Shown piece after piece: positions 1 to 64,000 of a stretch of DNA of 64,000 nt. The position numbers were made by a program, and so were the translations under genes. Positions within the stretch are counted from its first letter, which is position 1; the number at the start of each line of letters is the position of its first letter. The stretch is taken from positions 1 to 64,000 of the forward strand of contig NZ_QJKC01000014.1 of assembly GCF_003202035.1 (NCBI RefSeq). Reading direction: 5' to 3'. Source of the stretch: Aquitalea magnusonii (lineage in GTDB: Bacteria; Pseudomonadota; Gammaproteobacteria; Burkholderiales; Chromobacteriaceae). The notes beneath the pieces were generated by a model. It was not told where the DNA came from, did not search any database, and was given only the letters and a program-made list of their open reading frames with translations.

Positions 1-431
1 GTGACGGTGACGGTCTGGCCGGCTTCCACCCCCGTGGTGCTGCCGCTGACCACCACCGCGCCGCTTTCGGTCTTGTTGTAGACGTGATCGCTGCCACTGC
101 CATCACTGCTGATGGCAATGGTGGCCACCGTATCCTTGCTGTCGGTATTGCTGGCGCTGGCGGTATTGCCGGCCACATCGCTGACCGTGGCTTTCACGGT
201 CACCGGGCCATCCACCAGGCCGCTCAGGCTGCTGGCCGGAACGGTCCAGCTGCCATTGGCTGCCACGGTCGCCGTGGTGGTGACCACGTGGTTGGCGCTG
301 TCGGTGAAGGTGACGGTGACAGTCTGGCCGGCTTCCACGCCCGTGGTGCTGCCGCTGACCACGGCGGCGCCGCTTTCGCTGCTGTTATAGACATGATCGC
401 TGCCACTGCCATCACTGCTGATGGTGATGGT
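1..431 (-). repeat. Tandem Ig-like module repeats, 309-bp period
   Basis: Bases 1-122 and 310-431 are nearly identical, with an offset of 309 bp (103 codons). They encode the same stretch, ISSDGSGSDHVYN followed by SGSTTGVEAGQTV. The rest of each module has diverged. The array probably continues beyond the left edge. Near-identical tandem modules suggest recent duplication or gene conversion inside the adhesin. Confidence 0.85.
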
Positions 432-1916
432 GGCGCTCAGGTCGAGCTTGGCGCTGTTAGTGCCGGTGGCCGAGGTATTGCCTGCCGGATCGGTGATGGA
501 GGCAGTCACCGTCAGCGTTGCACCATCTCCCGGGGCAGCCGGGGTGAGAACGACCTGACCTGCAGTAATTTCAGCAGCGGTCAGCACATGACCAGCTTGC
601 GCCACGCCATTGATGGTGACGTTCAGCGTATCGCCTGCCTTGGCATCTGCCGGCAGGCCGATGTTGACGGTATCCGTCGTCGCACTGCCCTGCTCGGCCT
701 TGTTGATGTAGCCGTCGTGGTTGGCATCGGTGGCGATGACCACGGTCGGTGCCGACGGGGCGGTGGTATCCAGCGTACCGCTGTCTTTACCCTGGCCGGA
801 GGTATTGCCCACGGCATCAGTCTGGGTGGCGGTGATGGTGACGGCGGCGTCCTGTGCCGGCGGCGTCATGCTGATGGTGACGGTGCCATTGTTGTAACTG
901 CCGCTGACCGTGCCATCGGCACCGGTCACGCTGCCATCGCTATGCACCACCAGCGTGGTGGTATGGCCGCCATCGTTGACCACGATGGTGGCACTGCCGT
1001 TCTTGGCCAGATCAGCGGCATCCAGCTTGACGGTGGCTTCCACCTTGCCGTTGACCAGATCGCCAGCGCCAATCACGCCGTTGGGATCATTATGTTCGGC
1101 GATGGTCACCGTCGGCGTGGCCGGCGGCGTGGTATCGATGATGGCGGTACCGGTGGCGCTGGCGGAAGAACCGGCCGCATTGGTGCTGGTGGCAATCAGG
1201 GTGTCGGTGCCATCCGGCAGCTTCGACGACGGCGTCAGCTGCCAGTTGCCGTCGCTTCCCACGACCGCGCTGCCGATAACGGTGCCGGCGGCATTGCTCA
1301 CCACGACGGTCAGGCCGGGAATGCCGGTACCGTGGATGGTGGGGGTGGCATTATTGGTGGCGCTGATGTTCTCGATGGAAACGCTGATGGGCGTGGTAGC
1401 CGTAAGCGCTTGCGCAGGTGTGGTGCTGAAGGTCTCGCCCTGTACGGTGGGCACAACGACTTCGGCCGTGGCGTTATTGTCCAGGCTGAGGCTGTTGAGG
1501 GTTTCGCTGATGCGCACCAGGCGGACAAAGCTGTGGCTGCCTTCATCGGTGGCACCGCCTGCGTTCAGACCGGCAGCAGCGGAGTCGAGCTGCGCCAGCG
1601 GATCCTGGCCATTTTCCAGGGCGGCCAATACTTGTTGCGCTTCCGGGGCCAGCTTGGCCACGGCGGCCTCGCTCTTGTCGGTGCTTTGCGGCGTGAGGGT
1701 TTCGTCAGTCAGTGCCAGATCACGCGGGCCATCCACCGTGATGCTGTCGCCACCGGCGCGGGAGACGGTCAGTGTGGCACCATCCAGCAGCACGACATGC
1801 TCGCCTGGCTGAATGATGTCGCCAGCCTTGAGAATGCGCTCGTGCCCTTGGGCATCGATGACTTTGACAATACCGTGGATGGCAACAACCTGACCTTGGA
1901 TCGCGGGGGCATTCAT
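1..1916 (-). CDS. LapA-like giant adhesin, N-terminal part (3' end beyond window)
   Basis: An open frame runs on the minus strand from an ATG at 1916 to the window edge (about 638 residues) with no stop, so the gene is cut. Residues 1-110 resemble the retention module of LapA-type surface adhesins, which plugs the outer-membrane pore. Residues 111-118 read DSAAAGLN; the AAAG at 113-116 lies where LapA carries its TAAG site for the periplasmic protease LapG. From about residue 170 the protein is a chain of bacterial Ig-like modules of about 100 residues, rich in G, T, S, V and D, with recurring DTTPP/DTTAP linkers. A good Shine-Dalgarno AGGAG precedes the ATG. The neighbouring LapB/LapC-type exporter supports secretion by type I. 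LapA-like anchoring and release is inferred from the family. Confidence 0.88.
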   Translation of the reverse strand, partial: MNAPAIQGQVVAIHGIVKVIDAQGHERILKAGDIIQPGEHVVLLDGATLTVSRAGGDSITVDGPRDLALTDETLTPQSTDKSEAAVAKLAPEAQQVLAALENGQDPLAQLDSAAAGLNAGGATDEGSHSFVRLVRISETLNSLSLDNNATAEVVVPTVQGETFSTTPAQALTATTPISVSIENISATNNATPTIHGTGIPGLTVVVSNAAGTVIGSAVVGSDGNWQLTPSSKLPDGTDTLIATSTNAAGSSASATGTAIIDTTPPATPTVTIAEHNDPNGVIGAGDLVNGKVEATVKLDAADLAKNGSATIVVNDGGHTTTLVVHSDGSVTGADGTVSGSYNNGTVTISMTPPAQDAAVTITATQTDAVGNTSGQGKDSGTLDTTAPSAPTVVIATDANHDGYINKAEQGSATTDTVNIGLPADAKAGDTLNVTINGVAQAGHVLTAAEITAGQVVLTPAAPGDGATLTVTASITDPAGNTSATGTNSAKLDLSATITISSDGSGSDHVYNSSESGAAVVSGSTTGVEAGQTVTVTFTDSANHVVTTTATVAANGSWTVPASSLSGLVDGPVTVKATVSDVAGNTASASNTDSKDTVATIAISSDGSGSDHVYNKTESGAVVVSGSTTGVEAGQTVTV

Positions 1917-1932
1917 GACTGACTCCTGAAGA

Positions 1933-1985
1933 CGCAATAAGTATTGCGCCCAGATTAGTCAGACAGCCGGGAAAAACCTATTGTA
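1933..1985 (-). promoter_or_regulatory. Adhesin 5' region: candidate -10 box and 16-bp palindrome
   Basis: Upstream of the adhesin ATG, the minus strand carries a -10-like TACAAT at 1980-1985 in AT-rich DNA, without a convincing -35. Between it and the Shine-Dalgarno is a perfect inverted repeat, CGCAATA-AG-TATTGCG, at 1933-1948. Its place downstream of the likely start point suits an operator or an mRNA hairpin. The co-encoded LuxR regulator is one possible ligand, but that is a guess. Confidence 0.45.
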
Positions 1986-2031
1986 CCGAAGGGCAATTTC
2001 CTAATTATTTTCAGAAATTTCTTAGCTCTGT

Positions 2032-2061
2032 AAAAAATCAAAGCCGCCGTACCAGGGCGGC
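2032..2061 (-). terminator. Rho-independent terminator after the luxR-type gene
   Basis: Read on the minus strand, GCCGCC and GGCGGC form a stem with a 7-nt loop, followed by TTTGATTTTTT. It lies about 30 nt after the stop of the regulator gene and separates the exporter operon from the adhesin gene. Confidence 0.8.
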
Positions 2062-2092
2062 GCGGCGGCTGTGCAGGCTGATGGCGACAGGA

Positions 2093-2701
2093 CTAACCGC
2101 CGGTGAGCTTGAGCAGCAGTTGCAGGCGGTCTTCCACGCCGAATTTCTGGAATACCGAGGTCAGGTGCGCCTTGACCGTGCGCTCGGAAATATCCAGCAA
2201 GCGGGCAATCTCCTTGTTGGCCTTGCCCTGGCGCAGCGCCTCCACCACCGCCAGTTCGCGCTCGGACAATTTGGCGGCCAGTGGCGATGCCGGCGTCACC
2301 GGCAGGCGGCTGCCAAAACGGGCACACAATTGCTGCATGATGCTGCGGCCTACCCAGGTACCACCTGCGGCGACGGTCTCGAACATCTGTTGCAGCAGGT
2401 CGCCCGTACTCATGGCATGGGCATAGCCCACCGCGCCACATTGCAGCCAGTACAAACCTTCCGCATCGCTGGGCTGCGAGGACAAGGCCAGTACCCGGCA
2501 ATGGCGGCAGGCCTGGACGATGTCCTGCTCCTCCACGTGTTGCTGGGCCAGATCAACCAGCACCAGGCTGTCGGCGGCCACGCCATGGCGGTTGAGCGCG
2601 GCCAGATCAGCCAGGCGCACGGCATCTTGCAGGCCCAGGCTGTCGGCCCAGTAGTCGGCCAGCGCCGGGCTGGCGGTAATCAGGATCACACTGTCGCTCA
2701 T
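2093..2701 (-). CDS. LuxR/FixJ-type response regulator with degenerate receiver
   Basis: A 202-residue protein. The C-terminal 58 residues (from LSERELAVVEAL at 145) are a typical LuxR/NarL helix-turn-helix with the NKEIA...ISERTVKAHL core. The N-terminal 130 residues have the size of a receiver domain, but the opening segment MSDSVILITASP lacks the acidic pair of true receivers; a VLVDL segment near residue 50 could hold the phospho-acceptor Asp. It may therefore work without canonical phosphorylation. Its ATG overlaps the stop of the membrane-fusion gene by 4 bp (ATGA), so it is co-transcribed with the exporter. Control of the adjacent adhesin gene is inferred from position. Confidence 0.85.
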   Translation of the reverse strand: MSDSVILITASPALADYWADSLGLQDAVRLADLAALNRHGVAADSLVLVDLAQQHVEEQDIVQACRHCRVLALSSQPSDAEGLYWLQCGAVGYAHAMSTGDLLQQMFETVAAGGTWVGRSIMQQLCARFGSRLPVTPASPLAAKLSERELAVVEALRQGKANKEIARLLDISERTVKAHLTSVFQKFGVEDRLQLLLKLTGG

Positions 2702-4107
2702 CGTTCGGTCAAAGCCTCTGCCTTGGCGCGCAGCACCGGTTTCAACAGATAGGAAAGAATGCTCTTCTTGCCGGTCATGATGTCCACCTGGGCCACCATG
2801 CCCGGAATGATGGGCAGGTGTTTTTCGCCCAGCGCTCCCTGTTTGGTTCGGACCTTGACGATATAAAAGGCATTGCCCTTGTCATCGGTCACCGTGTCGG
2901 CGCCGATTTCCTGCAAGCTGCCCTCCATGCCGCCATATACCGTGTAGTCATAGGCGGTAAAGCGCACCATGGCGCGCTGGCCGGGGCGCAGAAAGGCGAT
3001 GTCGCGCGGCGAAACGCGGGTTTCGATCATCAGCGAATCTTCCAGCGGCACGATTTCCAGAATGTCCTTGCCCGGCTGCACCACACCACCGATGGTGTTG
3101 ACGAACAGGCGCTTGACCTCGCCCTTCACCGGCGAGCGTACCTCGGACAGCTTCACCTTGTCGGCCAGGCCGGAACTGCCGGCGGACAGGCTGTTGATCT
3201 TGCCCATGGTGTCGGACAGATCGGCGCTGGCCTGATTGCGGAAATTCAGTTCCACTTCCTGGATTTTGTGATTGGCCTCGCTGATGGCGGATTGCAGCTT
3301 GGGGATCTGCGCCGCAGCCATGTCGCGGTCCCCCTGATAGCGCGATACATCGCGCTGCAGGCGCAGCAGGTCGACATCGGACACCGCGCCGGACTCCCTC
3401 AGCGGCTTGGTCACCGCCAGTTCACGCTGGGTCAGTTGCAAGCCTTGCTGTGCCTGTTCGTAACGGGCACGCACCTCACTCAATTCCTGGGTACGCTGGG
3501 TCACTTCCTGGCGGGCAATGGATACCGTAGCCTCCAGTTCGCGGCGCTTGGTCAGGTAAAGATCCATTTCCTGCTTGGCCACATCGGGCGCTTGCGTGGT
3601 GACTTCCTTGGGCAGCTCGAACGGCACATTATTGGCGATGGCACGCAGCCGCGCCGCCTTGCCCAGCAGGGACAGGTATTGCGCCTGGTTTTCGTTGAGC
3701 GAGGAAACAAAGCGGGTATTGTCGATATTCAGCAGCAGCTGGCCTTTTTGCACGATCTGGCCTTCCTTCACCAGAATCTTCGACACCACGCCGCCATCCA
3801 GGCTCTGGATATGCTGGTTTTGCGAAACCGGCACCACCTTGCCCTCACCGCGGGCCACTTCATCGATTTGCGAGAATGCCGCCCATAGCAGGGCCACCAG
3901 CAGCAAGGCCAGCATGGTCCAGACAAACACCCGCGGCCGCCCCGGATTTTGTTCCAGAATGGCCCAGTCGCCATCGGTGGCGAAGTCCAGCCGGTCTTGC
4001 AGGTCGCGCGCGGCGGCCCAGTCCATCAGCTTGTCCCAGTAGGGCGCGGTTTTGTCCTGACCGCGCACTATCCAGCCTTGCAGCCTTTGCTTCCAGGTCG
4101 TTTTCAT
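2698..4107 (-). CDS. lapC: Type I secretion membrane fusion protein, HlyD/LapC family
   Basis: A 469-residue inner-membrane adaptor. A cytoplasmic N-terminus is followed by one membrane helix at about residues 60-82 (VFVWTMLALLLVALLWAAF). Next come a biotinyl-lipoyl-like half (GGVVSKILVKEGQIVQKGQ), a long coiled-coil hairpin of about 200 residues, and a C-terminal beta-barrel ending near YLLKPVLRAKAEALTER. This is the HlyD/LapC layout. It would link the ABC transporter to a TolC-like outer-membrane pore, which is not encoded here. Its start overlaps the stop of the ABC gene by one base (TGATG), indicating translational coupling. Confidence 0.92.
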   Translation of the reverse strand: MKTTWKQRLQGWIVRGQDKTAPYWDKLMDWAAARDLQDRLDFATDGDWAILEQNPGRPRVFVWTMLALLLVALLWAAFSQIDEVARGEGKVVPVSQNQHIQSLDGGVVSKILVKEGQIVQKGQLLLNIDNTRFVSSLNENQAQYLSLLGKAARLRAIANNVPFELPKEVTTQAPDVAKQEMDLYLTKRRELEATVSIARQEVTQRTQELSEVRARYEQAQQGLQLTQRELAVTKPLRESGAVSDVDLLRLQRDVSRYQGDRDMAAAQIPKLQSAISEANHKIQEVELNFRNQASADLSDTMGKINSLSAGSSGLADKVKLSEVRSPVKGEVKRLFVNTIGGVVQPGKDILEIVPLEDSLMIETRVSPRDIAFLRPGQRAMVRFTAYDYTVYGGMEGSLQEIGADTVTDDKGNAFYIVKVRTKQGALGEKHLPIIPGMVAQVDIMTGKKSILSYLLKPVLRAKAEALTER

Positions 4108-6275
4108 CAGTTCGCCCTCCCTACCTGGCCCTGCTGCAGGGCCTGGATCACCGCGGCCTTTTCCCCGTCGGCGACAATGGCGCCGTTGTCGATCACGATC
4201 AGGCGGTCGGCCAGCTCCAGCAATGAATTGTGGTGGGTGACCATGATCATGGTCTTGCCGGCCATGACCTTGACCAGCGTCTGCTTGATCTGGTTTTCGG
4301 TGCTGTTGTCCATATTGCTGGTCGGTTCGTCCATCAGCAGGATGGGCGGCGCATTCAGCAAGGCACGGGCGATGGTGACAGCCTTGCGCTGGCCGCCGGA
4401 CAGCGAGTCGCCACGCTCGCCGATGATCATGTCAAAGCCTTGCGGGTGGCCGTTGATGAACTCGGCCAGGCCAGCCAGCTCGGCCGCGGCGGCAATGCTG
4501 GCATCGTGTGCATGCGGTGCGCCCATGGCGATGTTCTGGCGCAAGGTGCCATAGAACAGTACCGAATCCTGCGGCACATAACCGATATGGCGGCGCAACT
4601 CGGCCGGATCGATCTGGTTGATATCGATACCGTCCACCCGCACCGAGCCCTCCGTCGGCCGGAACAGGCCAAGAATCAGCTTTTGCAGGGTGCTCTTGCC
4701 GGAGCCGACACGGCCGATGATCGCCACCCGCTCGCCCGCCCTGATCTTGAACGACACATTGCGCAGTGCCACCTGCGGATTGTCCGGGTAGCTGAACGAC
4801 ACATTGCGGAATTCGATCTCCCCCTGAAAACTGGTGCGATGGAAGAAATTGGCATCCTGTTCGCGCTCCACCGGCATCTTCATGAAACCGTCCAGCGAAG
4901 ACAGCGAGGTCTTGGCATTGTGGTACTGCGTCAGCAGCCCCACCAGCTGGCCTAGCGGTGCCATGGCACGGCCGGACAGCATCACCGCCGCAATCACCCC
5001 GCCCTGCGAGGTATTGCCGTCCATGATCTGGTACACCCCCAGCACCAGCATCACGATGGATACCAGCTGGGTGATGAAGCCGGCAAAGGTATTGGCCGAG
5101 GTGGCCAGCAGCTTCAGCCGCGCGCCCACCTGGGCCAGATACAGCGTGCCCTGTTCCCAATGCCCCTGCTGCTGGCCTTCCGCCGCCAGGATCTTGATGG
5201 TTTCCAGGCCGGCCAGGTTCTCCACCAGCTGGGCATTGCGCTGGGCCGAGGCACGCAGGGTGGCCTCGGTCAGCTCCTTCATCTTTTCCTGGATCAGCAA
5301 GGCAAACACGATCATCAGCAGCCCGCCCACCACCACCGGCAAGGTCAGCAGCGGCGACACCCACAGGATGGCCAGCAGGAAGATCAGCACGAAGGGCAGG
5401 TCGATCAGCGCGGTAATGGAGGCCGAGGCGATGAAATCGCGCACCGTTTCAAAGGCGCGCAAATTGGACGAAAACGCCCCGACCGAGGCCGGCCGCGCTT
5501 CCATGCGAATGCCCAGCACCCGTTCCATGATCAGGCTGGACAGGGTCACGTCCACCCGCTTGCTGGCCAGATCGATCAGATAAGCGCGGGTCATTTTCAG
5601 CAGGAAATCGAAAATCAGCGCCAGGAGACCGCCAATGGCCAGTACCCATAGCGTTTCGGTCGCCATATTGGGCACCACCCGGTCGTAGACATTCATCGAC
5701 ACCAGTGGAATGACCAGCGCAAACAGATTGATCAGCAAGGCGGCAATCATCGAATCGCGATACAGCGGCAGGCCACCATAAACCGTCTGCCAGAACCAGT
5801 GGCGCGAACGGATATCACCCAGCTCGGGCGCGCGGCGTTCGAAATTGAAGCGCGGCCGCACGAAAATGGCCAGACCAGCATATTTCTCCGCCAGATCAGC
5901 CAGCGGGATGCTGGTTTCCGCTTCGGTCAGCTCGGCAAAGCTCACCCGCGCCATGCCGCTTTCGCGATCGATGCCGCGCAGAATGCAGGCCTCGTCGCCG
6001 TGCAACAGCAGCACGGCTGGCAGCAGCTGCTCGCGCAGCTTGTCCAGCGGCTGGCGCACCACGCGTGAAGTCAGGCCGATGCGCCGCGCCGAGCGCGAAA
6101 ACATCGAGGGATTCAGCCGGTTGTTGATCAGGGGAATACCCGCCACCAGCGACTCGCGGGTGGCATTGATGCCATAGGATCGCGCCAGCGCGAACAGGCA
6201 GTCCAGCAAGGGATCCAGATGGGTTGCCTGCAGGGGAATGGAGCTATGTTGCGGTTCCGGGGAAGGGGAATGCAT
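4107..6275 (-). CDS. lapB: Type I secretion ABC permease/ATPase, LapB family
   Basis: A 722-residue transporter. Residues 1-140 are a C39-peptidase-like domain that lacks the DCG catalytic context of true bacteriocin-processing peptidases, so it probably only binds substrate. A six-helix membrane domain begins near residue 170 (SMIAALLINLFALVIPLVSMNVYDR). The ATPase domain has Walker A GRVGSGKST at 521-529, signature LSGGQ at 625-629 and Walker B ILLMDE at 645-650. The ATG at 6275 has a GAGGG Shine-Dalgarno. It is the first gene of an operon with the fusion protein and the LuxR regulator, and most likely exports the adhesin beside it. Confidence 0.93.
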   Translation of the reverse strand: MHSPSPEPQHSSIPLQATHLDPLLDCLFALARSYGINATRESLVAGIPLINNRLNPSMFSRSARRIGLTSRVVRQPLDKLREQLLPAVLLLHGDEACILRGIDRESGMARVSFAELTEAETSIPLADLAEKYAGLAIFVRPRFNFERRAPELGDIRSRHWFWQTVYGGLPLYRDSMIAALLINLFALVIPLVSMNVYDRVVPNMATETLWVLAIGGLLALIFDFLLKMTRAYLIDLASKRVDVTLSSLIMERVLGIRMEARPASVGAFSSNLRAFETVRDFIASASITALIDLPFVLIFLLAILWVSPLLTLPVVVGGLLMIVFALLIQEKMKELTEATLRASAQRNAQLVENLAGLETIKILAAEGQQQGHWEQGTLYLAQVGARLKLLATSANTFAGFITQLVSIVMLVLGVYQIMDGNTSQGGVIAAVMLSGRAMAPLGQLVGLLTQYHNAKTSLSSLDGFMKMPVEREQDANFFHRTSFQGEIEFRNVSFSYPDNPQVALRNVSFKIRAGERVAIIGRVGSGKSTLQKLILGLFRPTEGSVRVDGIDINQIDPAELRRHIGYVPQDSVLFYGTLRQNIAMGAPHAHDASIAAAAELAGLAEFINGHPQGFDMIIGERGDSLSGGQRKAVTIARALLNAPPILLMDEPTSNMDNSTENQIKQTLVKVMAGKTMIMVTHHNSLLELADRLIVIDNGAIVADGEKAAVIQALQQGQVGRAN

Positions 6276-6446
6276 GCGCTGCCCTCAATATGCTTTTGTT
6301 GTTGGCGACTGTTGAGCGGGTCGCCGTTAATGCCGACATTCTAATGGAAGCTTTTATATCGGCAAATTCTTTCAATTAATTAAAATAATTGATTAAAAAA
6401 AACAGAAAATTCTCTGCGGACTTTCATCACTTTATTAAAATCCGCC
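6276..6446 (-). promoter_or_regulatory. AT-rich upstream region of the secretion operon
   Basis: About 170 bases, markedly AT-rich (runs such as ttaattaaaataattgatt around 6375-6394) against a GC-rich background. It should hold the promoter of the LapB-LapC-LuxR operon. I could not pick one convincing -35/-10 pair. Confidence 0.45.
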
Positions 6447-6483
6447 GCTAAAAACAAAAACCTGCCATTAAAGACAGGTTTTC
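6447..6483 (-). terminator. Rho-independent terminator after the tat/DUF2069 operon
   Basis: On the minus strand AAAACCTG and CAGGTTTT form an 8-bp stem with a 10-nt loop, followed by TTGTTTTT. It lies about 25 nt downstream of the DUF2069 stop codon. Confidence 0.85.
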
Positions 6484-6505
6484 GATCAATTACCGCAGCA
6501 AGCGC

Positions 6506-6853
6506 TCAATGTGCCGGGCGTTTGAAAGTTCGGGCAAAGCCCAGCACGCAGGCAAAAAACACCACGCTGATCGCCACCTCGCACAGGGCCAGCGTCTGCG
6601 ACAGGCCGTGGTCCGCCCAGCTGCGCATGATGCCTTCGGTAAAGAAAGCCAGAATGAACATGCTGGACCACTGATAGGTATACAGCCGCTCTTTCAGGAT
6701 GCCCATCAGCGGCGCCAGCAGCAGCACCGCTTTCAGTGCCAGAAACGAGCCACCCGGCCGCAGCGGCGCCAGCCACAGCTCCCAGGCCAGGGTCAGCAGA
6801 ATCAGCGCCACCAGACTGGCGGTGGCTCCATAGTGAAACAGTTTGCGGTTCAT
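6506..6853 (-). CDS. DUF2069 family membrane protein
   Basis: A 115-residue protein starting MNRKLFHYG. It has four hydrophobic segments (about residues 9-27, 36-50, 57-72 and 87-105) and the DUF2069 look, including LAPLRPGGSFLALKAVLLLAPL and a short basic tail. Its function is unknown. The start at 6853 overlaps the tatC stop by 4 bp (ATGA), so it is the last gene of the his-hinT-tat string. A longer frame upstream lies inside tatC and was rejected. Confidence 0.82.
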   Translation of the reverse strand: MNRKLFHYGATASLVALILLTLAWELWLAPLRPGGSFLALKAVLLLAPLMGILKERLYTYQWSSMFILAFFTEGIMRSWADHGLSQTLALCEVAISVVFFACVLGFARTFKRPAH

Positions 6854-7593
6854 TTTTCCTGATTTCCGGCGGGTTCGGCCGACGCGGGACGCGTCATGCA
6901 TGCAGCCATGATGATGCCTGCTTCGTACAGCAACCATAGCGGCACCGCCAGCATGGTTTGCGACAGCACATCGGGGGGCGTCACCACGGCGGCCACCACA
7001 AAGGCACCGACGATGACATAAGGCCGGCCCTCGCGCAGCTTGGCCACCGACACCACCCCCATGCGCACCAGCACGATGACGATGATGGGGACTTCAAAGG
7101 TGACGCCAAAGGCCAGGAACATGCCCATGACGAAGGACAAATACTTGTCGATGTCCGTCATCATGCTCACCCCGCTGGGCGTCATCATGGAAAAGAAATG
7201 AAACGCCACCGGAAACACCAGGAAATAGGCAAAGCACATCCCCAGCAAAAACAGCAGCACGCTGGCCACCACCAAGGGCAGGATCAGCTTCTTTTCATGG
7301 CTGTACAGGCCGGGAGCGACAAAGGCCCAGATCTGGTACAGGGTATTGGGCAGCGAGATGAGGAAGGCCACCAGCATGGTGAGCTTCATCGGCACGAAAA
7401 AGGTGGCGGTGACTTCGGTGGCGATCATGCTGCCGCCATTGGGCAGCGCATCCAGCAGCGGCTTGGCCAGCAGGTGGTAGATGTCACCAGACCAGTGAAA
7501 CAGGCCGAGAAACACCAGCAGCAGTCCCAGAATGGCGCGCACCAGCCGTGTACGCAATTCCAGCAGGTGGGCAAGCAGAGGTTGTTCGTTCAT
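6850..7593 (-). CDS. tatC: Sec-independent protein translocase TatC
   Basis: A 247-residue inner-membrane protein with six predicted helices. It is the receptor that recognises twin-arginine signal peptides with TatB. The family's N-terminal HLLELRTRLVRA and the FLISLPNTLYQIWAFVAPGLY segment are both present. The length is normal. It overlaps tatB by 4 bp upstream and DUF2069 by 4 bp downstream. The adjacent cytochrome oxidase and copper genes are separate units. Confidence 0.97.
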   Translation of the reverse strand: MNEQPLLAHLLELRTRLVRAILGLLLVFLGLFHWSGDIYHLLAKPLLDALPNGGSMIATEVTATFFVPMKLTMLVAFLISLPNTLYQIWAFVAPGLYSHEKKLILPLVVASVLLFLLGMCFAYFLVFPVAFHFFSMMTPSGVSMMTDIDKYLSFVMGMFLAFGVTFEVPIIVIVLVRMGVVSVAKLREGRPYVIVGAFVVAAVVTPPDVLSQTMLAVPLWLLYEAGIIMAACMTRPASAEPAGNQEK

Positions 7594-8102
7594 GCGTGAG
7601 GGCGGGATTCGGTAGCAGGCTGCGCAGCAGCCGGGGGAAGATCATCAAACAGGTCGAGCTGGTTTTCGTCGCGTACGGGCGGTTCGGCCGCACTGTTTTC
7701 CACCACCAGTGCCGACGCCACGGCAGCCGGCGCGGCAGGGGCCTGCAGATCGAGCGCGCCATGAATGCTGCGTTCGGCCTCGGCAAAGGGCGCACTGGCC
7801 TCGCCGGACAGCTGCTGCAACTGGGCGGACTGCTCGGCCATCACCTGGCGCACACCTTGCACCTCGGCCTCCATCTGCGACTTGAAGCTGTTGGCCGCAT
7901 CCTGGATATCATTGCGCAGGCCATCCAGCCCGCTCAGATTGGCCTGCTGATGGATGTCGGCCTTGACGCTGGCAACAAAACGCTGGGCGCGCGCCACCAG
8001 CGCCCCCAGGGTGCGGGCCACGGTGGGCAGCCGCTCCGGCCCCAGCACCACCAGGGCCACGATGCCGATCAGGAGGATCTCACCAAAACTGATATCGAAC
8101 AC
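7590..8102 (-). CDS. tatB: Twin-arginine translocase subunit TatB
   Basis: A 170-residue protein starting MFDISFGEILLIGIVALVVLGPERLP. This single membrane helix followed by the GPERLP hinge is diagnostic of TatB. An amphipathic helix follows, and then a long polar, alanine-rich C-terminal region of variable sequence, which is normal for the family. It lies between tatA and tatC and overlaps tatC by 4 bp. Confidence 0.96.
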   Translation of the reverse strand: MFDISFGEILLIGIVALVVLGPERLPTVARTLGALVARAQRFVASVKADIHQQANLSGLDGLRNDIQDAANSFKSQMEAEVQGVRQVMAEQSAQLQQLSGEASAPFAEAERSIHGALDLQAPAAPAAVASALVVENSAAEPPVRDENQLDLFDDLPPAAAQPATESRPHA

Positions 8103-8117
8103 GGCGCGCCCTGTGGG

Positions 8118-8321
8118 TTATTTCTTGTCGGATTCGTTGTCGATGATGCGGCCGGTTTCGGCAGGCTTGTCGGCCTTGTCGTTCTCGCCCTTCATGCCTT
8201 CCTTGAAGCCACGCACCGCGCCGCCCAGGTCTTCACCCACGTTTTTCAGTTTTTTGGTGCCGAAAATCAGCACCACGATCAACAGCACCACCAGCCAGTG
8301 CCAGATACTGAAAGAACCCAT
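8118..8321 (-). CDS. tatA: Twin-arginine translocase subunit TatA
   Basis: A 67-residue protein, [30 protein letters not shown] short membrane helix, the FGTKKL hinge and an amphipathic helix ([17 protein letters not shown]) identify TatA, which forms the translocation pore. I chose the ATG at 8321 because AGGAAG is well spaced for it. A GTG two codons upstream would leave no spacing. The tail is acidic and lysine-rich. It is the first of the tatABC trio. Confidence 0.95.
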
Positions 8322-8379
8322 TGCCACTTCCTTTCCAAATAGTCTGGCGCGCCGGCAAGCGGCGCACCGTCAAAACCGT

Positions 8380-8703
8380 TCAGCCCTTGTGGCCGAAAAC
8401 ATGCACATGCAGGTGGAACACTTCCTGGCCGCCGCCACGCCCGGTATTGATGCCGGTCTTGAAGCCGGCGCTCATGCCCTGCTCTGCTGCCAGCTTCGGC
8501 ACCAGGCCCATGATGCGGCCCAGCAAGGCTTCGTGTTCCGGGCCACAGTCGGCCAGCGAGGCCACATGCAGCTTGGGAATGATCAGGAAATGCACCGGCG
8601 CAATCGGGCGGATGTCATGAAAGGCGACGACATCGGCGTCTTCGTAAATCTTGTTGCAAGGGATGTCCCCTGCGGCGATCTTGCAGAAAATGCAGTCACT
8701 CAT
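8380..8703 (-). CDS. hinT: HIT family nucleotide hydrolase, HinT type
   Basis: A 107-residue purine nucleoside phosphoramidase-like protein. It begins MSDCIFCKIAAGDIP, with the zinc-type CxxC of this branch, and ends with the histidine triad HLHVHVF (HxHxH). Catalysis uses the middle His of the triad. The length matches HinT. It sits 22 bp after hisE and just before tatA, a conserved betaproteobacterial arrangement. An upstream in-frame ATG lies within hisE's 3' end and was rejected. Confidence 0.93.
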   Translation of the reverse strand: MSDCIFCKIAAGDIPCNKIYEDADVVAFHDIRPIAPVHFLIIPKLHVASLADCGPEHEALLGRIMGLVPKLAAEQGMSAGFKTGINTGRGGGQEVFHLHVHVFGHKG

Positions 8704-8725
8704 TGCTTGGTCCTGTACGAATGGT

Positions 8726-9046
8726 TCAGGAAGGACGGGAGGCTTTTTCGTCGATGCCGGAAATGCCTTCACGGCGATGCAGCTCCATCAGCACATCTTC
8801 CGGGCGCAGGCCATGATAAGCCAGCAAGACCATGGTGTGAAACCACAGGTCGGCCACTTCGCGCACCAGATGCAGCTTGTCCTTGTCCTTGGAGGCCATG
8901 ATGGTTTCAGCCGCCTCTTCTGCCACTTTTTTCAGAATGGCGTCTTCACCCTTGTGAAACAGCGAGGCCACATAGGAGGACTGGGGGCTCGCTTCGCGTC
9001 GGGCTTCCAGGGTATCGGCTACAGTCTTGAGCACATCGAAGGTCAT
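8726..9046 (-). CDS. hisE: Phosphoribosyl-ATP pyrophosphatase HisE
   Basis: A 106-residue all-helical MazG-fold enzyme for the second step of histidine synthesis, converting PR-ATP to PR-AMP and pyrophosphate. The metal-binding EEAAET ([13 protein letters not shown]) and the later [14 protein letters not shown] helix are visible. It is a separate gene, not fused to HisI, as in other betaproteobacteria. A 125-bp spacer to hisI is unusual in this compact cluster and holds only a weak hairpin. Confidence 0.95.
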
Positions 9047-9171
9047 GATGCTTCACCTTTGCATACTGGGAATTCGGCAAGTATAGGCCGATTCACACAT
9101 CGGCCGTTAGCGCCCGAAGGCGACCTGCCATTGTAAGGGCTGCGGATGGCAGCCGTTTGACACGGCGCAAC

Positions 9172-9564
9172 TCAATGCTTGTGCTGGTAAATGGCGTCCG
9201 GGTCTTTGAGCACGGCATCCACCACCGTCCAGCCGCCATTTTCAAAACGGCGATAGAAGCAGCTTTCGCGGCCGGTATGGCAGGCAATGCCGCCGGCTTG
9301 CTGGATCTGCATCACCACCACGTCGCCGTCACAGTCCAGTCGCAGTTCCTGTACGGTTTGCAGATGGCCGGACTCCTCACCCTTCTTCCACAGTTTCTGC
9401 CGTGAACGGCTCCAGTAGTGGGCAATGCCGGTGTCGGCGGTCAGTTGCAGGCTCTCGCGGTTCATCCAGGCCACCATCAGCACGCGGCCGGTGGCGCTGT
9501 CCTGGGCAATGGCGGTCACCAGGCCCTGGGCATCCCATTTGACTTCATCCAGCCAGTGGCTCAT
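9172..9564 (-). CDS. hisI: Phosphoribosyl-AMP cyclohydrolase HisI
   Basis: A 130-residue zinc enzyme that opens the adenine ring of PR-AMP. The family motifs DxDxD-like [33 protein letters not shown] and [16 protein letters not shown] are intact, including the Cys residues that bind zinc. The ATG at 9564 overlaps the hisF stop by 4 bp. The length is normal. Confidence 0.97.
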
Positions 9565-10328
9565 AGCCTTACCTCGATGCCTGCGTCACGCATGGCCTGT
9601 TTGGCCTCGCGCACGGTGTATTCGCTGAAATGGAAAATGCTGGCAGCCAGCACGGCATCAGCCTTGCCCAGCTTTACGCCATCCACCAGATGCTGCAGAT
9701 TGCCCACCCCGCCGGAGGCGATGACCGGAATGCCCACGCCTTCGGACACGGCACGGGTCAGCGGCAGGTTGAAGCCGATCTTGGTGCCATCGCGGTCCAT
9801 GCTGGTGAGCAGGATTTCCCCGGCGCCGTATTCCTGCATCTTCTGCGCCCATTCCACGGCATCGATGCCGGTACGGTTGCGCCCGCCATGGGTAAACACT
9901 TCCCAGCGGTCGTTTTCCGGGGTGACCGCCTTGGCGTCCACCGCTACCACGATGCACTGGCTGCCAAACTTGGCGGCGGCTTCGCGCACCAGCTCGGGAT
10001 TGGTCACCGCCGCGGTATTGATGCTGACCTTGTCGGCACCGGCGTTGAGCAGGCGACGGATGTCTTCCACCTTGCGCACGCCGCCACCCACCGTCAGCGG
10101 GATGAACACCTGCTCGGCTACCGACTCGATCACATGCAGGATCAGGTCACGGTCGTCAGAGCTGGCGGTAATGTCCAGAAAGGTGAGTTCGTCAGCGCCT
10201 TGTTCATTGTAGCGACGGGCGATTTCCACCGGGTCGCCGGCATCGCGCAGCCCGACAAAGTTGACGCCCTTGACGACGCGACCGGCAGTCACGTCCAGGC
10301 AGGGAATAATGCGTTTGGCCAGAGTCAT
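9561..10328 (-). CDS. hisF: Imidazole glycerol phosphate synthase subunit HisF
   Basis: A 255-residue TIM-barrel cyclase that forms IGP and AICAR together with the glutaminase His[22 protein letters not shown] at the N-terminus holds the catalytic Asp11, and VAVDAKAV and [13 protein letters not shown] carry the second catalytic Asp and the phosphate sites. I place the start at the ATG 10328; a GTG two codons upstream is also possible. A strong terminator ends only 11 bases before the start, so hisF probably needs read-through or its own promoter. Confidence 0.96.
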
Positions 10329-10338
10329 GTTCACGACA

Positions 10339-10374
10339 CAAAAAAAGCTTGGCCGAAGAGTCTTCGGCCAAGCT
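10339..10374 (-). terminator. 29-bp perfect palindrome terminator between hisA and hisF
   Basis: Arms AGCTTGGCCGAAGA (10346-10359) and TCTTCGGCCAAGCT (10361-10374) are perfect 14-bp complements around one central base. On the minus strand the hairpin is followed at once by seven T. It has all the features of an intrinsic terminator, although it lies inside the his gene string. Confidence 0.85.
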
Positions 10375-10390
10375 GGGGTTTAAGGCAGGA

Positions 10391-11134
10391 TCAGGCCTCG
10401 GACAGTTCGTCGGCCAACGTCTGCGCGGCAGCAAAGTCGATGCTGCCCTCGTAGATGGCCCGTCCGGTAATGGCGCCTTCGATGCCTTCGTCTTCCACCG
10501 CGCACAGATTGCGCACATCATCCAGATTGGTCAGGCCGCCCGAGGCGATGACCGGGATGGTGAGGGCCTGTGCCAGCTTGACGGTGGCTTCGATATTGAC
10601 GCCGTTCATCATGCCGTCGCGGCCGATGTCGGTGTAGATCACCGAATTGACGCCGTAGTCCTCGAAACGCTTGGCCAGGTCAATCACATTGTGATTGGTG
10701 ATCTTGGCCCAGCCATCGATGGCCACCATGCCATCCTTGGCATCCAGGCCGACAATCACCTGACCGGGGAAGGCATCGCAGGCATCGTGCAGGAAGCCGG
10801 GGGTTTTCACCGCCGCCGTCCCGATGATGACGTAGGACAGGCCCATGTCGAGGTATTTTTCGATGGTGTCCAGATCGCGGATGCCGCCACCCAGCTGAAC
10901 CGGCATGTCATCGCCCACTTCCTGCAGAATCGAGCGGATGACATTCAGGTTCTTGGGTTTGCCGGCAAAGGCACCGTTCAGGTCAACCAGATGCAGACGA
11001 CGGGCTCCCTGGTCTCGCCAGTGAGTGGCCACCTTGACCGGATCGTCAGAGAACACGGTGGCATCGTCCATAACGCCTTGTTTCAGGCGTACGCATTGAC
11101 CATCCTTGAGGTCGATAGCGGGTATAAGCAGCAT
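10391..11134 (-). CDS. hisA: Phosphoribosylformimino-5-aminoimidazole carboxamide ribotide isomerase HisA
   Basis: A 247-residue TIM-barrel isomerase of histidine synthesis. It begins [20 protein letters not shown], with the catalytic Asp in PAIDL. The second Asp is in [14 protein letters not shown], and the phosphate-binding VIASGGLTN loop is present. The length is normal. It follows hisH and is separated from hisF by an intrinsic terminator. Confidence 0.97.
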
Positions 11135-11153
11135 GGTGCTAGATCAACGTAAG

Positions 11154-11795
11154 TTAAACACTGCCGTCCCATGCCAGGAAGTTCTTCATCATCTGAAGTC
11201 CGGCACGGTGGCTCTTTTCGGTATGAAATTGCGTCGCAAAGATATTGCCACGCCCGACGATACAGGAAAACCTGTCCGGGTACTCACTTTCCGCCAGCGT
11301 CAGCGTCGCATCGGCCGGGGCGAAATGGTAACTGTGGACAAAATAGAAACGCTCGCCATCCTCGATCCCGGTAAACAGCGGATGGGATACGGTCTGGTAA
11401 ACGCGGTTCCAGCCCATGTGCGGCACCTTCAGGCGCTCGCCAGCGGCGTCAGTCAGGTTAGCCGAAAAACGGACCACATTGCCCGGAAACAAGCCAAGTC
11501 CGGGGGTATCGCCCTCTTCACTGTGCTGGAAAAGCAACTGCGCACCCACGCAGATGCCAAAAAACGGCTTGGTCTGCGTGGTTTCACGTACTGCCTCGGC
11601 CAGACCGTAGCTGTTCAGCTCGCGCATGCAGTCCGGCATGGCACCCTGGCCGGGAAACACCACCTTGTCCGCCTTGACGATGGCTTCCGGGTCGCGGCTG
11701 AGGAAAATATCCGCCCCGGTTTCATTGACTGCCTGGATGGACTTGAGCACCGAGTGCAGATTGCCCATGCCATAGTCGATTACTGCGACTTTCAT
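11154..11795 (-). CDS. hisH: Imidazole glycerol phosphate synthase glutaminase subunit HisH
   Basis: A 213-residue class I glutamine amidotransferase that supplies ammonia to HisF. The nucleophile Cys sits in FFGICVGAQLLF, and the His/Glu of the triad are in the terminal QFHTEKSH. Two consecutive ATG codons occur at 11798 and 11795. The second is better spaced from AGGGG and is preferred. Family length is about 210. Confidence 0.96.
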   Translation of the reverse strand: MKVAVIDYGMGNLHSVLKSIQAVNETGADIFLSRDPEAIVKADKVVFPGQGAMPDCMRELNSYGLAEAVRETTQTKPFFGICVGAQLLFQHSEEGDTPGLGLFPGNVVRFSANLTDAAGERLKVPHMGWNRVYQTVSHPLFTGIEDGERFYFVHSYHFAPADATLTLAESEYPDRFSCIVGRGNIFATQFHTEKSHRAGLQMMKNFLAWDGSV

Positions 11796-11832
11796 CATGC
11801 CCCTAACTATTCAGGTGGAGATGGCCTGCGGC

Positions 11833-12426
11833 TCAGGCCGTCAGCGTGCCCTTGGTGGACGGTGTGGCACCACCCATGCGTTCGTCCACTTCACAGGCCA
11901 TGCGCAGTGCGCGGCCAAAGGCCTTGAAGATGGTTTCGGCCTGATGGTGGCTGTTCACACCGCGCAGATTGTCGATATGCAGGGTCACCATGCTGTGGTT
12001 GACGAAGCCATGGAAAAACTCGGAGAACAGGTCGACATCGAACTGGCCGATGCTGGCGCGGGTGTAATCGACGTTGTACACCAGGCCGGGACGACCGGAG
12101 AGGTCGATCACCACGCGGCTGAGCGCTTCGTCCAGCGGCACGTAGGCATGGCCGTAGCGGCGGATGCCTTTTTTGTCGCCAATGGCCTTGGCAAAAGCCT
12201 GGCCCAGGGTGATGCCGATGTCTTCCACCGTATGGTGGGCATCGATGTGCAGGTCACCCTTGGCGACGATGTCCAGGTCGATCAGGCCATGGCGGGCGAT
12301 CTGGTCCATCATGTGATCGAGAAAAGGCACGCCGGTATCGAAATGGCTGCAGCCATGACCATCCAGATTGATGGTGACGGTGATCTGGGTTTCCAGGGTA
12401 TTGCGGGTAACGGATGCGGTTCTCAT
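11833..12426 (-). CDS. hisB: Imidazoleglycerol-phosphate dehydratase HisB
   Basis: A 197-residue manganese enzyme, monofunctional (no N-terminal histidinol phosphatase domain). Two metal-binding HH motifs are visible: [14 protein letters not shown] and the later NHSMVTLHI...[14 protein letters not shown]. The start [15 protein letters not shown] at 12426 lies 4 bp after hisC; a longer frame would run back into hisC. Confidence 0.96.
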
Positions 12427-12430
12427 GATT

Positions 12431-13501
12431 TCAGGCAAAGTAGCGGCCCAGTGCGGCAAGCACGGCCGTGTTTTCTTCCGGGCTGCCCACGGTAATGCGC
12501 AGGCAGTTGTCGAGCAGCGGGTGGCTGCCATGCAAGTTCTTGATCAGGATGCCATTTTTCTTCAGCCATGCAAACAGCTCACCGGCATCCGGCACCCGTA
12601 GCGTGATGAAATTGGCTTGCGAATCAAAAACGGTGGTCGCCGTAAACTGGCGCAGCGCCTGCAACAGGCGCTGGCGTTCGTCGCACAGGGTTTGCGCCTG
12701 CTGCATGAACACATCCAGATGGCGCAGCGCAAAACGGGCGGCGGCCTGGGTCAGTACATTGATGTTGTAGGGCGGGCGTACCTTGTCCAGCTCGTCCATC
12801 CACTCGGCCGGGCCGGCGGCATAACCCAGGCGCAGGCCGGCCAGCCCCAGCTTGGACAGCGTGCGCATCACCAGCAGATTGGGACGGCTGCCAGCCAGGT
12901 CCATCAGGCTGTCGCTGGCAAAGGCCTGATAGGCCTCGTCCACCACCACCAGTCCCGGTGCGGCATCCAGCACGGCCAGTACCTGGTCGCGGGCGAACTG
13001 CGGGCCGGTGGGATTATTGGGATAAGACAGGAACACCACCGCCGGTTGATGGGTGGCAATGGCCTCCAGCAAGGCCGGCAGGTTCAGGCTGAAATCGGCA
13101 TGCAGCGGCACACCCACATACTGCAGGCCGGAGAACAGCGCGTTCATGCGGTACATGACGAAGGACGGCTCCAGCGCCAGCATCACCGCACCGGGACGCG
13201 CCAGCGCCTGGGCGATCAGGGTGATGATTTCGTCCGAACCATTGCCCAAGAGCACGCTGGCCGCTGCCGGGATGGCAAACGCCGCCTTCAGTTCGTCCTT
13301 CAGCCCGCCGCCATGCGGATCGGGATAACGGTTGATGGCGACCTCGGCCAGGCATTGCCCCAGTTCGGCGCGCAGGGCGGCCGGCAAGGCATAGGGGTTT
13401 TCCATGGCGTCCAGCTTGAGCAGGCCGGCGGCATCAGATACATGGTAGGCCTTGATTCCGGCGATTTCCGGACGGACCAGTTGCTTGGCAGTCAATGTCA
13501 T
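12431..13501 (-). CDS. hisC: Histidinol-phosphate aminotransferase HisC
   Basis: A 356-residue fold-type I PLP enzyme. The PLP lysine is in the [16 protein letters not shown] segment, the ring-stacking region is [10 protein letters not shown], and [12 protein letters not shown] is the substrate loop. The start is the ATG at 13501; a GTG immediately upstream is an alternative. No clear Shine-Dalgarno is seen. About 200 bp separate it from hisD, with a strong palindromic terminator in that gap, so hisC may start a separate transcript. Confidence 0.95.
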
Positions 13502-13650
13502 CACGATGGGGCTGTAGCGGTCATGGCAACCGGGCCAGCCATGCAGGTCAACAGGGGGCGTTGTCAGGACAACGCAGCAGGTGGCTATCCTACCGTGTTC
13601 GGCCGGTTTGGGCTACCCGGCCATGTCCGCCGCCGCCCATGGCCGGGCTG

Positions 13651-13684
13651 GCAAAAACATGGCCAGACACTGTCTGGCCATGTT
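13651..13684 (-). terminator. 29-bp perfect palindrome terminator between hisD and hisC
   Basis: Arms AACATGGCCAGACA (13656-13669) and TGTCTGGCCATGTT (13671-13684) are perfect 14-bp complements around one base. On the minus strand the repeat ends in a run of five T. It lies about 25 nt after the hisD stop. Its architecture (14+1+14) is the same as that of the hairpins at 10346 and 50758. Confidence 0.78.
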
Positions 13685-13707
13685 CAACGCGGAACGATCG
13701 GGCGGGC

Positions 13708-15000
13708 TCAGGGTTCCAGACGCAGCTCGGCCGCGCGGGCGTGGGCGGTGAGGCCTTCGCCATGCGCCAGCACGCTGGCGATCTTGCCCAGCTTTTGTGC
13801 CCCGGCCGCAGAAACGCGGATCAGGCTGGAGCGCTTCTGGAAGTCGTACACCCCCAGCGGGCTGGCAAAACGCGCCGTGCGGCTGGTGGGCAGCACATGG
13901 TTGGGTCCGGCACAGTAGTCGCCCAGGCTTTCCGAGGTGAACCGTCCCATGAAGATGGCACCGGCGTGGCGCAGCAGCGGCAGCTGCTGTTCCGGCTCGC
14001 TCACCGACAATTCCAGATGTTCCGGCGCGATGTAGTTGGCAATCTCGCAGGCTTCTGCCAGGTCGCGCACCTGAATCAGCGCACCACGGTTGCCCAGGCT
14101 GGCTTCGATGATGGCGCGGCGCGGCATGCTGGGCAGCAGCTTGGCAATGCTGGCTTCCACTTCGGCAATATATTCCGCCGACGGGCACAGCAGGATGGCC
14201 TGGGCGATTTCGTCGTGCTCGGCCTGGCTGAACAGGTCCATGGCGATCCAGTCGGCCGGGGTGTTGCCGTCGCAGATCACCAGGATCTCGGACGGGCCGG
14301 CCACCATGTCGATGCCCACCACGCCGAACACGCGGCGCTTGGCGGCGGCCACATAGGCATTGCCCGGTCCGGTGATCTTGTCCACCTGCGGGATGGTTTC
14401 GGTGCCATAGGCCAGCGCGGCCACCGCCTGGGCGCCGCCACAGGTGAATACCTTGTCCACGCCGGCGATGAAGGCGGCGGCCAGTACCAGGTCGTTACGC
14501 TCGCCCTGCGGGGTGGGCACCACCATGATGATTTCAGCGACACCTGCCACCTTGGCCGGCATGGCGTTCATCAGCACCGAGCTGGGATAGGCCGCCTTGC
14601 CGCCCGGCACATAGATGCCGACGCGGTCCAGCGGCGTGACCTGCTGACCCAGCAGGGTGCCGTCTTCGTCCTCGTAGCTCCAGGAGTGGGCCAGCTGCTT
14701 TTCATGATAGCGGCGCACGCGCTCGGCAGCGGCGCTCAGTGCCTGTTGCACCTCGGCCGGCAAACGATGCCAGGCGGCTTCCAGCTGCGCGCGCGACAGG
14801 GTGAGCTCGGCCATGGTGCTGGCCTGCATGCGGTCGAAGCGGTTGGTGTATTCCAGCACGGCGGCATCGCCACGCGCCTTGACGTCATCGCAGATGGCGG
14901 CAACCGCGCTGTCCACCGCCGGGTCCTGCGCGGTTTCAAAAGCCAGCAGGGCTTGCAGCTGCTGCTGGAAATCAGCTTGGGTAGAAGACAGTTTCAGCAT
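13708..15000 (-). CDS. hisD: Histidinol dehydrogenase HisD
   Basis: A 430-residue zinc enzyme that oxidises histidinol to histidine in two NAD-dependent steps. [24 protein letters not shown], the FSQAEHDE loop and [17 protein letters not shown] are all typical. The ATG at 15000 gives the family's usual length; the frame stays open further upstream into hisG, but that part is non-family. It follows hisG by 17 bp. Confidence 0.97.
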
Positions 15001-15017
15001 GGGATTCCGTTCCTGCC

Positions 15018-15659
15018 TTATGCCGGCACGGCAGAGGCAAAGGCATCCAGCACCGGCTGGATGCGGTCGTATTTGAGTTTGAGCGCAGCCTGGTTCACCA
15101 CCAGCCGCGAGCTGATGTCGATGATGTGCTCCACCGCCACCAGATTGTTGGCGCGCAGCGTGCCGCCGGTGGATACCAGGTCGACGATGGCATCGGCCAG
15201 GCCGACCAGCGGTGCCAGTTCCATCGAGCCATACAGCTTGATGATGTCCACATGCACGCCCTTGGCGGCAAAGTGTTCGCGGGCGATTTTCGGGTACTTG
15301 GTGGCCACCTTCAGGCGGGCGCCCTGGCGCACCGCATTCTGGTAGTCGAAACCGTTTTCCACCGCCACCATCATCTTGCACTTGGCGATATTCAGGTCCA
15401 GCGGCTGGTACAGGCCATCTCCACCGTGTTCGATCAGCACGTCGCGCCCGGCAATGCCCAGGTCGGCCGCGCCATACTGAACATAGGTGGGGACATCGGA
15501 CGCTCTTACAATCACCAGCCGTACATCGGCATGATTGGTCTCGATGATGAGCTTGCGCGAGGATTCCGGATCTTCCGCCGGAACAATGCCGGCGGCAGCC
15601 AGCAGGGGCAGGGTTTCTTCAAAGATGCGCCCTTTGGACAGGGCAATAGTCAGGGTCAT
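15018..15659 (-). CDS. hisG: ATP phosphoribosyltransferase catalytic subunit HisG, short form
   Basis: A 213-residue enzyme for the first committed step, joining ATP and PRPP. It is the short form without the C-terminal regulatory domain, so it needs the HisZ partner, which is not in this window. [20 protein letters not shown] and the PRPP-loop region [21 protein letters not shown] are clear. It is the first gene of the histidine cluster and lies 39 bp after the YcgR gene on the same strand. Confidence 0.96.
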
Positions 15660-15698
15660 GATATTAAGCAGGCAATAGGAAAAGAAGGGAAACCGCCA

Positions 15699-16463
15699 TC
15701 AGCCGACCAGGGCGCGCCGTTCGCGCTCCAGCTGGCCGACATAACGCTGCACCAGCGTTTCTGACGACGGAGTCATATTGAGAAAGGCGCAACCGGCACG
15801 GACGGCTTCATTGCCGTTGCGCAGCTGGGTGGTCAGGCGGTGGCGGATTTCGATACCCACCCGCAAACTGCCCAGCGGTTTCAATTCGAGTGAACAATTC
15901 TGGTATTTCTGGCCCAGCTCGAAACCGGGCGCATGCGGTGCCGGCAGCCACAGGCTGCAGCCACCCAGGCTGATGTCGAACAGCACCAGATCCAGCGGCC
16001 GGCCGGGGTAGTCGGCAATATGGCAGCTGACCGGATTGCTGACCGGGGTCTGGATGCGGAAAAACTCGCGCCGCTGCAGCTTGATCACCTGCTCGGGCAG
16101 GTCCACCTCGAAGGCCGGACCACTGTCCAGCACCACCTTGCGGGCTGCGCCGGTGACAAACTGGGTCTTGACCCCGTCCGGCGAGCAGACGAATACATTG
16201 CGCTCGCTGTTCAGCAGCTGTTCATTGGTGGCCGGGTCGGCCCCCCAGTCGAGCAACAGCACGCCTTGCCTGGCATCCACCTCCAGAAAGCGCGTGAGAA
16301 TGAAGGTTTTTCCCTTGTTGGAAAACACCGTCACCATATGCCCGGACTTGGCGATAGACGTCAGATGATGCACGACCTCAACCGGGGTGGCCAGGATATA
16401 CCTGGTCAGATCGGGCTGGGCATGGTCGCCGTGCAGCATACCGGGGGTGTTGTCTTCGCTCAC
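15699..16463 (-). CDS. ycgR: Flagellar brake protein YcgR (PilZ domain)
   Basis: A 254-residue protein with an N-terminal YcgR domain (residues about 20-120) and a C-terminal PilZ domain. The cyclic-di-GMP motif RxxxR appears as QRREFFRI, and the [DN]xSxxG motif as DISLGG. It should bind cyclic di-GMP and slow the flagellar motor. Together with the LapA-like adhesin and the HD-GYP protein it points to cyclic-di-GMP control of attachment. It may share a transcript with hisG downstream. Confidence 0.92.
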   Translation of the reverse strand: MSEDNTPGMLHGDHAQPDLTRYILATPVEVVHHLTSIAKSGHMVTVFSNKGKTFILTRFLEVDARQGVLLLDWGADPATNEQLLNSERNVFVCSPDGVKTQFVTGAARKVVLDSGPAFEVDLPEQVIKLQRREFFRIQTPVSNPVSCHIADYPGRPLDLVLFDISLGGCSLWLPAPHAPGFELGQKYQNCSLELKPLGSLRVGIEIRHRLTTQLRNGNEAVRAGCAFLNMTPSSETLVQRYVGQLERERRALVG

Positions 16464-16509
16464 GATGGGCGCTTCTTTCCGCAGTCAAGGTTGGGTGATT
16501 GCCTGAATT

Positions 16510-17100
16510 CTAGCGTAACAGCTGACGAATATCATGAGTCAGACTGTCTGCCGGCGTGGCATAAGCCTCATAAACCCGCAATTTTCCGCTTTTGTCGAAC
16601 AGATAGGAGCCGGCACTGTGGTCGACCGTATAAGCGCCACCCGGCACGGCCACTTTCTGTGCCACCACCTTGTAGGCCGACTTGACCTGCTCGATCTGCG
16701 CCGTGCTGCCGGTAAGGCCGACAAAACGGGGGTCGAAGTGCGGCACATAGCCGGCCAGCACCGCCGTGGTGTCCCGTTCCGGATCTACCGTGACAAACAG
16801 GACTTGCACCTTGTCAGCGTCCGCGCCCAGCTTTTTCATGACCGTGGCGTATTCCAGCATGGTGGTGGGGCAGACATCCGGACAATGGGTATAGCCGAAG
16901 AACAGCGCGACCACCTTGCCGGAGAAGTCGGACAGCTTGCGTGGCCGGCCCTGATGGTCGGTCAGGCTGAAATCGCCGCCCAGCTGGGTATCGCTCATGT
17001 CCGTGCCTTTGAGATCCAGCTTGGGAGCCGCCGGCGGCGCACAGGCAGCCAGTGCGAGGGACAGGATGAACAGGGAGAGCAAACGTAGCAGATGGCGCAT
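16510..17100 (-). CDS. SCO1/SenC copper chaperone, lipoprotein
   Basis: A 196-residue thioredoxin-fold protein. The N-terminus MRHLLRLLSLFILSLALAAC has a lipobox with Cys20, so it should be anchored on the periplasmic side. The copper ligands are the CPDVCP (CxxxC) motif, and a distal His lies in the YTVDHSAG segment. SCO proteins deliver copper to, or reduce, the CuA site of cytochrome oxidase subunit II. It overlaps the ctaB stop by one base, at the end of the assembly operon. Confidence 0.93.
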   Translation of the reverse strand: MRHLLRLLSLFILSLALAACAPPAAPKLDLKGTDMSDTQLGGDFSLTDHQGRPRKLSDFSGKVVALFFGYTHCPDVCPTTMLEYATVMKKLGADADKVQVLFVTVDPERDTTAVLAGYVPHFDPRFVGLTGSTAQIEQVKSAYKVVAQKVAVPGGAYTVDHSAGSYLFDKSGKLRVYEAYATPADSLTHDIRQLLR

Positions 17101-18008
17101 CAGGAAACCGGTAGCAGACAGTAATGATCGGACAGCATCGCGGCAAACAGCCAGGTCAGATACCAGATCGACCAGGAAAAGGTGCGGCGAGCCAAGGCGT
17201 CAGCATACTGACGATGCAGTTGCACAGCAAGAAACAAGAAGCGTCCGTCCAGTGCCAGCGCTGCCAGCAGATACAGCCAGCCGGCCACCCCCAGTGCCAC
17301 CGGCAGCAGGGTGACGGCGGTCAGCAGCAGGGTGTACAGCAGAATGGACAAGGTGGTGAAACCCTGGCCATGCGTCAGCGGCAGCATGGGCAGGCCGGCG
17401 CGGGCGTAGTCGGCACGCCGGTATAGCGCCAGCGCCCAGAAGTGCGGCGGCGTCCAGGTGTAGATGATCAGCAGCAGCAACAGCGCATGCGGGCTGACCT
17501 GCCCGGTCATCGCCGTCCAGCCCAGCAATGGCGGCATGGCCCCGCTGATGCCGCCGATGACGATGTTTTGCGGGGTGTATGGTTTCAGCAGCAAGGTATA
17601 CACCAGCGCATAGGCCAGCAGGGTGGCCAGCGTCAGCCAGGCGGTCAGCGCGTTGACCCAGCCCCACAGCAGCAGCATGCCACTCCCACCCAGCAGCACC
17701 GCCAGCAGCAGGGTTTCGCCACGCCCGGCGCTGCCCCGCGCCGTGGCACGCCAGGCGGTGCGCTGCATGCGGGCATCCAGCGCATGCTCCAGCAGGCAGT
17801 TGAGCATCGCCGCCGCGCCAGCCATCAGCGCAATACCCAGCGTGGCCGGCAGTAAGCGCCGCAGGGCCGGTAGCGCGGGCTGTGACAGCAACATGCCGAT
17901 CACGGCGCAGAACACGATCAGCGCCACCACGCGCGGCTTGGCCAGTTGCAGCATGGCCAGCGCATGCTCATAGCCGGCTTGCAGTCTCACACTGGCAGAC
18001 AGGGCCAT
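17100..18008 (-). CDS. ctaB: Protoheme IX farnesyltransferase (heme o synthase)
   Basis: A 302-residue UbiA-family prenyltransferase with about eight membrane helices. It starts MALSASVRLQAGYEHALAM, followed by the family's LAKPRVVALIVFCAVIGMLL. NCLLEHALDARMQRT and DYARAGLPMLPLTHG carry the polyprenyl-pyrophosphate-binding residues (N/DxxxD-like). It makes heme o, the precursor of heme a. Its start lies 22 bp inside the 3' end of ctaA. Confidence 0.94.
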   Translation of the reverse strand: MALSASVRLQAGYEHALAMLQLAKPRVVALIVFCAVIGMLLSQPALPALRRLLPATLGIALMAGAAAMLNCLLEHALDARMQRTAWRATARGSAGRGETLLLAVLLGGSGMLLLWGWVNALTAWLTLATLLAYALVYTLLLKPYTPQNIVIGGISGAMPPLLGWTAMTGQVSPHALLLLLIIYTWTPPHFWALALYRRADYARAGLPMLPLTHGQGFTTLSILLYTLLLTAVTLLPVALGVAGWLYLLAALALDGRFLFLAVQLHRQYADALARRTFSWSIWYLTWLFAAMLSDHYCLLPVS

Positions 18009-19048
18009 CTTGCCGTTCTCCGGTGTCCCTGCCGGCGCGACAACATGCCACCGCGCCAGGGCCGGACGGTACTGCTGCGGCTCTGCCAGCCCAGCCAGTG
18101 CTGGCGCAAGGGCCGATAAGCGGCCGGCACCTGCAGCCGGCACAGCAGCATGCTGCTGCCCGCCAGCAGCAGCATGGCCCCGGCATGGTGGGCCAGCGCC
18201 AGGGGCAAGGGGTGCAGCCACAGCACATTGGCCACACCCAGCATAGGCTGCAGCAAGCCTAGCGCCAGAAGCAACAGCAATTGGCGACGCAGACCGGGTA
18301 TCGACCACAAACGCCAGCACAGCAGGCCCAGCACCAGCATCACCAGCAGCGCACCCAGCCGGTGCAGCCAGTGCATGGCAACCAGGCTGGCCATGGGCAA
18401 GGCTCCGCTCTGCAGCACAAAGGCGTCAGCCAGAGAAGATGATGGCCACCAACTGCCGTTGCAGCGGGGAAAACCCTGGCAGGCCAGCGCCGCCTGATGG
18501 GACGACACCCAGCCACCCAAAGCAATCTGCCCGGCCACCAAGCACAGCAACAGCCACGCCAGCCTGCGCTGGCCTGCCCTTACCCGCACGCCCGGCCAGC
18601 GGCTGCCGGCCGCCTGCCACAACAGCACGGCCAGCAGGCTCATGCCCAGCAACAGATGAGCGGTGACCACCAGCGGCTGCAGGCGCATGGTCACCGTCAA
18701 CATGCCCAGCAGCGCCTGAAGGGCCAAGAGCAGCAGCAGCAGGCCGGCGACACGCCGCTGCCGGCCGCTGCGCCAGGCTTGCAGCGCCTGCCACAGGATC
18801 AACAGCCCCAGACTGCCCGCCAGGTAGCGATGCAGCATTTCCTTCCAGGCCTTGTCCGGGCTGACCGGGCCATCCGGCTGCAGCTGCATGGCCTGCGCGA
18901 TGGCCGTGGCGGCATGGGCCGGACTGAGCCGGCCGTAACAACCCGGCCAATCCGGACAGCCGAGGCCGGCATCCGACAAACGCACATATGCCCCCAGCGG
19001 CAGGACCACACAGGCCAGCAGCAGGGCCAGCCAGGCCAGTTTTTTCAT
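17987..19048 (-). CDS. ctaA: Heme A synthase CtaA (COX15)
   Basis: A 353-residue protein with about eight membrane helices that converts heme o to heme a. It begins MKKLAWLALLLACVVLPLGAYVRLSDAGLGCPDWPGCYG, containing the family's N-terminal cysteine pair. Heme-ligand histidines lie in MLHRYLAGSLG, VTAHLLLG, MHWLHRLGALLV and LAHHAGAML. The ATG at 19048 has AGGAGGC upstream. The last 22 bp overlap ctaB. Confidence 0.94.
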   Translation of the reverse strand: MKKLAWLALLLACVVLPLGAYVRLSDAGLGCPDWPGCYGRLSPAHAATAIAQAMQLQPDGPVSPDKAWKEMLHRYLAGSLGLLILWQALQAWRSGRQRRVAGLLLLLLALQALLGMLTVTMRLQPLVVTAHLLLGMSLLAVLLWQAAGSRWPGVRVRAGQRRLAWLLLCLVAGQIALGGWVSSHQAALACQGFPRCNGSWWPSSSLADAFVLQSGALPMASLVAMHWLHRLGALLVMLVLGLLCWRLWSIPGLRRQLLLLLALGLLQPMLGVANVLWLHPLPLALAHHAGAMLLLAGSSMLLCRLQVPAAYRPLRQHWLGWQSRSSTVRPWRGGMLSRRQGHRRTARWPCLPV

Positions 19049-19091
19049 TGCGGCCTCCTTGCCAGCGCGCAACGCCGGCAGCTGCACGGCA

Positions 19092-19598
19092 TCATCCCAA
19101 GCCGTTGTTAACCTTCATCAGCTGTTGCACTTCCTTGATGATCTTGTCCGGACGCAGGGCATCCGGGTAAAACAGCACCTGGTTGCCCAGCGGGTCGATC
19201 AGGTAAAAACCGTCGGCTCGGGCCGGCAAGCGCTGGCGTGCCACGGCCAGCTGCACGAAGCCATCTGCCGCCACCGGTGCCGCCGCGCTATACAACAGCA
19301 CCCGCTGCAAGCGCCCGGCAGCTTCGCCCTGGGCCAGATGAATCTGCCGCATGGTGAACAGGCGCTGGCGGCATGCCCGCTCGCAACTGCCCTGAAACTG
19401 CCCGACCAGCACCCAGCGCTTGCCAGGCCAGTCCGCCCGGCTGGCGGCGGCAAAGGGCTGGATCGGCAGCAAGTCGCCGGCGCTGTTGCCGCCCTGCGGT
19501 GGCCAGTAGCGATAACTGAACCAGGCCGCCAGCAGCGGCAGCAGACAGAGCAGCACGATCAGCAGCAATACCAGCCGGCTGTAGCGTCCCGGGTTCAT
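19092..19598 (-). CDS. SCO-like membrane protein of the oxidase assembly cluster
   Basis: A 168-residue protein. One N-terminal membrane helix (about residues 8-27, SRLVLLLIVLLCLLPLLAAWFSY) is followed by a periplasmic domain. That domain has CERAC (CxxxC) in the position of the SCO copper motif, plus FYLIDPLGNQVLFYPD, as in thioredoxin-fold SCO relatives. It is a common but poorly named member of betaproteobacterial oxidase clusters. The start at 19598 has GGAGGAAG upstream and overlaps the SURF1 stop by 4 bp. A copper or redox role in oxidase assembly is inferred. Confidence 0.78.
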   Translation of the reverse strand: MNPGRYSRLVLLLIVLLCLLPLLAAWFSYRYWPPQGGNSAGDLLPIQPFAAASRADWPGKRWVLVGQFQGSCERACRQRLFTMRQIHLAQGEAAGRLQRVLLYSAAAPVAADGFVQLAVARQRLPARADGFYLIDPLGNQVLFYPDALRPDKIIKEVQQLMKVNNGLG

Positions 19599-20302
19599 CC
19601 CTTCCTCCATCTGCGCGGCCGCAGCAATAGCAGCAGGCATAGCGCCAGCACCGCCCATTGCAGGGCATAGGCAAAATGCCGCTGTGCCGACAAGGGGGGC
19701 TGCAGCGGCCACATCTGCAAACCCGGCAGCGCGGGCTGCAACACCAGCACGCCCTGGCGCCAGCGGCCCGGATACACCTGCGGCAAACTGGCCATGGCAA
19801 CCTCATCCACCCGGCCGGCAACACCGGACCGCGCGCCGGGCAAGGTCCAGCGCCCATGCCACGGCAACCATTGCCCGCGCAACTGCGGCGGCAGCAACAA
19901 GGCTGGCTGCGGGCGGGAATCAGCCAGCCAGCCCAGATCGAGCAGCAGCATGCTGTCATCCGCCAGCCGCACCGGCAGCAGCAGCCTGGCTCCCGGCTGC
20001 TCGTCCAGCAGGCTGTTGCCCAGCTGGATCACCGGCCCCAGCGGGCGGGCCCCTGCCACGCTGCGGCGGGAATAATCCGGGGACTGGGTCAGCGGCACCG
20101 CCGACCACGCCTGCAGCGGCTGGCTGCCCGCCCGTGCCAGCGCCTGTTCACGCTGCAAGGCATCGCGGCCACGCAACACCTGCCAGCAGGCCAATACAAA
20201 AGGTAACAACACACAGAGCAACAGAAGCCCACGACTACGCTTTTTGCCACTAGACTGAAAGCATGTTTTTGCAGGCGCAGCAGCACCGGAGGGCTCAGCC
20301 AT
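19595..20302 (-). CDS. SURF1-family cytochrome oxidase assembly protein
   Basis: About 235 residues. A membrane helix lies near residues 25-42 (RGLLLLCVLLPFVLACWQVLRG), the central region is periplasmic, and a second helix comes near the end (FAYALQWAVLALCLLLLL). FAYALQWAVLA is the conserved SURF1 C-terminal motif. SURF1 helps place heme a in subunit I. The start is uncertain: the ATG at 20302 shares the CATG tetranucleotide with the opposite-strand DUF2909 start, and no good Shine-Dalgarno is present; an ATG four codons upstream is possible. Confidence 0.86.
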   Translation of the reverse strand: MAEPSGAAAPAKTCFQSSGKKRSRGLLLLCVLLPFVLACWQVLRGRDALQREQALARAGSQPLQAWSAVPLTQSPDYSRRSVAGARPLGPVIQLGNSLLDEQPGARLLLPVRLADDSMLLLDLGWLADSRPQPALLLPPQLRGQWLPWHGRWTLPGARSGVAGRVDEVAMASLPQVYPGRWRQGVLVLQPALPGLQMWPLQPPLSAQRHFAYALQWAVLALCLLLLLRPRRWRKG

Positions 20303-20501
20303 GAAAATCGTCATCGTCTTTTTGCTTGCCTGCATCGTGCTGGCCCTGTTCTGGGGGCTGTCCGGCCTGCTCAAGGCCGAGTCCGGCTCACAGCGGCTGA
20401 TCCGTTCGCTGACCCTGCGGCTTGGCTTGTCCATTGGCCTGTTCATCCTGCTGTTGCTGGGCGTGCTGTTTGGCTGGTGGCGTCCGCATCAGCCCAGCTA
20501 G
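20301..20501 (+). CDS. Twin transmembrane protein, DUF2909 family
   Basis: A 66-residue protein with two membrane helices (residues about 2-22 and 42-60) joined by a basic loop, RLIRSLTLRLGLS. This is the typical DUF2909 pattern found in betaproteobacterial oxidase clusters. A strong Shine-Dalgarno GGAGGG lies 7 nt before the ATG at 20301. It is the only plus-strand gene in the cta cluster: divergent from SURF1 with overlapping start codons, and convergent with ctaE 11 bp away. Confidence 0.83.
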   Translation: MKIVIVFLLACIVLALFWGLSGLLKAESGSQRLIRSLTLRLGLSIGLFILLLLGVLFGWWRPHQPS

Positions 20502-20512
20502 GCTGGCTGCGG

Positions 20513-21376
20513 CTACAGGCAGTAGACGAAGACAAACAGCAGCAGCCACACCACATCGACAAAATGCCAATACCAGGCCGCCGCCTCGAAAGCGAAATGG
20601 TGTTGCTGGTCGAAGTGTCCGCGCAGCACCCGCAACCACACCACCAGCAGGATGACACTGCCCAGCAAGACGTGCAGGCCGTGCAGGCCGGTCAGCATGT
20701 AGAAGGTCATGCCGTAGCCTCCCGCCGACAATGTCAGCTGCTGTGCCGTCCAGGCATGGTGGTATTCGATGGCCTGCAGGCAGAGAAACCCCAGCCCCAG
20801 CACGATGGTGATCAACAGGCCCAGCTTCAGTTGCGCCCGTCGCCCCAGTAGCAGGCCCCAGTGCGCCCAGGTCAGGCTGACCGCGGAAGACAGCAGGATC
20901 AGCGTATTGAGCGCCGGCAGCCCCCAGGCTTCCATGGCCTGATAAGCCGGCCCCGCCACCGGGGCGGTCTGCAGCGGCCAGCTGGCGGAAAAATCCGGAT
21001 AGAGCAATTTGTAATCCAGGCTGCCCAGCGTCGGCAGCGCCACCTGGCGCACCCAGAACAGCGCGGCAAAGAATGCGCCAAACAGCATGACTTCCGAGAA
21101 AATGAACCAGCCCATGCCCCAGCGGAAGGACAGCGCCTCCTGCCCGTGATAGCGGCCGCCCACGCTCTCGCGGATGACATCGCCAAACCAGCCGCACAGC
21201 ATGCGCAGCAGGATCAGCCCACCCAGCGCCAGCAACCACCAGCCCGGCAGCATGCCGTTCAGCGCACAAGCCGCGCCCAGTCCCAGGCAGAACAGTGCCA
21301 CGGCACCCAGCAGTGGCCAGCGTGACGGGGCGGGGACGAAATACTGCGCCGGCCCATGCTCATCCAGTAGCGCCAT
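20513..21376 (-). CDS. ctaE: Cytochrome c oxidase subunit III
   Basis: A 287-residue integral membrane protein with seven helices. FSEVMLFGAFFAALFW holds the conserved Glu, and YGMTFYMLTGLHGLHVLLG and AAAWYWHFVDVVWLLLFVFVY are family hallmarks. It stabilises the catalytic subunits and may help proton uptake. It follows the small DUF2970 gene by 10 bp. Confidence 0.96.
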   Translation of the reverse strand: MALLDEHGPAQYFVPAPSRWPLLGAVALFCLGLGAACALNGMLPGWWLLALGGLILLRMLCGWFGDVIRESVGGRYHGQEALSFRWGMGWFIFSEVMLFGAFFAALFWVRQVALPTLGSLDYKLLYPDFSASWPLQTAPVAGPAYQAMEAWGLPALNTLILLSSAVSLTWAHWGLLLGRRAQLKLGLLITIVLGLGFLCLQAIEYHHAWTAQQLTLSAGGYGMTFYMLTGLHGLHVLLGSVILLVVWLRVLRGHFDQQHHFAFEAAAWYWHFVDVVWLLLFVFVYCL

Positions 21377-21386
21377 GATGCTCTCC

Positions 21387-21563
21387 TCAATGGCTGATCC
21401 AGTTCACCAGTAGCAGCAGCAAGCCGATAAGGGCCGCCACCAGCAACAAGGCGGTGGCAATCAGCTGCAGCGGCCGCAGGTGTCCATCCTGCTGTGCCGC
21501 CTGCTGCCGGCGGATACCGGCAAACGCCGCCAGCACCGCCAGCACGCCACGCCACCAGCTCAT
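21387..21563 (-). CDS. DUF2970 family small membrane protein
   Basis: A 58-residue protein, MSWWRGVLAVLAAFAGIRRQ... ending LLLLLVNWISH. A short N-terminal region with AFAGIRR resembles the AFFGVR motif of DUF2970. It is followed by one membrane helix (LIATALLLVAALIGLLLLLV). The ATG at 21563 overlaps the ctaG stop by 4 bp, and the stop is 10 bp before ctaE. This position between ctaG and ctaE is where betaproteobacteria carry such a gene. Its function is unknown. Confidence 0.82.
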   Translation of the reverse strand: MSWWRGVLAVLAAFAGIRRQQAAQQDGHLRPLQLIATALLLVAALIGLLLLLVNWISH

Positions 21564-22105
21564 GGCCTGGCCTCCCCCTGCGGTACATCGAACACGCTGT
21601 ACGACAGGGTGATGCTGTCTATCGCGGCCGGCAGCGCCCGGTCTATCACCAGCACCACCGGAAAACGCCGTGTCTCACCCGGCTGAAACAGCTGCTGGCG
21701 CAAACAGAAGCACTCCAGCTTCTTGACATAAGCCGCCGCCTCGGCCGGCAGATAGCGCGGAATCGCCTGCCCCACCACCTGCTGCCGGCTGTTATTGCGC
21801 AGCTCGTACTGCAGCTGGATGAACTGCCCGGTTTTCACCTGCAGCCGCGATTGCAGCGGCCTTACCTGCCAGGGCAGGCCCGGCTGCACCATGGCATCCA
21901 GTTGCAGCACCACCGGCCGTGCCGCGACCTGTGCCGCATCCCGGCCCGGCATGGCATCGGCCACCACCACCCGGTTCAGACCGGTCACCTCGCAAATCAC
22001 CCGGTACAGCGGCACCAGCCCCCAGGCAAAACCGAACATCAGCAACACCAGCAGCAGCAACCTGCGCAACAGGGTGAGATTGGCTGCCTGCATACCGCTG
22101 GCCAT
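21560..22105 (-). CDS. ctaG: Cytochrome c oxidase assembly protein CtaG (COX11)
   Basis: A 181-residue copper chaperone for the CuB site of subunit I. One N-terminal membrane helix (RRLLLLVLLMFGFAWGLVPLYRVICEVTGLN) is followed by a periplasmic beta domain. The copper-binding LECFCL motif (CxC) near residue 125 is present. The ATG at 22105 is preceded by GGGAGA. It lies 14 bp after ctaD and overlaps the DUF2970 gene. Confidence 0.94.
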   Translation of the reverse strand: MASGMQAANLTLLRRLLLLVLLMFGFAWGLVPLYRVICEVTGLNRVVVADAMPGRDAAQVAARPVVLQLDAMVQPGLPWQVRPLQSRLQVKTGQFIQLQYELRNNSRQQVVGQAIPRYLPAEAAAYVKKLECFCLRQQLFQPGETRRFPVVLVIDRALPAAIDSITLSYSVFDVPQGEARP

Positions 22106-22119
22106 GGTGGTCTCCCGCG

Positions 22120-23745
22120 CTAGCCGTGCTTGCCGCCCTGCATGGCGACCACCACGCCGTTTTCCGCCACATCCAGCTGCGGAGCCTCGCTGAAGCTGTG
22201 ATACGGCGCAGGCGTCGGCAGCCGCCACTCCAGGGTATTGCCCCCCTCCCACGGTTGCTGGGCAGCCGTTTTGCCATGGCGCAGCGAGTACAGGATGTTC
22301 ACCAGGAAAATCAGCTGGCCCAGGCCGAACATGAAGGCACCAACGCTGGCAATCTGGTTGAACTGGGTAAATTGCAGTGCGTAGTCGGGAATGCGCCGCG
22401 GCATGCCGGCCAGGCCAAGAAAATGCATGGGAAAGAAGGTGACGTTGAACCACAGCAGCGACCACCAGAAATGCAGCCGCCCCAGGCGCTCGCTATACAT
22501 CTTGCCGGTCATCTTGGGAAACCAGTAATACACGGCGGAAAACAGGCTGAACAAGGCACCGGCCACCAGCACGTAATGAAAATGCGCCACCACGTAGTAG
22601 CTGCCATGCAGCTGCACGTCGACTGCGGCCACGCTGAGCGTGACGCCGGACAGCCCGCCAATGGTGAACAGCAGGATGAAACCGATGGCAAACAGCATGG
22701 GGGTTTCAAAGCTCATGCTGCCTTCCCACATGGTGGCTATCCAGTTGAATACCTTCACCCCGGTGGGCACGGCGATCAGCATGGTGGCGTACATGAAAAA
22801 CAGCTGGGCGGTAGCCGGCATGCCGGTGACAAACATGTGGTGCGCCCACACCATGAAGGACAGCACGCCAATCGAGCTGGTGGCATACACCATGGAGGTG
22901 TAGCCAAACAGCGGCTTGCGGGCAAAGGTGGGAATCACCTGGCTGACTATGCCGAAGGCCGGCAAGGCCATGATGTAGACCTCGGGATGGCCGAAAAACC
23001 AGAACACATGCTGGTAGAGGATGGGGTCGCCGCCACCGGCGGCATTGAAAAAATGCGTGCCGAAGTGGCGGTCGGTCAGCACCATGGTCACCGCACCGGC
23101 CAGCACCGGCATGACGGCGATGATGAGATAGGCGGTAATCAGGCTGGCCCAGGCAAACATCGGCATCTTCATCATACCCATGCCGGGGGCGCGCAGATTG
23201 ATGATGGTGACCACGATATTGATGGCCCCCATGATGGAGCTGATACCCAGGATATGGATGGCAAAAATGGTCAGATCCATGCCCATGCCCAGCTGCACCG
23301 ACAAGGGCGCATACAGCGTCCAGCCGGCCGCCGCGGCGCCGCCAGGCACCACAAAGGACAGCAGCAACAAGGCCATGGCCGGTGGCAACAGCCAGAAGCT
23401 CCAGTTATTCATGCGGGCAAAGGCCATGTCCGGCGCACCTATCATCAGCGGCAGCATCCAGTTGGCCAGGCCGGTAAAGGCCGGCATGATGGCGCCGAAC
23501 ACCATGATCAGCCCATGCAGGGTGGTGAGCTGGTTGAACAACTCCGGCTGGAAAAACTGCAGGCCGGGGCGAAACAGTTCGGCCCTTATGCACAGGGCCA
23601 GCACCCCGCCCACCAGAAACATGCAGAAGGCAAACCACAGATACAGCGAACCGATGTCCTTGTGATTGGTGGCAAACAGCCAGCGCCGCCAGCCATGCGG
23701 CCGGTGCGACTGCTGCGGTACTGCTGCAAGACCGGCAATAGCCAT
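22120..23745 (-). CDS. ctaD: Cytochrome c oxidase subunit I
   Basis: A 541-residue heme-copper oxidase core subunit with twelve helices. Heme a and CuB ligands are visible: HGLIMVFGAIMPA, WFFGHPEVYIMALPAFG (His-Tyr crosslink region), WAHHMFVTGM and VAHFHYVLVAGALFSLF. ATNHKDIGSLYLWF at the N-terminus is diagnostic of the aa3 family. The start at 23745 follows a GAGGAGGGC-type Shine-Dalgarno. The frame is open further upstream only because it overlaps ctaC in another frame. Confidence 0.97.
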   Translation of the reverse strand: MAIAGLAAVPQQSHRPHGWRRWLFATNHKDIGSLYLWFAFCMFLVGGVLALCIRAELFRPGLQFFQPELFNQLTTLHGLIMVFGAIMPAFTGLANWMLPLMIGAPDMAFARMNNWSFWLLPPAMALLLLSFVVPGGAAAAGWTLYAPLSVQLGMGMDLTIFAIHILGISSIMGAINIVVTIINLRAPGMGMMKMPMFAWASLITAYLIIAVMPVLAGAVTMVLTDRHFGTHFFNAAGGGDPILYQHVFWFFGHPEVYIMALPAFGIVSQVIPTFARKPLFGYTSMVYATSSIGVLSFMVWAHHMFVTGMPATAQLFFMYATMLIAVPTGVKVFNWIATMWEGSMSFETPMLFAIGFILLFTIGGLSGVTLSVAAVDVQLHGSYYVVAHFHYVLVAGALFSLFSAVYYWFPKMTGKMYSERLGRLHFWWSLLWFNVTFFPMHFLGLAGMPRRIPDYALQFTQFNQIASVGAFMFGLGQLIFLVNILYSLRHGKTAAQQPWEGGNTLEWRLPTPAPYHSFSEAPQLDVAENGVVVAMQGGKHG

Positions 23746-23755
23746 GCTGCCCTCC

Positions 23756-24892
23756 TCAGGATGCGGCACCGGCACGGGCGGCCCTGATCTCGGCCGGCTG
23801 CACCAGTTGCCCGGTGTGATTACCCCAGGCATTGCGCTCGTAGCTGATGACCGCCGCGATGTCGGTATCGGACAACTGCTTGCCCCAGGCCTGCATGGCG
23901 GGATTTTTCTGGCTGCCATTGAGCACGATATTGATATGGCCGGCCTTGTCGCCATTGACCACGGGCGAACCATCCAGCGCCGGGAAACTGCCAGGGATGC
24001 CCTTGCCGTTCGCCTGATGGCAGGGAATGCAGTTCTGGCCATACACCTTCTCACCACGCTCGCGCAGCGCCGCCAGCGTCCATACCCGGGTCGGGTCGTC
24101 AGCACTGGCTGCCGCCTGCTTCAGCCGCGCATCGCGCCAGCGCGCATAGTCCTCAGGGCTGCGCGCCTCCACCACGATGGGCATGAAGCCATGGTCCTTG
24201 CCGCACAGCTCGGAACACTGGCCGCGATAAATGCCGGGGGTATCCACCATGAACCAGGCATCGCGCAGAAAACCGGGAATGGCATCCTGCTTGATGCCCA
24301 GCTGCGGCACCCACCAGGAGTGGATGACATCGTTGGCCGTCAGCAGCAGCCGCACCTTGCGCCCGGTGGGCACCACCAGCGGCTCATCCACTTCCAGCAG
24401 ATAATTGGCCGGTTTGGCTGCCGTACCGGCAATGGCACTGGCAGGCGTGGCCAGATGGCTCATGAAGCCGAAATTGTCGTCGAGATAGTCGTAACGCCAC
24501 TTCCACTGATAGCCGGTGATCTTGATGGTCAGCTCCTCGCCGCGCGTGCTTTTCTGGTTCAGCACCGCCCGGGTCGCCGGCCAGGCGATCAGCAGCAGGA
24601 TCAGCAGTGGAATCAGCGTCCAGATGATTTCCACCGTGGTGTTCTCGTGAAATAGTCTGGCGGCGTGGCCGGCTGACTTGCGATGACGCACGATGGCATA
24701 CAGCATGACGGCCAGCACCAGCAGGAAGATGCCGCCGGTCACCAGCAGCAGCATGGTGTGCAGATCGTATTCCAGGCGGGCAAGCGAGGTGGCGGGGGCT
24801 TGCAGATTGATGGCCGCGCCCCGGGCCTGCATGGCGGTGCAGGCAAGCAGGCTGCTGGCAGCGGTACGGCCCGGCAGGTACCGGCAGGACAT
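23756..24892 (-). CDS. ctaC: Cytochrome c oxidase subunit II with C-terminal cytochrome c domain
   Basis: A 378-residue protein. After a signal sequence come two membrane helices, then the cupredoxin CuA domain with HSWWVPQLGIKQDAIPG and the CuA ligands GQCSELCGKDHGFMP. A C-terminal cytochrome c domain follows, with CIPCH (residues about 298-302) and an axial Met in the NPAMQAWG region. This makes it a caa3-like subunit II that carries its own heme c. The ATG at 24892 has a GAGGGGGGG Shine-Dalgarno; an ATG 15 codons upstream is less likely. It is the first gene of the oxidase operon. Confidence 0.94.
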   Translation of the reverse strand: MSCRYLPGRTAASSLLACTAMQARGAAINLQAPATSLARLEYDLHTMLLLVTGGIFLLVLAVMLYAIVRHRKSAGHAARLFHENTTVEIIWTLIPLLILLLIAWPATRAVLNQKSTRGEELTIKITGYQWKWRYDYLDDNFGFMSHLATPASAIAGTAAKPANYLLEVDEPLVVPTGRKVRLLLTANDVIHSWWVPQLGIKQDAIPGFLRDAWFMVDTPGIYRGQCSELCGKDHGFMPIVVEARSPEDYARWRDARLKQAAASADDPTRVWTLAALRERGEKVYGQNCIPCHQANGKGIPGSFPALDGSPVVNGDKAGHINIVLNGSQKNPAMQAWGKQLSDTDIAAVISYERNAWGNHTGQLVQPAEIRAARAGAAS

Positions 24893-25255
24893 GGCCCCCC
24901 CTCTCTGGCCAGCCGGCTGTGACACTGGCCTTTTCAAGCGCTGACATTAACAATCATCAGCAGCTGCTTGAAATCCTAGGTCACCCGCAGATAAAAACAA
25001 GAATCTTTCATGATGCAATGCAAAAGGCAATCTTCATACCAAAAGCATAAACTTGTAATTGGAATGAGATGACAAATAATGAGGATACACCTAGCGCTTT
25101 TTGGCTAAGAGCCACGCACAACACCGCGCAGAGGCCCCGGCTCAGGGCGGGCTGACGCAGACAGCACCAGCACAATGGCCAGGAGGCACAACGCCGGGGT
25201 GGTGGGTTTTGTCAGTGGGTCTAAAACGCAAGCAGTCCAGACGGCAACTCAGATC
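24893..25255. promoter_or_regulatory. Divergent intergenic region between ctaC and the HD-GYP gene
   Basis: About 360 bases. The part from 24940 to 25100 is AT-rich and should hold the ctaC promoter and possibly that of the HD-GYP gene. No strong palindrome or terminator was found. If the HD-GYP gene starts at the earlier ATG (25175), the last 80 bases are coding. Confidence 0.4.
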
Positions 25256-26527
25256 ATGTCCAATGCCAGCCGTGCGCAATACAGCGCCAATCCGCATTTC
25301 CTGCACACCCTGTCCGGCCTGCTGGCCAGACAGGCCATTGTGGTGGAGCATGCCATCAGCGCACCCGATGGCAGCATTCTGTTGACCAGTGGCAGCCGCC
25401 TGCAGCCACGGCATTTCCAGCTGCTGCCACAGCAGCAGCTGCGCTCGCCACTGGAATCCAGCCTGGCTCTGCCTGATTTTGCCGCACACCGCCTGTTACG
25501 GGAAAAGAGCGACCAGCTGCTGGCCGATCAAGCACTGTTACAACTGCTGCTGCAAAAAACAACACACCGGCATGCCTGCCTGGCCGTGTTGGAAAACCTG
25601 CCCCTCAATCCTGCCCTCACCGTCTTGCTGGCCATGCTGGATCAACAACAGCTGCTGGAACACGGCCTGCTGTGCTGCCTGTTCAGTCTGGGACTGGCCT
25701 TGCGCACCGGGCAATCCAGCGCGCTGCTGGAACAAATCGCCCTGGCCGCACTGTTCCATGACATCGGCGAACTGTATCTGGATGCCGGACACCCAGCCCA
25801 AGTGGCCGTGGGCAGCGCGCCGCTTGCATGGCGGCACCGCATGGTGCATCCGCTGATTGCTTACCGGCAGATGCTGCAATTGGGTCAGCATCCGCAGCTG
25901 GAGGCCATTGCCCTGGCCATGCTGCAGCATCACGAGCGGCTGGATGGCAGCGGCTACCCGCGCCGGGAAAAGGAAAAACAGCTGGGCATTGCCGGCCAGC
26001 TGATCGCGGTGGCCGACCTTAGCTGCCGGCTGCTGCAGAAAAGCCACCCCGGCCAGCGGCTGGATATTGCCTTGCGCATCATCCCCGGCGAATTTCACCG
26101 CCCGGCGGTGGCGGTGATGCACCGCGCACTGCAGCAGCTGGACAAGGACACGGCGGCCATGCCGACGTCGGCGCAGGCGATGGCGGCATTGCATGCGCTG
26201 CTCAAGCGCATCGGCGAAATCACCCACCTGCTGCTCAATCTGCAGGAAGAAACGCTGACGGCGGCTGGTCAGGCGGCGCTCGGCCGCTGCATGGGCCAGT
26301 TTGATACCATCCAGCGCTCGCTGTTCAGCACCGGCATGCAAGCCAGCCAGCCGCTGGCGCAGGAGGAGGATCTGCAGCTGGAGATTCTGCTGGTGACCGA
26401 GGAAATCAACTGGCGGCTACGCAATCTGGGCCGCGATCTGAGTCTGGCCCAGGACAAGCTGGGCCCGGATGATGCCATGCTGTTCCAGTCACTCAGCAGT
26501 GTGTTGCTGGCCGGCACGCCGGCTTGA
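25256..26527 (+). CDS. HD-GYP domain protein, probable cyclic-di-GMP phosphodiesterase
   Basis: A 423-residue cytoplasmic protein without membrane segments. The HD-GYP core is in the middle: LFHDIGELYLD (HD), MVHPLIAYRQML (His), AMLQHHERLDGSGYPR (HHE and DGSGYP) and IAVADLSCRLL. All metal ligands appear present, but the Lys of the usual HDIGK is Glu. The first 150 residues contain no recognised sensor domain, and the C-terminal 120 residues are helical. It should degrade cyclic di-GMP. The start is uncertain: ATG 25256 (MSNASRAQYSANPHFL) looks family-like, and ATG 25175 is the outermost option. No good Shine-Dalgarno is seen at either. Confidence 0.83.
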   Translation: MSNASRAQYSANPHFLHTLSGLLARQAIVVEHAISAPDGSILLTSGSRLQPRHFQLLPQQQLRSPLESSLALPDFAAHRLLREKSDQLLADQALLQLLLQKTTHRHACLAVLENLPLNPALTVLLAMLDQQQLLEHGLLCCLFSLGLALRTGQSSALLEQIALAALFHDIGELYLDAGHPAQVAVGSAPLAWRHRMVHPLIAYRQMLQLGQHPQLEAIALAMLQHHERLDGSGYPRREKEKQLGIAGQLIAVADLSCRLLQKSHPGQRLDIALRIIPGEFHRPAVAVMHRALQQLDKDTAAMPTSAQAMAALHALLKRIGEITHLLLNLQEETLTAAGQAALGRCMGQFDTIQRSLFSTGMQASQPLAQEEDLQLEILLVTEEINWRLRNLGRDLSLAQDKLGPDDAMLFQSLSSVLLAGTPA

Positions 26528-26536
26528 GCGCACCGC

Positions 26537-27166
26537 TCAGGCTGGCGCGTAGGGTAGCTCCAGCAACAAGGGCGCCGCGATGGCGGCTTGCAGGGTGGCC
26601 AGATTGTCGGCATAGGCCAGTTGCTGCGGCACCACCCGGTTGGCCACCCAGCCGGCCAGCTGCAAGCCGGATGCCTGAATGGCACGCACAGTCAGCAAGG
26701 CATGGTTGATGCAACCCAGGCGCATGCCCACCACCAGAATCACCGGCAGTTGCAGCGCCCGTGCCATGTCTTCCATGTAGACACCCTCGGCCAATGGGGC
26801 CAGCCAACCGCCTGCGGCTTCCACCAGCACGGTGTCCGCCTGCGCCGCCAGTTGCTGGTAGTGGCTGACAATGGTGTCCAGCACAATCTCCACCCCGGCT
26901 TCGCGTGCGGCGATATGCGGCGAGACCGGCGGCAAAAAGCGGTAGGGGTTCATCAGGTCCAGATCCTGCTGGCCGGTGGCCGCCACCAGCCGCGCCACAT
27001 CGTCATTCAGCCAGCTGCCATCCGGCAGAATCTCGCAGCCGGAGGCCACCGGTTTCATCGCCACTACCCGCTGCCCCTGTGCCTGCCAGTGACGGATCAG
27101 CGCGACAGCGGAATGGGTTTTGCCGATTTCAGTATCGGTGCCGGTAATGAAAAAGCCTTGAGCCAT
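26537..27166 (-). CDS. bioD: Dethiobiotin synthetase BioD
   Basis: A 209-residue ATP-dependent enzyme that closes the ureido ring of dethiobiotin. P-loop GTDTEIGKT lies at residues 8-16, MKPVASG is the substrate Lys motif, and VEAAGGWLAPL is the Switch-like region. The start is at MAQGFFITGTD (27166). No other bio gene is adjacent. It is convergent with the HD-GYP gene, with 9 bp between the stops. Confidence 0.95.
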   Translation of the reverse strand: MAQGFFITGTDTEIGKTHSAVALIRHWQAQGQRVVAMKPVASGCEILPDGSWLNDDVARLVAATGQQDLDLMNPYRFLPPVSPHIAAREAGVEIVLDTIVSHYQQLAAQADTVLVEAAGGWLAPLAEGVYMEDMARALQLPVILVVGMRLGCINHALLTVRAIQASGLQLAGWVANRVVPQQLAYADNLATLQAAIAAPLLLELPYAPA

Positions 27167-27472
27167 GGTGGGTTTGCCTTGCATCTATGAAGCAGGCTGG
27201 ATGATAGCGCGGGAAAGGGTAATGCGGGAAACCGGGGGCCAGCCCGCCAGCGCAGCGACGCCGACCTCCTGGGTCGGCGATCTGCCACGCTGGCCTTGTG
27301 AGCCTGGGCTGTATGGATGCGGCCTTGTGAGCCTTAGGGTTTCAATATCGGAGTGGACTGAAACCGGTTTGCCAGGGCTTGCCCGTGGCTGCCTGCCCGC
27401 CTGCCGGGAACGGGATGGGAAAATCCGGCAGACGGTAAAGCAGCACGGGACTGGCCCGGCAGGTATTGCTAA
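27167..27472. other. Intergenic region between leuA and bioD
   Basis: About 300 bases with no supported gene. It contains a hairpin GCCGACC/GGTCGGC (27260-27278) and a direct repeat GGCCTTGTGAGCCT at 27292 and 27321, 29 bp apart. No T-run follows the hairpin on either strand, so a leuA terminator is not obvious. It should also hold the bioD promoter. Confidence 0.4.
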
Positions 27473-29269
27473 TCAGACATTGCCTTGTGCCTTCACACGT
27501 TCCTGACGGTTGCTCAGCTTGTTGAGCGCCGACAGGTAAGCCTTGGCACTGGCGACAATCACATCGGTATCCGCGCCCTGGCCATTCACCACACGGCCAT
27601 CCTTGGCCAGCCGCACGGTGACTTCGCCCTGCGATTCGGTACCCTTGGTAATGGCATTGACCGAGTACAGTTCCAGTTCGGCCTGGCTGTTGACCGTGCT
27701 TTCGATGGCCTTGAAGGCGGCATCCACCGGGCCGGAGCCACTGGATTCGCAGCGCTTTTCCACGCCATGCTCGACAAACACGATGGCAGCCTGCGGTGCT
27801 TCGCCGGTTTCGGTATTCACCTTCAGCGACACGAACTTGTAGTCTTCCTGCAAGGTGGCCACCAGCTCGTCCGACACCAGTGCGTGCAGGTCTTCGTCGA
27901 AGATTTCACGCTTGCGGTCGGCCAGATCCTTGAAGCGGGCAAAAGCGGCGTTAAGCGCTTCTTCGCTGTCCAGCACGATGCCCAGATCGGTCAGCTTGGT
28001 CTTGAAGGCATTGCGACCGGACAATTTGCCCAGGGTCAGGCGGTTGGCACTCCAGCCCACGCTCTCTGCCGACATGATTTCATAGGTTTCGCGGTGCTTG
28101 AGCACGCCATCCTGGTGGATGCCGGATTCGTGGGCAAAGGCATTGGCACCGACGATGGCCTTGTTCGGCTGTACCGGATAGCCGGTCACCGTGGATACCA
28201 GCTTGGAAGCCGGCACGATCTGGGTGGCATCGATACGGGTTTCCACCGCAAAAATGTCCTTGCGGGTACGCACCGCCATGACGATCTCTTCCAGCGCGGC
28301 ATTACCGGCACGCTCGCCCAGACCGTTGATGGTGCATTCCACCTGACGGGCACCGCCCAATACGGCAGCCAGGCTGTTGGCCACGGCCATGCCCAGATCG
28401 TTGTGGCAATGGGCCGACCAGATCACCTTGTCGCCACCCGGCGTCTTGCTGATCAGCTCGCGGAAGAAGGCTTCGGTGGCACGCGGCACGGCGTAGCCCA
28501 CGGTATCCGGCACGTTCAGCGTGGTGGCGCCGGCCTTGATCACTTCGCCAAAGATGCGGGCGAGGAAGTCGATATCCGAGCGCAAGGCGTCTTCGGCGGA
28601 AAATTCGACATCATCGGTGTATTCACGCGCCAGCTTGACGGCCTTTACCGCAGCCTCCACCACCTCATCCGGCGTCATGCGCAGCTTCTTTTCCATATGG
28701 ATGGGGCTGGTGGCAATAAAGGTGTGGATGCGGCCACGGGCAGCCGGCTTGATGGCTTCACCGGCGGCGCGCACATCGCGCTCGTTGGCACGGGCCAGGC
28801 TACAGACGGTGGAATCCTTGATCACCTCGGCAATGGCGTGGATGGCATCGGCATCGCCCGGGCTGGCGGCAGCAAAGCCGGCCTCGATCACATCGACACC
28901 CAGACGTTCCAGCTGGCGGGCGATGCGGATCTTTTCTTCCTTGGTCATGGAAGCGCCCGGCGACTGCTCGCCATCACGCAAGGTGGTATCAAAAATGTAA
29001 AGACGGTCGCCCATGTCGAATGCTCTCCCTTGTCCCTGTGCTGCTGTCCCGGCTGCGTTCAGGTAATCGTTGAAATCGAATCTCTTGCCCTGGCTTGCCG
29101 CCAATTGCGCCAACTTGTTCAACTGCGCCAGCGGTAGGCTGCCGCGTTCTCTCCACTTGTAGACTGCTGCACGGCTGACCGGCTCATCGGGAAAAATCCG
29201 GCTCAGGCCTTCTGCCACCGCACCGGGGCCGCCCAGGTCGTCAATGAGTCGTTCAATGTCCAATTGCAT
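27473..29269 (-). CDS. leuA: 2-isopropylmalate synthase with N-terminal helix-turn-helix domain
   Basis: A 598-residue frame. Residues 1-70 ([20 protein letters not shown]..., then [24 protein letters not shown]) look like a phage Cro/CI or YdaS-type helix-turn-helix. After a short linker, residue 86 onward ([20 protein letters not shown]) is a full-length Leu[10 protein letters not shown] catalytic motif, [14 protein letters not shown] metal ligands, GLGERAGN, and the C-terminal leucine-sensing LeuA dimer domain. The ATG at 29269 has AGGAGC 7 nt upstream. The internal ATG at 29014 also has AGGGAGAG at good spacing and would give a standard 513-residue LeuA. Both forms may be made. LeuA condenses acetyl-CoA with 2-ketoisovalerate. 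Confidence 0.93.
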
Positions 29270-29297
29270 GTTGTGCTCCTGCAGCAAGTTTTGATTC

Positions 29298-29365
29298 AAT
29301 GTAGCGATTGGACGACATAACGTCAAACCCGCAGTGCAACATACGACAAAAATATCGTCAAACCT
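29298..29365 (-). promoter_or_regulatory. leuA promoter overlapped by a repeated GGTTTGACG element
   Basis: On the minus strand TTGACG (29321-29326) and TACATT (29298-29303) are separated by exactly 17 bp, a good sigma-70 promoter. GGTTTGACG followed by TGTCGT occurs twice (within 29311-29330 and 29343-29365). Each copy contains an inverted repeat, GACG-N6-CGTC or ACGA-N8-TCGT. The lower copy covers the -35 box, as expected of a repressor site. Confidence 0.6.
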
Positions 29366-29382
29366 GTGTCAAATTTACAATT

Positions 29383-29401
29383 ATTAGACATTAAGTCTAA
29401 T
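29383..29401. promoter_or_regulatory. 19-bp palindrome upstream of leuA
   Basis: ATTAGAC-ATTAA-GTCTAAT is a perfect 7+5+7 inverted repeat in AT-rich DNA about 60 bp upstream of the leuA -35 box. Its size suits a dimeric helix-turn-helix protein. The one fused to LeuA is an obvious candidate, but this is inference. Confidence 0.5.
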
Positions 29402-29516
29402 TTATAACAAAAAACGTACTTCCCTCCGCGTCAACCTAGCCTTGCAGCCAAGTATTTTCCTGCCATCCGATAAGAAATATCAGACCAATCCGTCCAATCA
29501 CCCACCCGCATCAAGC

Positions 29517-29551
29517 AAAAGCCCCGCTGCTGCCGGGGCAGGAGCGGGGCT
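29517..29551 (-). terminator. Rho-independent terminator after pssA
   Basis: On the minus strand AAGCCCCGCT and AGCGGGGCTT form a 10-bp GC-rich stem followed by TTTTGCTT. It ends about 20 nt after the pssA stop and separates pssA from leuA. Confidence 0.85.
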
Positions 29552-29570
29552 TGATCACACAGATCGACAA

Positions 29571-30332
29571 TCAGGGCGAGACCGCCGGCAGCGGCTTGCG
29601 CCGCAGCAGATTCCAGCCTGCCATCACATAGCCGGACAGGGCATAGCAGACAAAGAAGCCGAACAGCACCAGCGGCGGCTCCGACATCAGCAATAGCAAG
29701 CCCACCACCAGCGCCAGCAGCATTACAAACGGCACACGGCGACGCAGGTGGATCTCCTTGAAGCTCCAGAACTTGACATTGGTCACCATGGTGATGCCGG
29801 AAAAGGCGGTAAAGCCCAGCAGAACCCACTTCAAACCCGGCAGGCCAGTGTAGTCATAGGCATGGCAGATCCACACCAGCCCCGCTACCAGCGCCGCTGC
29901 TGCCGGGCTGGGCAGGCCGGTAAACCAGCGCTTGTCGGTACTGCCTATCATGGTGTTGAAACGGGCCAGCCGCAGTGCGGCGCCGGCACAGTGGATGAAT
30001 GCCACCATCCAGCCCAGCTTGCCCATGTCTTTCAACAGCCATTCATAGGCCACCAGCGCGGGGGCGACACCAAAGCTCACCATGTCCGACAGGCTGTCGA
30101 ACTCGGCACCAAAAGCACTCTGGCTATGGGTCAGCCGGGCAACCCGCCCATCCATGCCATCCAGGATCATGGCAACAAAGATGGCAACGGCAGCAATCTG
30201 GAAATTCTGGTTCATCGCTTGCACGATGGCGTAGAAACCGGCGAACAAGGCCGCCAGGGTAAAGGAGTTGGGCAGCAGGTAAATACCCTGACGGCGCAGG
30301 GACGGCTTACCCGGAACGGGGTCATGGATCAT
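29571..30332 (-). CDS. pssA: CDP-diacylglycerol-serine O-phosphatidyltransferase
   Basis: A 253-residue membrane enzyme making phosphatidylserine, the precursor of phosphatidylethanolamine. The CDP-alcohol phosphotransferase motif is intact (DG..AR, then G...D...D within LDGMDGRVARLTHSQSAFG and EFDSLSD). Several hydrophobic helices follow. The start MIHDPVPGKPSLRRQG at 30332 has only a weak Shine-Dalgarno. Its place between ilvC and leuA is a conserved betaproteobacterial arrangement, but here terminators flank it on both sides. Confidence 0.93.
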   Translation of the reverse strand: MIHDPVPGKPSLRRQGIYLLPNSFTLAALFAGFYAIVQAMNQNFQIAAVAIFVAMILDGMDGRVARLTHSQSAFGAEFDSLSDMVSFGVAPALVAYEWLLKDMGKLGWMVAFIHCAGAALRLARFNTMIGSTDKRWFTGLPSPAAAALVAGLVWICHAYDYTGLPGLKWVLLGFTAFSGITMVTNVKFWSFKEIHLRRRVPFVMLLALVVGLLLLMSEPPLVLFGFFVCYALSGYVMAGWNLLRRKPLPAVSP

Positions 30333-30443
30333 GGTGTTATCCGTAAGCGAAGCTATCGGTACGGCGCTGAGCACACACCGGCGCGGACCGGCTGTCAGTA
30401 CGTCGACGATCTAGACAAAGGGCGCATGCGCGCAGAGCCGCTG

Positions 30444-30472
30444 ATTTTAATCCAAGCCGGCCCCGGCAGCAA
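30444..30472 (-). promoter_or_regulatory. Candidate sigma-70 promoter for pssA
   Basis: On the minus strand TTGCTG (30467-30472) and TAAAAT (30444-30449) are 17 bp apart, about 110 bp before the pssA start. It lies downstream of the ilvC terminator, which makes a separate pssA promoter necessary. Confidence 0.5.
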
Positions 30473-30514
30473 AAGCGCCGGTCCGCCCGCACTGCCGACC
30501 ACCCATCCTGCATG

Positions 30515-30540
30515 AAAAAAGCCGGGTTTCCCCGGCTTTG
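30515..30540 (-). terminator. Rho-independent terminator after ilvC
   Basis: On the minus strand AAAGCCGGG and CCCGGCTTT form a stem followed by a T-run (TTTTTT), about 25 nt beyond the ilvC stop. Confidence 0.88.
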
Positions 30541-30561
30541 GCACACTGACTGACTTCGAAA

Positions 30562-31593
<1,032 letters not shown>

Positions 31594-31642
31594 TTATCCG
31601 GGCGGCCACCTGCTGTGGCCCGCCGTCAGATGTATAGATATA

Positions 31643-32134
31643 TCAGATTTTCAGAACCCGTTCACCACGGCCAATGCCGGATGCGCCAGTACGGACCGTT
31701 TCCAGGATCACTGCGCGGTCGATGGCCTCGATAAAGGCCCCCAGCTTGTCGCTCGTACCAGTCAGCTCGATGGTGTATGTCTTTTCCGTAACATCAATGA
31801 TGCGACCGCGGAAAATATCCGCCATGCGCTTCATTTCCTCCCGGTCCTTGCCGGTAGCGCGCACCTTGATCAGCATCATCTCGCGTTCGATGTGCTCGGA
31901 TTCATTGAGGTCTATCACCTTGACCACCTCGATCAGCTTGTTGAGCTGCTTGGTGATCTGTTCGATGACTTCGTCGGAACCATGCGTGACGATCGTCATC
32001 CGTGACAGTGTCGGATCCTCGGTAGTCGACACCGTCAGTGAGTCAATATTGTAAGCCCGGGCCGAAAACAGCCCCACCACGCGGGACAATGCGCCCGCTT
32101 CGTTTTCCAGCAAAATCGAAAGAATATGTCTCAT
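31643..32134 (-). CDS. ilvN: Acetolactate synthase small (regulatory) subunit
   Basis: A 163-residue regulatory subunit. The N-terminal ACT domain begins MRHILSILLENEAGALSRVVGLFSARAYNIDSLTV, the valine-binding region. The C-terminal half resembles the ACT-like activation domain. The start at 32134 is 10 bp after ilvI. It confers valine feedback on the catalytic subunit. Confidence 0.96.
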   Translation of the reverse strand: MRHILSILLENEAGALSRVVGLFSARAYNIDSLTVSTTEDPTLSRMTIVTHGSDEVIEQITKQLNKLIEVVKVIDLNESEHIEREMMLIKVRATGKDREEMKRMADIFRGRIIDVTEKTYTIELTGTSDKLGAFIEAIDRAVILETVRTGASGIGRGERVLKI

Positions 32135-32144
32135 ACCGTCCGCC

Positions 32145-33911
32145 TCAGCACATATTGCCGTAGTCACGGTTGTTCTCGAAGGGGACCTGCTGGACGTCGC
32201 GCATGTGCGGCGGCAAATCCATCTGGTCCAGACCCTTGCCATTCTGGATCATCGGGAACACGTTCTCGGATTGATCGGTACGGAAGTCCAGGAAGACCAG
32301 ACGTTCCTTCAGGGCGGGGCCAAAGGCCTCGCGCAGTACCGGCTCGACATCGGACGGGTTTTCGATCTTGAAGCCAACGTGGCCATAGGCTTCCGCCACC
32401 TTCACGAAATCCGGCAGCGCATCCATGTAGGATTCGGAATACCGGGTGCCGTAGAAGAATTCCTGCCACTGGCGCACCATGCCCAGATAGCGGTTGTTGA
32501 GCGCCACGATCTTGACCGGTGTGTGGTACTGCTTGCAGGTGGACAGCTCCTGGATGTTCATCTGGATGGAGCCTTCGCCGGTAATACAGGCGACGGTGGC
32601 ATCCGGATTGGCCAGTTGCGCGCCCATGGCTGCAGGCAAACCGAAGCCCATGGTACCCAAGCCGCCGGAATTCAGCCACTGCTTCGGGCTGTCGAACTTG
32701 TAATACTGGGCCGCCCACATCTGATGCTGTCCCACATCGGAGGCGACGATGGCCTTGCCACCGGTGATTTCATACAGCTTTTCCACCACGTACTGCGGCT
32801 TGATCAGCTCGGTGGACGGGGTGTACAGCAGGCTGTTGTGGCCGCGCCATTCTTCGATCTGCTTCCACCAGTTGGCCAGATGCTGTGCATCCGGTTTCTG
32901 GCCGGACTGGCGCAGGATGTCCAGCATTTCACGCAGCACATGCTTGACGTCGCCGACGATGGGCACGTCCACTTTCACGCGCTTGGAAATGGAAGACGGG
33001 TCCACGTCGATGTGGATGATCTTCTTCGGCTGCGACAGGAAATGCGATGGCACGCTGATGACGCGGTCGTCGAAACGCGCCCCCACGGCGATCAGCACAT
33101 CACAGTACTGCATGGCCATATTGGCTTCGTAAGTACCGTGCATGCCCAGCATGCCGAGGAATTGCGGATCGGAACCCGGATAGGCACCCAGGCCCATCAG
33201 GGTGTTGGTACACGGCAGGCCCAGCGATTTGACCAGCTCGGTCACTTCGGCTGCGGCATTGCCCTGTACGGCACCACCGCCCACGTAGATGTACGGACGC
33301 TTGGCTTCCAGCAGAAGGTTGATGGCCTTCTTGATCTGTCCCGGATGGCCGCGGGTGGCAGGCACATAGGAACGGATGTGCACGCTTTCCGGGTAATGGA
33401 ATTCGGCACGTTGCTGGGTCACATCCTTGGGAATATCCACCACCACCGGGCCGGGTCGGCCACTCTTGGCGATGTAGAATGCCTTCTTGATGGTGTCAGC
33501 GATATCGTTGACATCCTTCACCAGGAAGTTGTGCTTCACGCACGGGCGGGTAATGCCCACCATGTCCACTTCCTGGAAGGCGTCCAGGCCAATGGCGGGT
33601 GTGGCCACCTGACCGGAAATCACCACCATGGGGATGGAGTCCATGTAGGCGGTGGCAATGCCGGTGACGGCATTGGTGGCACCGGGACCGGAGGTCACCA
33701 GCGCCACGCCCACCTTGTCGCTGGAACGCGAGTAGGCATCCGCCGCATGTACGGCAGCCTGCTCGTGACGCACCAGAACGTGCTTGAATTTTTCCTGCCG
33801 GAAGATGGCATCATATATTTCCAGAACCGCGCCGCCGGGGTAGCCGAACAAAAATTCGACCCCTTCTTCCTGCAGGCAACGGACTAGGATTTCCGCGCCC
33901 GATATCTGCAT
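32145..33911 (-). CDS. ilvI: Acetolactate synthase catalytic subunit
   Basis: A 588-residue TPP- and FAD-dependent enzyme, the first common step of branched-chain amino acid synthesis. The catalytic Glu is in LVRHEQAAVHAADAYSR. The TPP motif is CITGEGSIQMNIQELSTC followed by VALNNRYLGMVRQWQ. Family length is normal. An AGAGG Shine-Dalgarno precedes the ATG at 33911. It leads the ilvI-ilvN-ilvC operon. Confidence 0.97.
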   Translation of the reverse strand: MQISGAEILVRCLQEEGVEFLFGYPGGAVLEIYDAIFRQEKFKHVLVRHEQAAVHAADAYSRSSDKVGVALVTSGPGATNAVTGIATAYMDSIPMVVISGQVATPAIGLDAFQEVDMVGITRPCVKHNFLVKDVNDIADTIKKAFYIAKSGRPGPVVVDIPKDVTQQRAEFHYPESVHIRSYVPATRGHPGQIKKAINLLLEAKRPYIYVGGGAVQGNAAAEVTELVKSLGLPCTNTLMGLGAYPGSDPQFLGMLGMHGTYEANMAMQYCDVLIAVGARFDDRVISVPSHFLSQPKKIIHIDVDPSSISKRVKVDVPIVGDVKHVLREMLDILRQSGQKPDAQHLANWWKQIEEWRGHNSLLYTPSTELIKPQYVVEKLYEITGGKAIVASDVGQHQMWAAQYYKFDSPKQWLNSGGLGTMGFGLPAAMGAQLANPDATVACITGEGSIQMNIQELSTCKQYHTPVKIVALNNRYLGMVRQWQEFFYGTRYSESYMDALPDFVKVAEAYGHVGFKIENPSDVEPVLREAFGPALKERLVFLDFRTDQSENVFPMIQNGKGLDQMDLPPHMRDVQQVPFENNRDYGNMC

Positions 33912-33936
33912 CTTGTGCCTCTTTGTCTTGTCTTGC

Positions 33937-33982
33937 AGTCAATCTTGGCGATTGACTTGTGTTTCATCCCGTTGTGATGAAA
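33937..33982 (-). promoter_or_regulatory. ilvI leader with two consecutive hairpins
   Basis: Just upstream of ilvI two 7-bp stems occur back to back: AGTCAAT/ATTGACT (33937-33957) and TTTCATC/GATGAAA (33962-33982). A weak promoter-like TTGACC lies upstream on the minus strand near 34010. No T-run follows either hairpin and no leader peptide rich in Ile, Leu or Val was found, so classical attenuation is not supported. Confidence 0.4.
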
Positions 33983-34138
33983 GACCTTAGCTTATCCCTC
34001 AAATGGCGGTCAAGTGCTTTTGTGCAGGTGCAAAAACACGCTAAGCCACGGTAAAAACAGGGAAATCCGCGGGGTGGCCTTGCCTGTCCGGCTCTGCTAC
34101 TATCTTTCGTTGGCATCAACCAGAATCTTCCCCTACAC

Positions 34139-34705
34139 ATGGCAAGCCGCAAGGAAATGGCCGACTTTCTGCAGTCGGCGGAACGACGCGCCTTCAAGCA
34201 AGCCCTGTACGCCGTGCGCAATGACGAAAACGCGCTGGACATCGTGCAAGACTCCATGATGAAGCTGGCAGACCGCTACGCCCATGCACCGGCGGCGGAA
34301 TTGCCGCTGATTTTCCAGCGCATCCTGCAAAACACCATTCGCGATCACTTCCGCCGTGCCAAGGTGCGTCAGTTCTTTGGCACCCTGCTGTCTTCGCTGC
34401 TGCCCACCCGCGAGGAGGACGAAAGCGCCGATCCGCTGGAAACGCTGAACATCGCGGCAGACGAGGCCAGCAGCAATCCGGAAAAATGGTATGCCCGCAA
34501 GGAAGTCGCCCAGCTGATCGATGGCGCGGTGCAGCTGCTGCCCAATCGTCAACGGGAAGCCTTCCTGCTGCGTTACTGGGAAGGACTGGATGTCGCCGAA
34601 ACCGCACGGGTGATGGGCTGCTCGGAAGGCAGCGTCAAGACGCATTGCTCGCGCGCCACCCACACGCTGGCGGCCATCCTGCAGCAAAAAGGAGTGGTGC
34701 TATGA
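34139..34705 (+). CDS. ECF-type RNA polymerase sigma factor
   Basis: A 188-residue sigma-70-family protein. The region 2 helices lie around NALDIVQDSMMKLADRY and LIFQRILQNTIRDHFRR. Region 4 is LLPNRQREAFLLRYWEGLDVAETARVMGCSEGSVKTHCSRATHTL. It has no region 1 or 3, as in ECF sigmas. It heads an operon with DUF3619, DUF3106 and RDD genes that is common in betaproteobacteria. Its regulon is not known to me. The first gene downstream overlaps by ATGA. Confidence 0.9.
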   Translation: MASRKEMADFLQSAERRAFKQALYAVRNDENALDIVQDSMMKLADRYAHAPAAELPLIFQRILQNTIRDHFRRAKVRQFFGTLLSSLLPTREEDESADPLETLNIAADEASSNPEKWYARKEVAQLIDGAVQLLPNRQREAFLLRYWEGLDVAETARVMGCSEGSVKTHCSRATHTLAAILQQKGVVL

Positions 34706-35097
34706 AGCCCTCGCAAGATTCTGCGACCCATGCCGGTGCCAACGACAAGCTCAAGCACAGTGTGACCACCATACTCGACCAACCGGGCAATCAGCTCAGT
34801 GCCCCCCAGCAGCAGCGACTGCGCCAGGCCCGCGAGCTGGCCCTGGCCCGCTTTGACCTGCGCGCCAGCGAAGCGCCGCGCTTGCGCGAGCAGCTGTCGC
34901 TCTGGCTGCAACGCCATACCCAGGGCTTGCGCCGCAGCCTGCTGGCCCTGAGTTTTGCCATGATGGCCGGTACCGGCCTGTGGCTGATGGAGGGCTTGCT
35001 GGTCGAGGAAGAAGCGGTGGATGCCGCCATCCTGGCGCATGAGCTGCCGCTGGAAATGCTGATGGAACCGCACTTCTCGGGGAGCCTGCATGACTAG
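34702..35097 (+). CDS. DUF3619 family protein, possible anti-sigma partner
   Basis: A 131-residue protein with a charged N-terminal half and one central membrane helix (about residues 76-93, SLLALSFAMMAGTGLWLME), ending in an acidic tail. The ATG overlaps the sigma factor stop by 4 bp, with AAAGGAG upstream. This topology and position suit a membrane-bound anti-sigma factor. That role is inferred; the family is functionally undefined. Confidence 0.8.
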   Translation: MKPSQDSATHAGANDKLKHSVTTILDQPGNQLSAPQQQRLRQARELALARFDLRASEAPRLREQLSLWLQRHTQGLRRSLLALSFAMMAGTGLWLMEGLLVEEEAVDAAILAHELPLEMLMEPHFSGSLHD

Positions 35098-35479
35098 GCT
35101 GCATCGCTTGCTGCCCTGGCTGCTGGCCGGCTGCCTGCTGGCCACGCCGGTACTGGCCAGCCCGCTGACCAACCCGCGCTGGGATCAGCTGGATAGCGAG
35201 CAACAGACGGTCATGGCCCCGCTGGCCGCCGAATGGGACCGCTATGCACCGGAGAAAAAGAAAAACCTGCTGGCCATCGTGCCGGAATACCGCAGCCTGG
35301 ACCCGGCCGGCCGCCTGCGCCTGCAAAGCAAGCTGAAAAGCTGGTCGGACCTGACGCTGGAGCAACGCCAGCAAATCCGCAATAACTGGAAAACGCTGCA
35401 AGGTCTGCCTCCTGCCGAGCGGGAAAAAGCCATCCAGCGCCTGAAACAAAGCCAGCCCAAGCCCCAGGCTTCCGGCTGA
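35090..35479 (+). CDS. DUF3106 family exported protein
   Basis: A 129-residue protein with a clear signal peptide (MTRLHRLLPWLLAGCLLATPVLA, cleavage near residue 23). A helical periplasmic domain follows, with repeated W-x-LxxxQ patterns (NPRWDQLDSEQQTVMAPLA, SWSDLTLEQRQQIRNNW). It starts inside the DUF3619 gene (8-bp overlap) with GGGGAG upstream. Its function is unknown. The repeats recall periplasmic stress-sensing helical proteins, but this is only a resemblance. Confidence 0.83.
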   Translation: MTRLHRLLPWLLAGCLLATPVLASPLTNPRWDQLDSEQQTVMAPLAAEWDRYAPEKKKNLLAIVPEYRSLDPAGRLRLQSKLKSWSDLTLEQRQQIRNNWKTLQGLPPAEREKAIQRLKQSQPKPQASG

Positions 35480-35501
35480 GCATCACCCTGCCATCATCAT
35501 C

Positions 35502-36047
35502 ATGAGCCCAACCCTTACCGCGGCCAGCCTTGGTCGCCGCCTGTGCAGCCAGCTTTACGAATTGCTGCTGATTGCAGCACTGCTGCTTACCGTTTCCGCC
35601 GTCATGACCGGCCTGCAAGCCTGGCTGGGGCAGTCGCTAGTGCTGGACCTGCTCACCCAGCTGGCGCTGGCCGGCGCGCTGTTCGGCTATTTCGGCAGCA
35701 GCTGGGTCAAATCCGGCCAGACCGTGGCCATGAAAGCCTGGCGGGTGAAGGTGGTGCGTCAGGATGACGGACAGCTGATGGATTGGCGCCAGGCCGGTTT
35801 CCGCTATATCGTCGGCCTGCTGCTGTTTGTCGGCATGCCGGCCATTTCCTACCTGGCCTGGTCGCGCAATCTGGGCCATGGCCGTGAGGCGCTGCTGATT
35901 TCGCTGGCCTGGTGCATGCTGCCCTATCTGGCGGCCTGCTACGACAAGGAGCGGCTGTTCCTGCACGACCGCCTGGCCCGCACCCGCCAGATCACCCTGC
36001 CCAAACCGCCCCATCCGGGCAAGGGCCGTCGCGCCGGACAAGACTAG
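35502..36047 (+). CDS. RDD family membrane protein
   Basis: A 181-residue protein with the RDD layout. An N-terminal helix starts near GRRLCSQLYELLLIAALLL, the second helix is DLLTQLALAGALFGYFGSS, and WAMKAWRVKVV-like and W..AGFRYIVGLLLFV motifs come before the third. The C-terminal tail is basic. Function is unresolved (ion transport is suggested for some RDD proteins). It is the last gene of the sigma operon. Its TAG stop overlaps the guaD stop on the other strand within CTAG. Confidence 0.85.
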   Translation: MSPTLTAASLGRRLCSQLYELLLIAALLLTVSAVMTGLQAWLGQSLVLDLLTQLALAGALFGYFGSSWVKSGQTVAMKAWRVKVVRQDDGQLMDWRQAGFRYIVGLLLFVGMPAISYLAWSRNLGHGREALLISLAWCMLPYLAACYDKERLFLHDRLARTRQITLPKPPHPGKGRRAGQD

Positions 36048-37363
36048 CTGCCGCCGGCGGCCGCACGCTGGTAAACCAGCTGGCCAGCCACATAGGTCGC
36101 GGCAATCGCCCGGTCATCCCCCAGCATCATCTGGATGAACAGGGCGTCCTGCACATCGCGGGCATAGCGCATGCGAAAAGTGATCAGCGGTGTCGAGTAC
36201 CAGTCCAGCACCAGCAGATCGGCCTCCATGCCGGGCGCCAGGCTACCCACCTTGTCGGCAATACCCAGTGCTGCGGCACCGCCACGGGTGGCCAGATACC
36301 AGGCTTGCACCGCCGTCAGCGCATTGCCGTGGCTTTGTGCCGCGACATAGGCCGCTTGCATGGTCTGCAGCATGGAAAAGCTGGTGCCTGCGCCCACATC
36401 CGTCCCCAGCCCCAGCGCCACCTGTCGTGCGCCCTGCTTGAGCCGGCGCAGGTCCAGGCTGCCCGAGCCGAGAAACTGGTTGGAAGTGGGGCAATGCGCC
36501 AGCGCCGCACCGCTGTCGGCAAAGGCGGCGATTTCCGCATCCGACAAGTGAATGCCGTGGCCGAAGACCGCCCGTGGCCGTAGCAGCCCGTGCCGGTCGT
36601 AGACATCGGCATAGTCACGGCAGTGTGGAAACAGCTGTTGCACCCAGGCCAGTTCATCGAGGTTTTCCGCCACATGTGACTGGATCAGCACATCCGGATA
36701 CTCACGGGCCAGTACGGCCAGCGCGTCCAGCTGTGCCGGGCTGCAGCTGGGAGCAAAGCGTGGCGTCAGCGCGTATTCGGCCCGGCCGCGCCCATGCCAG
36801 CGCCGTATCAGTGCCAGCGAGTCATCATAGGCGGCCTGCGCCGTATCCAGCAGTGCCGCCGGTGCATGGCGGTCCATGCAGACCTTGCCGGCAATCAGTC
36901 GCAAGCCGTAGCGGGCCGCCTCTTCGAACAGCACGTCCACCGAATGCGGGTGCACGGTGCCAAATACGCAGGCCGTGGTCACGCCATTGCGCAACTGCTC
37001 TTGCAAAAACAGCCGTGCCACCTCGCGCGCGTGTTCACCCTCGGCAAAACCCTGCTCGGTGACAAAGGTGTAGTCATTCAACCAGTCGATGAGTTGTGCG
37101 CCAAAAGCCGCCATCATCTCGGTCTGCGCATAATGCACATGGCAATCGATAAAGCCGGGCAGCAGCACGCCGTGCGGAAAGTGCTGCAGCGGGACATCTG
37201 CCGGCAAGGCGGGCAGCAGGCTGGCAGCCGGACCCAAGGCGCTGATCTTGCCGTCTTCCATGATGATCAGGGCATCGCTGTCATAGTGCAGACACGCTGC
37301 GGCAGGATGGAGGAAGGGGTCGGCCCGGAAACTGATCATGGCGCCACGTACTGCGGTTTTCAT
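36044..37363 (-). CDS. guaD: Guanine deaminase
   Basis: A 439-residue amidohydrolase that converts guanine to xanthine. Zinc ligands are visible in LLPGFIDCHVHYAQTEMMAAFG, LIQSHVAENLDELAWVQ, FGHGIHLSD and LGTDVGAGTSFSMLQTM. The start MKTAVRGAMISF at 37363 has GAGG at good spacing; ATG 37372 is too close to it. It is divergent from a marR gene across a palindrome, which suggests local regulation. Confidence 0.93.
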   Translation of the reverse strand: MKTAVRGAMISFRADPFLHPAAACLHYDSDALIIMEDGKISALGPAASLLPALPADVPLQHFPHGVLLPGFIDCHVHYAQTEMMAAFGAQLIDWLNDYTFVTEQGFAEGEHAREVARLFLQEQLRNGVTTACVFGTVHPHSVDVLFEEAARYGLRLIAGKVCMDRHAPAALLDTAQAAYDDSLALIRRWHGRGRAEYALTPRFAPSCSPAQLDALAVLAREYPDVLIQSHVAENLDELAWVQQLFPHCRDYADVYDRHGLLRPRAVFGHGIHLSDAEIAAFADSGAALAHCPTSNQFLGSGSLDLRRLKQGARQVALGLGTDVGAGTSFSMLQTMQAAYVAAQSHGNALTAVQAWYLATRGGAAALGIADKVGSLAPGMEADLLVLDWYSTPLITFRMRYARDVQDALFIQMMLGDDRAIAATYVAGQLVYQRAAAGGS

Positions 37364-37430
37364 CCGGCTCATCCTCGCTGGGTGGCTAGCGCAGCCTGCA
37401 AAATCAGTGCACTGGCGATATGTTACGATC

Positions 37431-37454
37431 AAATATCTTTATGTGAAGATATTT
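37431..37454. promoter_or_regulatory. Palindromic operator candidate between guaD and marR
   Basis: AAATATCTT-tatgtg-AAGATATTT is a perfect inverted repeat with 9-bp arms and a 6-bp spacer. It lies in the AT-rich divergent intergenic region, 68 bp before the guaD start and 74 bp before the marR start. MarR dimers bind palindromes of this size, so shared autoregulation is likely but not proven. Confidence 0.6.
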
Positions 37455-37527
37455 TAGCACAAACACATGATACTCTTTGCGCCCGGAACGGAAAGCCTTG
37501 CCCCTCCCTTACCTGGAAGCACGCAGA

Positions 37528-38025
37528 ATGCATCAACAGCCCGATCAGATCGACCGTATCGTCGCCCTCTGGAATGAAGTACGTCCCGACCTGGACCCCT
37601 CGTCCACTCAGGTTATCGGCCGTATCGTACGGATGGAATATTTCATTACCCGCCGGGTACTGCAGGATCTGGCCCGCTACAACCTGAATGTCGGCGAATT
37701 CGACGTGCTGGCCGCACTGCGCCGCCGTGGCGAGCCCTACCAGTTGTCGCCCAACCAGTTGCAGGGCATGGTGCTGATTTCCTCCGGCGCACTGACCAAC
37801 CGCATCAACCGGCTGGAAGAAGCCGGCCTGGTCACCCGCTCGCCCGACCCGGAAGACCGCCGTGGCGTAATTGTGACACTGAGCGCCAAGGGTTTTGCCG
37901 TGATCGAAGAGGCCGTGGTCAATCATCTGGCGGCGGAAGCCGAGCTGATGGAAAACCTGGACGAGACCGAAAAAGTGCAACTGGCCGGCCTGCTGAAAAA
38001 GCTGCTGCAAACCCAGGAAGACTGA
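37528..38025 (+). CDS. MarR family transcriptional regulator
   Basis: A 165-residue winged helix-turn-helix repressor. The recognition part is LSPNQLQGMVLISSGALTNRINRLEEAGLVTRSPDPEDRRGVIVTLSAKG, with the DRRG wing typical of MarR. The start MHQQPDQIDRIV at 37528 is chosen over an earlier ATG that reads through the promoter region. It probably senses a purine or other small ligand and controls guaD, given the shared palindrome; the ligand is unknown. Confidence 0.88.
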   Translation: MHQQPDQIDRIVALWNEVRPDLDPSSTQVIGRIVRMEYFITRRVLQDLARYNLNVGEFDVLAALRRRGEPYQLSPNQLQGMVLISSGALTNRINRLEEAGLVTRSPDPEDRRGVIVTLSAKGFAVIEEAVVNHLAAEAELMENLDETEKVQLAGLLKKLLQTQED

Positions 38026-38047
38026 TCCAGGCGCTAGCCATTTCAGC

Positions 38048-38075
38048 AAAAAAGCCGCATCACTGCGGCTTTTTT
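38048..38075. terminator. Bidirectional terminator between marR and mntH
   Basis: AAAAAAGCCGCA-TCAC-TGCGGCTTTTTT forms a stem with an A-run before and a T-run after it. It therefore serves both the plus-strand marR gene and the minus-strand mntH gene, whose stop is 4 bp away. Confidence 0.88.
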
Positions 38076-38078
38076 CAT

Positions 38079-39386
38079 TTACAGCCCCACCAGCAACAGC
38101 AGGTTGGCACCACAAATCAGCACGAACAGCAGCCAGCCCAATAATTGCATGGCCGGTGCCAAGGCAAATTCCCCCATCTGCTGCCGGTCGGCGGTGATAC
38201 GCAGCAAGGGCCACATCGCCAGCGGCAATTGCAGGCTGAGCACCACCTGACTCCACACCAGCATGCGCCCGACAGCCCCTTCCCCCAGCCACAGCACGCC
38301 CAGCAGCGCCGGCAGCAAGGCCAGACCACGGGTAATCAGCCGCCGCTGATAGCAGGGAATACGCACTTGCAGGAAGCCATCCATGATCACCTGCCCCGCC
38401 ACCGTACCGGTGAGGGTGGAGCTTTGCCCGGAGGCCAGCAAGGCCAGGCCGAACAGCAGCGCCGCCGCCCCGCCGGCCAGCGGCGTGATCAGCCGGTAGG
38501 CCTGTTCGATATCATCCACCACCGGCTGGCCAGCCACATGGAAGGCCGAACCGGCCAGCACCAGGATAGCCCCGTTCACCAGCATGGCCAGCAACAAGGA
38601 CAGCACAGTATCCACGCGGCACAGCGCCAGCGTGTCGCGCAGGCCATGCCGCCCGCCCTCCACCCGCCGGGTCTGCACAATGGAAGAATGCAGATACAGA
38701 TTGTGCGGCATGATGGTGGCACCGACGATGCCCAGCCCCAGCACCACCGCCTGATGCAGGTCCGCACCGGGGCTGGATGGCAACAGGCCGCGCGCCACTG
38801 CCTGCCAGTCCGGCCCCACCATGAACACCTGGATGGCAAAACACAGTGCGATGGTGGCAATCAAGCCCAGCACCACCGCCTCGATCTGGCGGAAGCCCTT
38901 GCCCTTCATCCCCAGCACAATCAGGGTGTCGAAAGCCGTCAGCCCCACGCCCCAGGCCAGCGGCACGCCAAACAGCAGCTTGAAGGCCAGGGCGCAGCCC
39001 AGTACCTCGGCCACATCGCAGGCGATGATCGAGAGTTCGGCACTCAGCCACTGCAACAGGCGCCCGGCCGGGCCGTAACGCTCGCGACTGGCCTGCGCCA
39101 GGTCCATGCCGGTGACCAGTCCCAGCCGCGCCGCCATCAGCTGCAGCACAATGGCCACCACGCTGGACAGCGCCACCACCCACAGCAAGCCATAGCCAAA
39201 ACGCGAGCCGGCCTCGATATCCGTCGCCCAGTTGCCCGGGTCCATATAGCCGACGGCCACCAGCAGGCCGGGGCCGGCAAAGCGGCGCAGCCGCTGCCAC
39301 CAGGTGGCTTGGGCGTCGATGCGGATACTGCCTTGGACTTCGGAGGGACAAAACGGCGCGGTGGCAGTGCGTGGGAGGGAGAACAT
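38079..39386 (-). CDS. mntH: Nramp family manganese/divalent metal transporter
   Basis: A 435-residue proton-coupled metal transporter with about eleven helices. The metal-binding DPGN of helix 1 (VGYMDPGNWATDIEAGS) and the MPH of helix 6 (ATIMPHNLYLHSSIVQTR) are intact. A hydrophilic N-terminal tail of about 35 residues precedes helix 1. GAGG lies 7 nt before the ATG at 39386. Only 54 bp separate it from the upstream transglycosylase gene, where a hairpin probably terminates that gene. Confidence 0.93.
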   Translation of the reverse strand: MFSLPRTATAPFCPSEVQGSIRIDAQATWWQRLRRFAGPGLLVAVGYMDPGNWATDIEAGSRFGYGLLWVVALSSVVAIVLQLMAARLGLVTGMDLAQASRERYGPAGRLLQWLSAELSIIACDVAEVLGCALAFKLLFGVPLAWGVGLTAFDTLIVLGMKGKGFRQIEAVVLGLIATIALCFAIQVFMVGPDWQAVARGLLPSSPGADLHQAVVLGLGIVGATIMPHNLYLHSSIVQTRRVEGGRHGLRDTLALCRVDTVLSLLLAMLVNGAILVLAGSAFHVAGQPVVDDIEQAYRLITPLAGGAAALLFGLALLASGQSSTLTGTVAGQVIMDGFLQVRIPCYQRRLITRGLALLPALLGVLWLGEGAVGRMLVWSQVVLSLQLPLAMWPLLRITADRQQMGEFALAPAMQLLGWLLFVLICGANLLLLVGL

Positions 39387-39405
39387 GCAAAATCCTCAAG
39401 CGAAG

Positions 39406-39437
39406 AGGAAAGAAAAATGCACGCTATTTGCGTGCAA
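39406..39437 (-). terminator. Hairpin with T-run between the transglycosylase gene and mntH
   Basis: On the minus strand TGCACGC-AAATA-GCGTGCA is followed by TTTTTCTTT, immediately after the transglycosylase stop. It fits an intrinsic terminator. Because it lies within 40 bp of the mntH start, the palindrome could also be an operator for a metal regulator. Confidence 0.65.
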
Positions 39438-39440
39438 AGT

Positions 39441-40079
39441 CTACTGGCCTAAAGGCAGGTTACTGCCAGCCACTTTGACTGGTACAGGCGCAGTCCAGGA
39501 CCATTGTTTCTTCCAGGCGCCAATCACCAGATTGGGATATTCCGGCCGGCCCAGGCTGCCGTTGTAGCGTCCCAGGGCGCGATAGAGATTGCCACGCTCC
39601 ATGTCCAGATAATGGCGCAGGATGGTGCAGCCATAGCGCAGATTGAGCGTGAGTTCGAACAGATTGTGCTGCGGATTGCCAATCTGGCGCACCCAGAAAG
39701 GCATCACCTGCATCAGGCCACGGGCACCGACCGGTGAGATGGCGTATTTGTTAAAGCCGCTTTCCACCTGGATCAGCCCCAGCACCAGCTGCGGGTCCAG
39801 TCCGGCGCGGGTGGCTTCGTACTGGATGGCGGTGAGCAGCCGCTCGCGCATCCAGGCATCCGGAATGCGCTTTTGCAGCCGGCGCGACATCTCGGCCAGC
39901 CAGGCCTGGCCTTCCTGCGGCGTATCGAACACCAGCCGTGGCGCATTGACATCGGCAATGGTGCGGCTCATGGCCGAGGCCACATTGGCGGCCAGCGCCT
40001 CCTCGCGCTGCGCACCCGCCCACGCCGGCGGCAAGGCCAGCATGGTGGTGAGGGCACACAGCGTCAGGAGGATTTTCAT
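39441..40079 (-). CDS. Exported lytic transglycosylase, SLT domain
   Basis: A 212-residue protein with a signal peptide ([21 protein letters not shown], cleavage near residue 21). The SLT domain lies in the second half: GLIQVESGFNKYAISPVGARGLMQVMPFW, with the catalytic Glu in QVES, then NLRYGCTILRHYLDMERGNLYRALGRYNG. It cleaves the glycan strand of murein in the periplasm. Its start overlaps the proS stop by one base (TGATG). Confidence 0.9.
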   Translation of the reverse strand: MKILLTLCALTTMLALPPAWAGAQREEALAANVASAMSRTIADVNAPRLVFDTPQEGQAWLAEMSRRLQKRIPDAWMRERLLTAIQYEATRAGLDPQLVLGLIQVESGFNKYAISPVGARGLMQVMPFWVRQIGNPQHNLFELTLNLRYGCTILRHYLDMERGNLYRALGRYNGSLGRPEYPNLVIGAWKKQWSWTAPVPVKVAGSNLPLGQ

Positions 40080-41785
40080 CAGGCGAGCTTGGCGAGCAGA
40101 TGTTCCAGAATAGCATCTGCGGCAACCGGCGTTGCCGTGGCATCACGGCGCTGCTGGTATTCCACCTTGCCTTCTTTCAGACCACGGTCGCCGATGGTGA
40201 CGCGGTGCGGTGCACCGATCAGCTCCCAGTCGGCAAACATGGCGCCCGGACGCTCGCCACGGTCGTCGATGATCACATCCACGCCCTTGGCCAGCAGGGC
40301 CTCATACAGGCTGTCGGCAGCGGCTTTCACTTCGGCCGAGCGGTCGTAGCCCACCGGGCAGATCACCACATTGAACGGGGCCAGGCTGTCCGGCCAGATG
40401 ATGCCCTTGTCGTCGTGGTTCTGCTCGATGGCGGCGCCCAGGATACGGGTGACACCAATGCCGTAGCAGCCCATTTCAAACGGTTTCGGTTTGCCGTCTT
40501 CGTCGAGGAAGGTGGCGTTCATGGCGGCGGAGTACTTGGTACCCAGATAGAACACATGGCCCACTTCGATGCCGCGCTGGATGGCCAGCACGCCCTTGCC
40601 GTCCGGGCTGGGGTCACCGGCCACCACATTGCGGATGTCGGCCACTTCCGGCTCGGCGCAGTCGCGGCCGAAGTTGGCACCGGTGTAGTGCTGGTCGTCT
40701 TCGTTGGCGCCGATGACAAAGTCGGCCATCTTGGCCACGGTACGGTCAGCAATCATGCGGCCCTTGAAGCCCACCGGACCAAGCGAACCCGGATTGGCAC
40801 CAAAGGCTTCGCGGATCAGTGCCGGGCTGGCCATGGTCAGCGGTTTCTTGATGCCGGCGATTTTCTCAGCCTTCACTTCGTTCAGTTCGTGGTCGCCGCG
40901 CACCAGCAACAGTACCGCCTCGCCTTCGGCGCCTTCCACCACCAGCGCCTTGACCGTGCTCTTGATGTCGATGTTCAGGAATGCCACCAGGTCAGCAATG
41001 GTCTTGACCTTGGGGGTGTGTACTTTGGTGAGCGCGGCAGTGGCGGCCGGGCGTTCGCCGGCCGGGGCCACGGCTTCGGCCAACTCGATATTGGCGGCGT
41101 AGTCGGAGTCCGGGCAGTAGATGATGGCATCTTCGCCGGTATCGGCAATCACCTGGAATTCGTGCGAGCGGTCGCCGCCGATGGCACCGGTATCGGCCGC
41201 CACGGCACGGTAGGTCAGGCCCAGGCGGTCGAAGATGCGGCAATAGGTGTTGTACATGTTTTCGTAGCTGGCACCCGCCGCTTCAGCGCTGCGGTCGAAG
41301 GAGTAGGCATCCTTCATGGTGAATTCGCGGCCACGCATCACGCCAAAACGCGGCCGGCGTTCGTCGCGGAACTTGGTCTGGATCTGGTAGAAGTTTTTCG
41401 GCAAGGCGCGATAGCTGCGCAGCTCGCTGCGGGCGATGTCGGTAATCACTTCTTCGGCGGTCGGCTGCAGGGCAAAGTCACGCTCGTGGCGGTCCTTGAA
41501 GCGCAGCATTTCCTCGCCCATGGTGTCCCAGCGGCCGGATTCCTGCCACAGGCCAGCCGGCTGCACCACTGGCAGCGACACTTCGATGGCACCTGCACGG
41601 TTCATTTCTTCGCGCACGATATTTTCCACCTTGCGCACCACGCGCAGGCCCATCGGCATCCAGGAGTAAATGCCGGCGGCCAGCTTGCGAATGAAACCGG
41701 CACGAATCATCAGCTTCTGGCTGGTGATGTCGGCGTCGGCGGGGGCTTCTTTCAGGGTGGAAATGAAAAACTGCGATGCGCGCAT
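40079..41785 (-). CDS. proS: Prolyl-tRNA synthetase, bacterial type
   Basis: A 568-residue class II synthetase. [15 protein letters not shown] is the conserved start, with AAGGA upstream. Motif 2 is in [25 protein letters not shown]. The inserted editing (YbaK-like) domain spans about residues 220-400. Motif 3 and the [17 protein letters not shown] region follow, then the anticodon-binding domain with [27 protein letters not shown]. All elements are complete. Confidence 0.97.
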
Positions 41786-42083
41786 GATGCGTCCTTGGTA
41801 TTCGGCTAAATGGGGATGATTGTAGCGTTTTGCGGCCTTGGCGGGAAAGCATCCCGTCCACAGCCCCATGCTGGCAGGGTAGCAGGGGAAAATCCGCGGC
41901 GCTTTGTCGTTTTCCCCCTACATGGCCCAAGGTAAAACTGGCAGGAACACAGCATTAGCTTGGCGCTGCCCCGACTCAGTAGTAACCTTCGCGCTCACAG
42001 GCCATTCGATTTTCTTGCGCCGCAACAAACACGGAAAGCGGATGGCATTGCATGCTTAACTACACAAAGAACGCACACAAATC
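41786..42083. promoter_or_regulatory. Divergent intergenic region between proS and kup
   Basis: About 300 bases expected to hold promoters for proS (minus) and kup (plus). No palindrome, terminator or small gene was supported. Confidence 0.4.
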
Positions 42084-43949
42084 ATGCAGGCTCACAATAA
42101 ACAAGCCATGACCGGCCTGACGCTGGCTGCGCTGGGCGTGGTGTACGGGGATATCGGCACCAGCCCGCTGTATACCTTGCAACAATGTTTCACCAGCCAC
42201 AACATGGCTACCACACCGGATAACATCCTGGGGATTCTTTCCCTGATTTTCTGGTCGCTGATTTTTGTGGTTTCCATCAAATATGTGGCCTTTGTCCTGC
42301 GTGCCGATAACCACGGCGAAGGCGGCATCATGGCGCTGATGGCGCTGGCCAGGCATTACATCACCCATTCGGCACGCTGGAAGGTGGTGCTGCTGGGCCT
42401 GTTTGGTGCCTCGCTGTTTTATGGCGATGCCATCATCACCCCGGCCATTTCCGTCCTGTCAGCGGCCGAGGGCCTGAAAGTGCTCAGTCCCAGCATGGGT
42501 CCGTACATCCTGCCCCTGGCCATCGTGGTGCTGGTTTTCCTGTTTATCCTGCAGCGCTTTGGTACGGCCAGTGTCGGCATGTTGTTCGGACCGGTCATGA
42601 CCTTCTGGTTCTGCACGATCGGCGTGCTGGGCCTGCTGCAAATCCTGCAAGCGCCTGCGGTATTGGCCGCCATCAACCCCCTGCATGCCGTTCGCTTCCT
42701 CTACCAGCACGGTGTTGGTGCGTATCTGACCCTGGGTTCGGTGGTACTGGCACTGACCGGAGCCGAGGCGCTGTATGCCGACATGGGCCACTTTGGCAAA
42801 ACACCGATCCGCCGCGCCTGGTATGGCCTGGTGCTGCCGGCACTGGTGCTGAATTATTTCGGCCAGGGTGCCTTGCTGATGCTGAACCCCAAGGCCATTG
42901 AGAATCCCTTTTTCATGCTGGCCCCGCAATGGGCGCTGCTGCCGCTGATCATCCTGGCCACCCTGGCCACGGTGATTGCCTCGCAAGCGGTGATTTCCGG
43001 TGCCTACTCGCTCACCCGCCAGGCCATCCAGCTGGGCTATAGCCCGCGCATGGAGATTTCCCATACTTCGGAAAAGGAAATCGGCCAGATCTACCTGCCC
43101 TTCGTCAACTGGGCCTTGCTGATTGCCGTGCTGGTAGTCGTGCTGACCTTCCAGACGTCGGATAGCCTCGCTTCTGCCTACGGCATTGCCGTGACCGGCA
43201 CCATGCTGATCACCACCCTGCTGTTCTTCGTGGTGGCACGGGTCAACTGGCGCTGGCCGCTGCCGCTGGCGCTGGGCGTGACCATTATCTTCGGCATCAT
43301 CGACGCCGCCTTCTTCAGCGCCAACCTGCTCAAGCTGTTCTCCGGCGGCTGGCTGCCGCTGGTGCTGGGCATGGTGATCTTCCTGCTGATGACCACCTGG
43401 AAACAGGGCCGCAAACTGCTGTTTGACCGCCTGCGCGAACAGGCCTTGCCGCTGGACAGCTTTATCGAAAACCTGGAAGCCTTCCCGCCCACCCGTGTGC
43501 AGGGCACGGCGGTCTTCCTCACCAGCACCCTGCATGGCGTACCGCATGCGCTCCTGCATAATCTGAAGCACAACAAGGTGCTGCATGACCGTATCGTGCT
43601 GATGACCATCCGCACCGAGGATGTGCCTTACATCAACGATGAATCGCGGCTGGAAGTGGTGCAGCTGTCACCCTCGTTCTGGCGCGTGGTGGCCCGCTAC
43701 GGCTTCAAGGAAGACCCGAGCGTGCTCAATGTGCTGGAACTGTGCGAAGCCGATGGCCTGGCTTTCGAGCTGATGGATACCTCCTTCTTCCTGTCGCGCG
43801 AAACCATCATCTCCACCGAGCGTCCGGGCATGGCACGCTGGCGCGAACGGCTGTTTGTGTGGATGAGCAAGAATGCGCTGCGCGCCACCGACTTTTTCCA
43901 GATTCCGACCAACCGCGTCGTGGAACTGGGCGCGCAAGTCGAACTGTAG
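42084..43949 (+). CDS. kup: Low-affinity potassium transporter Kup
   Basis: A 621-residue KUP/HAK family potassium-proton symporter. The first helix carries the hallmark GVVYGDIGTSPLYTL. About twelve membrane helices extend to residue 430, followed by a cytoplasmic domain of about 190 residues ending FFQIPTNRVVELGAQVEL. No clear Shine-Dalgarno precedes the ATG at 42084; a second ATG eight codons later is possible. Confidence 0.95.
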   Translation: MQAHNKQAMTGLTLAALGVVYGDIGTSPLYTLQQCFTSHNMATTPDNILGILSLIFWSLIFVVSIKYVAFVLRADNHGEGGIMALMALARHYITHSARWKVVLLGLFGASLFYGDAIITPAISVLSAAEGLKVLSPSMGPYILPLAIVVLVFLFILQRFGTASVGMLFGPVMTFWFCTIGVLGLLQILQAPAVLAAINPLHAVRFLYQHGVGAYLTLGSVVLALTGAEALYADMGHFGKTPIRRAWYGLVLPALVLNYFGQGALLMLNPKAIENPFFMLAPQWALLPLIILATLATVIASQAVISGAYSLTRQAIQLGYSPRMEISHTSEKEIGQIYLPFVNWALLIAVLVVVLTFQTSDSLASAYGIAVTGTMLITTLLFFVVARVNWRWPLPLALGVTIIFGIIDAAFFSANLLKLFSGGWLPLVLGMVIFLLMTTWKQGRKLLFDRLREQALPLDSFIENLEAFPPTRVQGTAVFLTSTLHGVPHALLHNLKHNKVLHDRIVLMTIRTEDVPYINDESRLEVVQLSPSFWRVVARYGFKEDPSVLNVLELCEADGLAFELMDTSFFLSRETIISTERPGMARWRERLFVWMSKNALRATDFFQIPTNRVVELGAQVEL

Positions 43950-43968
43950 TCAAGCAACTACATCAAAA

Positions 43969-43994
43969 GGCAGGCTTTTCAGCCTGCCTTTTTT
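43969..43994 (+). terminator. Rho-independent terminator after kup
   Basis: GGCAGGC-ttttca-GCCTGCC is followed by TTTTTT on the plus strand, 20 nt after the kup stop. Confidence 0.92.
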
Positions 43995-44017
43995 ATTTGC
44001 CATGCCATATTCATGCA

Positions 44018-44031
44018 ATGTAATCGATTAC
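44018..44031. promoter_or_regulatory. 14-bp perfect palindrome TGTAATCGATTACA
   Basis: The sequence is its own reverse complement and stands alone between the kup terminator and the terminator of the next gene. It resembles a dimeric regulator site, but no promoter or gene start is close to it. Confidence 0.3.
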
Positions 44032-44122
44032 AAAGCACCAGCAGGCACAATAAAATCCCATTCAATACAAGTACTTGCCACTTGAATGGTGGCAGTCACC
44101 GGCCGCCGGCATCGCGCTGAGC

Positions 44123-44153
44123 ACAAAAATGGCCGACGCAAAACAGTCGGCCA
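44123..44153 (-). terminator. Rho-independent terminator after the GNAT-AmpD gene
   Basis: On the minus strand TGGCCGAC-N8-GTCGGCCA is followed by TTTTTG, about 45 nt beyond the stop codon of the fusion gene. Confidence 0.82.
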
Positions 44154-44195
44154 CATGAGGCAAAACGGCTGAAATTTTACTATGTAGTGACGCCA

Positions 44196-45215
44196 CTACG
44201 CCGGCAGGTCGATTTCCCTTCGCACCCTGGCCCAGTCGAAGTAAGGGCCGGGATCGGTTTTACGCCCCGGGGCAATATCCTCATGTCCGGTCATGCCGCG
44301 CAAGGGCAGCTGGCTGCGCAATTCGCGCAATAGTGCCAGCAACATCTGGTACTGCGCATCGGCAAAGGGCTCGAAATCGCAGCCCTCCAGCTCTATCCCT
44401 ACCGAAAAGTCATTGCAACGCTCGCGCCCGCGCCAGCTGGACACCCCGGCATGCCAGGCACGCTGATGCACGGAAACAAACTGCAACAGCTGTCCGCTGC
44501 GGCGTATAAAGAAATGCGCTGAGACGCGCAAGTGCTGAATGCTGGTAAAGAAAGGATCTTCCGCCGGGTCCAGCGTATTGGTGAACAGCTGCGACACGGC
44601 CTGCCCGCCATAGCGATAGGGCGGCAGGCTGATATTGTGAATGACCAGCAATTCGGCCGCCCCGCCCTCGCGGGCATCACAATTGGGTGAAGGAATCTGT
44701 CGCGCTTCGCGCACCCAGCCATTGGCATCCAGATGCAGCACCGGCTGCACACGGCCGGCCTGATAGACCATGCGCCACAGCACCAAGCCATCCGGCACCT
44801 TCCAGCGCTGTTCCAGCACAAAACCCGCCTTGTGATACAGCGCCACCGCCGCGGCATTGACCTCGGCGGTATCCACGCTGACTTCGTCGGCATCCGCCAG
44901 CAGATGATTGAGCAAGCGGTAACCCCAGCCATCGCCAAAGCAGGCCGGGTCCACCACCGTGCGCTCGATATGCCAGCCGCCCTGCTGGCGCTGGCTTGCC
45001 ACCAGCACACCACGCAGCACATTGCCCTCAAAGGCGCCCAGCACACGGTCGCGGCAGGCCATCACGGCAGCCAGATCAGGCCACATCAGCGGCAGCTGGG
45101 GATAATCCAGCCACGCGCACTCCACCTGATGCGCCAACAGCTGGATACGCAGCGCCGCGGCTGCCAGTTGCGGGTCGTCCAGCCGTATTGGCCTGATTTC
45201 AAACGGAATGTCCAT
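44196..45215 (-). CDS. ampD: Fusion protein: GNAT acetyltransferase domain plus AmpD amidase
   Basis: A 339-residue protein in one frame. Residues about 1-155 are a GNAT acetyltransferase (MDIPFEIRPIRLDD start, CoA-loop-like DGWGYRLLNHLL, and NAAAVALYHKAGFVLEQ). Residues about 165-339 are a full 1,6-anhydro-N-acetylmuramyl-L-alanine amidase: LLVIHNISLPP, RAWHAGVSSWRGR, NDFSVGIELEG and GHEDIAPGRKTDPGP with the zinc ligands. AmpD usually stands alone at about 180 residues. AAAGG lies 7 nt before the ATG at 45215, and no convincing internal start is seen. The amidase part recycles cytoplasmic muropeptides; the acetyl acceptor is unknown. Confidence 0.87.
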   Translation of the reverse strand: MDIPFEIRPIRLDDPQLAAAALRIQLLAHQVECAWLDYPQLPLMWPDLAAVMACRDRVLGAFEGNVLRGVLVASQRQQGGWHIERTVVDPACFGDGWGYRLLNHLLADADEVSVDTAEVNAAAVALYHKAGFVLEQRWKVPDGLVLWRMVYQAGRVQPVLHLDANGWVREARQIPSPNCDAREGGAAELLVIHNISLPPYRYGGQAVSQLFTNTLDPAEDPFFTSIQHLRVSAHFFIRRSGQLLQFVSVHQRAWHAGVSSWRGRERCNDFSVGIELEGCDFEPFADAQYQMLLALLRELRSQLPLRGMTGHEDIAPGRKTDPGPYFDWARVRREIDLPA

Positions 45216-45434
45216 TGCTGCCTTTCTCGCCGGTCTTTGCCGCCGCCACATCGCCACCCTGCCCCCGCCCGCGCATTGCGCTGGGCAAGCCACCCTGGCA
45301 GGGCGCACAATGTCCTATTGTGCCAGCAGCGCCGGCCGCTGCGAACCGAGTGCCGCGCATTTGAGCAGAATCATGGTTTTTTGCAATGCAGCACGGCACA
45401 CTCGATCCATTCACCCAGCTTGAGGCTTCCCACC

Positions 45435-45965
45435 ATGCTTACCCTGAATGATATCGGCAACACCGGCAGCGCCAGCTTCGAACAACCCCTGGACATGCTG
45501 CTGGCCTGCCATGACAAGATCCGCCGCTTCTGCGACCAGCTGGACAAGCTGCCGGGCTATATCGCCGAACATGGCGTGAATGAGGCGGTAAAGAACACCA
45601 TCGATGGCGTGATCCGCTATTTTGACGTCGCCGGCCCCGCCCACCATATCGACGAGGAAGAAGAACTGTTCCCCATCCTGCTGGAGCGCGTCCCCACGGC
45701 AGCCCCGCGCATCGAACAGCTGGAGGCCGAGCACGGCTATCTGCATTCCTGCTGGAATGCCATTCGCGATGATCTGCGCGCCCTGCGCAATGGCGAAATC
45801 GACAGCATCAGCGAAAATGCCGTGGCCGAGTTTGTACGTCAGTACCGCGAGCATGCGGCATCGGAAGAGGCCTGGCTGATTCCGACCGCAGCCGCCACCC
45901 TGAATGCCGAGGAGTTGCGCGTGGCCGGCCAGCACATGGCCCAGCGCCGTCAGCAAGCCTGCTGA
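45435..45965 (+). CDS. Hemerythrin HHE-domain protein
   Basis: A 176-residue four-helix protein. Candidate di-iron ligands are ACHDKIRRFC, AHHIDEEEELFPIL, EAEHGYLHSCW and YREHAASEEAWLIP, matching the H..HxxxE..H..HxxxE pattern of bacterial hemerythrin-like proteins. Such proteins bind oxygen or nitric oxide, or protect iron-sulfur proteins; which applies here is not visible. GAGG lies about 10 nt before the ATG at 45435. It is divergent from the AmpD fusion gene. Confidence 0.88.
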   Translation: MLTLNDIGNTGSASFEQPLDMLLACHDKIRRFCDQLDKLPGYIAEHGVNEAVKNTIDGVIRYFDVAGPAHHIDEEEELFPILLERVPTAAPRIEQLEAEHGYLHSCWNAIRDDLRALRNGEIDSISENAVAEFVRQYREHAASEEAWLIPTAAATLNAEELRVAGQHMAQRRQQAC

Positions 45966-45984
45966 ACACCCGCCGGTCCTAAAG

Positions 45985-46012
45985 CAAAAAAGGATGCCGT
46001 CAGGCATCCTTT
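45985..46012 (-). terminator. First of two near-identical hairpins, minus-strand T-run
   Basis: AAAGGATGCC-gtca-GGCATCCTTT. The minus-strand reading ends in TTTTTTGC, so it terminates leftward transcription, for example read-through from tal. On the plus strand the T-run is poor. A second copy of the stem lies 187 bp to the right. Confidence 0.72.
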
Positions 46013-46175
46013 CAAAACGCCTTCGCGCTTTCTGGAAGGAAAGCGGGGCTCCCTTGCAGGGCAAGGGCGGGGGGATTGGGAGTAGATGGAAAGGCTGCGG
46101 AGTCGATAAGTCAACTGGAAGGCCCGGCTGTGCCGGGTCCAGTAGAATCCTGCCAAATCACGCTGTCAGCAGCCT

Positions 46176-46205
46176 AAAAGGATGCCGCAAGGCATCCTTT
46201 TTGCG
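46176..46205 (+). terminator. Second of two near-identical hairpins, plus-strand T-run
   Basis: AAAAGGATGCC-gcaa-GGCATCCTTTT followed by TG on the plus strand (five T in all). The stem is the same as that at 45989 with a different loop. It can end rightward transcription and may also serve tal, whose stop is 20 bp away on the other strand. Confidence 0.72.
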
Positions 46206-46224
46206 TTAGCGGCTGCCGCCAGTC

Positions 46225-47286
46225 TTAGGCCGTTAGTTGCAACAATGCGGCGAATGCATCTTCAAACAGCTTGAGCCCATCCTGCTGCAGCTTGTCGCCG
46301 ACCGCCACCAGGTCGATATCGGCCTCAGCCACCTCCAGCAGGGTGATCTGGGCCTGCTGCGCATCCTGCGGCAAGGTCAGCGCAGCCACGCCGTGATCAC
46401 GGAAGGCCGCCAGCGTGCCATCCGGCACGGTATTGACGGTTTCATCGCCAATCAGGCTTTCCACGTACAGCACATCGGAGTAAGCGGCGTTCTTGGTGCC
46501 GGTGGACGCCCACAGCAGGAATTGCGGCCAGGCACCGGCAGCCTTGAGCGCAGCAAACTCGCTGCCATGGAAACGCTGCTGATAGCGGGCGTAAGCCACC
46601 TTGGACAGGGCAATGGCGGTCTTGCCTTGCAAGGCTGCCGGCAGTTGCGGGTCCAGCAGGCTGTCAACCCGCGACAGGAAGAAGCTGGCTACGGCCTTGA
46701 TGCCGGACACCGGCTTGCCGGCGGCGTGGCGTGCGCTCAGGCCGTCGATATAGGCATCCCATACCGCTTCCACCTGCGGCAGGCTGAACAGCAGGGTGAT
46801 GTTGACGTTGATGCCCTCGGCCGTGAGCGTCTGGAAGGCGCGGATGCCGGCCGGCGTGGCCGGGATCTTGATCATGGCGTTGGGACGGCCGATCTCGGAC
46901 CACAAGCGGCGTGCCGCAGCCAGCGTGCCGGCTTCGTCGTGCGACAGGGCCGGCGACACTTCCAGGCTGACATAGCCATCATTGCCCTGGCTGCTGCGGT
47001 ACTGCTCCAGCAACAGGTCGCATGCGGCCTGGATGTCCGGCACCACCAGTGCCTCGTAGCGCTGCTCTGCGCTGAGCGCGGCATTGCTTTTCAGCTGTGC
47101 CAGATCACCCTGGTAACTGGCATCGCTGCTGATGGCCTTGTAGAAAATGGCCGGATTGGAAGTCACGCCGGCAATGCCGTCTTCTTGCAGCAAGGTGGCC
47201 AGTTGGCCGGAAGCCAGCAGTTCACGGGACAGATTATCCAGCCAGATACGCTGGCCGAACTGACGAATGGATTGCAGACGATTCAT
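46225..47286 (-). CDS. tal: Transaldolase, long (Tal/Pgi-N type) class
   Basis: A 353-residue TIM-barrel enzyme of the pentose phosphate pathway. It starts MNRLQSIRQFGQRIWLDNLSRELLASG and has GIAGVTSNPAIFYKAIS. The Schiff-base Lys is in NAMIKIPATPAGIRAFQ, followed by NVNITLLFSL. An ATG ten codons upstream (47316) gives a longer form. Neither start has a strong Shine-Dalgarno, and I chose the family-like one. It transfers a dihydroxyacetone unit from sedoheptulose-7-phosphate to glyceraldehyde-3-phosphate. Confidence 0.94.
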   Translation of the reverse strand: MNRLQSIRQFGQRIWLDNLSRELLASGQLATLLQEDGIAGVTSNPAIFYKAISSDASYQGDLAQLKSNAALSAEQRYEALVVPDIQAACDLLLEQYRSSQGNDGYVSLEVSPALSHDEAGTLAAARRLWSEIGRPNAMIKIPATPAGIRAFQTLTAEGINVNITLLFSLPQVEAVWDAYIDGLSARHAAGKPVSGIKAVASFFLSRVDSLLDPQLPAALQGKTAIALSKVAYARYQQRFHGSEFAALKAAGAWPQFLLWASTGTKNAAYSDVLYVESLIGDETVNTVPDGTLAAFRDHGVAALTLPQDAQQAQITLLEVAEADIDLVAVGDKLQQDGLKLFEDAFAALLQLTA

Positions 47287-47379
47287 GGTGTGGTCCGGGA
47301 ACAGGGTAGTTTGCATTATGGAGGAATATCCTAGCGCGCCAGCGCAGGCAGGCCAAGCCCCAAACGCAGCGATTTTCCG

Positions 47380-47679
47380 TTAACTTGCATGGAAATCACT
47401 GACTAAAACGTCATCAACAAATGGTTTGAGGAAAGAAACGAAATCCAGGTGGGCCGGGTGGTGCAGATAAGCATCACGGGCGGCCGCGTCGGCAAAGCTT
47501 AACAGCCAGCCGTGGGTGAAACCCTGCTGCAAGCCTTCCGGGCTGCAATCCGGCCCGCCGGCAAAGGACTGGATGCCGGCGATCAGCGCAGGCAAGGCGG
47601 CAAAACGCCGGCTGATTTCGGCAATGTCGGACGGCGTGGACGCCGCGGTAAAACGCAACAACACCACATGATGCAGCAT
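47380..47679 (-). CDS. Dabb-domain (stress-responsive alpha/beta barrel) protein
   Basis: A 99-residue ferredoxin-like protein beginning MLHHVVLLRFTA. The GFTHGWLLSFADAAARDAYLHHPAHLDFVSFLKPFVDDVLVSDF end is typical of the Dabb family. Bacterial members have no agreed function. It lies alone between tal and phoR on the same strand, with about 90-130 bp on either side. Confidence 0.87.
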   Translation of the reverse strand: MLHHVVLLRFTAASTPSDIAEISRRFAALPALIAGIQSFAGGPDCSPEGLQQGFTHGWLLSFADAAARDAYLHHPAHLDFVSFLKPFVDDVLVSDFHAS

Positions 47680-47806
47680 GCCAGCTCCTTGGCGGTGGAA
47701 GCTGCCATCCTACCTGCCATGAGGCGGGCTGGCGAGGGTTGGCCAGACCAGCAGCCCAGCCGGCCGACCGTGGCCGGCGCAGCCTGCTGGCCAGCCATGG
47801 CGCCAA

Positions 47807-49126
47807 TCAGGCGCTGTGGGAGCCGTTTTCCGGTTCGGCGGAACGCTCGCGCTGGAAAATCACGCTGAAGGTACTGCCCTTGTCCGGTTCGCTCTTGATA
47901 TCCAGCCTGGCGTTGTGGCGGGCAATCACATGCTTGACGATGGCCAGGCCAAGGCCGGTGCCGCCATTGCCGCGGGAACGGCCACGATCCACCCGGTAAA
48001 AGCGCTCGGTCAGCCGCGGGATATGCTCGCGCGGAATGCCAATGCCGCTGTCCTTGACGGAAAAACGCAGGCGTTCGCCTTCGGCCTTCCACGACAGGGT
48101 GATGGCGCCGCCTTCCGGGGTGTAACGCACGGCATTGGATACCAGGTTGCCAAACGCCGAATGCAGCTCCTGCGCACTGCCCCACAACCACTGGCTGCAA
48201 TCCCTTTCCAGCCTGATCTGGTGCCGGCCCTGCGACAGGCCTTCGGCCTCCACCATCAGGGTATCCAGCATCAGCTGCATGTTGACCTTTTCCGCCACCG
48301 CGGCCTTGGGGCTGTTTTCCAGCCGCGACAGGGTCAGCAGATCTTCCACCAGGCTTTGCATGCGCCGCGACTGCTCCATCATCATCGGCAGAAAGTGGCT
48401 GAGTGTGGCCTGATCCACTTCTTCCATGTCGGACAGCGTCTCGAGAAAACCGCCCACCACCGTCAGCGGCGTACGCAGTTCATGCGAAACATTGGCGACA
48501 AAATCGCGATGCACGGTCTGCACCCGCTCCAGCGAAGTGATGTCGCGGCTGAGCAGCAATTTGCGCGTGGAATCGAAGGGCACCAGCTGCACCGAGATCA
48601 CCAGCTCGCGCGGCTGGGTAAACTGCAACACCAGCGGCTGACTGAAGCTGGCGTTTTTCATGTAGGCATGAAAGCTGGGCTGGCGAATGAGATTGAGAAT
48701 CTGGTTACCCACATCCTGCTTGCGGTCCAGGTTCAGATGCTCCATCGCCATCGGGTTGATCCACTCGATACGGTCATGCTCGTCCAGCACCACCACCCCA
48801 TCCGGCATGGCCTCGCCGGCATTGATGAAGCGCTCCAGCACATTGGTCAGCTTGCGCTTGCTCTGCATCTGGGTACGCATGGTGCGGTACAAGGTCATGA
48901 ACACCGTATGCCAGGCACCGAAACCATCCGGCACCCGTTCGGCCGTGGGGTGGTCAAGCCAGCGCAGCAACAGGGCAATGTGATAGAGATGAAATCCCAG
49001 CCAGGCCAGCAGGCTGAGACAGGCAGCGATCAGGCCTTCAATCGGGCCGCTGAAGGCCCAGAAGCCCAGGCCGATGAAGAGGATGACAATCAGCCAAACC
49101 AGGGTACGCTGCAGGAATTCTCGCAA
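47807..49126 (-). CDS. phoR: Phosphate regulon sensor histidine kinase PhoR
   Basis: A 439-residue membrane kinase. Two helices lie within residues 1-52, then a linker, and a PAS domain at about 100-195. The HisKA motif is HRDFVANVSHELRTPLTVVGGF, and the ATPase boxes are NLVSNAVRYTPEGG, VKDSGIGIP and GGTGLGLAIVKH. The frame starts with TTG at 49126, 7 bp beyond the phoB stop, with GTGAGG upstream overlapping that stop. It phosphorylates PhoB under phosphate limitation. Confidence 0.95.
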   Translation of the reverse strand: MREFLQRTLVWLIVILFIGLGFWAFSGPIEGLIAACLSLLAWLGFHLYHIALLLRWLDHPTAERVPDGFGAWHTVFMTLYRTMRTQMQSKRKLTNVLERFINAGEAMPDGVVVLDEHDRIEWINPMAMEHLNLDRKQDVGNQILNLIRQPSFHAYMKNASFSQPLVLQFTQPRELVISVQLVPFDSTRKLLLSRDITSLERVQTVHRDFVANVSHELRTPLTVVGGFLETLSDMEEVDQATLSHFLPMMMEQSRRMQSLVEDLLTLSRLENSPKAAVAEKVNMQLMLDTLMVEAEGLSQGRHQIRLERDCSQWLWGSAQELHSAFGNLVSNAVRYTPEGGAITLSWKAEGERLRFSVKDSGIGIPREHIPRLTERFYRVDRGRSRGNGGTGLGLAIVKHVIARHNARLDIKSEPDKGSTFSVIFQRERSAEPENGSHSA

Positions 49127-49133
49127 GACTGCC

Positions 49134-49823
49134 TCACTGCTGGGTGGAGAAACGGTAACCTGTGCCGCGAACGGTCTGAATCAGGGCATCATGGCCGGTG
49201 GTTTCCAGCGAACTGCGCAGGCGGCGGATATGCACGTCGACCGTACGCTCCTCCACGAAGACATGATCGCCCCACACCTGATCCAGCAGCTGGGAACGCG
49301 AGTGTACACGCTCCGGGTGCGTCATGAAGAAATGCAGCAGGCGGAATTCGGTCGGCCCCAGATCGATGGTGCCGCCATTGCCACTGACGCGATGGGTGAT
49401 CGGGTCCAGCCGCAAGCCCTGCACCTCGACCGCATCATCGGTCATCTGCGGCGCGCGGCGACGCAATACGGCCTTGATGCGGGCCAGCAGCTCGCGCGGC
49501 GAAAAGGGTTTGGTGATGTAGTCATCCGCACCGGACTCCAGCCCGGTAATCTTGTCCTGCTCGTCGGAGCGGGCAGTCAGCATGATGATGGGGATGTGCT
49601 TGGTGCGTTCGTCCGAACGCAGGCGCTTGGCGATATCCACCCCGGAAGCACCCGGCAGCATCCAGTCCAGCAACACCAGGTCGGGCAGTGCATTGCGCAC
49701 CAGGGTCAGGGCAGCTTCGGCCGTGCTGGCACGCAAGACGTGATGCCCCGCCTGGGTGAGGTTAAAGGCGATCAGTTCCTGAATCGCCGGTTCGTCTTCA
49801 ACAAGCAAAATATTGGCAGCCAT
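49134..49823 (-). CDS. phoB: Phosphate regulon response regulator PhoB
   Basis: A 229-residue OmpR-family regulator. The receiver domain has ILLVEDEPAIQELI (acidic pair), LVLLDWMLPGASG (phospho-Asp in DWMLPG) and TARSDE with the Thr and KPFSPREL Lys. The winged helix is VSGNGGTIDLGPTEFRLLHFFMTHPERVHSRSQLLDQVWG, ending VRGTGYRFSTQQ. A Pho-box-like sequence precedes it, so it probably activates itself and phoR. Confidence 0.96.
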   Translation of the reverse strand: MAANILLVEDEPAIQELIAFNLTQAGHHVLRASTAEAALTLVRNALPDLVLLDWMLPGASGVDIAKRLRSDERTKHIPIIMLTARSDEQDKITGLESGADDYITKPFSPRELLARIKAVLRRRAPQMTDDAVEVQGLRLDPITHRVSGNGGTIDLGPTEFRLLHFFMTHPERVHSRSQLLDQVWGDHVFVEERTVDVHIRRLRSSLETTGHDALIQTVRGTGYRFSTQQ

Positions 49824-49854
49824 GTATCGGTCCAGTCCCGGTTTGATTATGGCA

Positions 49855-49888
49855 AGGATAAAAACCAGCGATTACAGAAATATGACAT
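49855..49888 (-). promoter_or_regulatory. Pho box and -10 box upstream of phoB
   Basis: On the minus strand ATGTCATATTTCTGTAAT (49871-49888) closely follows the two CTGTCAT-like half-sites of the Pho box, 11 bp apart. TATCCT at 49855-49860 follows after 10 bp, the usual distance from a Pho box to the -10 element. It supports phosphate-controlled autoregulation. Confidence 0.75.
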
Positions 49889-49976
49889 TTCTTAAATAGT
49901 TGCCGAAACTTTTACCGCACGCGCCAGCACAGGGGGCAAGGCTGTCATCTTGCCATGCCTGGCCCGGAAAACAGGC

Positions 49977-50007
49977 AAAAAAAACGGGCCTGCCACAAGG
50001 CAGACCC
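49977..50007 (-). terminator. Orphan intrinsic terminator upstream of phoB
   Basis: On the minus strand GGGTCTGCC-TTGT-GGCAGGCCC (one mismatch) is followed by eight T. No protein gene on the minus strand ends here: the nearest one upstream is gapA, beyond 50920, which has its own terminator. It may close a small RNA transcribed from the 50000-50180 region. Confidence 0.75.
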
Positions 50008-50177
50008 GGAATGGCCTTCGTCAAAAATTTGTTTGTCTGACTTGAGACCAGGGACAAAGAGATCACCAGGACAGTTTCAAACGGGTTACATGCAAATGAA
50101 CCCATCAGCAACGAATCCGGACAAGAGCCATCCCGGCGGGACAGTGCCGAAACAGCTCTGATACGGCAGGCATTGTA
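49978..50177 (-). ncRNA. Candidate small RNA gene between phoB and the Lrp-like gene
   Basis: A -10-like TACAAT lies at 50172-50177 on the minus strand (the -35 is weak). The strand has no supported protein, contains a stem GGGTT/AACCC near 50076-50104, and ends at the orphan terminator. A transcript of about 190 nt would result. This is inference from signals only. Confidence 0.35.
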
Positions 50178-50196
50178 CGGAGCTGGCAGCAATAAT

Positions 50197-50228
50197 TTAA
50201 TGTGAAAATATGGGATTTTTCGCATTAA
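50197..50228. promoter_or_regulatory. Inverted repeat upstream of the Lrp-like gene
   Basis: TTAATGTGAAAA and TTTTCGCATTAA are 12-bp arms with one mismatch around an 8-bp spacer. They lie 49 bp before the regulator start, in AT-rich DNA. Lrp/AsnC regulators commonly bind such sites in their own promoters. Confidence 0.55.
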
Positions 50229-50276
50229 TGCCTTGTAAAATGGCTTTTTTAAGCCATGAAACTTTCGATTCGTAGT

Positions 50277-50720
50277 ATGGATAAATTCGACAAAAAAATT
50301 CTGGCTGCCCTGCATGAAAATGCCCGTATCAGCTTTGCCGAACTGGCCCGGCGGGTGAACCTGTCGGCACCGGCCATTGCCGACCGGGTGGCCAAGCTGG
50401 AAGCACAAGGCGTCATCACCGGCTACCATGCCCAGATCGATCCGGCCAAGGTTGGTCTGCCCATTTTCTGCATGATCGAGCTGACGGTGAAGCATCTGGA
50501 GTACTACGTGGTGCTGGAAAGAATCCGCAATATGCCGCAGGTACTGGAGTGCGCCTCCATCACCGGCACCAGCGGCCTGATGATGAAAGTGGCAGTCGAT
50601 ACCATGCCCAGCCTGCAGGCACTGATTGCCCAGTTGATGCAGTTTGGCGATACCAAGACCTCCATCATCATCGACATGCCGGTTGCACCGCGCATGCCGC
50701 AACTGCTGCAGGACGACTGA
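50277..50720 (+). CDS. Lrp/AsnC family transcriptional regulator
   Basis: A 147-residue protein. The N-terminal helix-turn-helix is MDKFDKKILAALHENARISFAELARRVNLSAPAIADRVAKLEAQGVITGY, followed by the RAM ligand domain (IFCMIELTVKHLEYYVVLERIRNMPQVLECASITGTSGLMMKV). An ATG seven codons upstream is also in frame. Neither start has a clear Shine-Dalgarno. Effector and targets are unknown; it is divergent from the candidate RNA and phoB. Confidence 0.9.
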   Translation: MDKFDKKILAALHENARISFAELARRVNLSAPAIADRVAKLEAQGVITGYHAQIDPAKVGLPIFCMIELTVKHLEYYVVLERIRNMPQVLECASITGTSGLMMKVAVDTMPSLQALIAQLMQFGDTKTSIIIDMPVAPRMPQLLQDD

Positions 50721-50750
50721 AAGCCGCGGCCGACACGGTACATCCCAGGC

Positions 50751-50786
50751 AAAAAAATGGCCGAAGAATCGACGATTCTTCGGCCA
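50751..50786 (-). terminator. 29-bp perfect palindrome terminator after gapA
   Basis: Arms TGGCCGAAGAATCG (50758-50771) and CGATTCTTCGGCCA (50773-50786) flank one base. On the minus strand seven T follow. It lies about 135 nt beyond the gapA stop and 38 nt after the Lrp-like stop, and shares TGGCCGAAGA with the hisA-hisF terminator. Confidence 0.85.
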
Positions 50787-50919
50787 AACTCTTGGGAGAG
50801 ACCATATAGAAGCACATCTACGAACGAAGCACCCAGGCAGGCATCTTCTGACCAATGCCTGCCGGGTTTACTGCACCGGTTTCCCCCTGGTGGTTCTGAC
50901 GCCACCAGGGGGAGACGGA

Positions 50920-51930
50920 TTACTTGGCAGCCACCCAGGCCAGCGAGGTGTCCAGCATGCGGTTGGCAAAGCCCCACTCGTTGTCGTACCAGGACAGTAC
51001 CTTGACTTCGCGGCCAGCGATGACGCGGGTCAGCGTGGAATCAAACACGCTGGAAGCCGGGTGGTGCAGGAAGTCACGCGAAACCAGCGGCAGGGTGTTG
51101 ACGGCCAGCACGCCAGCCAGACGGCCTTTGGCAGCGGCGGTGATCAGCTCGTTGACCTCTTCCACCGTGGTATCGCGCGAGGAGGTGAAGGTCAGGTCGA
51201 CCAGCGAGACATTGCTGACCGGAACGCGGACGGCAAAGCCATCCAGCTTGCCCTTGAGCTTGGGCAGCACCAGGCCGACGGCAGCAGCGGCACCGGTCTT
51301 GGTCGGGATCATCGACACGGCGGCAGAACGGGCACGGCGCAGGTCGGAGTGATCGGTATCCAGCAGCACCTGGTCGTTGGTGTAGGCATGGATGGTGGTC
51401 ATCAGGCCACGTTCGATACCGATGGTATCGATCAGTGGCTGTACCAGCGGAGCCAGACAGTTGGTGGTGCAGGAAGCGTTGGATACCACGGTCATGGCGC
51501 TGGTGAGCACATCGTCGTTGACACCGAACACCACGGTGGCATCGGCATCGTTGGCCGGAGCGGAAATCAGCACGCGCTTGGCACCGGCTTCCAGATGCAG
51601 GGCGGCCTTGTCGCGTTTGGTGAAGATGCCGGTACATTCCAGTACCACGTCCACGCCCAGTTCCTTCCACGGCAGCTCGGCCGGGTTACGGATGGACAGC
51701 AGCTTGATCGGCTTGCCGTTCACCACCAGGGCATCGCCTTCCAGTGCGATGGTGCCACCGAAGGGGCCATGCACGCTGTCAAAGCGGGTGAGGTGTTCGT
51801 GCAGTTCCGGCTTGCCCAGGTCATTGATGGCCACGATCTCGATATCGCGGTCAGCAAAGCGCTCCTGCCAGGCGCGGACCACCATGCGGCCGATACGGCC
51901 GTAACCATTAATGGCAACTTTCAACGTCAT
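50920..51930 (-). CDS. gapA: Glyceraldehyde-3-phosphate dehydrogenase, type I
   Basis: A 336-residue NAD-dependent glycolytic enzyme. [21 protein letters not shown] is the Rossmann start, [12 protein letters not shown] holds the catalytic Cys, and [33 protein letters not shown] is the phosphate-binding part. The ATG at 51930 has GGAGG upstream; an upstream in-frame start is not family-like. It lies downstream of the GlcNAc operon on the same strand, with 175 bp between. Confidence 0.96.
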
Positions 51931-52105
51931 GATGCATCCTCCAAAATGATAATGGCGCAAGGTCATCTAAGCGTGCCCTGCGCCATTCAATTTCTGCTCC
52001 TTTTGCTCTGTAAGCAAGTGACTACAAAAGTAGTGTGCAGGCTACCAACAAAGCGGTGAAATCCTTGTCGGGCAAGGCCCGCCGCCCTGTAGTGCCCGGC
52101 TGTGC

Positions 52106-53848
52106 TCAGCCCTGTAACAAACTGGCAAAAGGAGCAGGGTCTTCTGCCAATACCACATGTAGCAGATTGCCGGAAAATGTGGTCACGCCACGCGCGCCCA
52201 GGGCGTGCAGGGCCTGTTCATCCACCAGGCTGGCATCGGCCACTTCCACCCGCAGGCGGCTGCCGGCCACGGCCTCCACATGTTTTACATTAGCTGCTCC
52301 GCCCAGGGCCTGCAGCCAGTCGTTACGCTGGCCACTGCTGGCCACGGCCTTGACGCTGCTCACCACCACCGCCGGGGCTGCGTTATCCGTCACCGCAACA
52401 CCCTGCTGCAGGGCCGTGCGGATTTCATCAGAGATCAGATCGGCCTCCGGCCCCAGCACGACCTGCACACTGCCAGCCGCCGGCTTGATCAGCCCACGCG
52501 AGCCCAGGGCCTTGAGCGCAGCCTCGTCCACCTTGGCGTTATCCGCCACCTGCAGGCGCAGACGGGTGGTGCAGGCATCCACTGCTTTCAGGTTGGCCGC
52601 CCCACCGAGCGCCAGGATGAAGCCATGTGCGCGCGCCGATCCGGCAAGCACTTGCACGGCGACTTGCGGCGCATCTTCCCGCCCCATGGTCTGCAGATTG
52701 AATTTGCGGATAAAGAAGCTGAACAGGCCGTAATAGATGACGAAATACAGCAGGCCCACCGGCAGCAGCAGCAGTGGTTTCTGGGCAATGCCGAAATTGA
52801 GCAGGTAGTCGAACAGGCCGGCGGAGAAGCCAAAGCCCAGGTGCACGCCCAGTGCATACATCAGCGCCATGGCAACACCGGTCAGCACGGCATGAATGGC
52901 ATACAGCACCGGCGCGAGGAACATGAAGGCGAATTCGACCGGTTCGGTCACCCCGGTCAGAAAAGCCGTCAGCGCCATCGAGAACAGCACGCCGCCCACC
53001 GCGGCCTTGTTTTCCGGCTTGGCGGCACGATACATGGCCAGGCAGGCCGCGGGCAGGCCGAACATCATCACCGGGAAAAAGCCGCTCATGAACATGCCGG
53101 CGCTCCTGTCGCCCGCAAAGAAGCGGGTGAGGTCGCCATGAACCAGCTTGCCGGCCGTATCGGTGTAATCACCCACCTGGAACCACACGATGGTGTTGAG
53201 GATGTGATGCAGGCCGGTGACGATGAGCAGGCGATTGAGCACACCGTAGATAAACAGGCCAATCTCCCCCACCCCGATCAGCCACTTGCCCAGCGCGTCG
53301 ATGCCGTTCTGCACCGGCGGCCAGGCCAGGCCCAACACCACGCCCAGCAGCAGCATGGCAAAGCCGGTGGCAATCGGCACGAAACGCCGGCCACCGAAGA
53401 AGGCCAGATAGGTGGGCAGCTTGATGTCCTTGTAGCGGTTGTACAGCACACCGGCCACCAGGCCGGCCAGAATGCCGGCCAGCACCCCCATGTTGATGGC
53501 GAAAGGCTTGCCCGCAGGATCGAGATGCACCAGCGACTTGAAGACATCGTAGCCCAGCAGCGTGTCGGGCATCACTTTCAGCACCGCGGTCAGCACCATA
53601 TAGCCGATGGCCCCGGCCAGGCCGGCGGCGCCATTATTGTCGCGGGCAAAGCCCACGGCCACGCCGATGGCAAAAATCAGCGCCAGATTGCCGAAAATGG
53701 CATCACCAGCCTGGGCCATCACCTTGATGTCCAACAGATCGGGCTGGCCCAGGCGCAACAGCAGGCCGGCCACCGGCAACACGGCAATCGGCAGCATCAG
53801 GGCACGGCCCAGCTGCTGGATGCCGGCAAACTTGTTTTGTGTACTCAC
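52106..53848 (-). CDS. nagE: GlcNAc-specific PTS enzyme IIBC with a second, degenerate IIB domain
   Basis: A 580-residue membrane permease. The IIC domain (residues about 1-370) has GRALMLPIAVLPVAGLLLRLG, GARDNN-type FARDNNGAAGLAGAIGY and GVTEPVEFAFMFLAP. The first IIB domain carries the phospho-Cys at residue 426 in VDACTTRLRL. A second IIB-like domain follows (about 500-580), but its matching position is Val527 (VEAVAGSRLRV), so it cannot be phosphorylated in the usual way. The start is GTG at 53848 with AGGAGG 7 nt upstream. IIA is supplied by the upstream NagF. Confidence 0.92.
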   Translation of the reverse strand: MSTQNKFAGIQQLGRALMLPIAVLPVAGLLLRLGQPDLLDIKVMAQAGDAIFGNLALIFAIGVAVGFARDNNGAAGLAGAIGYMVLTAVLKVMPDTLLGYDVFKSLVHLDPAGKPFAINMGVLAGILAGLVAGVLYNRYKDIKLPTYLAFFGGRRFVPIATGFAMLLLGVVLGLAWPPVQNGIDALGKWLIGVGEIGLFIYGVLNRLLIVTGLHHILNTIVWFQVGDYTDTAGKLVHGDLTRFFAGDRSAGMFMSGFFPVMMFGLPAACLAMYRAAKPENKAAVGGVLFSMALTAFLTGVTEPVEFAFMFLAPVLYAIHAVLTGVAMALMYALGVHLGFGFSAGLFDYLLNFGIAQKPLLLLPVGLLYFVIYYGLFSFFIRKFNLQTMGREDAPQVAVQVLAGSARAHGFILALGGAANLKAVDACTTRLRLQVADNAKVDEAALKALGSRGLIKPAAGSVQVVLGPEADLISDEIRTALQQGVAVTDNAAPAVVVSSVKAVASSGQRNDWLQALGGAANVKHVEAVAGSRLRVEVADASLVDEQALHALGARGVTTFSGNLLHVVLAEDPAPFASLLQG

Positions 53849-53871
53849 CTCTACTCCTCCTTGAGTTTATC

Positions 53872-53891
53872 GGATGGCCTGACGGCCATCC
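53872..53891 (-). other. Intercistronic hairpin between nagF and nagE
   Basis: GGATGGCC-tgac-GGCCATCC is a perfect 8-bp stem in the 63-bp gap, just upstream of the nagE Shine-Dalgarno. It has no T-run on the minus strand, so it is more likely an mRNA stabiliser or processing site than a terminator. Confidence 0.5.
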
Positions 53892-53911
53892 TGTTTTGTC
53901 CGCAAGCCGGC

Positions 53912-56413
53912 TCAGGCAGCCGGCCAACAGTGTTGTGCGCGTTGACGTACTTCGCTGGCAGCCGTCAGCCGCTGCATGGCGCTTGCTTCGCGCTGGCATT
54001 CGGCATAGTCCAGCCCGCGGATGCGGCTCTTGATCTCCGGCACCAGACCGGGGCTGACCGACAGCTCGCTCACCCCCAGTCCGACCAGTACCGGCACCGC
54101 GACCGGATCGGAGGCCAGCGCACCGCATACGCCCACCCACTTGCCATGCTGGCGTGCGCCCGCCACCGTCATGGCGATCAGCCGCAGCAGCGCCGGGTGC
54201 AGGGCATCCATCCGCGATGCCAGCGTGGCATTGCAGCGGTCCATGGCCAGGGTGTACTGGGTCAGGTCATTGGTGCCGATGGAGAGGAAGTCGGCATGGC
54301 GGGCCAGCTGGTCGGCCAGCAGGGCGGCGGCAGGCACTTCGATCATCACCCCGAGCTGCGGACGCTCGCTCAAGCCCAGTTGGCCGGCCAGCAGCTCCAG
54401 CCGCTGTCGTACCCGCAACAGTTCGTCCACTTCACTGATCATCGGCAGCAGGATGCGCAGCCGCGACAGCGGCTGTACCGACAACAGGGCATTCAGCTGC
54501 AGGTCGAGCAGGGCCGGGTCGGCAAAGCCGCTGCGGATGCCACGCAAGCCCAACGCCGGATTTTCCTCGGCCGGCAGCTGCAGATAGGGCAGTTCCTTGT
54601 CGCCCCCCACATCCAGGGTGCGGATGATGACGGGACGTTCCGGCATGGCATCCAGCACCGCCTGGTAAGCCTGTTGCTGCTCGGCGGCATCCGGTGCCTG
54701 CTGCCTGTCGATAAACAGGAATTCGGTGCGGGTCAGGCCCACGCTGTCCGCACCATGGCGCAGGCCGTCGCGGGCTTCATCGGCATTGGCAATATTGACG
54801 GCCACCTCGATGCTGACGCCGTCCAGCGTGACGGCTGCGGCATTGGCGCAGGCCTGCATGTGCTGTCGTCGCTGGGCCAGCGCGGCGATGCGCGTGGCCG
54901 CCTCGCTCAGGGTGCGCTCATCCGGAGCGGGATGGCAGCAGCCCTGGCTGGCATCCAGCAAGACCTGTTGCCCGCTGTGCAATTGCAGGGCGGCAGGCCC
55001 GCAGGCCACCAGGGCCGGAATGCCCAGTGCCCGCGCCAGAATGGCCACATGTGCCGTGGCACCGCCGGCGGCGGTCAGCATGCCGGCCACCTTGTCCTGC
55101 GGCAGGCTGGCCAGCTGGGACGGGGCCAGGTCTTCCGCCACCAGGATGACCGGGGTACTCAACTGCAGCGGCTGCATTTCCTCGCCCAGCAGGATCTGCA
55201 ACAACTGGCGCTGCAGATCGCGCAGGTCGGCAATGCGCTCGGCCAGCAGCGGATTACCCAGCGCCGCCAGCAACTGGCACTGGGTACTGATGGCCTGGCG
55301 GAAAGCAAAGCCGGCGCTCTGACCGCTGGCGATGCCCTGCTGGCTGGCCTGCAATAGCTCGGGGTCATCCAGCAGGGCCAGATGAGCGGAAAAGATTTCG
55401 CTTTGCGTGAGGGCGCCACGTCGCTGGGCATCGTTGACCGACTGGCTCAGCCGGCCACGCAGCTGTTGCAGCGCCTGCTGCAGCAAGTGTGTTTCCCGCT
55501 GCGCATCCTCCGCCCATTGCAATGGCTCCGGTTCACTCATGTCGAGTCTGAGTACCGGGGCGATGGCCAGCCCCGGTGCGGCGCACACGCCACTCAGCAG
55601 GCCCGCCGCCACCGCTGCCGGTTGCGCCACCGGCGATGCCGGGGCATGCCCGCCCTGGCTGCGGGTCTGCAGCGCGGCAATGACGGCGGCGGCGGCCGCT
55701 GCGGCATCGCTGCCCTGTGCCAGCACCTCGACATCGTCCTGTTCGGCGACACCCAGCGTCATCAGCGCCACCATGCTTTTGGCGTTGGCGCGCTGCCCCT
55801 TGAACGCCACCTGCACCTGGGCGGCAAACGGCCGTGCCGCATTCTGTACCAGTGCGGCCGGGCGGGCATGCAGGCCACCGGCATGTCGTACCGTGGCATG
55901 CCCGCGGCTTTCGCCTGCCGGCGTGCTGGCAGGGCTGCTGCTGGCAGCTGGCAAGGCATGCAGGCGCAGCAGCGGTGTTTGCCCGGCCTGCGCCAGCCCG
56001 CTGGCGCGTTCGGCCAGCTGGTAGTGTTCACCATTGGCAATCACCAGCATGCTGATCAGCGAGGCGGCCCGGCGTGCCACGGCATCCAGATCGACCTCGA
56101 TCAAGGGCTGCCCCTGCCGCACGCGGTCGCCCTGCGCCACCAGCGCGGTGAATCCGGCTCCAGCTAGCTGCACGGTGTCGATGCCGACATGCAGCAGGAT
56201 TTCCGCACCATTGGCGGCGGTCAGCGTCAGGGCATGGTGGGTGCGCGCCAGCTGGCTGATCACGCCATCACAGGGAGCAAGCAGGGTGGAAGACAGGGGT
56301 TCGATGGCCAGGCCATCGCCCATCATCAGGCCGGCGAACACCGGATCGGGCACTTGCGGCAAGGGCAGCAGCGGCCCGCTGAAAGGGGCCATGAGTTGCA
56401 GCGAAGGGTTCAT
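53912..56413 (-). CDS. nagF: Multidomain PTS protein: EIIA-HPr-enzyme I
   Basis: An 833-residue fusion of all soluble PTS steps. EIIA (glucose family) spans residues 1-150, with His75 in LLHVGIDTVQL. HPr is at about 170-255, with His182 in GLHARPAALV. Enzyme I is at about 270-833, with His455 in GGATAHVAILARALG, followed by the PEP-binding barrel (GLTRTEFLFIDR, RTLDVGGDKELPYL, GTNDLTQYTLAMDR, GVCGALASDP). It takes phosphate from PEP and passes it to NagE. The ATG at 56413 has GGAGG 6 nt upstream; ATG 56419 would have no spacing. Same order of use as NagF in pseudomonads. Confidence 0.94.
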   Translation of the reverse strand: MNPSLQLMAPFSGPLLPLPQVPDPVFAGLMMGDGLAIEPLSSTLLAPCDGVISQLARTHHALTLTAANGAEILLHVGIDTVQLAGAGFTALVAQGDRVRQGQPLIEVDLDAVARRAASLISMLVIANGEHYQLAERASGLAQAGQTPLLRLHALPAASSSPASTPAGESRGHATVRHAGGLHARPAALVQNAARPFAAQVQVAFKGQRANAKSMVALMTLGVAEQDDVEVLAQGSDAAAAAAAVIAALQTRSQGGHAPASPVAQPAAVAAGLLSGVCAAPGLAIAPVLRLDMSEPEPLQWAEDAQRETHLLQQALQQLRGRLSQSVNDAQRRGALTQSEIFSAHLALLDDPELLQASQQGIASGQSAGFAFRQAISTQCQLLAALGNPLLAERIADLRDLQRQLLQILLGEEMQPLQLSTPVILVAEDLAPSQLASLPQDKVAGMLTAAGGATAHVAILARALGIPALVACGPAALQLHSGQQVLLDASQGCCHPAPDERTLSEAATRIAALAQRRQHMQACANAAAVTLDGVSIEVAVNIANADEARDGLRHGADSVGLTRTEFLFIDRQQAPDAAEQQQAYQAVLDAMPERPVIIRTLDVGGDKELPYLQLPAEENPALGLRGIRSGFADPALLDLQLNALLSVQPLSRLRILLPMISEVDELLRVRQRLELLAGQLGLSERPQLGVMIEVPAAALLADQLARHADFLSIGTNDLTQYTLAMDRCNATLASRMDALHPALLRLIAMTVAGARQHGKWVGVCGALASDPVAVPVLVGLGVSELSVSPGLVPEIKSRIRGLDYAECQREASAMQRLTAASEVRQRAQHCWPAA

Positions 56414-56585
56414 CGACATCCTCCTGTCTAAGCCAGGAGGTGCCGTCCCGCAGGGAGGACTCCTGGCGTTCAGGCCGCGCCGGGCCGGCTGCACCAACAA
56501 CAGGCGCAAGCCGGGCCGGACACGGCGCCAAACCGTGTCTGTTCTGTCACTGGCTGCCGGCTGGCAGCCATGTCTGGAGCAGGCT
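56414..56585 (-). promoter_or_regulatory. Structured intercistronic leader of nagF with alternative pairing of its Shine-Dalgarno
   Basis: The 172 bases hold stems TGGCTGCC/GGCAGCCA (56551-56570), GACACGG/CCGTGTC (56519-56539) and GCCAGGAG/CTCCTGGC (56432-56467, with an inner TCCC/GGGA). On the minus strand CCTCCTG (56440-56434) can pair with the upstream CAGGAG, or with the nagF Shine-Dalgarno CAGGAGG (56426-56420) through a 7-nt loop. The two are mutually exclusive, as in a translational switch. Confidence 0.5.
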
Positions 56586-57608
56586 TCAATGCGTGCGCGT
56601 TACCTTGGACAGATGACGCGGGGTATCGGGATTGAGGCCACGCGCCTCGGACAATTGTGCGGCCATCAGGTAGAAGCTCTGGATGGCCAGCAAGGGGTCC
56701 AGCGCCTCGTCATCCGCCACGCTGAGGGTCAGGTCGCGGCTGGGCTCATCGGCCGGTGCGGCCAGCAGCACCCGCGCTCCACGGCCACGCATCTCGGCGG
56801 CCAACTCGATCAAACCCTGTTGCTCCGGTCCGCGCGGCGCAAACACCAGCAAGGGGTAACCTTCGTCAATCAGCGCCATCGGGCCGTGCTTGATTTCCGC
56901 GCCGGAGAAGGCTTCGGCCTGGATGGCGCAGGTTTCCTTGAACTTGAGTGCGGCTTCCAGCGCCACGGCAAAGCCAAGGCCACGCCCCACCACCATGATG
57001 CGTTCGGCGGTGGCCAGCACCGGGATGGCTGCGCTCCAGTCCTGGCGGCAGGCTTGTTGCAACTGGCCGGGCAGTTGATCCAGTGCCCGCAGCAAGGCGC
57101 TGTCACCCTGCCAGTGCGCCACCAGCCGGGCCACGGCAGAGAGCGAGGCGATATAACTCTTGGTGGCGGCCACGCTCTTTTCCTCGCCGGCGCACAAGGG
57201 CAGCGACCACTCACAGGCAGCCGCCAACGGCGACTCATGCTTGTTGACCAGGGCTACCGTGCGCGCTCCGGCAGCGGCCAGGCGGCTCATGGTGTCGATC
57301 AGGTCCGGGCTTTGGCCGGATTGCGACAGGGCCACCGCCAGCTGTCCCTTCACCGCCAGCGGCGCGTGGTGCAGGGTCACCAGCGACATGGGCAGGGACA
57401 CCACCGGCACACCCAGGCGCTGCATGGCCAGATAGGCGAAATAGCTGGCGGCATGGTCGGAGCTGCCGCGTGCCACCGTCAGCGCCAGCGTGGGCGGAGT
57501 GGTGGCCAACTCGCGCCCCAGCACGGCCAGGCCTTCATCGGCATACATGTGTTGGGCGGCCACGGCATCCGCCGCAGACAGGGCTTCTTCATACATCAGA
57601 GACGACAA
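56586..57608 (-). CDS. SIS-domain glucosamine-6-phosphate deaminase (NagB-II/AgaS-like)
   Basis: A 340-residue protein with two SIS domains, like the isomerase half of GlmS without the glutaminase. ARGSSDHAASYFAYL, ALSQSGQSPDLIDTM, GEEKSVAATKSYIASL and VVGRGLGFAVALEAALKFKETCAIQAEAFSGAEIKHGPMALI are typical. It replaces classical NagB in many proteobacterial nag operons and makes fructose-6-phosphate and ammonia. The start is probably TTG at 57608 (GGAAGGGG at 6-nt spacing, giving MSSLMYEEALSA); ATG 57596 lacks a spaced Shine-Dalgarno. It overlaps the nagA 3' end. Confidence 0.88.
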   Translation of the reverse strand: MSSLMYEEALSAADAVAAQHMYADEGLAVLGRELATTPPTLALTVARGSSDHAASYFAYLAMQRLGVPVVSLPMSLVTLHHAPLAVKGQLAVALSQSGQSPDLIDTMSRLAAAGARTVALVNKHESPLAAACEWSLPLCAGEEKSVAATKSYIASLSAVARLVAHWQGDSALLRALDQLPGQLQQACRQDWSAAIPVLATAERIMVVGRGLGFAVALEAALKFKETCAIQAEAFSGAEIKHGPMALIDEGYPLLVFAPRGPEQQGLIELAAEMRGRGARVLLAAPADEPSRDLTLSVADDEALDPLLAIQSFYLMAAQLSEARGLNPDTPRHLSKVTRTH

Positions 57609-58710
57609 GGTGTTCCCCTTCCAGATAGACATCCAGCAAATTCATGGCTTCATCCAGCACCAGCACATCGGCCCAGGCTCCCGCCTGCAGCCGGCCGCGG
57701 TCGGCATGGCCCAGATAATCGGCCGGATACAACGACAGCCGGTGCGAGGCCTCGGCCAGCGGCAGGCCGATGGACAGCAGATTGCGCAAGGCCTGATCCA
57801 TGGTCAGCGTGCTGCCCGCCAGGGTGCCGTCGGCCAGCCGCACCCCACCCAGGCATTTGTGCACGGTATGTGAGCCCAGCTTGTATTCGCCGTCCGGCAT
57901 GCCGGCAGCGGCGGTGGAATCAGTCACGCAGTACAGGCGTGGAATGGCGCGCAAGGCGGTGCGGATGGCGCCGGGATGCACATGCAGCAGGTCCGGAATC
58001 AGCTCGGCATAGTCGGCATGGGCCAGCGCCGCCCCCACCATGCCCGGCTCGCGGTGATGCAGGCCGCTCATGGCATTGAACAAATGGGTAAAACCGGCAG
58101 CGCCCTGCTGCAGCGCTTGCACGCCATCTTCATAACTGCCCAGGGTGTGGCCGATCTGCACCCGGATGCCGGCATCGCTCAAGGCGCGGATGATCTCCAT
58201 GTGGCCGGGGATTTCCGGCGCCAGCGTCAGCAGGGCAATCGGGGCCAGGCGGCCCAGCTTTTCGATTTGCGACAGCACGGCACGACAGGCATCGTCCGGC
58301 TGCGCGCCCAGCTTGCCGGGATTGATGTAGGGGCCTTCCAGATGCACGCCCAGCAGCCGTGCCATGCCGGGGCTGCGCTGACGACAGCAAGGACCAAGCG
58401 CGGCCAGCACGTTTTCTATCTCTTCCATGGGGGCGGTCATGGTGGTGGCCAGCATGGCGGTGGTGCCATGCCGCGCATGCAGCCGGGCCACCGCTGCGGC
58501 CGCCTGGCCGCCTTCCATGATGTCTACCCCGCCGCCGCCATGTACATGCAGGTCGATAAAGCCGGGCAGGATGTAACGCTCCACTGCGTGGCCTGAGGCC
58601 AGCCGGCCATCGATGGCGGCGATGCGGCCATCCGGGCCCAGGGTGATCGTGCCGTCCAGCCAGCCCGTGCTGCTCAGGATGCGGCCCTGCAGTACATGTC
58701 GTGTCGTCAT
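57589..58710 (-). CDS. nagA: N-acetylglucosamine-6-phosphate deacetylase
   Basis: A 373-residue amidohydrolase. LPGFIDLHVHGGGGVDIMEG starts the metal site. GVHLEGPYINPGKLGAQ holds the Glu ligand, IGHTLGSYEDGVQALQQGAAGFTHLFNAMSGLHHREPG supplies the His ligands and substrate loop, and YCVTDSTAAAGMPDG has the catalytic Asp. It deacetylates imported GlcNAc-6-P. Its start overlaps the nagR stop by 4 bp. Confidence 0.96.
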   Translation of the reverse strand: MTTRHVLQGRILSSTGWLDGTITLGPDGRIAAIDGRLASGHAVERYILPGFIDLHVHGGGGVDIMEGGQAAAAVARLHARHGTTAMLATTMTAPMEEIENVLAALGPCCRQRSPGMARLLGVHLEGPYINPGKLGAQPDDACRAVLSQIEKLGRLAPIALLTLAPEIPGHMEIIRALSDAGIRVQIGHTLGSYEDGVQALQQGAAGFTHLFNAMSGLHHREPGMVGAALAHADYAELIPDLLHVHPGAIRTALRAIPRLYCVTDSTAAAGMPDGEYKLGSHTVHKCLGGVRLADGTLAGSTLTMDQALRNLLSIGLPLAEASHRLSLYPADYLGHADRGRLQAGAWADVLVLDEAMNLLDVYLEGEHLVVSDV

Positions 58711-59441
58711 CGTCTCAGTTCAGCGACAAAGTCGTAGTAGTCGTTACGGCAATAGGTGTCAGTCAGCTCTATCGCCAGATTGTCGGCATTGAAGCCGATG
58801 CGGGTAATCAGCAGCATGGCCTCGCCCTGGCGGATGCCGGCCAGCGCCGCGATCTCCGGCGAGGCATTCACCGCGCGGATGTGCTGCAAGGCACGCACCA
58901 CCGAGTGGCCGGCAGCATCCAGGTAGGCATACAGCGAGTTGCCCACTTTATGCGGCTCTGGCAGATAAGCCACTGGCAATGTGGTCATCTCTATCGCCAT
59001 CACCACGCCGTCCGCCAGCCGCTGGCGCTTCAGCCGTGCCACCTGCGAGGTGGGCGACAGCCCCAGCTTGATCACCTCGTCGTTGCTGGGCGGATGAATG
59101 CCCCGCTCCAGCCATACCGACGAGGGCTCGAAGCCGCGCTGCCGCAACTGCTCGGTAAAGCCGGTCAGGCGCGACAAGGGTTGTTCCAGCCGGGGCGTGA
59201 TGAAAGTGCCCGAGCCGTGACGGCGGCGAATCAATCCCTGCTCCAGCAATACATCCATGGCCTTGCGGGCGGTCACCCGCGAAATGCCCAGTTCTTCCGA
59301 AAAGGTCCGCTCCGATGGCAGGGCCTCATCGGCCTGCCACCAACCGGCATTGATGGCATCGGCCAGCTTTCTGGCCAGTTGCAAATACAACGGGGTGGTG
59401 GATTCCCCTTCCGGTTTAAGTGCGCTCCAGCGATTTTCCAT
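58707..59441 (-). CDS. GntR/HutC family regulator of the nag operon
   Basis: A 244-residue regulator. The winged helix-turn-helix is PLYLQLARKLADAINAGWWQADEALPSERTFSEELGISRVTARKAMDVLLEQGLIRRRHGSGTFI, followed by a UTRA ligand domain (FTEQLRQRGFEPSSVW... to DYYDFVAELRR). This is the type of NagR/DasR/NagQ, which respond to GlcNAc-6-P or GlcN-6-P. The ATG at 59441 has a weak Shine-Dalgarno. It is the first gene of the operon, and phased AATACCA repeats lie over its promoter. Confidence 0.9.
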   Translation of the reverse strand: MENRWSALKPEGESTTPLYLQLARKLADAINAGWWQADEALPSERTFSEELGISRVTARKAMDVLLEQGLIRRRHGSGTFITPRLEQPLSRLTGFTEQLRQRGFEPSSVWLERGIHPPSNDEVIKLGLSPTSQVARLKRQRLADGVVMAIEMTTLPVAYLPEPHKVGNSLYAYLDAAGHSVVRALQHIRAVNASPEIAALAGIRQGEAMLLITRIGFNADNLAIELTDTYCRNDYYDFVAELRR

Positions 59442-59524
59442 AAGCGGTCTGCATGTGGTCTTGACGATAACAGGCTCAATATCGCATTCATCGCCGGTTG
59501 CGCCTAGCGGCTGGATTGCTGATG

Positions 59525-59558
59525 AAGTTAATACCACTTAAATACCACGTCAATACCA
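59525..59558 (-). promoter_or_regulatory. nag operon promoter within three 11-bp-spaced AATACCA repeats
   Basis: AATACCA occurs at 59530, 59541 and 59552, exactly 11 bp apart, so the copies face the same side of the helix. On the minus strand TTGACG (59548-59553) and TAACTT (59525-59530) are 17 bp apart and lie within this array. A repressor bound here would block the promoter. Confidence 0.65.
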
Positions 59559-59861
59559 ATTTTCTCAAATTCCCAGTAAACAGCTGGGCAAAGGCAAGAC
59601 GACAGGTAGTAGCTGCCGCCAGCGTCGCGGGCTTTTCCCGCAGGACCGGCAGGCTGCCATATCAAATACCAGCGGTAATTGGTATTGAATTGGTAATAAA
59701 TAACGAGCTAAACCGTGCAGAGCCTGCGGCCTGGGCCGGCAGCGGCCGACAGGCCGGACATGGTCTTGTCCAGCACAGGGCCGTGGTGGCATGGCGGTGC
59801 CAGCGTGGTCAGAAAACCACAACAACTGGTATGAAGGGATGACCGCGCAATCGCGCACATG
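59559..59861. other. Intergenic region upstream of the nag operon
   Basis: No gene is supported between nagR and the EamA terminator. A second operator-like cluster lies at 59665-59697; otherwise I see nothing definite. Confidence 0.4.
59665..59697. promoter_or_regulatory. Second cluster of TGGTATT/AATACCA sites
   Basis: AATACCA (59665) faces TGGTATT (59680), and TGGTAAT follows at 59691, 11 bp after it. It lies about 130 bp upstream of the promoter array, far enough for DNA looping by the same regulator. Confidence 0.5.
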
Positions 59862-59891
59862 AAAAAGGGCCGCTGCGCATGCAGGGCCCTT
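59862..59891 (-). terminator. Rho-independent terminator after the EamA gene
   Basis: On the minus strand AAGGGCC and GGCCCTT form a stem with a 13-nt loop, followed by TTT. It lies about 40 nt after the stop of the exporter gene. Confidence 0.75.
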
Positions 59892-59933
59892 GGCTGGGGG
59901 AGTACAGCGGCCGTCCAGCGCCGCAAGGGGGGA

Positions 59934-60809
59934 TCAGCGCTTGCGCCAGCTGATGAGAATGACCCCGGACAGGATGATGACCATGGCGATGATTTCCTGC
60001 TGGCCGACATGTTCGCCCAGCAGCACGACCCCCAGCATCACCGCAATGATGGGGTTGACGTAGGCATAGCTGGTGGCCGCTGCCGGCGACACCGTCTTCA
60101 GCAGATGCAGATAAGCGCTATAGGCCAGCATGGAGCCAAAGATCGACAGATAGGCAATGGCTGCCCAGCCCTGCCAGGACGGTGGCGCAGCCAGCCGCTC
60201 GCCCACCGCGGCACTGCCCAGCAGCAAGGCGAGACCGCCAAAAATCATCATCCAGGCACTGCCCATCGGCCCCTTGGGCTGCACGATGACCCGGCTCCAG
60301 GCCGAACCCAGTGCCCAGCCAGCCGAAGCAAACAGCAGCCAGAATGCCCCCAGCGGGCTGGCGCGCAGATTGGAACCCAGATTCAGCACCAGCATGCCCA
60401 GCATGCCCAGCGCAATACCTGCCCACTCGCGCCGCGTGGCGCGCAGGCCGAAACAGAAGCGGCCAAACAGCACGGTAAACAGGGGCACGGTGGCCACCAC
60501 CAGCGCCGCCACCCCGGAGGACACCTGTTTTTCTGCCAGGGTGACAAAGCCATTGCCGATGGCGGGCATCAACACCCCCAGAATGGCGGCCCCGCGCAGC
60601 TCCTGCCGGCTGGGCAGACGATGGCCACGCAGCAGCAGAAAGGCCAGCATCACGCTGCCGGCAAACAGGAAACGCAAGCCAGCCATCATGAAGGGGGGCC
60701 AGGATTCGATGCCGATGCGGATGAAGAAATAGGTGGAGCCCCAGATCACATACAGGGCGAAGAAGGCTGACAGGGTCAGCATGGACAGCGAAGCGTGGCG
60801 GGAAGACAT
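59934..60809 (-). CDS. EamA/DMT family transporter, YedA-like
   Basis: A 291-residue protein with ten predicted helices in two EamA repeats. FALYVIWGSTYFFIRIGIESWPPFMMAGLRFLFAG is the typical start of the drug/metabolite exporter branch, and SYAYVNPIIAVMLGVVLLGEHV the typical end. The substrate is not predictable. It sits directly downstream of tolQ on the same strand, where tolR would normally be. Confidence 0.9.
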   Translation of the reverse strand: MSSRHASLSMLTLSAFFALYVIWGSTYFFIRIGIESWPPFMMAGLRFLFAGSVMLAFLLLRGHRLPSRQELRGAAILGVLMPAIGNGFVTLAEKQVSSGVAALVVATVPLFTVLFGRFCFGLRATRREWAGIALGMLGMLVLNLGSNLRASPLGAFWLLFASAGWALGSAWSRVIVQPKGPMGSAWMMIFGGLALLLGSAAVGERLAAPPSWQGWAAIAYLSIFGSMLAYSAYLHLLKTVSPAAATSYAYVNPIIAVMLGVVLLGEHVGQQEIIAMVIILSGVILISWRKR

Positions 60810-60924
60810 GGCGGACTCGGCGATACTGGCCGCCTACCATGCCTTCCGCATGCAGAAAACTCAAGCCCTGCCGGGAAAAGATCTGTTCTGCTGGCAGAAC
60901 AATCCCGCCCCGGCACGCCGTGGT

Positions 60925-61593
60925 CTAGCGGGTGGCCAGCCGTTGCAGGATGTTGGAAAACTCTTCCATATAAGTGTCGAAGCGGGTGGCCAGCCGGTCG
61001 ACATCGGTGGCAAAGCGGTTATAGGCCACCACGGCCGGAATGGCGGCAAACAGGCCGATGGCCGTGGCCACCAGCGCCTCGGCAATACCCGGCGCCACGG
61101 TGGACAAGCTGGCCTGGCCGGCATTACCCAGCCCGATAAAGGCATGCATGATGCCCCACACCGTGCCGAACAGGCCGACATAGGGGCTGACCGACCCCAC
61201 CGTCGCCAGAAAGGAAGTATGGCTGTCCAGCGCATCCAGCTCGCGCTGGGCGGCAGCGCGCATGGCACGGCGCGAGCCATCCATGATGTCCGACAGCTCG
61301 GCGCTGCTGCGGCCGCGCAGCTTGAGGAATTCGGCAAAGCCGGACTGGAAGATGCGTTCCATGCCCACGCTGTCGTTGCGCCGGTTGGCATCTTCGTACA
61401 GCCGGTTCAGGTCGGCCCCGCTCCAGAAATTGCGCTCGAACTCGTCACTGTGGCGGCGCGCTGCACGCAGCACGGCAATCTTGTTGAAGATGAGTGCCCA
61501 GGACAGCACGGACACCACGGCCAGGCCGGCCATGACCAGCTGCACCACCAGGCTGGCGTTCATCACCAGGCTGAAAATGGAAATCTGCTGCAC
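60925..61593 (-). CDS. tolQ: TolQ proton-channel protein of the Tol-Pal system
   Basis: A 222-residue MotA/TolQ/ExbB protein with three membrane helices: SLVVQLVMAGLAVVSVLSWALIF, then SPYVGLFGTVWGIMHAFIGLG and APGIAEALVATAIGLFAAIPAVVAYNRF. The N-terminus and the FERNFWSGADLNRLYE stretch are closer to TolQ than ExbB. The start is GTG at 61593 with AAGGA 6 nt upstream. TolQ energises outer-membrane invagination with TolR and TolA, but neither gene follows here. Confidence 0.88.
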   Translation of the reverse strand: MQQISIFSLVMNASLVVQLVMAGLAVVSVLSWALIFNKIAVLRAARRHSDEFERNFWSGADLNRLYEDANRRNDSVGMERIFQSGFAEFLKLRGRSSAELSDIMDGSRRAMRAAAQRELDALDSHTSFLATVGSVSPYVGLFGTVWGIMHAFIGLGNAGQASLSTVAPGIAEALVATAIGLFAAIPAVVAYNRFATDVDRLATRFDTYMEEFSNILQRLATR

Positions 61594-61619
61594 GATGTTT
61601 CCTTGTCAAAAAGTGCGGC

Positions 61620-62207
61620 CTAGCGCAAGACGCGGCCGCTGGCGAAATCGATGATGGTGGAAGGTTTTCTGCGCTTGCCGATACGGCCTGGCAGGGTCAG
61701 TACCGTAGGGCCAAAAGCCTGACGACAGGCCCTTGCTGTCTTTAACGCACGTTGCCCGGCACGGTTGGCCGAGGTCGACACCAGCGCCGTACCCAGTGCC
61801 CGGCACAAGGCCGCCGCCTCGCCGTGGGCGGTAATGCGCACGGCTATCTGCTCATGGCGGCCACGCAGCGCGGGTGGCACCTTGTGCGAGGCCGGCAGCA
61901 AAAAGGTATAAGGACCGGGCCAGTAGCCGCCAAGTTCCGCCCATTGCGCCGCGGAAAGCGGCTTGACCAGATGGCGGATCTGGCTGACATCGGCGGCGAT
62001 GACGATCAGCCCCTTGTGGTTTGGCCTGGCCTTCACCGCCAGCACGCGCCGGATGGCGCGCACATCCCCGGGCAGGCAGCCCAGACCAAAACAGGACTCG
62101 GTGGAATAGGCAATCACGCCGCCCGCTCGCAAGCGCGCGCGTGCCTGCTGCATCAGGCCGGCCTTGGGCAGGCGGCGACGGGACGACAGCAATGGCAGGT
62201 GGGACAT
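61620..62207 (-). CDS. tsaC: Threonylcarbamoyl-AMP synthase TsaC (Sua5/YciO/YrdC family)
   Basis: A 195-residue protein with the YrdC fold. AYSTESCFGLGCLPGD, KARPNHKGLIVIAADVSQI, WPGPYTFLLPA, AVRITAH and LVSTSANRAGQ are the family's substrate-binding motifs. It makes the threonylcarbamoyl-AMP intermediate for the t6A37 modification of tRNA. The length fits TsaC without the Sua5 C-terminal domain. It lies 26 bp before tolQ. Confidence 0.9.
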   Translation of the reverse strand: MSHLPLLSSRRRLPKAGLMQQARARLRAGGVIAYSTESCFGLGCLPGDVRAIRRVLAVKARPNHKGLIVIAADVSQIRHLVKPLSAAQWAELGGYWPGPYTFLLPASHKVPPALRGRHEQIAVRITAHGEAAALCRALGTALVSTSANRAGQRALKTARACRQAFGPTVLTLPGRIGKRRKPSTIIDFASGRVLR

Positions 62208-62288
62208 CGGCTAGCAAACCACGGAAAAACAGAAGCTGCCATTGTAGCGGCAGCGCCCCCCGCGGCGAAACCGCGATCTGCGGTGGTG

Positions 62289-63017
62289 TCAGTCTTTCTG
62301 GTTAAGATATTTGGCATTGATGCGCGCCAGCGTACCGTCGCGCTGCATGCCACGCAGCAATTCATTCAGCTGCTGTACCTGGCTGTCCGGCATGGCCGGA
62401 TTGCAGGCCAGATAGAGCAAGGTGGTATTGAAGGTGAGCACCGGCCGCACATGGCTGGCATTTTCCCTGACCAGCAAGGATGCCCCCAGGTATTTGCCAG
62501 TGGCCCAGAAGTCGATGCGCCCGGCCAGCAGCTTTTTGACATTGAGCTGGTCGGTATTGGCCAGATCAACATCAAAACCGCGGTCGATCAGGTATTGCGA
62601 GGTGGCATCGCCGGCATAACCACCGATCTTGAAAGGCCGGGCATCTTCCAAGGCCAGAATGGCATGCCGGTTGTCGGCACGGGCGTACAGCACCCAGGGG
62701 TTTTCCACCAGCGGGCCTATCCATTTGAACTGATGTTCGCGGCTGTCGGTCCGGGTGGTGGAGTAAAGACAGGTATTGGCCTCCAGCACGGTCAGATTGA
62801 AGGCGCGTATCCACGGCAGCAAGCTGATACCGTAACTGACGCCCGCGCGGTGGAACAGCTCTTGCACGATCTCGGTGGACAAACCGCTGATGTGGCCACC
62901 CTGCCCCACCATATTGAAGGGCGGGTAATCCTCGGTCAGCAGCTTGAGCGCAGCAGCGGCCTGGCCCAGCTGGCTGCACAACAGCAGCAGGCTGGCCAGA
63001 TAAAGGCGGATGGGCAT
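62289..63017 (-). CDS. Periplasmic solute-binding protein, family 3
   Basis: A 242-residue protein with a signal peptide (MPIRLYLASLLLLCSQLGQAAAA). The family 3 binding-protein fold follows: LKLLTEDYPPFNMVGQGGHISGLSTEIVQELF, a central hinge, and QQLNELLRGMQRDGTLARINAKYL at the end. No ABC permease or ATPase genes are nearby, so it may be an orphan sensor-type binding protein. The ligand (amino acid or similar) is unknown. Confidence 0.87.
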   Translation of the reverse strand: MPIRLYLASLLLLCSQLGQAAAALKLLTEDYPPFNMVGQGGHISGLSTEIVQELFHRAGVSYGISLLPWIRAFNLTVLEANTCLYSTTRTDSREHQFKWIGPLVENPWVLYARADNRHAILALEDARPFKIGGYAGDATSQYLIDRGFDVDLANTDQLNVKKLLAGRIDFWATGKYLGASLLVRENASHVRPVLTFNTTLLYLACNPAMPDSQVQQLNELLRGMQRDGTLARINAKYLNQKD

Positions 63018-63052
63018 GGCAGCGGCTCCGGCAAGTGCTCGACCCTTCCAGT

Positions 63053-63292
63053 CTAGTCACGGGTCCTGCCTGTTGCCAGAAGGGAGAAGGCGGCGGCTTG
63101 CTGCGACCCGACCTTTGCCGGCTGCGCATGCCAGGCGCAGCAGCGCATGGCCGGGGTTTCACTGTTGAAGCGGGCCAGCCAGTAGCCGACGCGCCGCCAG
63201 CAGCGGCGCTCGTGGCGCATGAAACGCAGCAGGGCATGGCCCCGACTGTCGGGCTCCGGGGGGATGGCGCTTGCATGGTACTGACAGGACAT
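63053..63292 (-). CDS. Small hypothetical protein, Cys/Arg/Trp-rich
   Basis: A 79-residue frame, MSCQYHASAIPPEPDSRGHALLRFMRHERRCWRRVGYWLARFNSE and so on, with many Arg, Cys and Trp residues. GGAGAG lies 5 nt before the ATG at 63292, which is the main support. No known family was recognised, and a chance frame is possible. Confidence 0.4.
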   Translation of the reverse strand: MSCQYHASAIPPEPDSRGHALLRFMRHERRCWRRVGYWLARFNSETPAMRCCAWHAQPAKVGSQQAAAFSLLATGRTRD

Positions 63293-63389
63293 TTTTCTCT
63301 CCACAAGACCGGCGGTACGGATGAAAAAAATATAGCGCCGGGCGGGTGAATATCCTGTCAAGAGAAGGCCGTGGCGCATAAAAAAGACG

Positions 63390-63420
63390 CAAAAAAACGG
63401 CAGCCTTGCGGATGCCGTTC
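63390..63420 (-). terminator. Rho-independent terminator after purD
   Basis: On the minus strand AACGGCA and TGCCGTT form a stem with a 10-nt loop, followed by seven T, about 30 nt after the purD stop. Confidence 0.9.
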
Positions 63421-63449
63421 ACTCACTGCCTGCTGCGGATGGCTTGCGC

Positions 63450-64000
63450 TTATTTGGGCCGGTTGATGGCCTTGCTGCCAATGTCACGACGCAGCTGGCA
63501 ACCATCGAAATGGATGGCATCGGCCACGCCATAAGCCTTGGCCTGTGCCATCTTGACACTGTCACCCAGGCCCACCGCACACAGCACGCGGCCGCCATTG
63601 CTCACCACCTGCTTGCTGTCGTTGAACGCCGTGCCGGCATGGAACACCATGCTGTCGGCGGTTTCGGCCGGCAGGCCGCTGATGACATCGCCCTTGCGCG
63701 GTGCTTCGGGGTAGCCGGCGGCAGCCAGTACCACGCCCAGCGCCACGCGGCGGTCCCATTCGGCCTCCACCTGATCCAGCTTGCCGTTGACCCCGGCTTC
63801 CAGCAGCACGGTGAAGTCGGACTTCAGCCGCGCCATGATGGGCTGGGTTTCCGGGTCGCCAAAGCGGCAGTTGAATTCGATGGTGAAGGGGTTGCCGTCC
63901 TTGTCTATCATCAGCCCGGCATACAGGAAGCCGCTATAGCTGTGACCGTCCTTTTTCATGCCCTGCACCGTCGGCAGGATGATTTCGCGCATCACGCGGT
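63450..64000 (-). CDS. purD: Phosphoribosylamine-glycine ligase PurD, C-terminal part
   Basis: The window shows the last 180 or so residues; the 5' part lies beyond the right edge. YSGFLYAGLMIDKDGNPFTIEFNCRFGDPETQPIM is the ATP-grasp metal-binding end of GAR synthetase. The PurD C domain follows (VVLAAAGYPEAPRKGDVISGL, VFHAGTAF, GGRVLCAVGLGDSVKMAQAKAY). It catalyses the second step of purine synthesis. It ends in a clear terminator. Confidence 0.95.
   Translation of the reverse strand, partial: RVMREIILPTVQGMKKDGHSYSGFLYAGLMIDKDGNPFTIEFNCRFGDPETQPIMARLKSDFTVLLEAGVNGKLDQVEAEWDRRVALGVVLAAAGYPEAPRKGDVISGLPAETADSMVFHAGTAFNDSKQVVSNGGRVLCAVGLGDSVKMAQAKAYGVADAIHFDGCQLRRDIGSKAINRPK

Follow-up and report, generated by a model that had tools for sequence, protein, structure and literature searches.

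The leuA gene of Aquitalea magnusonii very probably encodes an autoregulatory trigger enzyme that is made in two forms. It lies in the window, the 64,000-nucleotide stretch of DNA analysed here, as an open frame on the minus strand (27473–29269) of 598 amino acids and a stop, in which a phage-type helix-turn-helix (HTH) precedes a complete 2-isopropylmalate synthase (LeuA). Comparison between genomes argues for the fusion itself, for selection at the protein level, for a pair of candidate operators ahead of the gene, for loss of the operators together with the HTH and for selection on both translation starts.

How complete are the two parts of this protein? Residues 86–598 (513 aa) constitute a full-length 2-isopropylmalate synthase (NF002087, 901.6 bits). 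The bacterial LeuA profile TIGR00973 scores 694.6 bits against a cut-off of 598.7 and is matched over positions 1–494 of 494; the HMGL-like, HCS_D2 and LeuA_dimer domains are all present (PF08502, 128 bits, for the last). In this enzyme family the LeuA_dimer domain binds leucine, and the LeuA core is a dimer. Among solved LeuA structures, PDB 3rmj, which we take to be that of Neisseria meningitidis, comes closest to the window protein; its match begins at query residue 87, and it has no HTH. On the preceding 85 residues alone, the NCBIfam profile carph-isopro (NF046037) scores 70.7 bits (curated cut-off 38) over positions 1–54 of 54. The first-pass annotation had read the frame as a Cro/CI- or YdaS-like HTH placed before a complete 513-residue LeuA, and these scores bear it out. 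An enzyme domain and a domain of DNA-binding type are found within one chain, the arrangement of a trigger enzyme. The name carph-isopro presumably reflects carbamoyl-phosphate synthase and isopropylmalate synthase, to judge from the fusions found here.

Structure prediction for residues 1–85, proposed earlier as a check, gave a five-helix HTH with a mean pLDDT of 81 (AlphaFold2; residues 73–85 fall below 50). In a fold search the solved structures nearest to this model are mostly lambda-repressor-like DNA-binding proteins. The family profile finds just two matches in the PDB, both weak: 5w8y, presumably a Cro-type protein, and the Cro protein 3bd1 (E 0.13 and 0.29). At 13.7 and 11.7 bits, the window HTH remains below the Pfam gathering scores of P22_Cro (PF14549, 30.2) and YdaS (PF15943, 30), and among 38 relatives these two profiles give weak matches in 32 (best E 4.2e-4) and 18, respectively. 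The putative recognition helix is nearly invariant, with A35, Y37, K38, W39, R40 and R42 identical in 38 sequences. Over 1085 pairs of loci, which are not independent of one another, pN/pS is 0.27 for the HTH, 0.75 for the linker and 0.19 for the start of LeuA. The value for the HTH indicates purifying selection, and we reject the idea that the domain is a decaying remnant. At another locus (L051, genome G043) there is a small protein that stands alone, matches the domain below threshold and is divergent to a CI-type repressor frame; the pair resembles the Cro/CI pair of a phage and is a plausible source of the domain.

Table 1. Features of the fused leuA gene and its upstream region in the window, and of the degenerate paralog in genome G236.
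Feature	Positions	Strand	Basis
Long form, HTH–linker–LeuA, 598 aa	27473–29269	−	open frame; in-frame homologues in 35/36 domain-holding family genomes
Short form from the inner ATG: LeuA only, 513 aa	27473–29014	−	inner Shine-Dalgarno; PDB 3rmj match
carph-isopro (Cro-like HTH) domain, residues 5–65	29075–29257	−	NF046037; predicted model; fold match
Putative recognition helix, residues 33–42	29144–29173	−	helix in AlphaFold2 model; invariant residues
Linker, residues 66–85, variable in sequence and length	29015–29074	−	pN/pS 0.75; low pLDDT at 73–85
Shine-Dalgarno AGGGAG for the inner start	29025–29030	−	conserved among loci
LeuA inner ATG	29012–29014	−	ATG kept in 65/65 loci
LeuA_dimer allosteric (leucine-binding) domain, residues 455–585	27515–27907	−	PF08502, 128 bits
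Shine-Dalgarno AGGAGC for the outer start	29275–29280	−	Shine-Dalgarno word in 56/65 loci
Distal candidate operator TTAGACTTAATGTCTAA, perfect match	29384–29400	−	the genome's only exact TTRGAC-N5-GTCYAA
Proximal candidate operator TTTGACGTTATGTCGTC, 8/10, 73 bp from distal	29311–29327	−	palindrome scan
Sigma-70-like promoter TTGACG-N17-TACATT	29298–29326	−	one found; shuffles give 0.5
Degenerate HTH–LeuA paralog before an intact isopropylmalate synthase gene	L131 1510–3174; L209 5210–8596		

How widely is the fusion kept? The domain occurs in 36 of the 37 genomes of the window's family, the exception being 61% complete, and in 35 of those 36 the HTH and LeuA share one frame. The remaining assembly, 80% complete, has frameshifts after the HTH and also inside LeuA; it is the family's one instance of a stop or frameshift between the two parts, the observation set beforehand as the refuter of the fusion. 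When 300 genomes were drawn from the order, 41 held the domain at E 1e-9 or better, 39 as LeuA fusions and 2 as RhuM fusions. A second family, which includes Neisseria, has LeuA in 78 of 83 genomes, and the alignment reaches window residues 1–3 in 76 of the 78; one exception (G726) is cut by a contig end, while the other (G200) truly has no HTH. Among the genera that carry the fusion are Aquitalea, Chromobacterium, Vogesella, Crenobacter, Iodobacter, Chitinibacter and Neisseria, presumably the Neisseriales. In a genus-level set, which overlaps with the family and order samples, the two parts are in frame in 79 of the 80 loci listed, of 96 matched. The search of related genomes for the same fusion, suggested by the first reading, found it in each of these samples. 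Conservation over many genera, together with an inner Shine-Dalgarno (SD) sequence far more frequent than in controls (below), argues that the arrangement is not due to chance. A chance extension of the frame is ruled out by that conservation, and an assembly artefact by the presence of the fusion in dozens of genomes.

Where does translation begin? The earlier reading had credited both ATGs with good SD sequences, and this holds: AGGAGC precedes the outer ATG at 29269 and AGGGAGAG the inner ATG at 29014. For the counts that follow, 70 matches were reduced to 65 distinct fused loci by removing duplicates; the frameshifted genome G018 (L043, L073, L076) was left out, and in L046, L047 and L084 the outer start was set at a GTG that follows the likely ATG by one or two codons. 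All 65 loci have an ATG at most 14 codons before the FDTT motif of LeuA. An SD word lies at the right distance from this inner start in 53 of the 65 and is missing in 12, as against 51 of 473 for the other in-frame ATGs of LeuA; codon-shuffled linkers provide one in 7.0 ± 2.4 of 65. For the outer start, 56 of 65 loci show an SD word. Mean anti-SD duplex energies are −6.9 kcal/mol for the inner start, −6.3 for the outer and −1.9 for the control ATGs. Among the loci the inner SD occurs in all three reading phases, which argues for conservation of an RNA signal rather than of a peptide motif. It is likewise present in 69 of the 79 in-frame loci of the genus-level set (Aquitalea, Chromobacterium, Neisseria and others). 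Since the inner SD is kept and the HTH is under purifying selection, the long and the short form both appear to be selected for, and the suggestion that the cell makes two products from one gene gains support from these comparisons. The fused LeuA of G700 (L177), outside the 65 loci, lacks the inner Met; its sites are weak and widely spaced.

What might the HTH recognize? Within 200 nt 5′ of the outer start, the palindrome TTNGAC-N5-GTCNAA is matched at 9/10 or better in 55 of the 65 fused loci, compared with 0.4 of 65 for shuffled sequences, and at 8/10 or better in all 65, compared with 5.6. Among 19 unfused leuA genes of the order, a set that leaves out L077, a paralog, and L074, the second part of a split LeuA, none has it at 9/10 or better; at 8/10, where the pattern is loose, it occurs in 1 of 19 within 200 nt and in 4 of 19 within 400 nt. 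The pattern was derived from the same loci in which it was counted. Fused loci outside the window's family reach at least 9 in 27 of 30 cases and at least 8 in 30 of 30; this count and the co-losses described below lessen, and do not remove, the circularity.

The usual number of sites is two per fused locus, with one over the −35 box, as in the window, where the −35 box of the promoter sits within the proximal candidate operator. At 8 or better, 53 loci have exactly two sites, 8 of the 65 have one and 4 have three; the single-site loci include five of the window's own genus (L031–L035), with a proximal site of 7/10. An extra half-site, TTTGAC, is present between the two sites of the window (29368–29373), and by eye many relatives have similar ones at roughly that position. 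In the 53 two-site loci the spacings cluster at 41, 53–54, 62–66, 71–76 and 83–84 bp. The means of these clusters are 3.9, 5.1, 6.1, 7.0 and 7.95 turns of 10.5 bp (P 0.0014 on five means, in a test that was devised after the spacings had been seen and that left out the 8 one-site and 4 three-site loci). Spacings near whole turns are expected if two dimers need the same face of the helix. Six further loci, read afterwards and outside this test, gave 82, 81, 81 and 74 bp (7.8, 7.7, 7.7 and 7.0 turns) in four, sites 113 bp apart in one and a single site in the other.

The strict form of the palindrome, TTRGAC-N5-GTCYAA, is found at a single place in the window's own genome, at leuA. In 41 genomes of the family it is found at 30 places, 16 of them at leuA; the other 14 compare with 12 places for the reversed control. 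With a single strict motif in the window genome and background numbers away from leuA, control looks local. A regulon was ruled out on the same grounds, the looser pattern giving 5 places in the window's genome against 11 for its reversed control. Three of the strict sites away from leuA recur, one in three genomes and two in two genomes each. One of these recurrent sites, the unrelated palindrome TTAGACCGGTCGTCTAA at L331 1501–1517, adjoins a gene that by eye is TetR-like, and the same sequence is present in G017, G029 and G030; it is probably that regulator's own site. In the window the promoter is downstream of the distal palindrome, and its −35 box is covered by the proximal one, so that neither would fall within that transcript; an RNA leader element is ruled out here. 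In some small-genome relatives (the four loci L172–L175) the second of the palindromes is close to the outer start codon or on it, 3′ of the likely promoter, and would be transcribed.

If the palindromes serve the HTH, what becomes of them where the HTH is lost? Mapped onto a tree of 51 LeuA proteins, whose root is not fixed, the distribution of the fusion takes three changes to explain, and a single gain with two losses is the simplest account. One loss is in G057 (L055), sister to the fused G103 with support of 100/99, where the best palindrome in 400 nt is 7/10. The other is in G200 (L170), which groups with fused relatives at 99/96 and has no palindrome of 8 or better in 520 nt; its fused relatives G749, G753 and G754 retain their sites. 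We conclude that the palindrome has been lost together with the HTH in two lineages, as far as these upstream sequences tell. The candidate operators track the HTH, as they would for a trigger enzyme acting on its own gene: 55 of 65 fused loci, 0 of 19 unfused and two co-losses. The first-pass annotation had suggested that a leucine-sensing enzyme bound to its own promoter would form a direct loop from pathway to gene. A pair of palindromes in the upstream region that it had named, their absence at 9/10 from the unfused genes and their loss with the HTH speak in favour of such a loop.

How could the two forms act? Translation from the outer ATG would yield HTH–LeuA and translation from the inner ATG would yield LeuA alone. 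Because the LeuA core is dimeric, it would set two HTH domains side by side, and the pair may bind the 17-bp palindromes TTRGAC-N5-GTCYAA of the leuA promoter. Of these, the proximal one overlaps the −35 box, and the distal one is about seven helical turns further upstream. Given that overlap and that distance, two bound dimers could touch on one face of the DNA or close a loop, and would thereby block RNA polymerase. The C-terminal LeuA_dimer domain would bind the end product leucine and is probably the switch, with leucine most likely a co-repressor. The inner start would supply enzyme free of DNA and so set the ratio of enzyme to repressor. DNA binding, repression and not activation, looping and leucine as the signal are the steps that we infer.

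A degenerate copy of the fusion is consistent with part of this scheme. Genome G236 carries a normal HTH–LeuA and, in addition, a paralog (P0002) with 36% identity to the window protein. Two parts of P0002 are retained, the HTH at 56 bits and the LeuA_dimer domain at 106; its LeuA scores lie far under the equivalog cut-offs (252.5 vs 729). The motif DTTLRDGEQ has become DASLRPAHL, and some 33 residues are missing opposite window residues 351–409; from these changes P0002 would be catalytically inactive. Its recognition-helix motif is the same as that of the LeuA fusions, and its upstream region has a candidate operator of the LeuA type, ATGGACACTTTGTCCAA. An intact isopropylmalate synthase of the other type begins 54 nt past its stop (NF002991, 894.8 bits; TIGR00970, 809.5 bits, cut-off 697.4). 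A paralog of this kind was found in 1 of the 6 genomes of G236's family. P0002 is a candidate leucine-sensing repressor.

Is the design confined to LeuA? In an alphaproteobacterial family, which we take to be Acetobacteraceae, the domain occurs in 94 of 100 genomes. The CarA sample comprised 35 loci (L102–L106, L178–L207), namely the best 30 of 98 matches and five from another search. The domain stands ahead of a CarA-like frame in all 33 loci parsed of the 34 given, and the profile confirms CarA for L102 (TIGR01368, 449 bits, cut-off 307). The palindrome TGGGAA-N5-TTCCCA is matched at 10/12 or better in 33 of the 35 loci, these being the best-scoring ones of the search. With L104 left out and L187 not parsed, 23 of 33 loci have two or more palindromes, mostly 37–40 bp apart, which is not a whole number of helical turns. 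A Met is present in the linker of 19 of 29 parsed loci (34 given, without L104, and 5 not parsed), 13 of the 19 with an SD, compared with 2 of 121 control ATGs. The short form is therefore not universal among the CarA fusions.

A class-V aminotransferase is headed by a related HTH in 31 of 250 genomes of the order. The enzyme part is nearest by profile to glyoxylate and other aminotransferases, below every curated cut-off; the HTH of L048 passes the Pfam gathering scores of YdaS (43.4 bits), P22_Cro and Phage_CI_repr. The fused loci (L048–L050, L210–L239) include domain matches without LeuA in G041, G046 and G048, for which noise was ruled out when they proved to be aminotransferase fusions. 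One locus was taken from each of 30 of the 31 genomes; 7 of the 30 had escaped the search pattern and were read separately, and L234 is cut before the linker Met. GTCAAA-N5-TTTGAC is matched at 10/12 or better in all 30 (23 + 7), again the best-scoring ones of the search. An SD precedes the inner start in 19 of 23 loci, as compared with 6 of 320 control ATGs, and likewise in 6 of 6 loci read in addition.

The palindromes of LeuA, CarA and the aminotransferase all consist of 6-bp arms about a 5-bp centre (17 bp), and cross-matching between the three is almost nil. With at most one mismatch allowed, 55 of 65 LeuA loci fit the LeuA pattern, and 0 and 3 fit the other two; among CarA loci 31 of 35 fit their own and 0 and 0 the others, and among aminotransferase loci 21 of 23 fit their own and 1 and 0 the others. 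The domain was also observed N-terminal to a RhuM-family protein in L127 and L129 (confirmed by profile for L127), and at the head of a mitofilin-like membrane protein in two genomes of the phylum (L100 and L101, by profile for L101). It seems likely to us that a Cro-like phage-type domain has been captured repeatedly, by LeuA, CarA and the class-V aminotransferase, each gaining a 17-bp operator of its own, such that enzyme, sensor and repressor are one gene. LeuA and the aminotransferase would have the internal start, and in one genome the enzyme half would have decayed to leave a leucine-sensing repressor, a natural path from enzyme to transcription factor.

Might the palindromes instead belong to another transcription factor, the HTH of LeuA contacting a protein or localizing the enzyme? 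Not every HTH of this fold binds DNA, that of RodZ being one that does not, and the presence of the domain on mitofilin-like membrane proteins in two genomes fits a role other than DNA binding. Yet palindrome and HTH vanish together in two lineages, three unrelated enzymes with such a domain each have their own 6-5-6 palindrome upstream, and the degenerate LeuA paralog shares both the recognition-helix motif and the type of operator with the LeuA fusions. Off leuA, moreover, the strict site is at background (14 vs 12 in 41 genomes), unlike that of a global regulator. We consider another factor quite improbable. Leucine may be dispensable even if the long form does bind its promoter, since Cro-like repressors need no ligand, and the circuit would then be a simple negative autoregulation of the amount of enzyme. 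This has an appreciable, if minor, chance of being right; against it, the pseudo-LeuA without catalytic motifs keeps its LeuA_dimer domain (106 bits), as expected if leucine sensing has been retained.

As to the number of products, it is conceivable that only the long form is made and that the inner ATG with its SD is a relic of the ancestral leuA start. The 10 of 29 parsed CarA fusions without a linker Met suggest that a form free of DNA is not always needed, and both the LeuA of G700 without an inner Met and the 12 of 65 LeuA loci without the SD word point the same way. We nevertheless hold this to be unlikely: despite a drifting linker (pN/pS 0.75), 53 of 65 loci retain the SD, which is read in all three frames, and the aminotransferase fusions behave likewise (19 of 23 vs 6 of 320 control ATGs). 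The converse, that only the short form is made and the HTH upstream is untranslated or a decaying remnant, would accord with 3rmj, the closest solved LeuA, which has no HTH. Purifying selection on the HTH, the outer SD word in 56 of 65 loci and the conserved operators make it very improbable indeed.

How does an autoregulatory LeuA made in two forms compare with known systems? PutA, BirA and NadR are trigger enzymes. PepA and PyrH, acting at carAB, are counted among them too, and trigger enzymes are described as carrying a second, unlinked regulatory function (PMC6245113). HTH–LeuA would resemble these five in that a metabolic enzyme controls gene expression, in several cases by DNA binding; it differs in that a phage-type domain has been added to the first committed enzyme of a pathway, in that the apparent target is its own gene and in having a second start for the DNA-free form. 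BzdR consists of an N-terminal HTH, a linker and a shikimate-kinase-like domain; it has lost catalysis, and its bifunctional intermediate was a laboratory chimera (PMC3602430). HTH–LeuA shares with BzdR an N-terminal DNA-binding domain, a linker and an enzyme-derived effector domain, and an end state of the BzdR kind is seen in the pseudo-LeuA of L131. The window LeuA scores above its equivalog cut-offs, so that by sequence no catalytic loss of the BzdR type is indicated, and the fusion looks like a natural intermediate that retains the enzyme. The phage Cro proteins of Xfaso 1, N15 and P22 are stand-alone repressors, unlike the fused HTH–LeuA. The window HTH is a member of carph-isopro (NF046037), which is there only a domain name; the operators, the dual starts and the regulatory role were worked out here.

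Trigger enzymes and HTH–enzyme chimeras such as BzdR are already known (PMC6245113, PMC3602430). A search largely confined to open-access papers found no description of the carph-isopro domain or of these fusions. The apparent novelty lies in a fusion that occurs in nature, is widely conserved and apparently targets its own gene; it sits on an enzyme under feedback control, has two starts and matched operators, and recurs on unrelated enzymes.

If this is true, Neisseria, Chromobacterium and their relatives could do without a separate regulator for leuA, since the enzyme would read its end product and act on its own promoter. There is a practical caution as well, in that a LeuA studied from the inner start, as in PDB 3rmj, would miss the regulatory half. 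Together with CarA in the alphaproteobacterial family and the aminotransferase in other families of the window's order, LeuA would define a general and testable class of self-regulating enzymes. Such fusions may also be the natural intermediates called for by the view that transcription factors descend from enzymes which recruited a DNA-binding domain.
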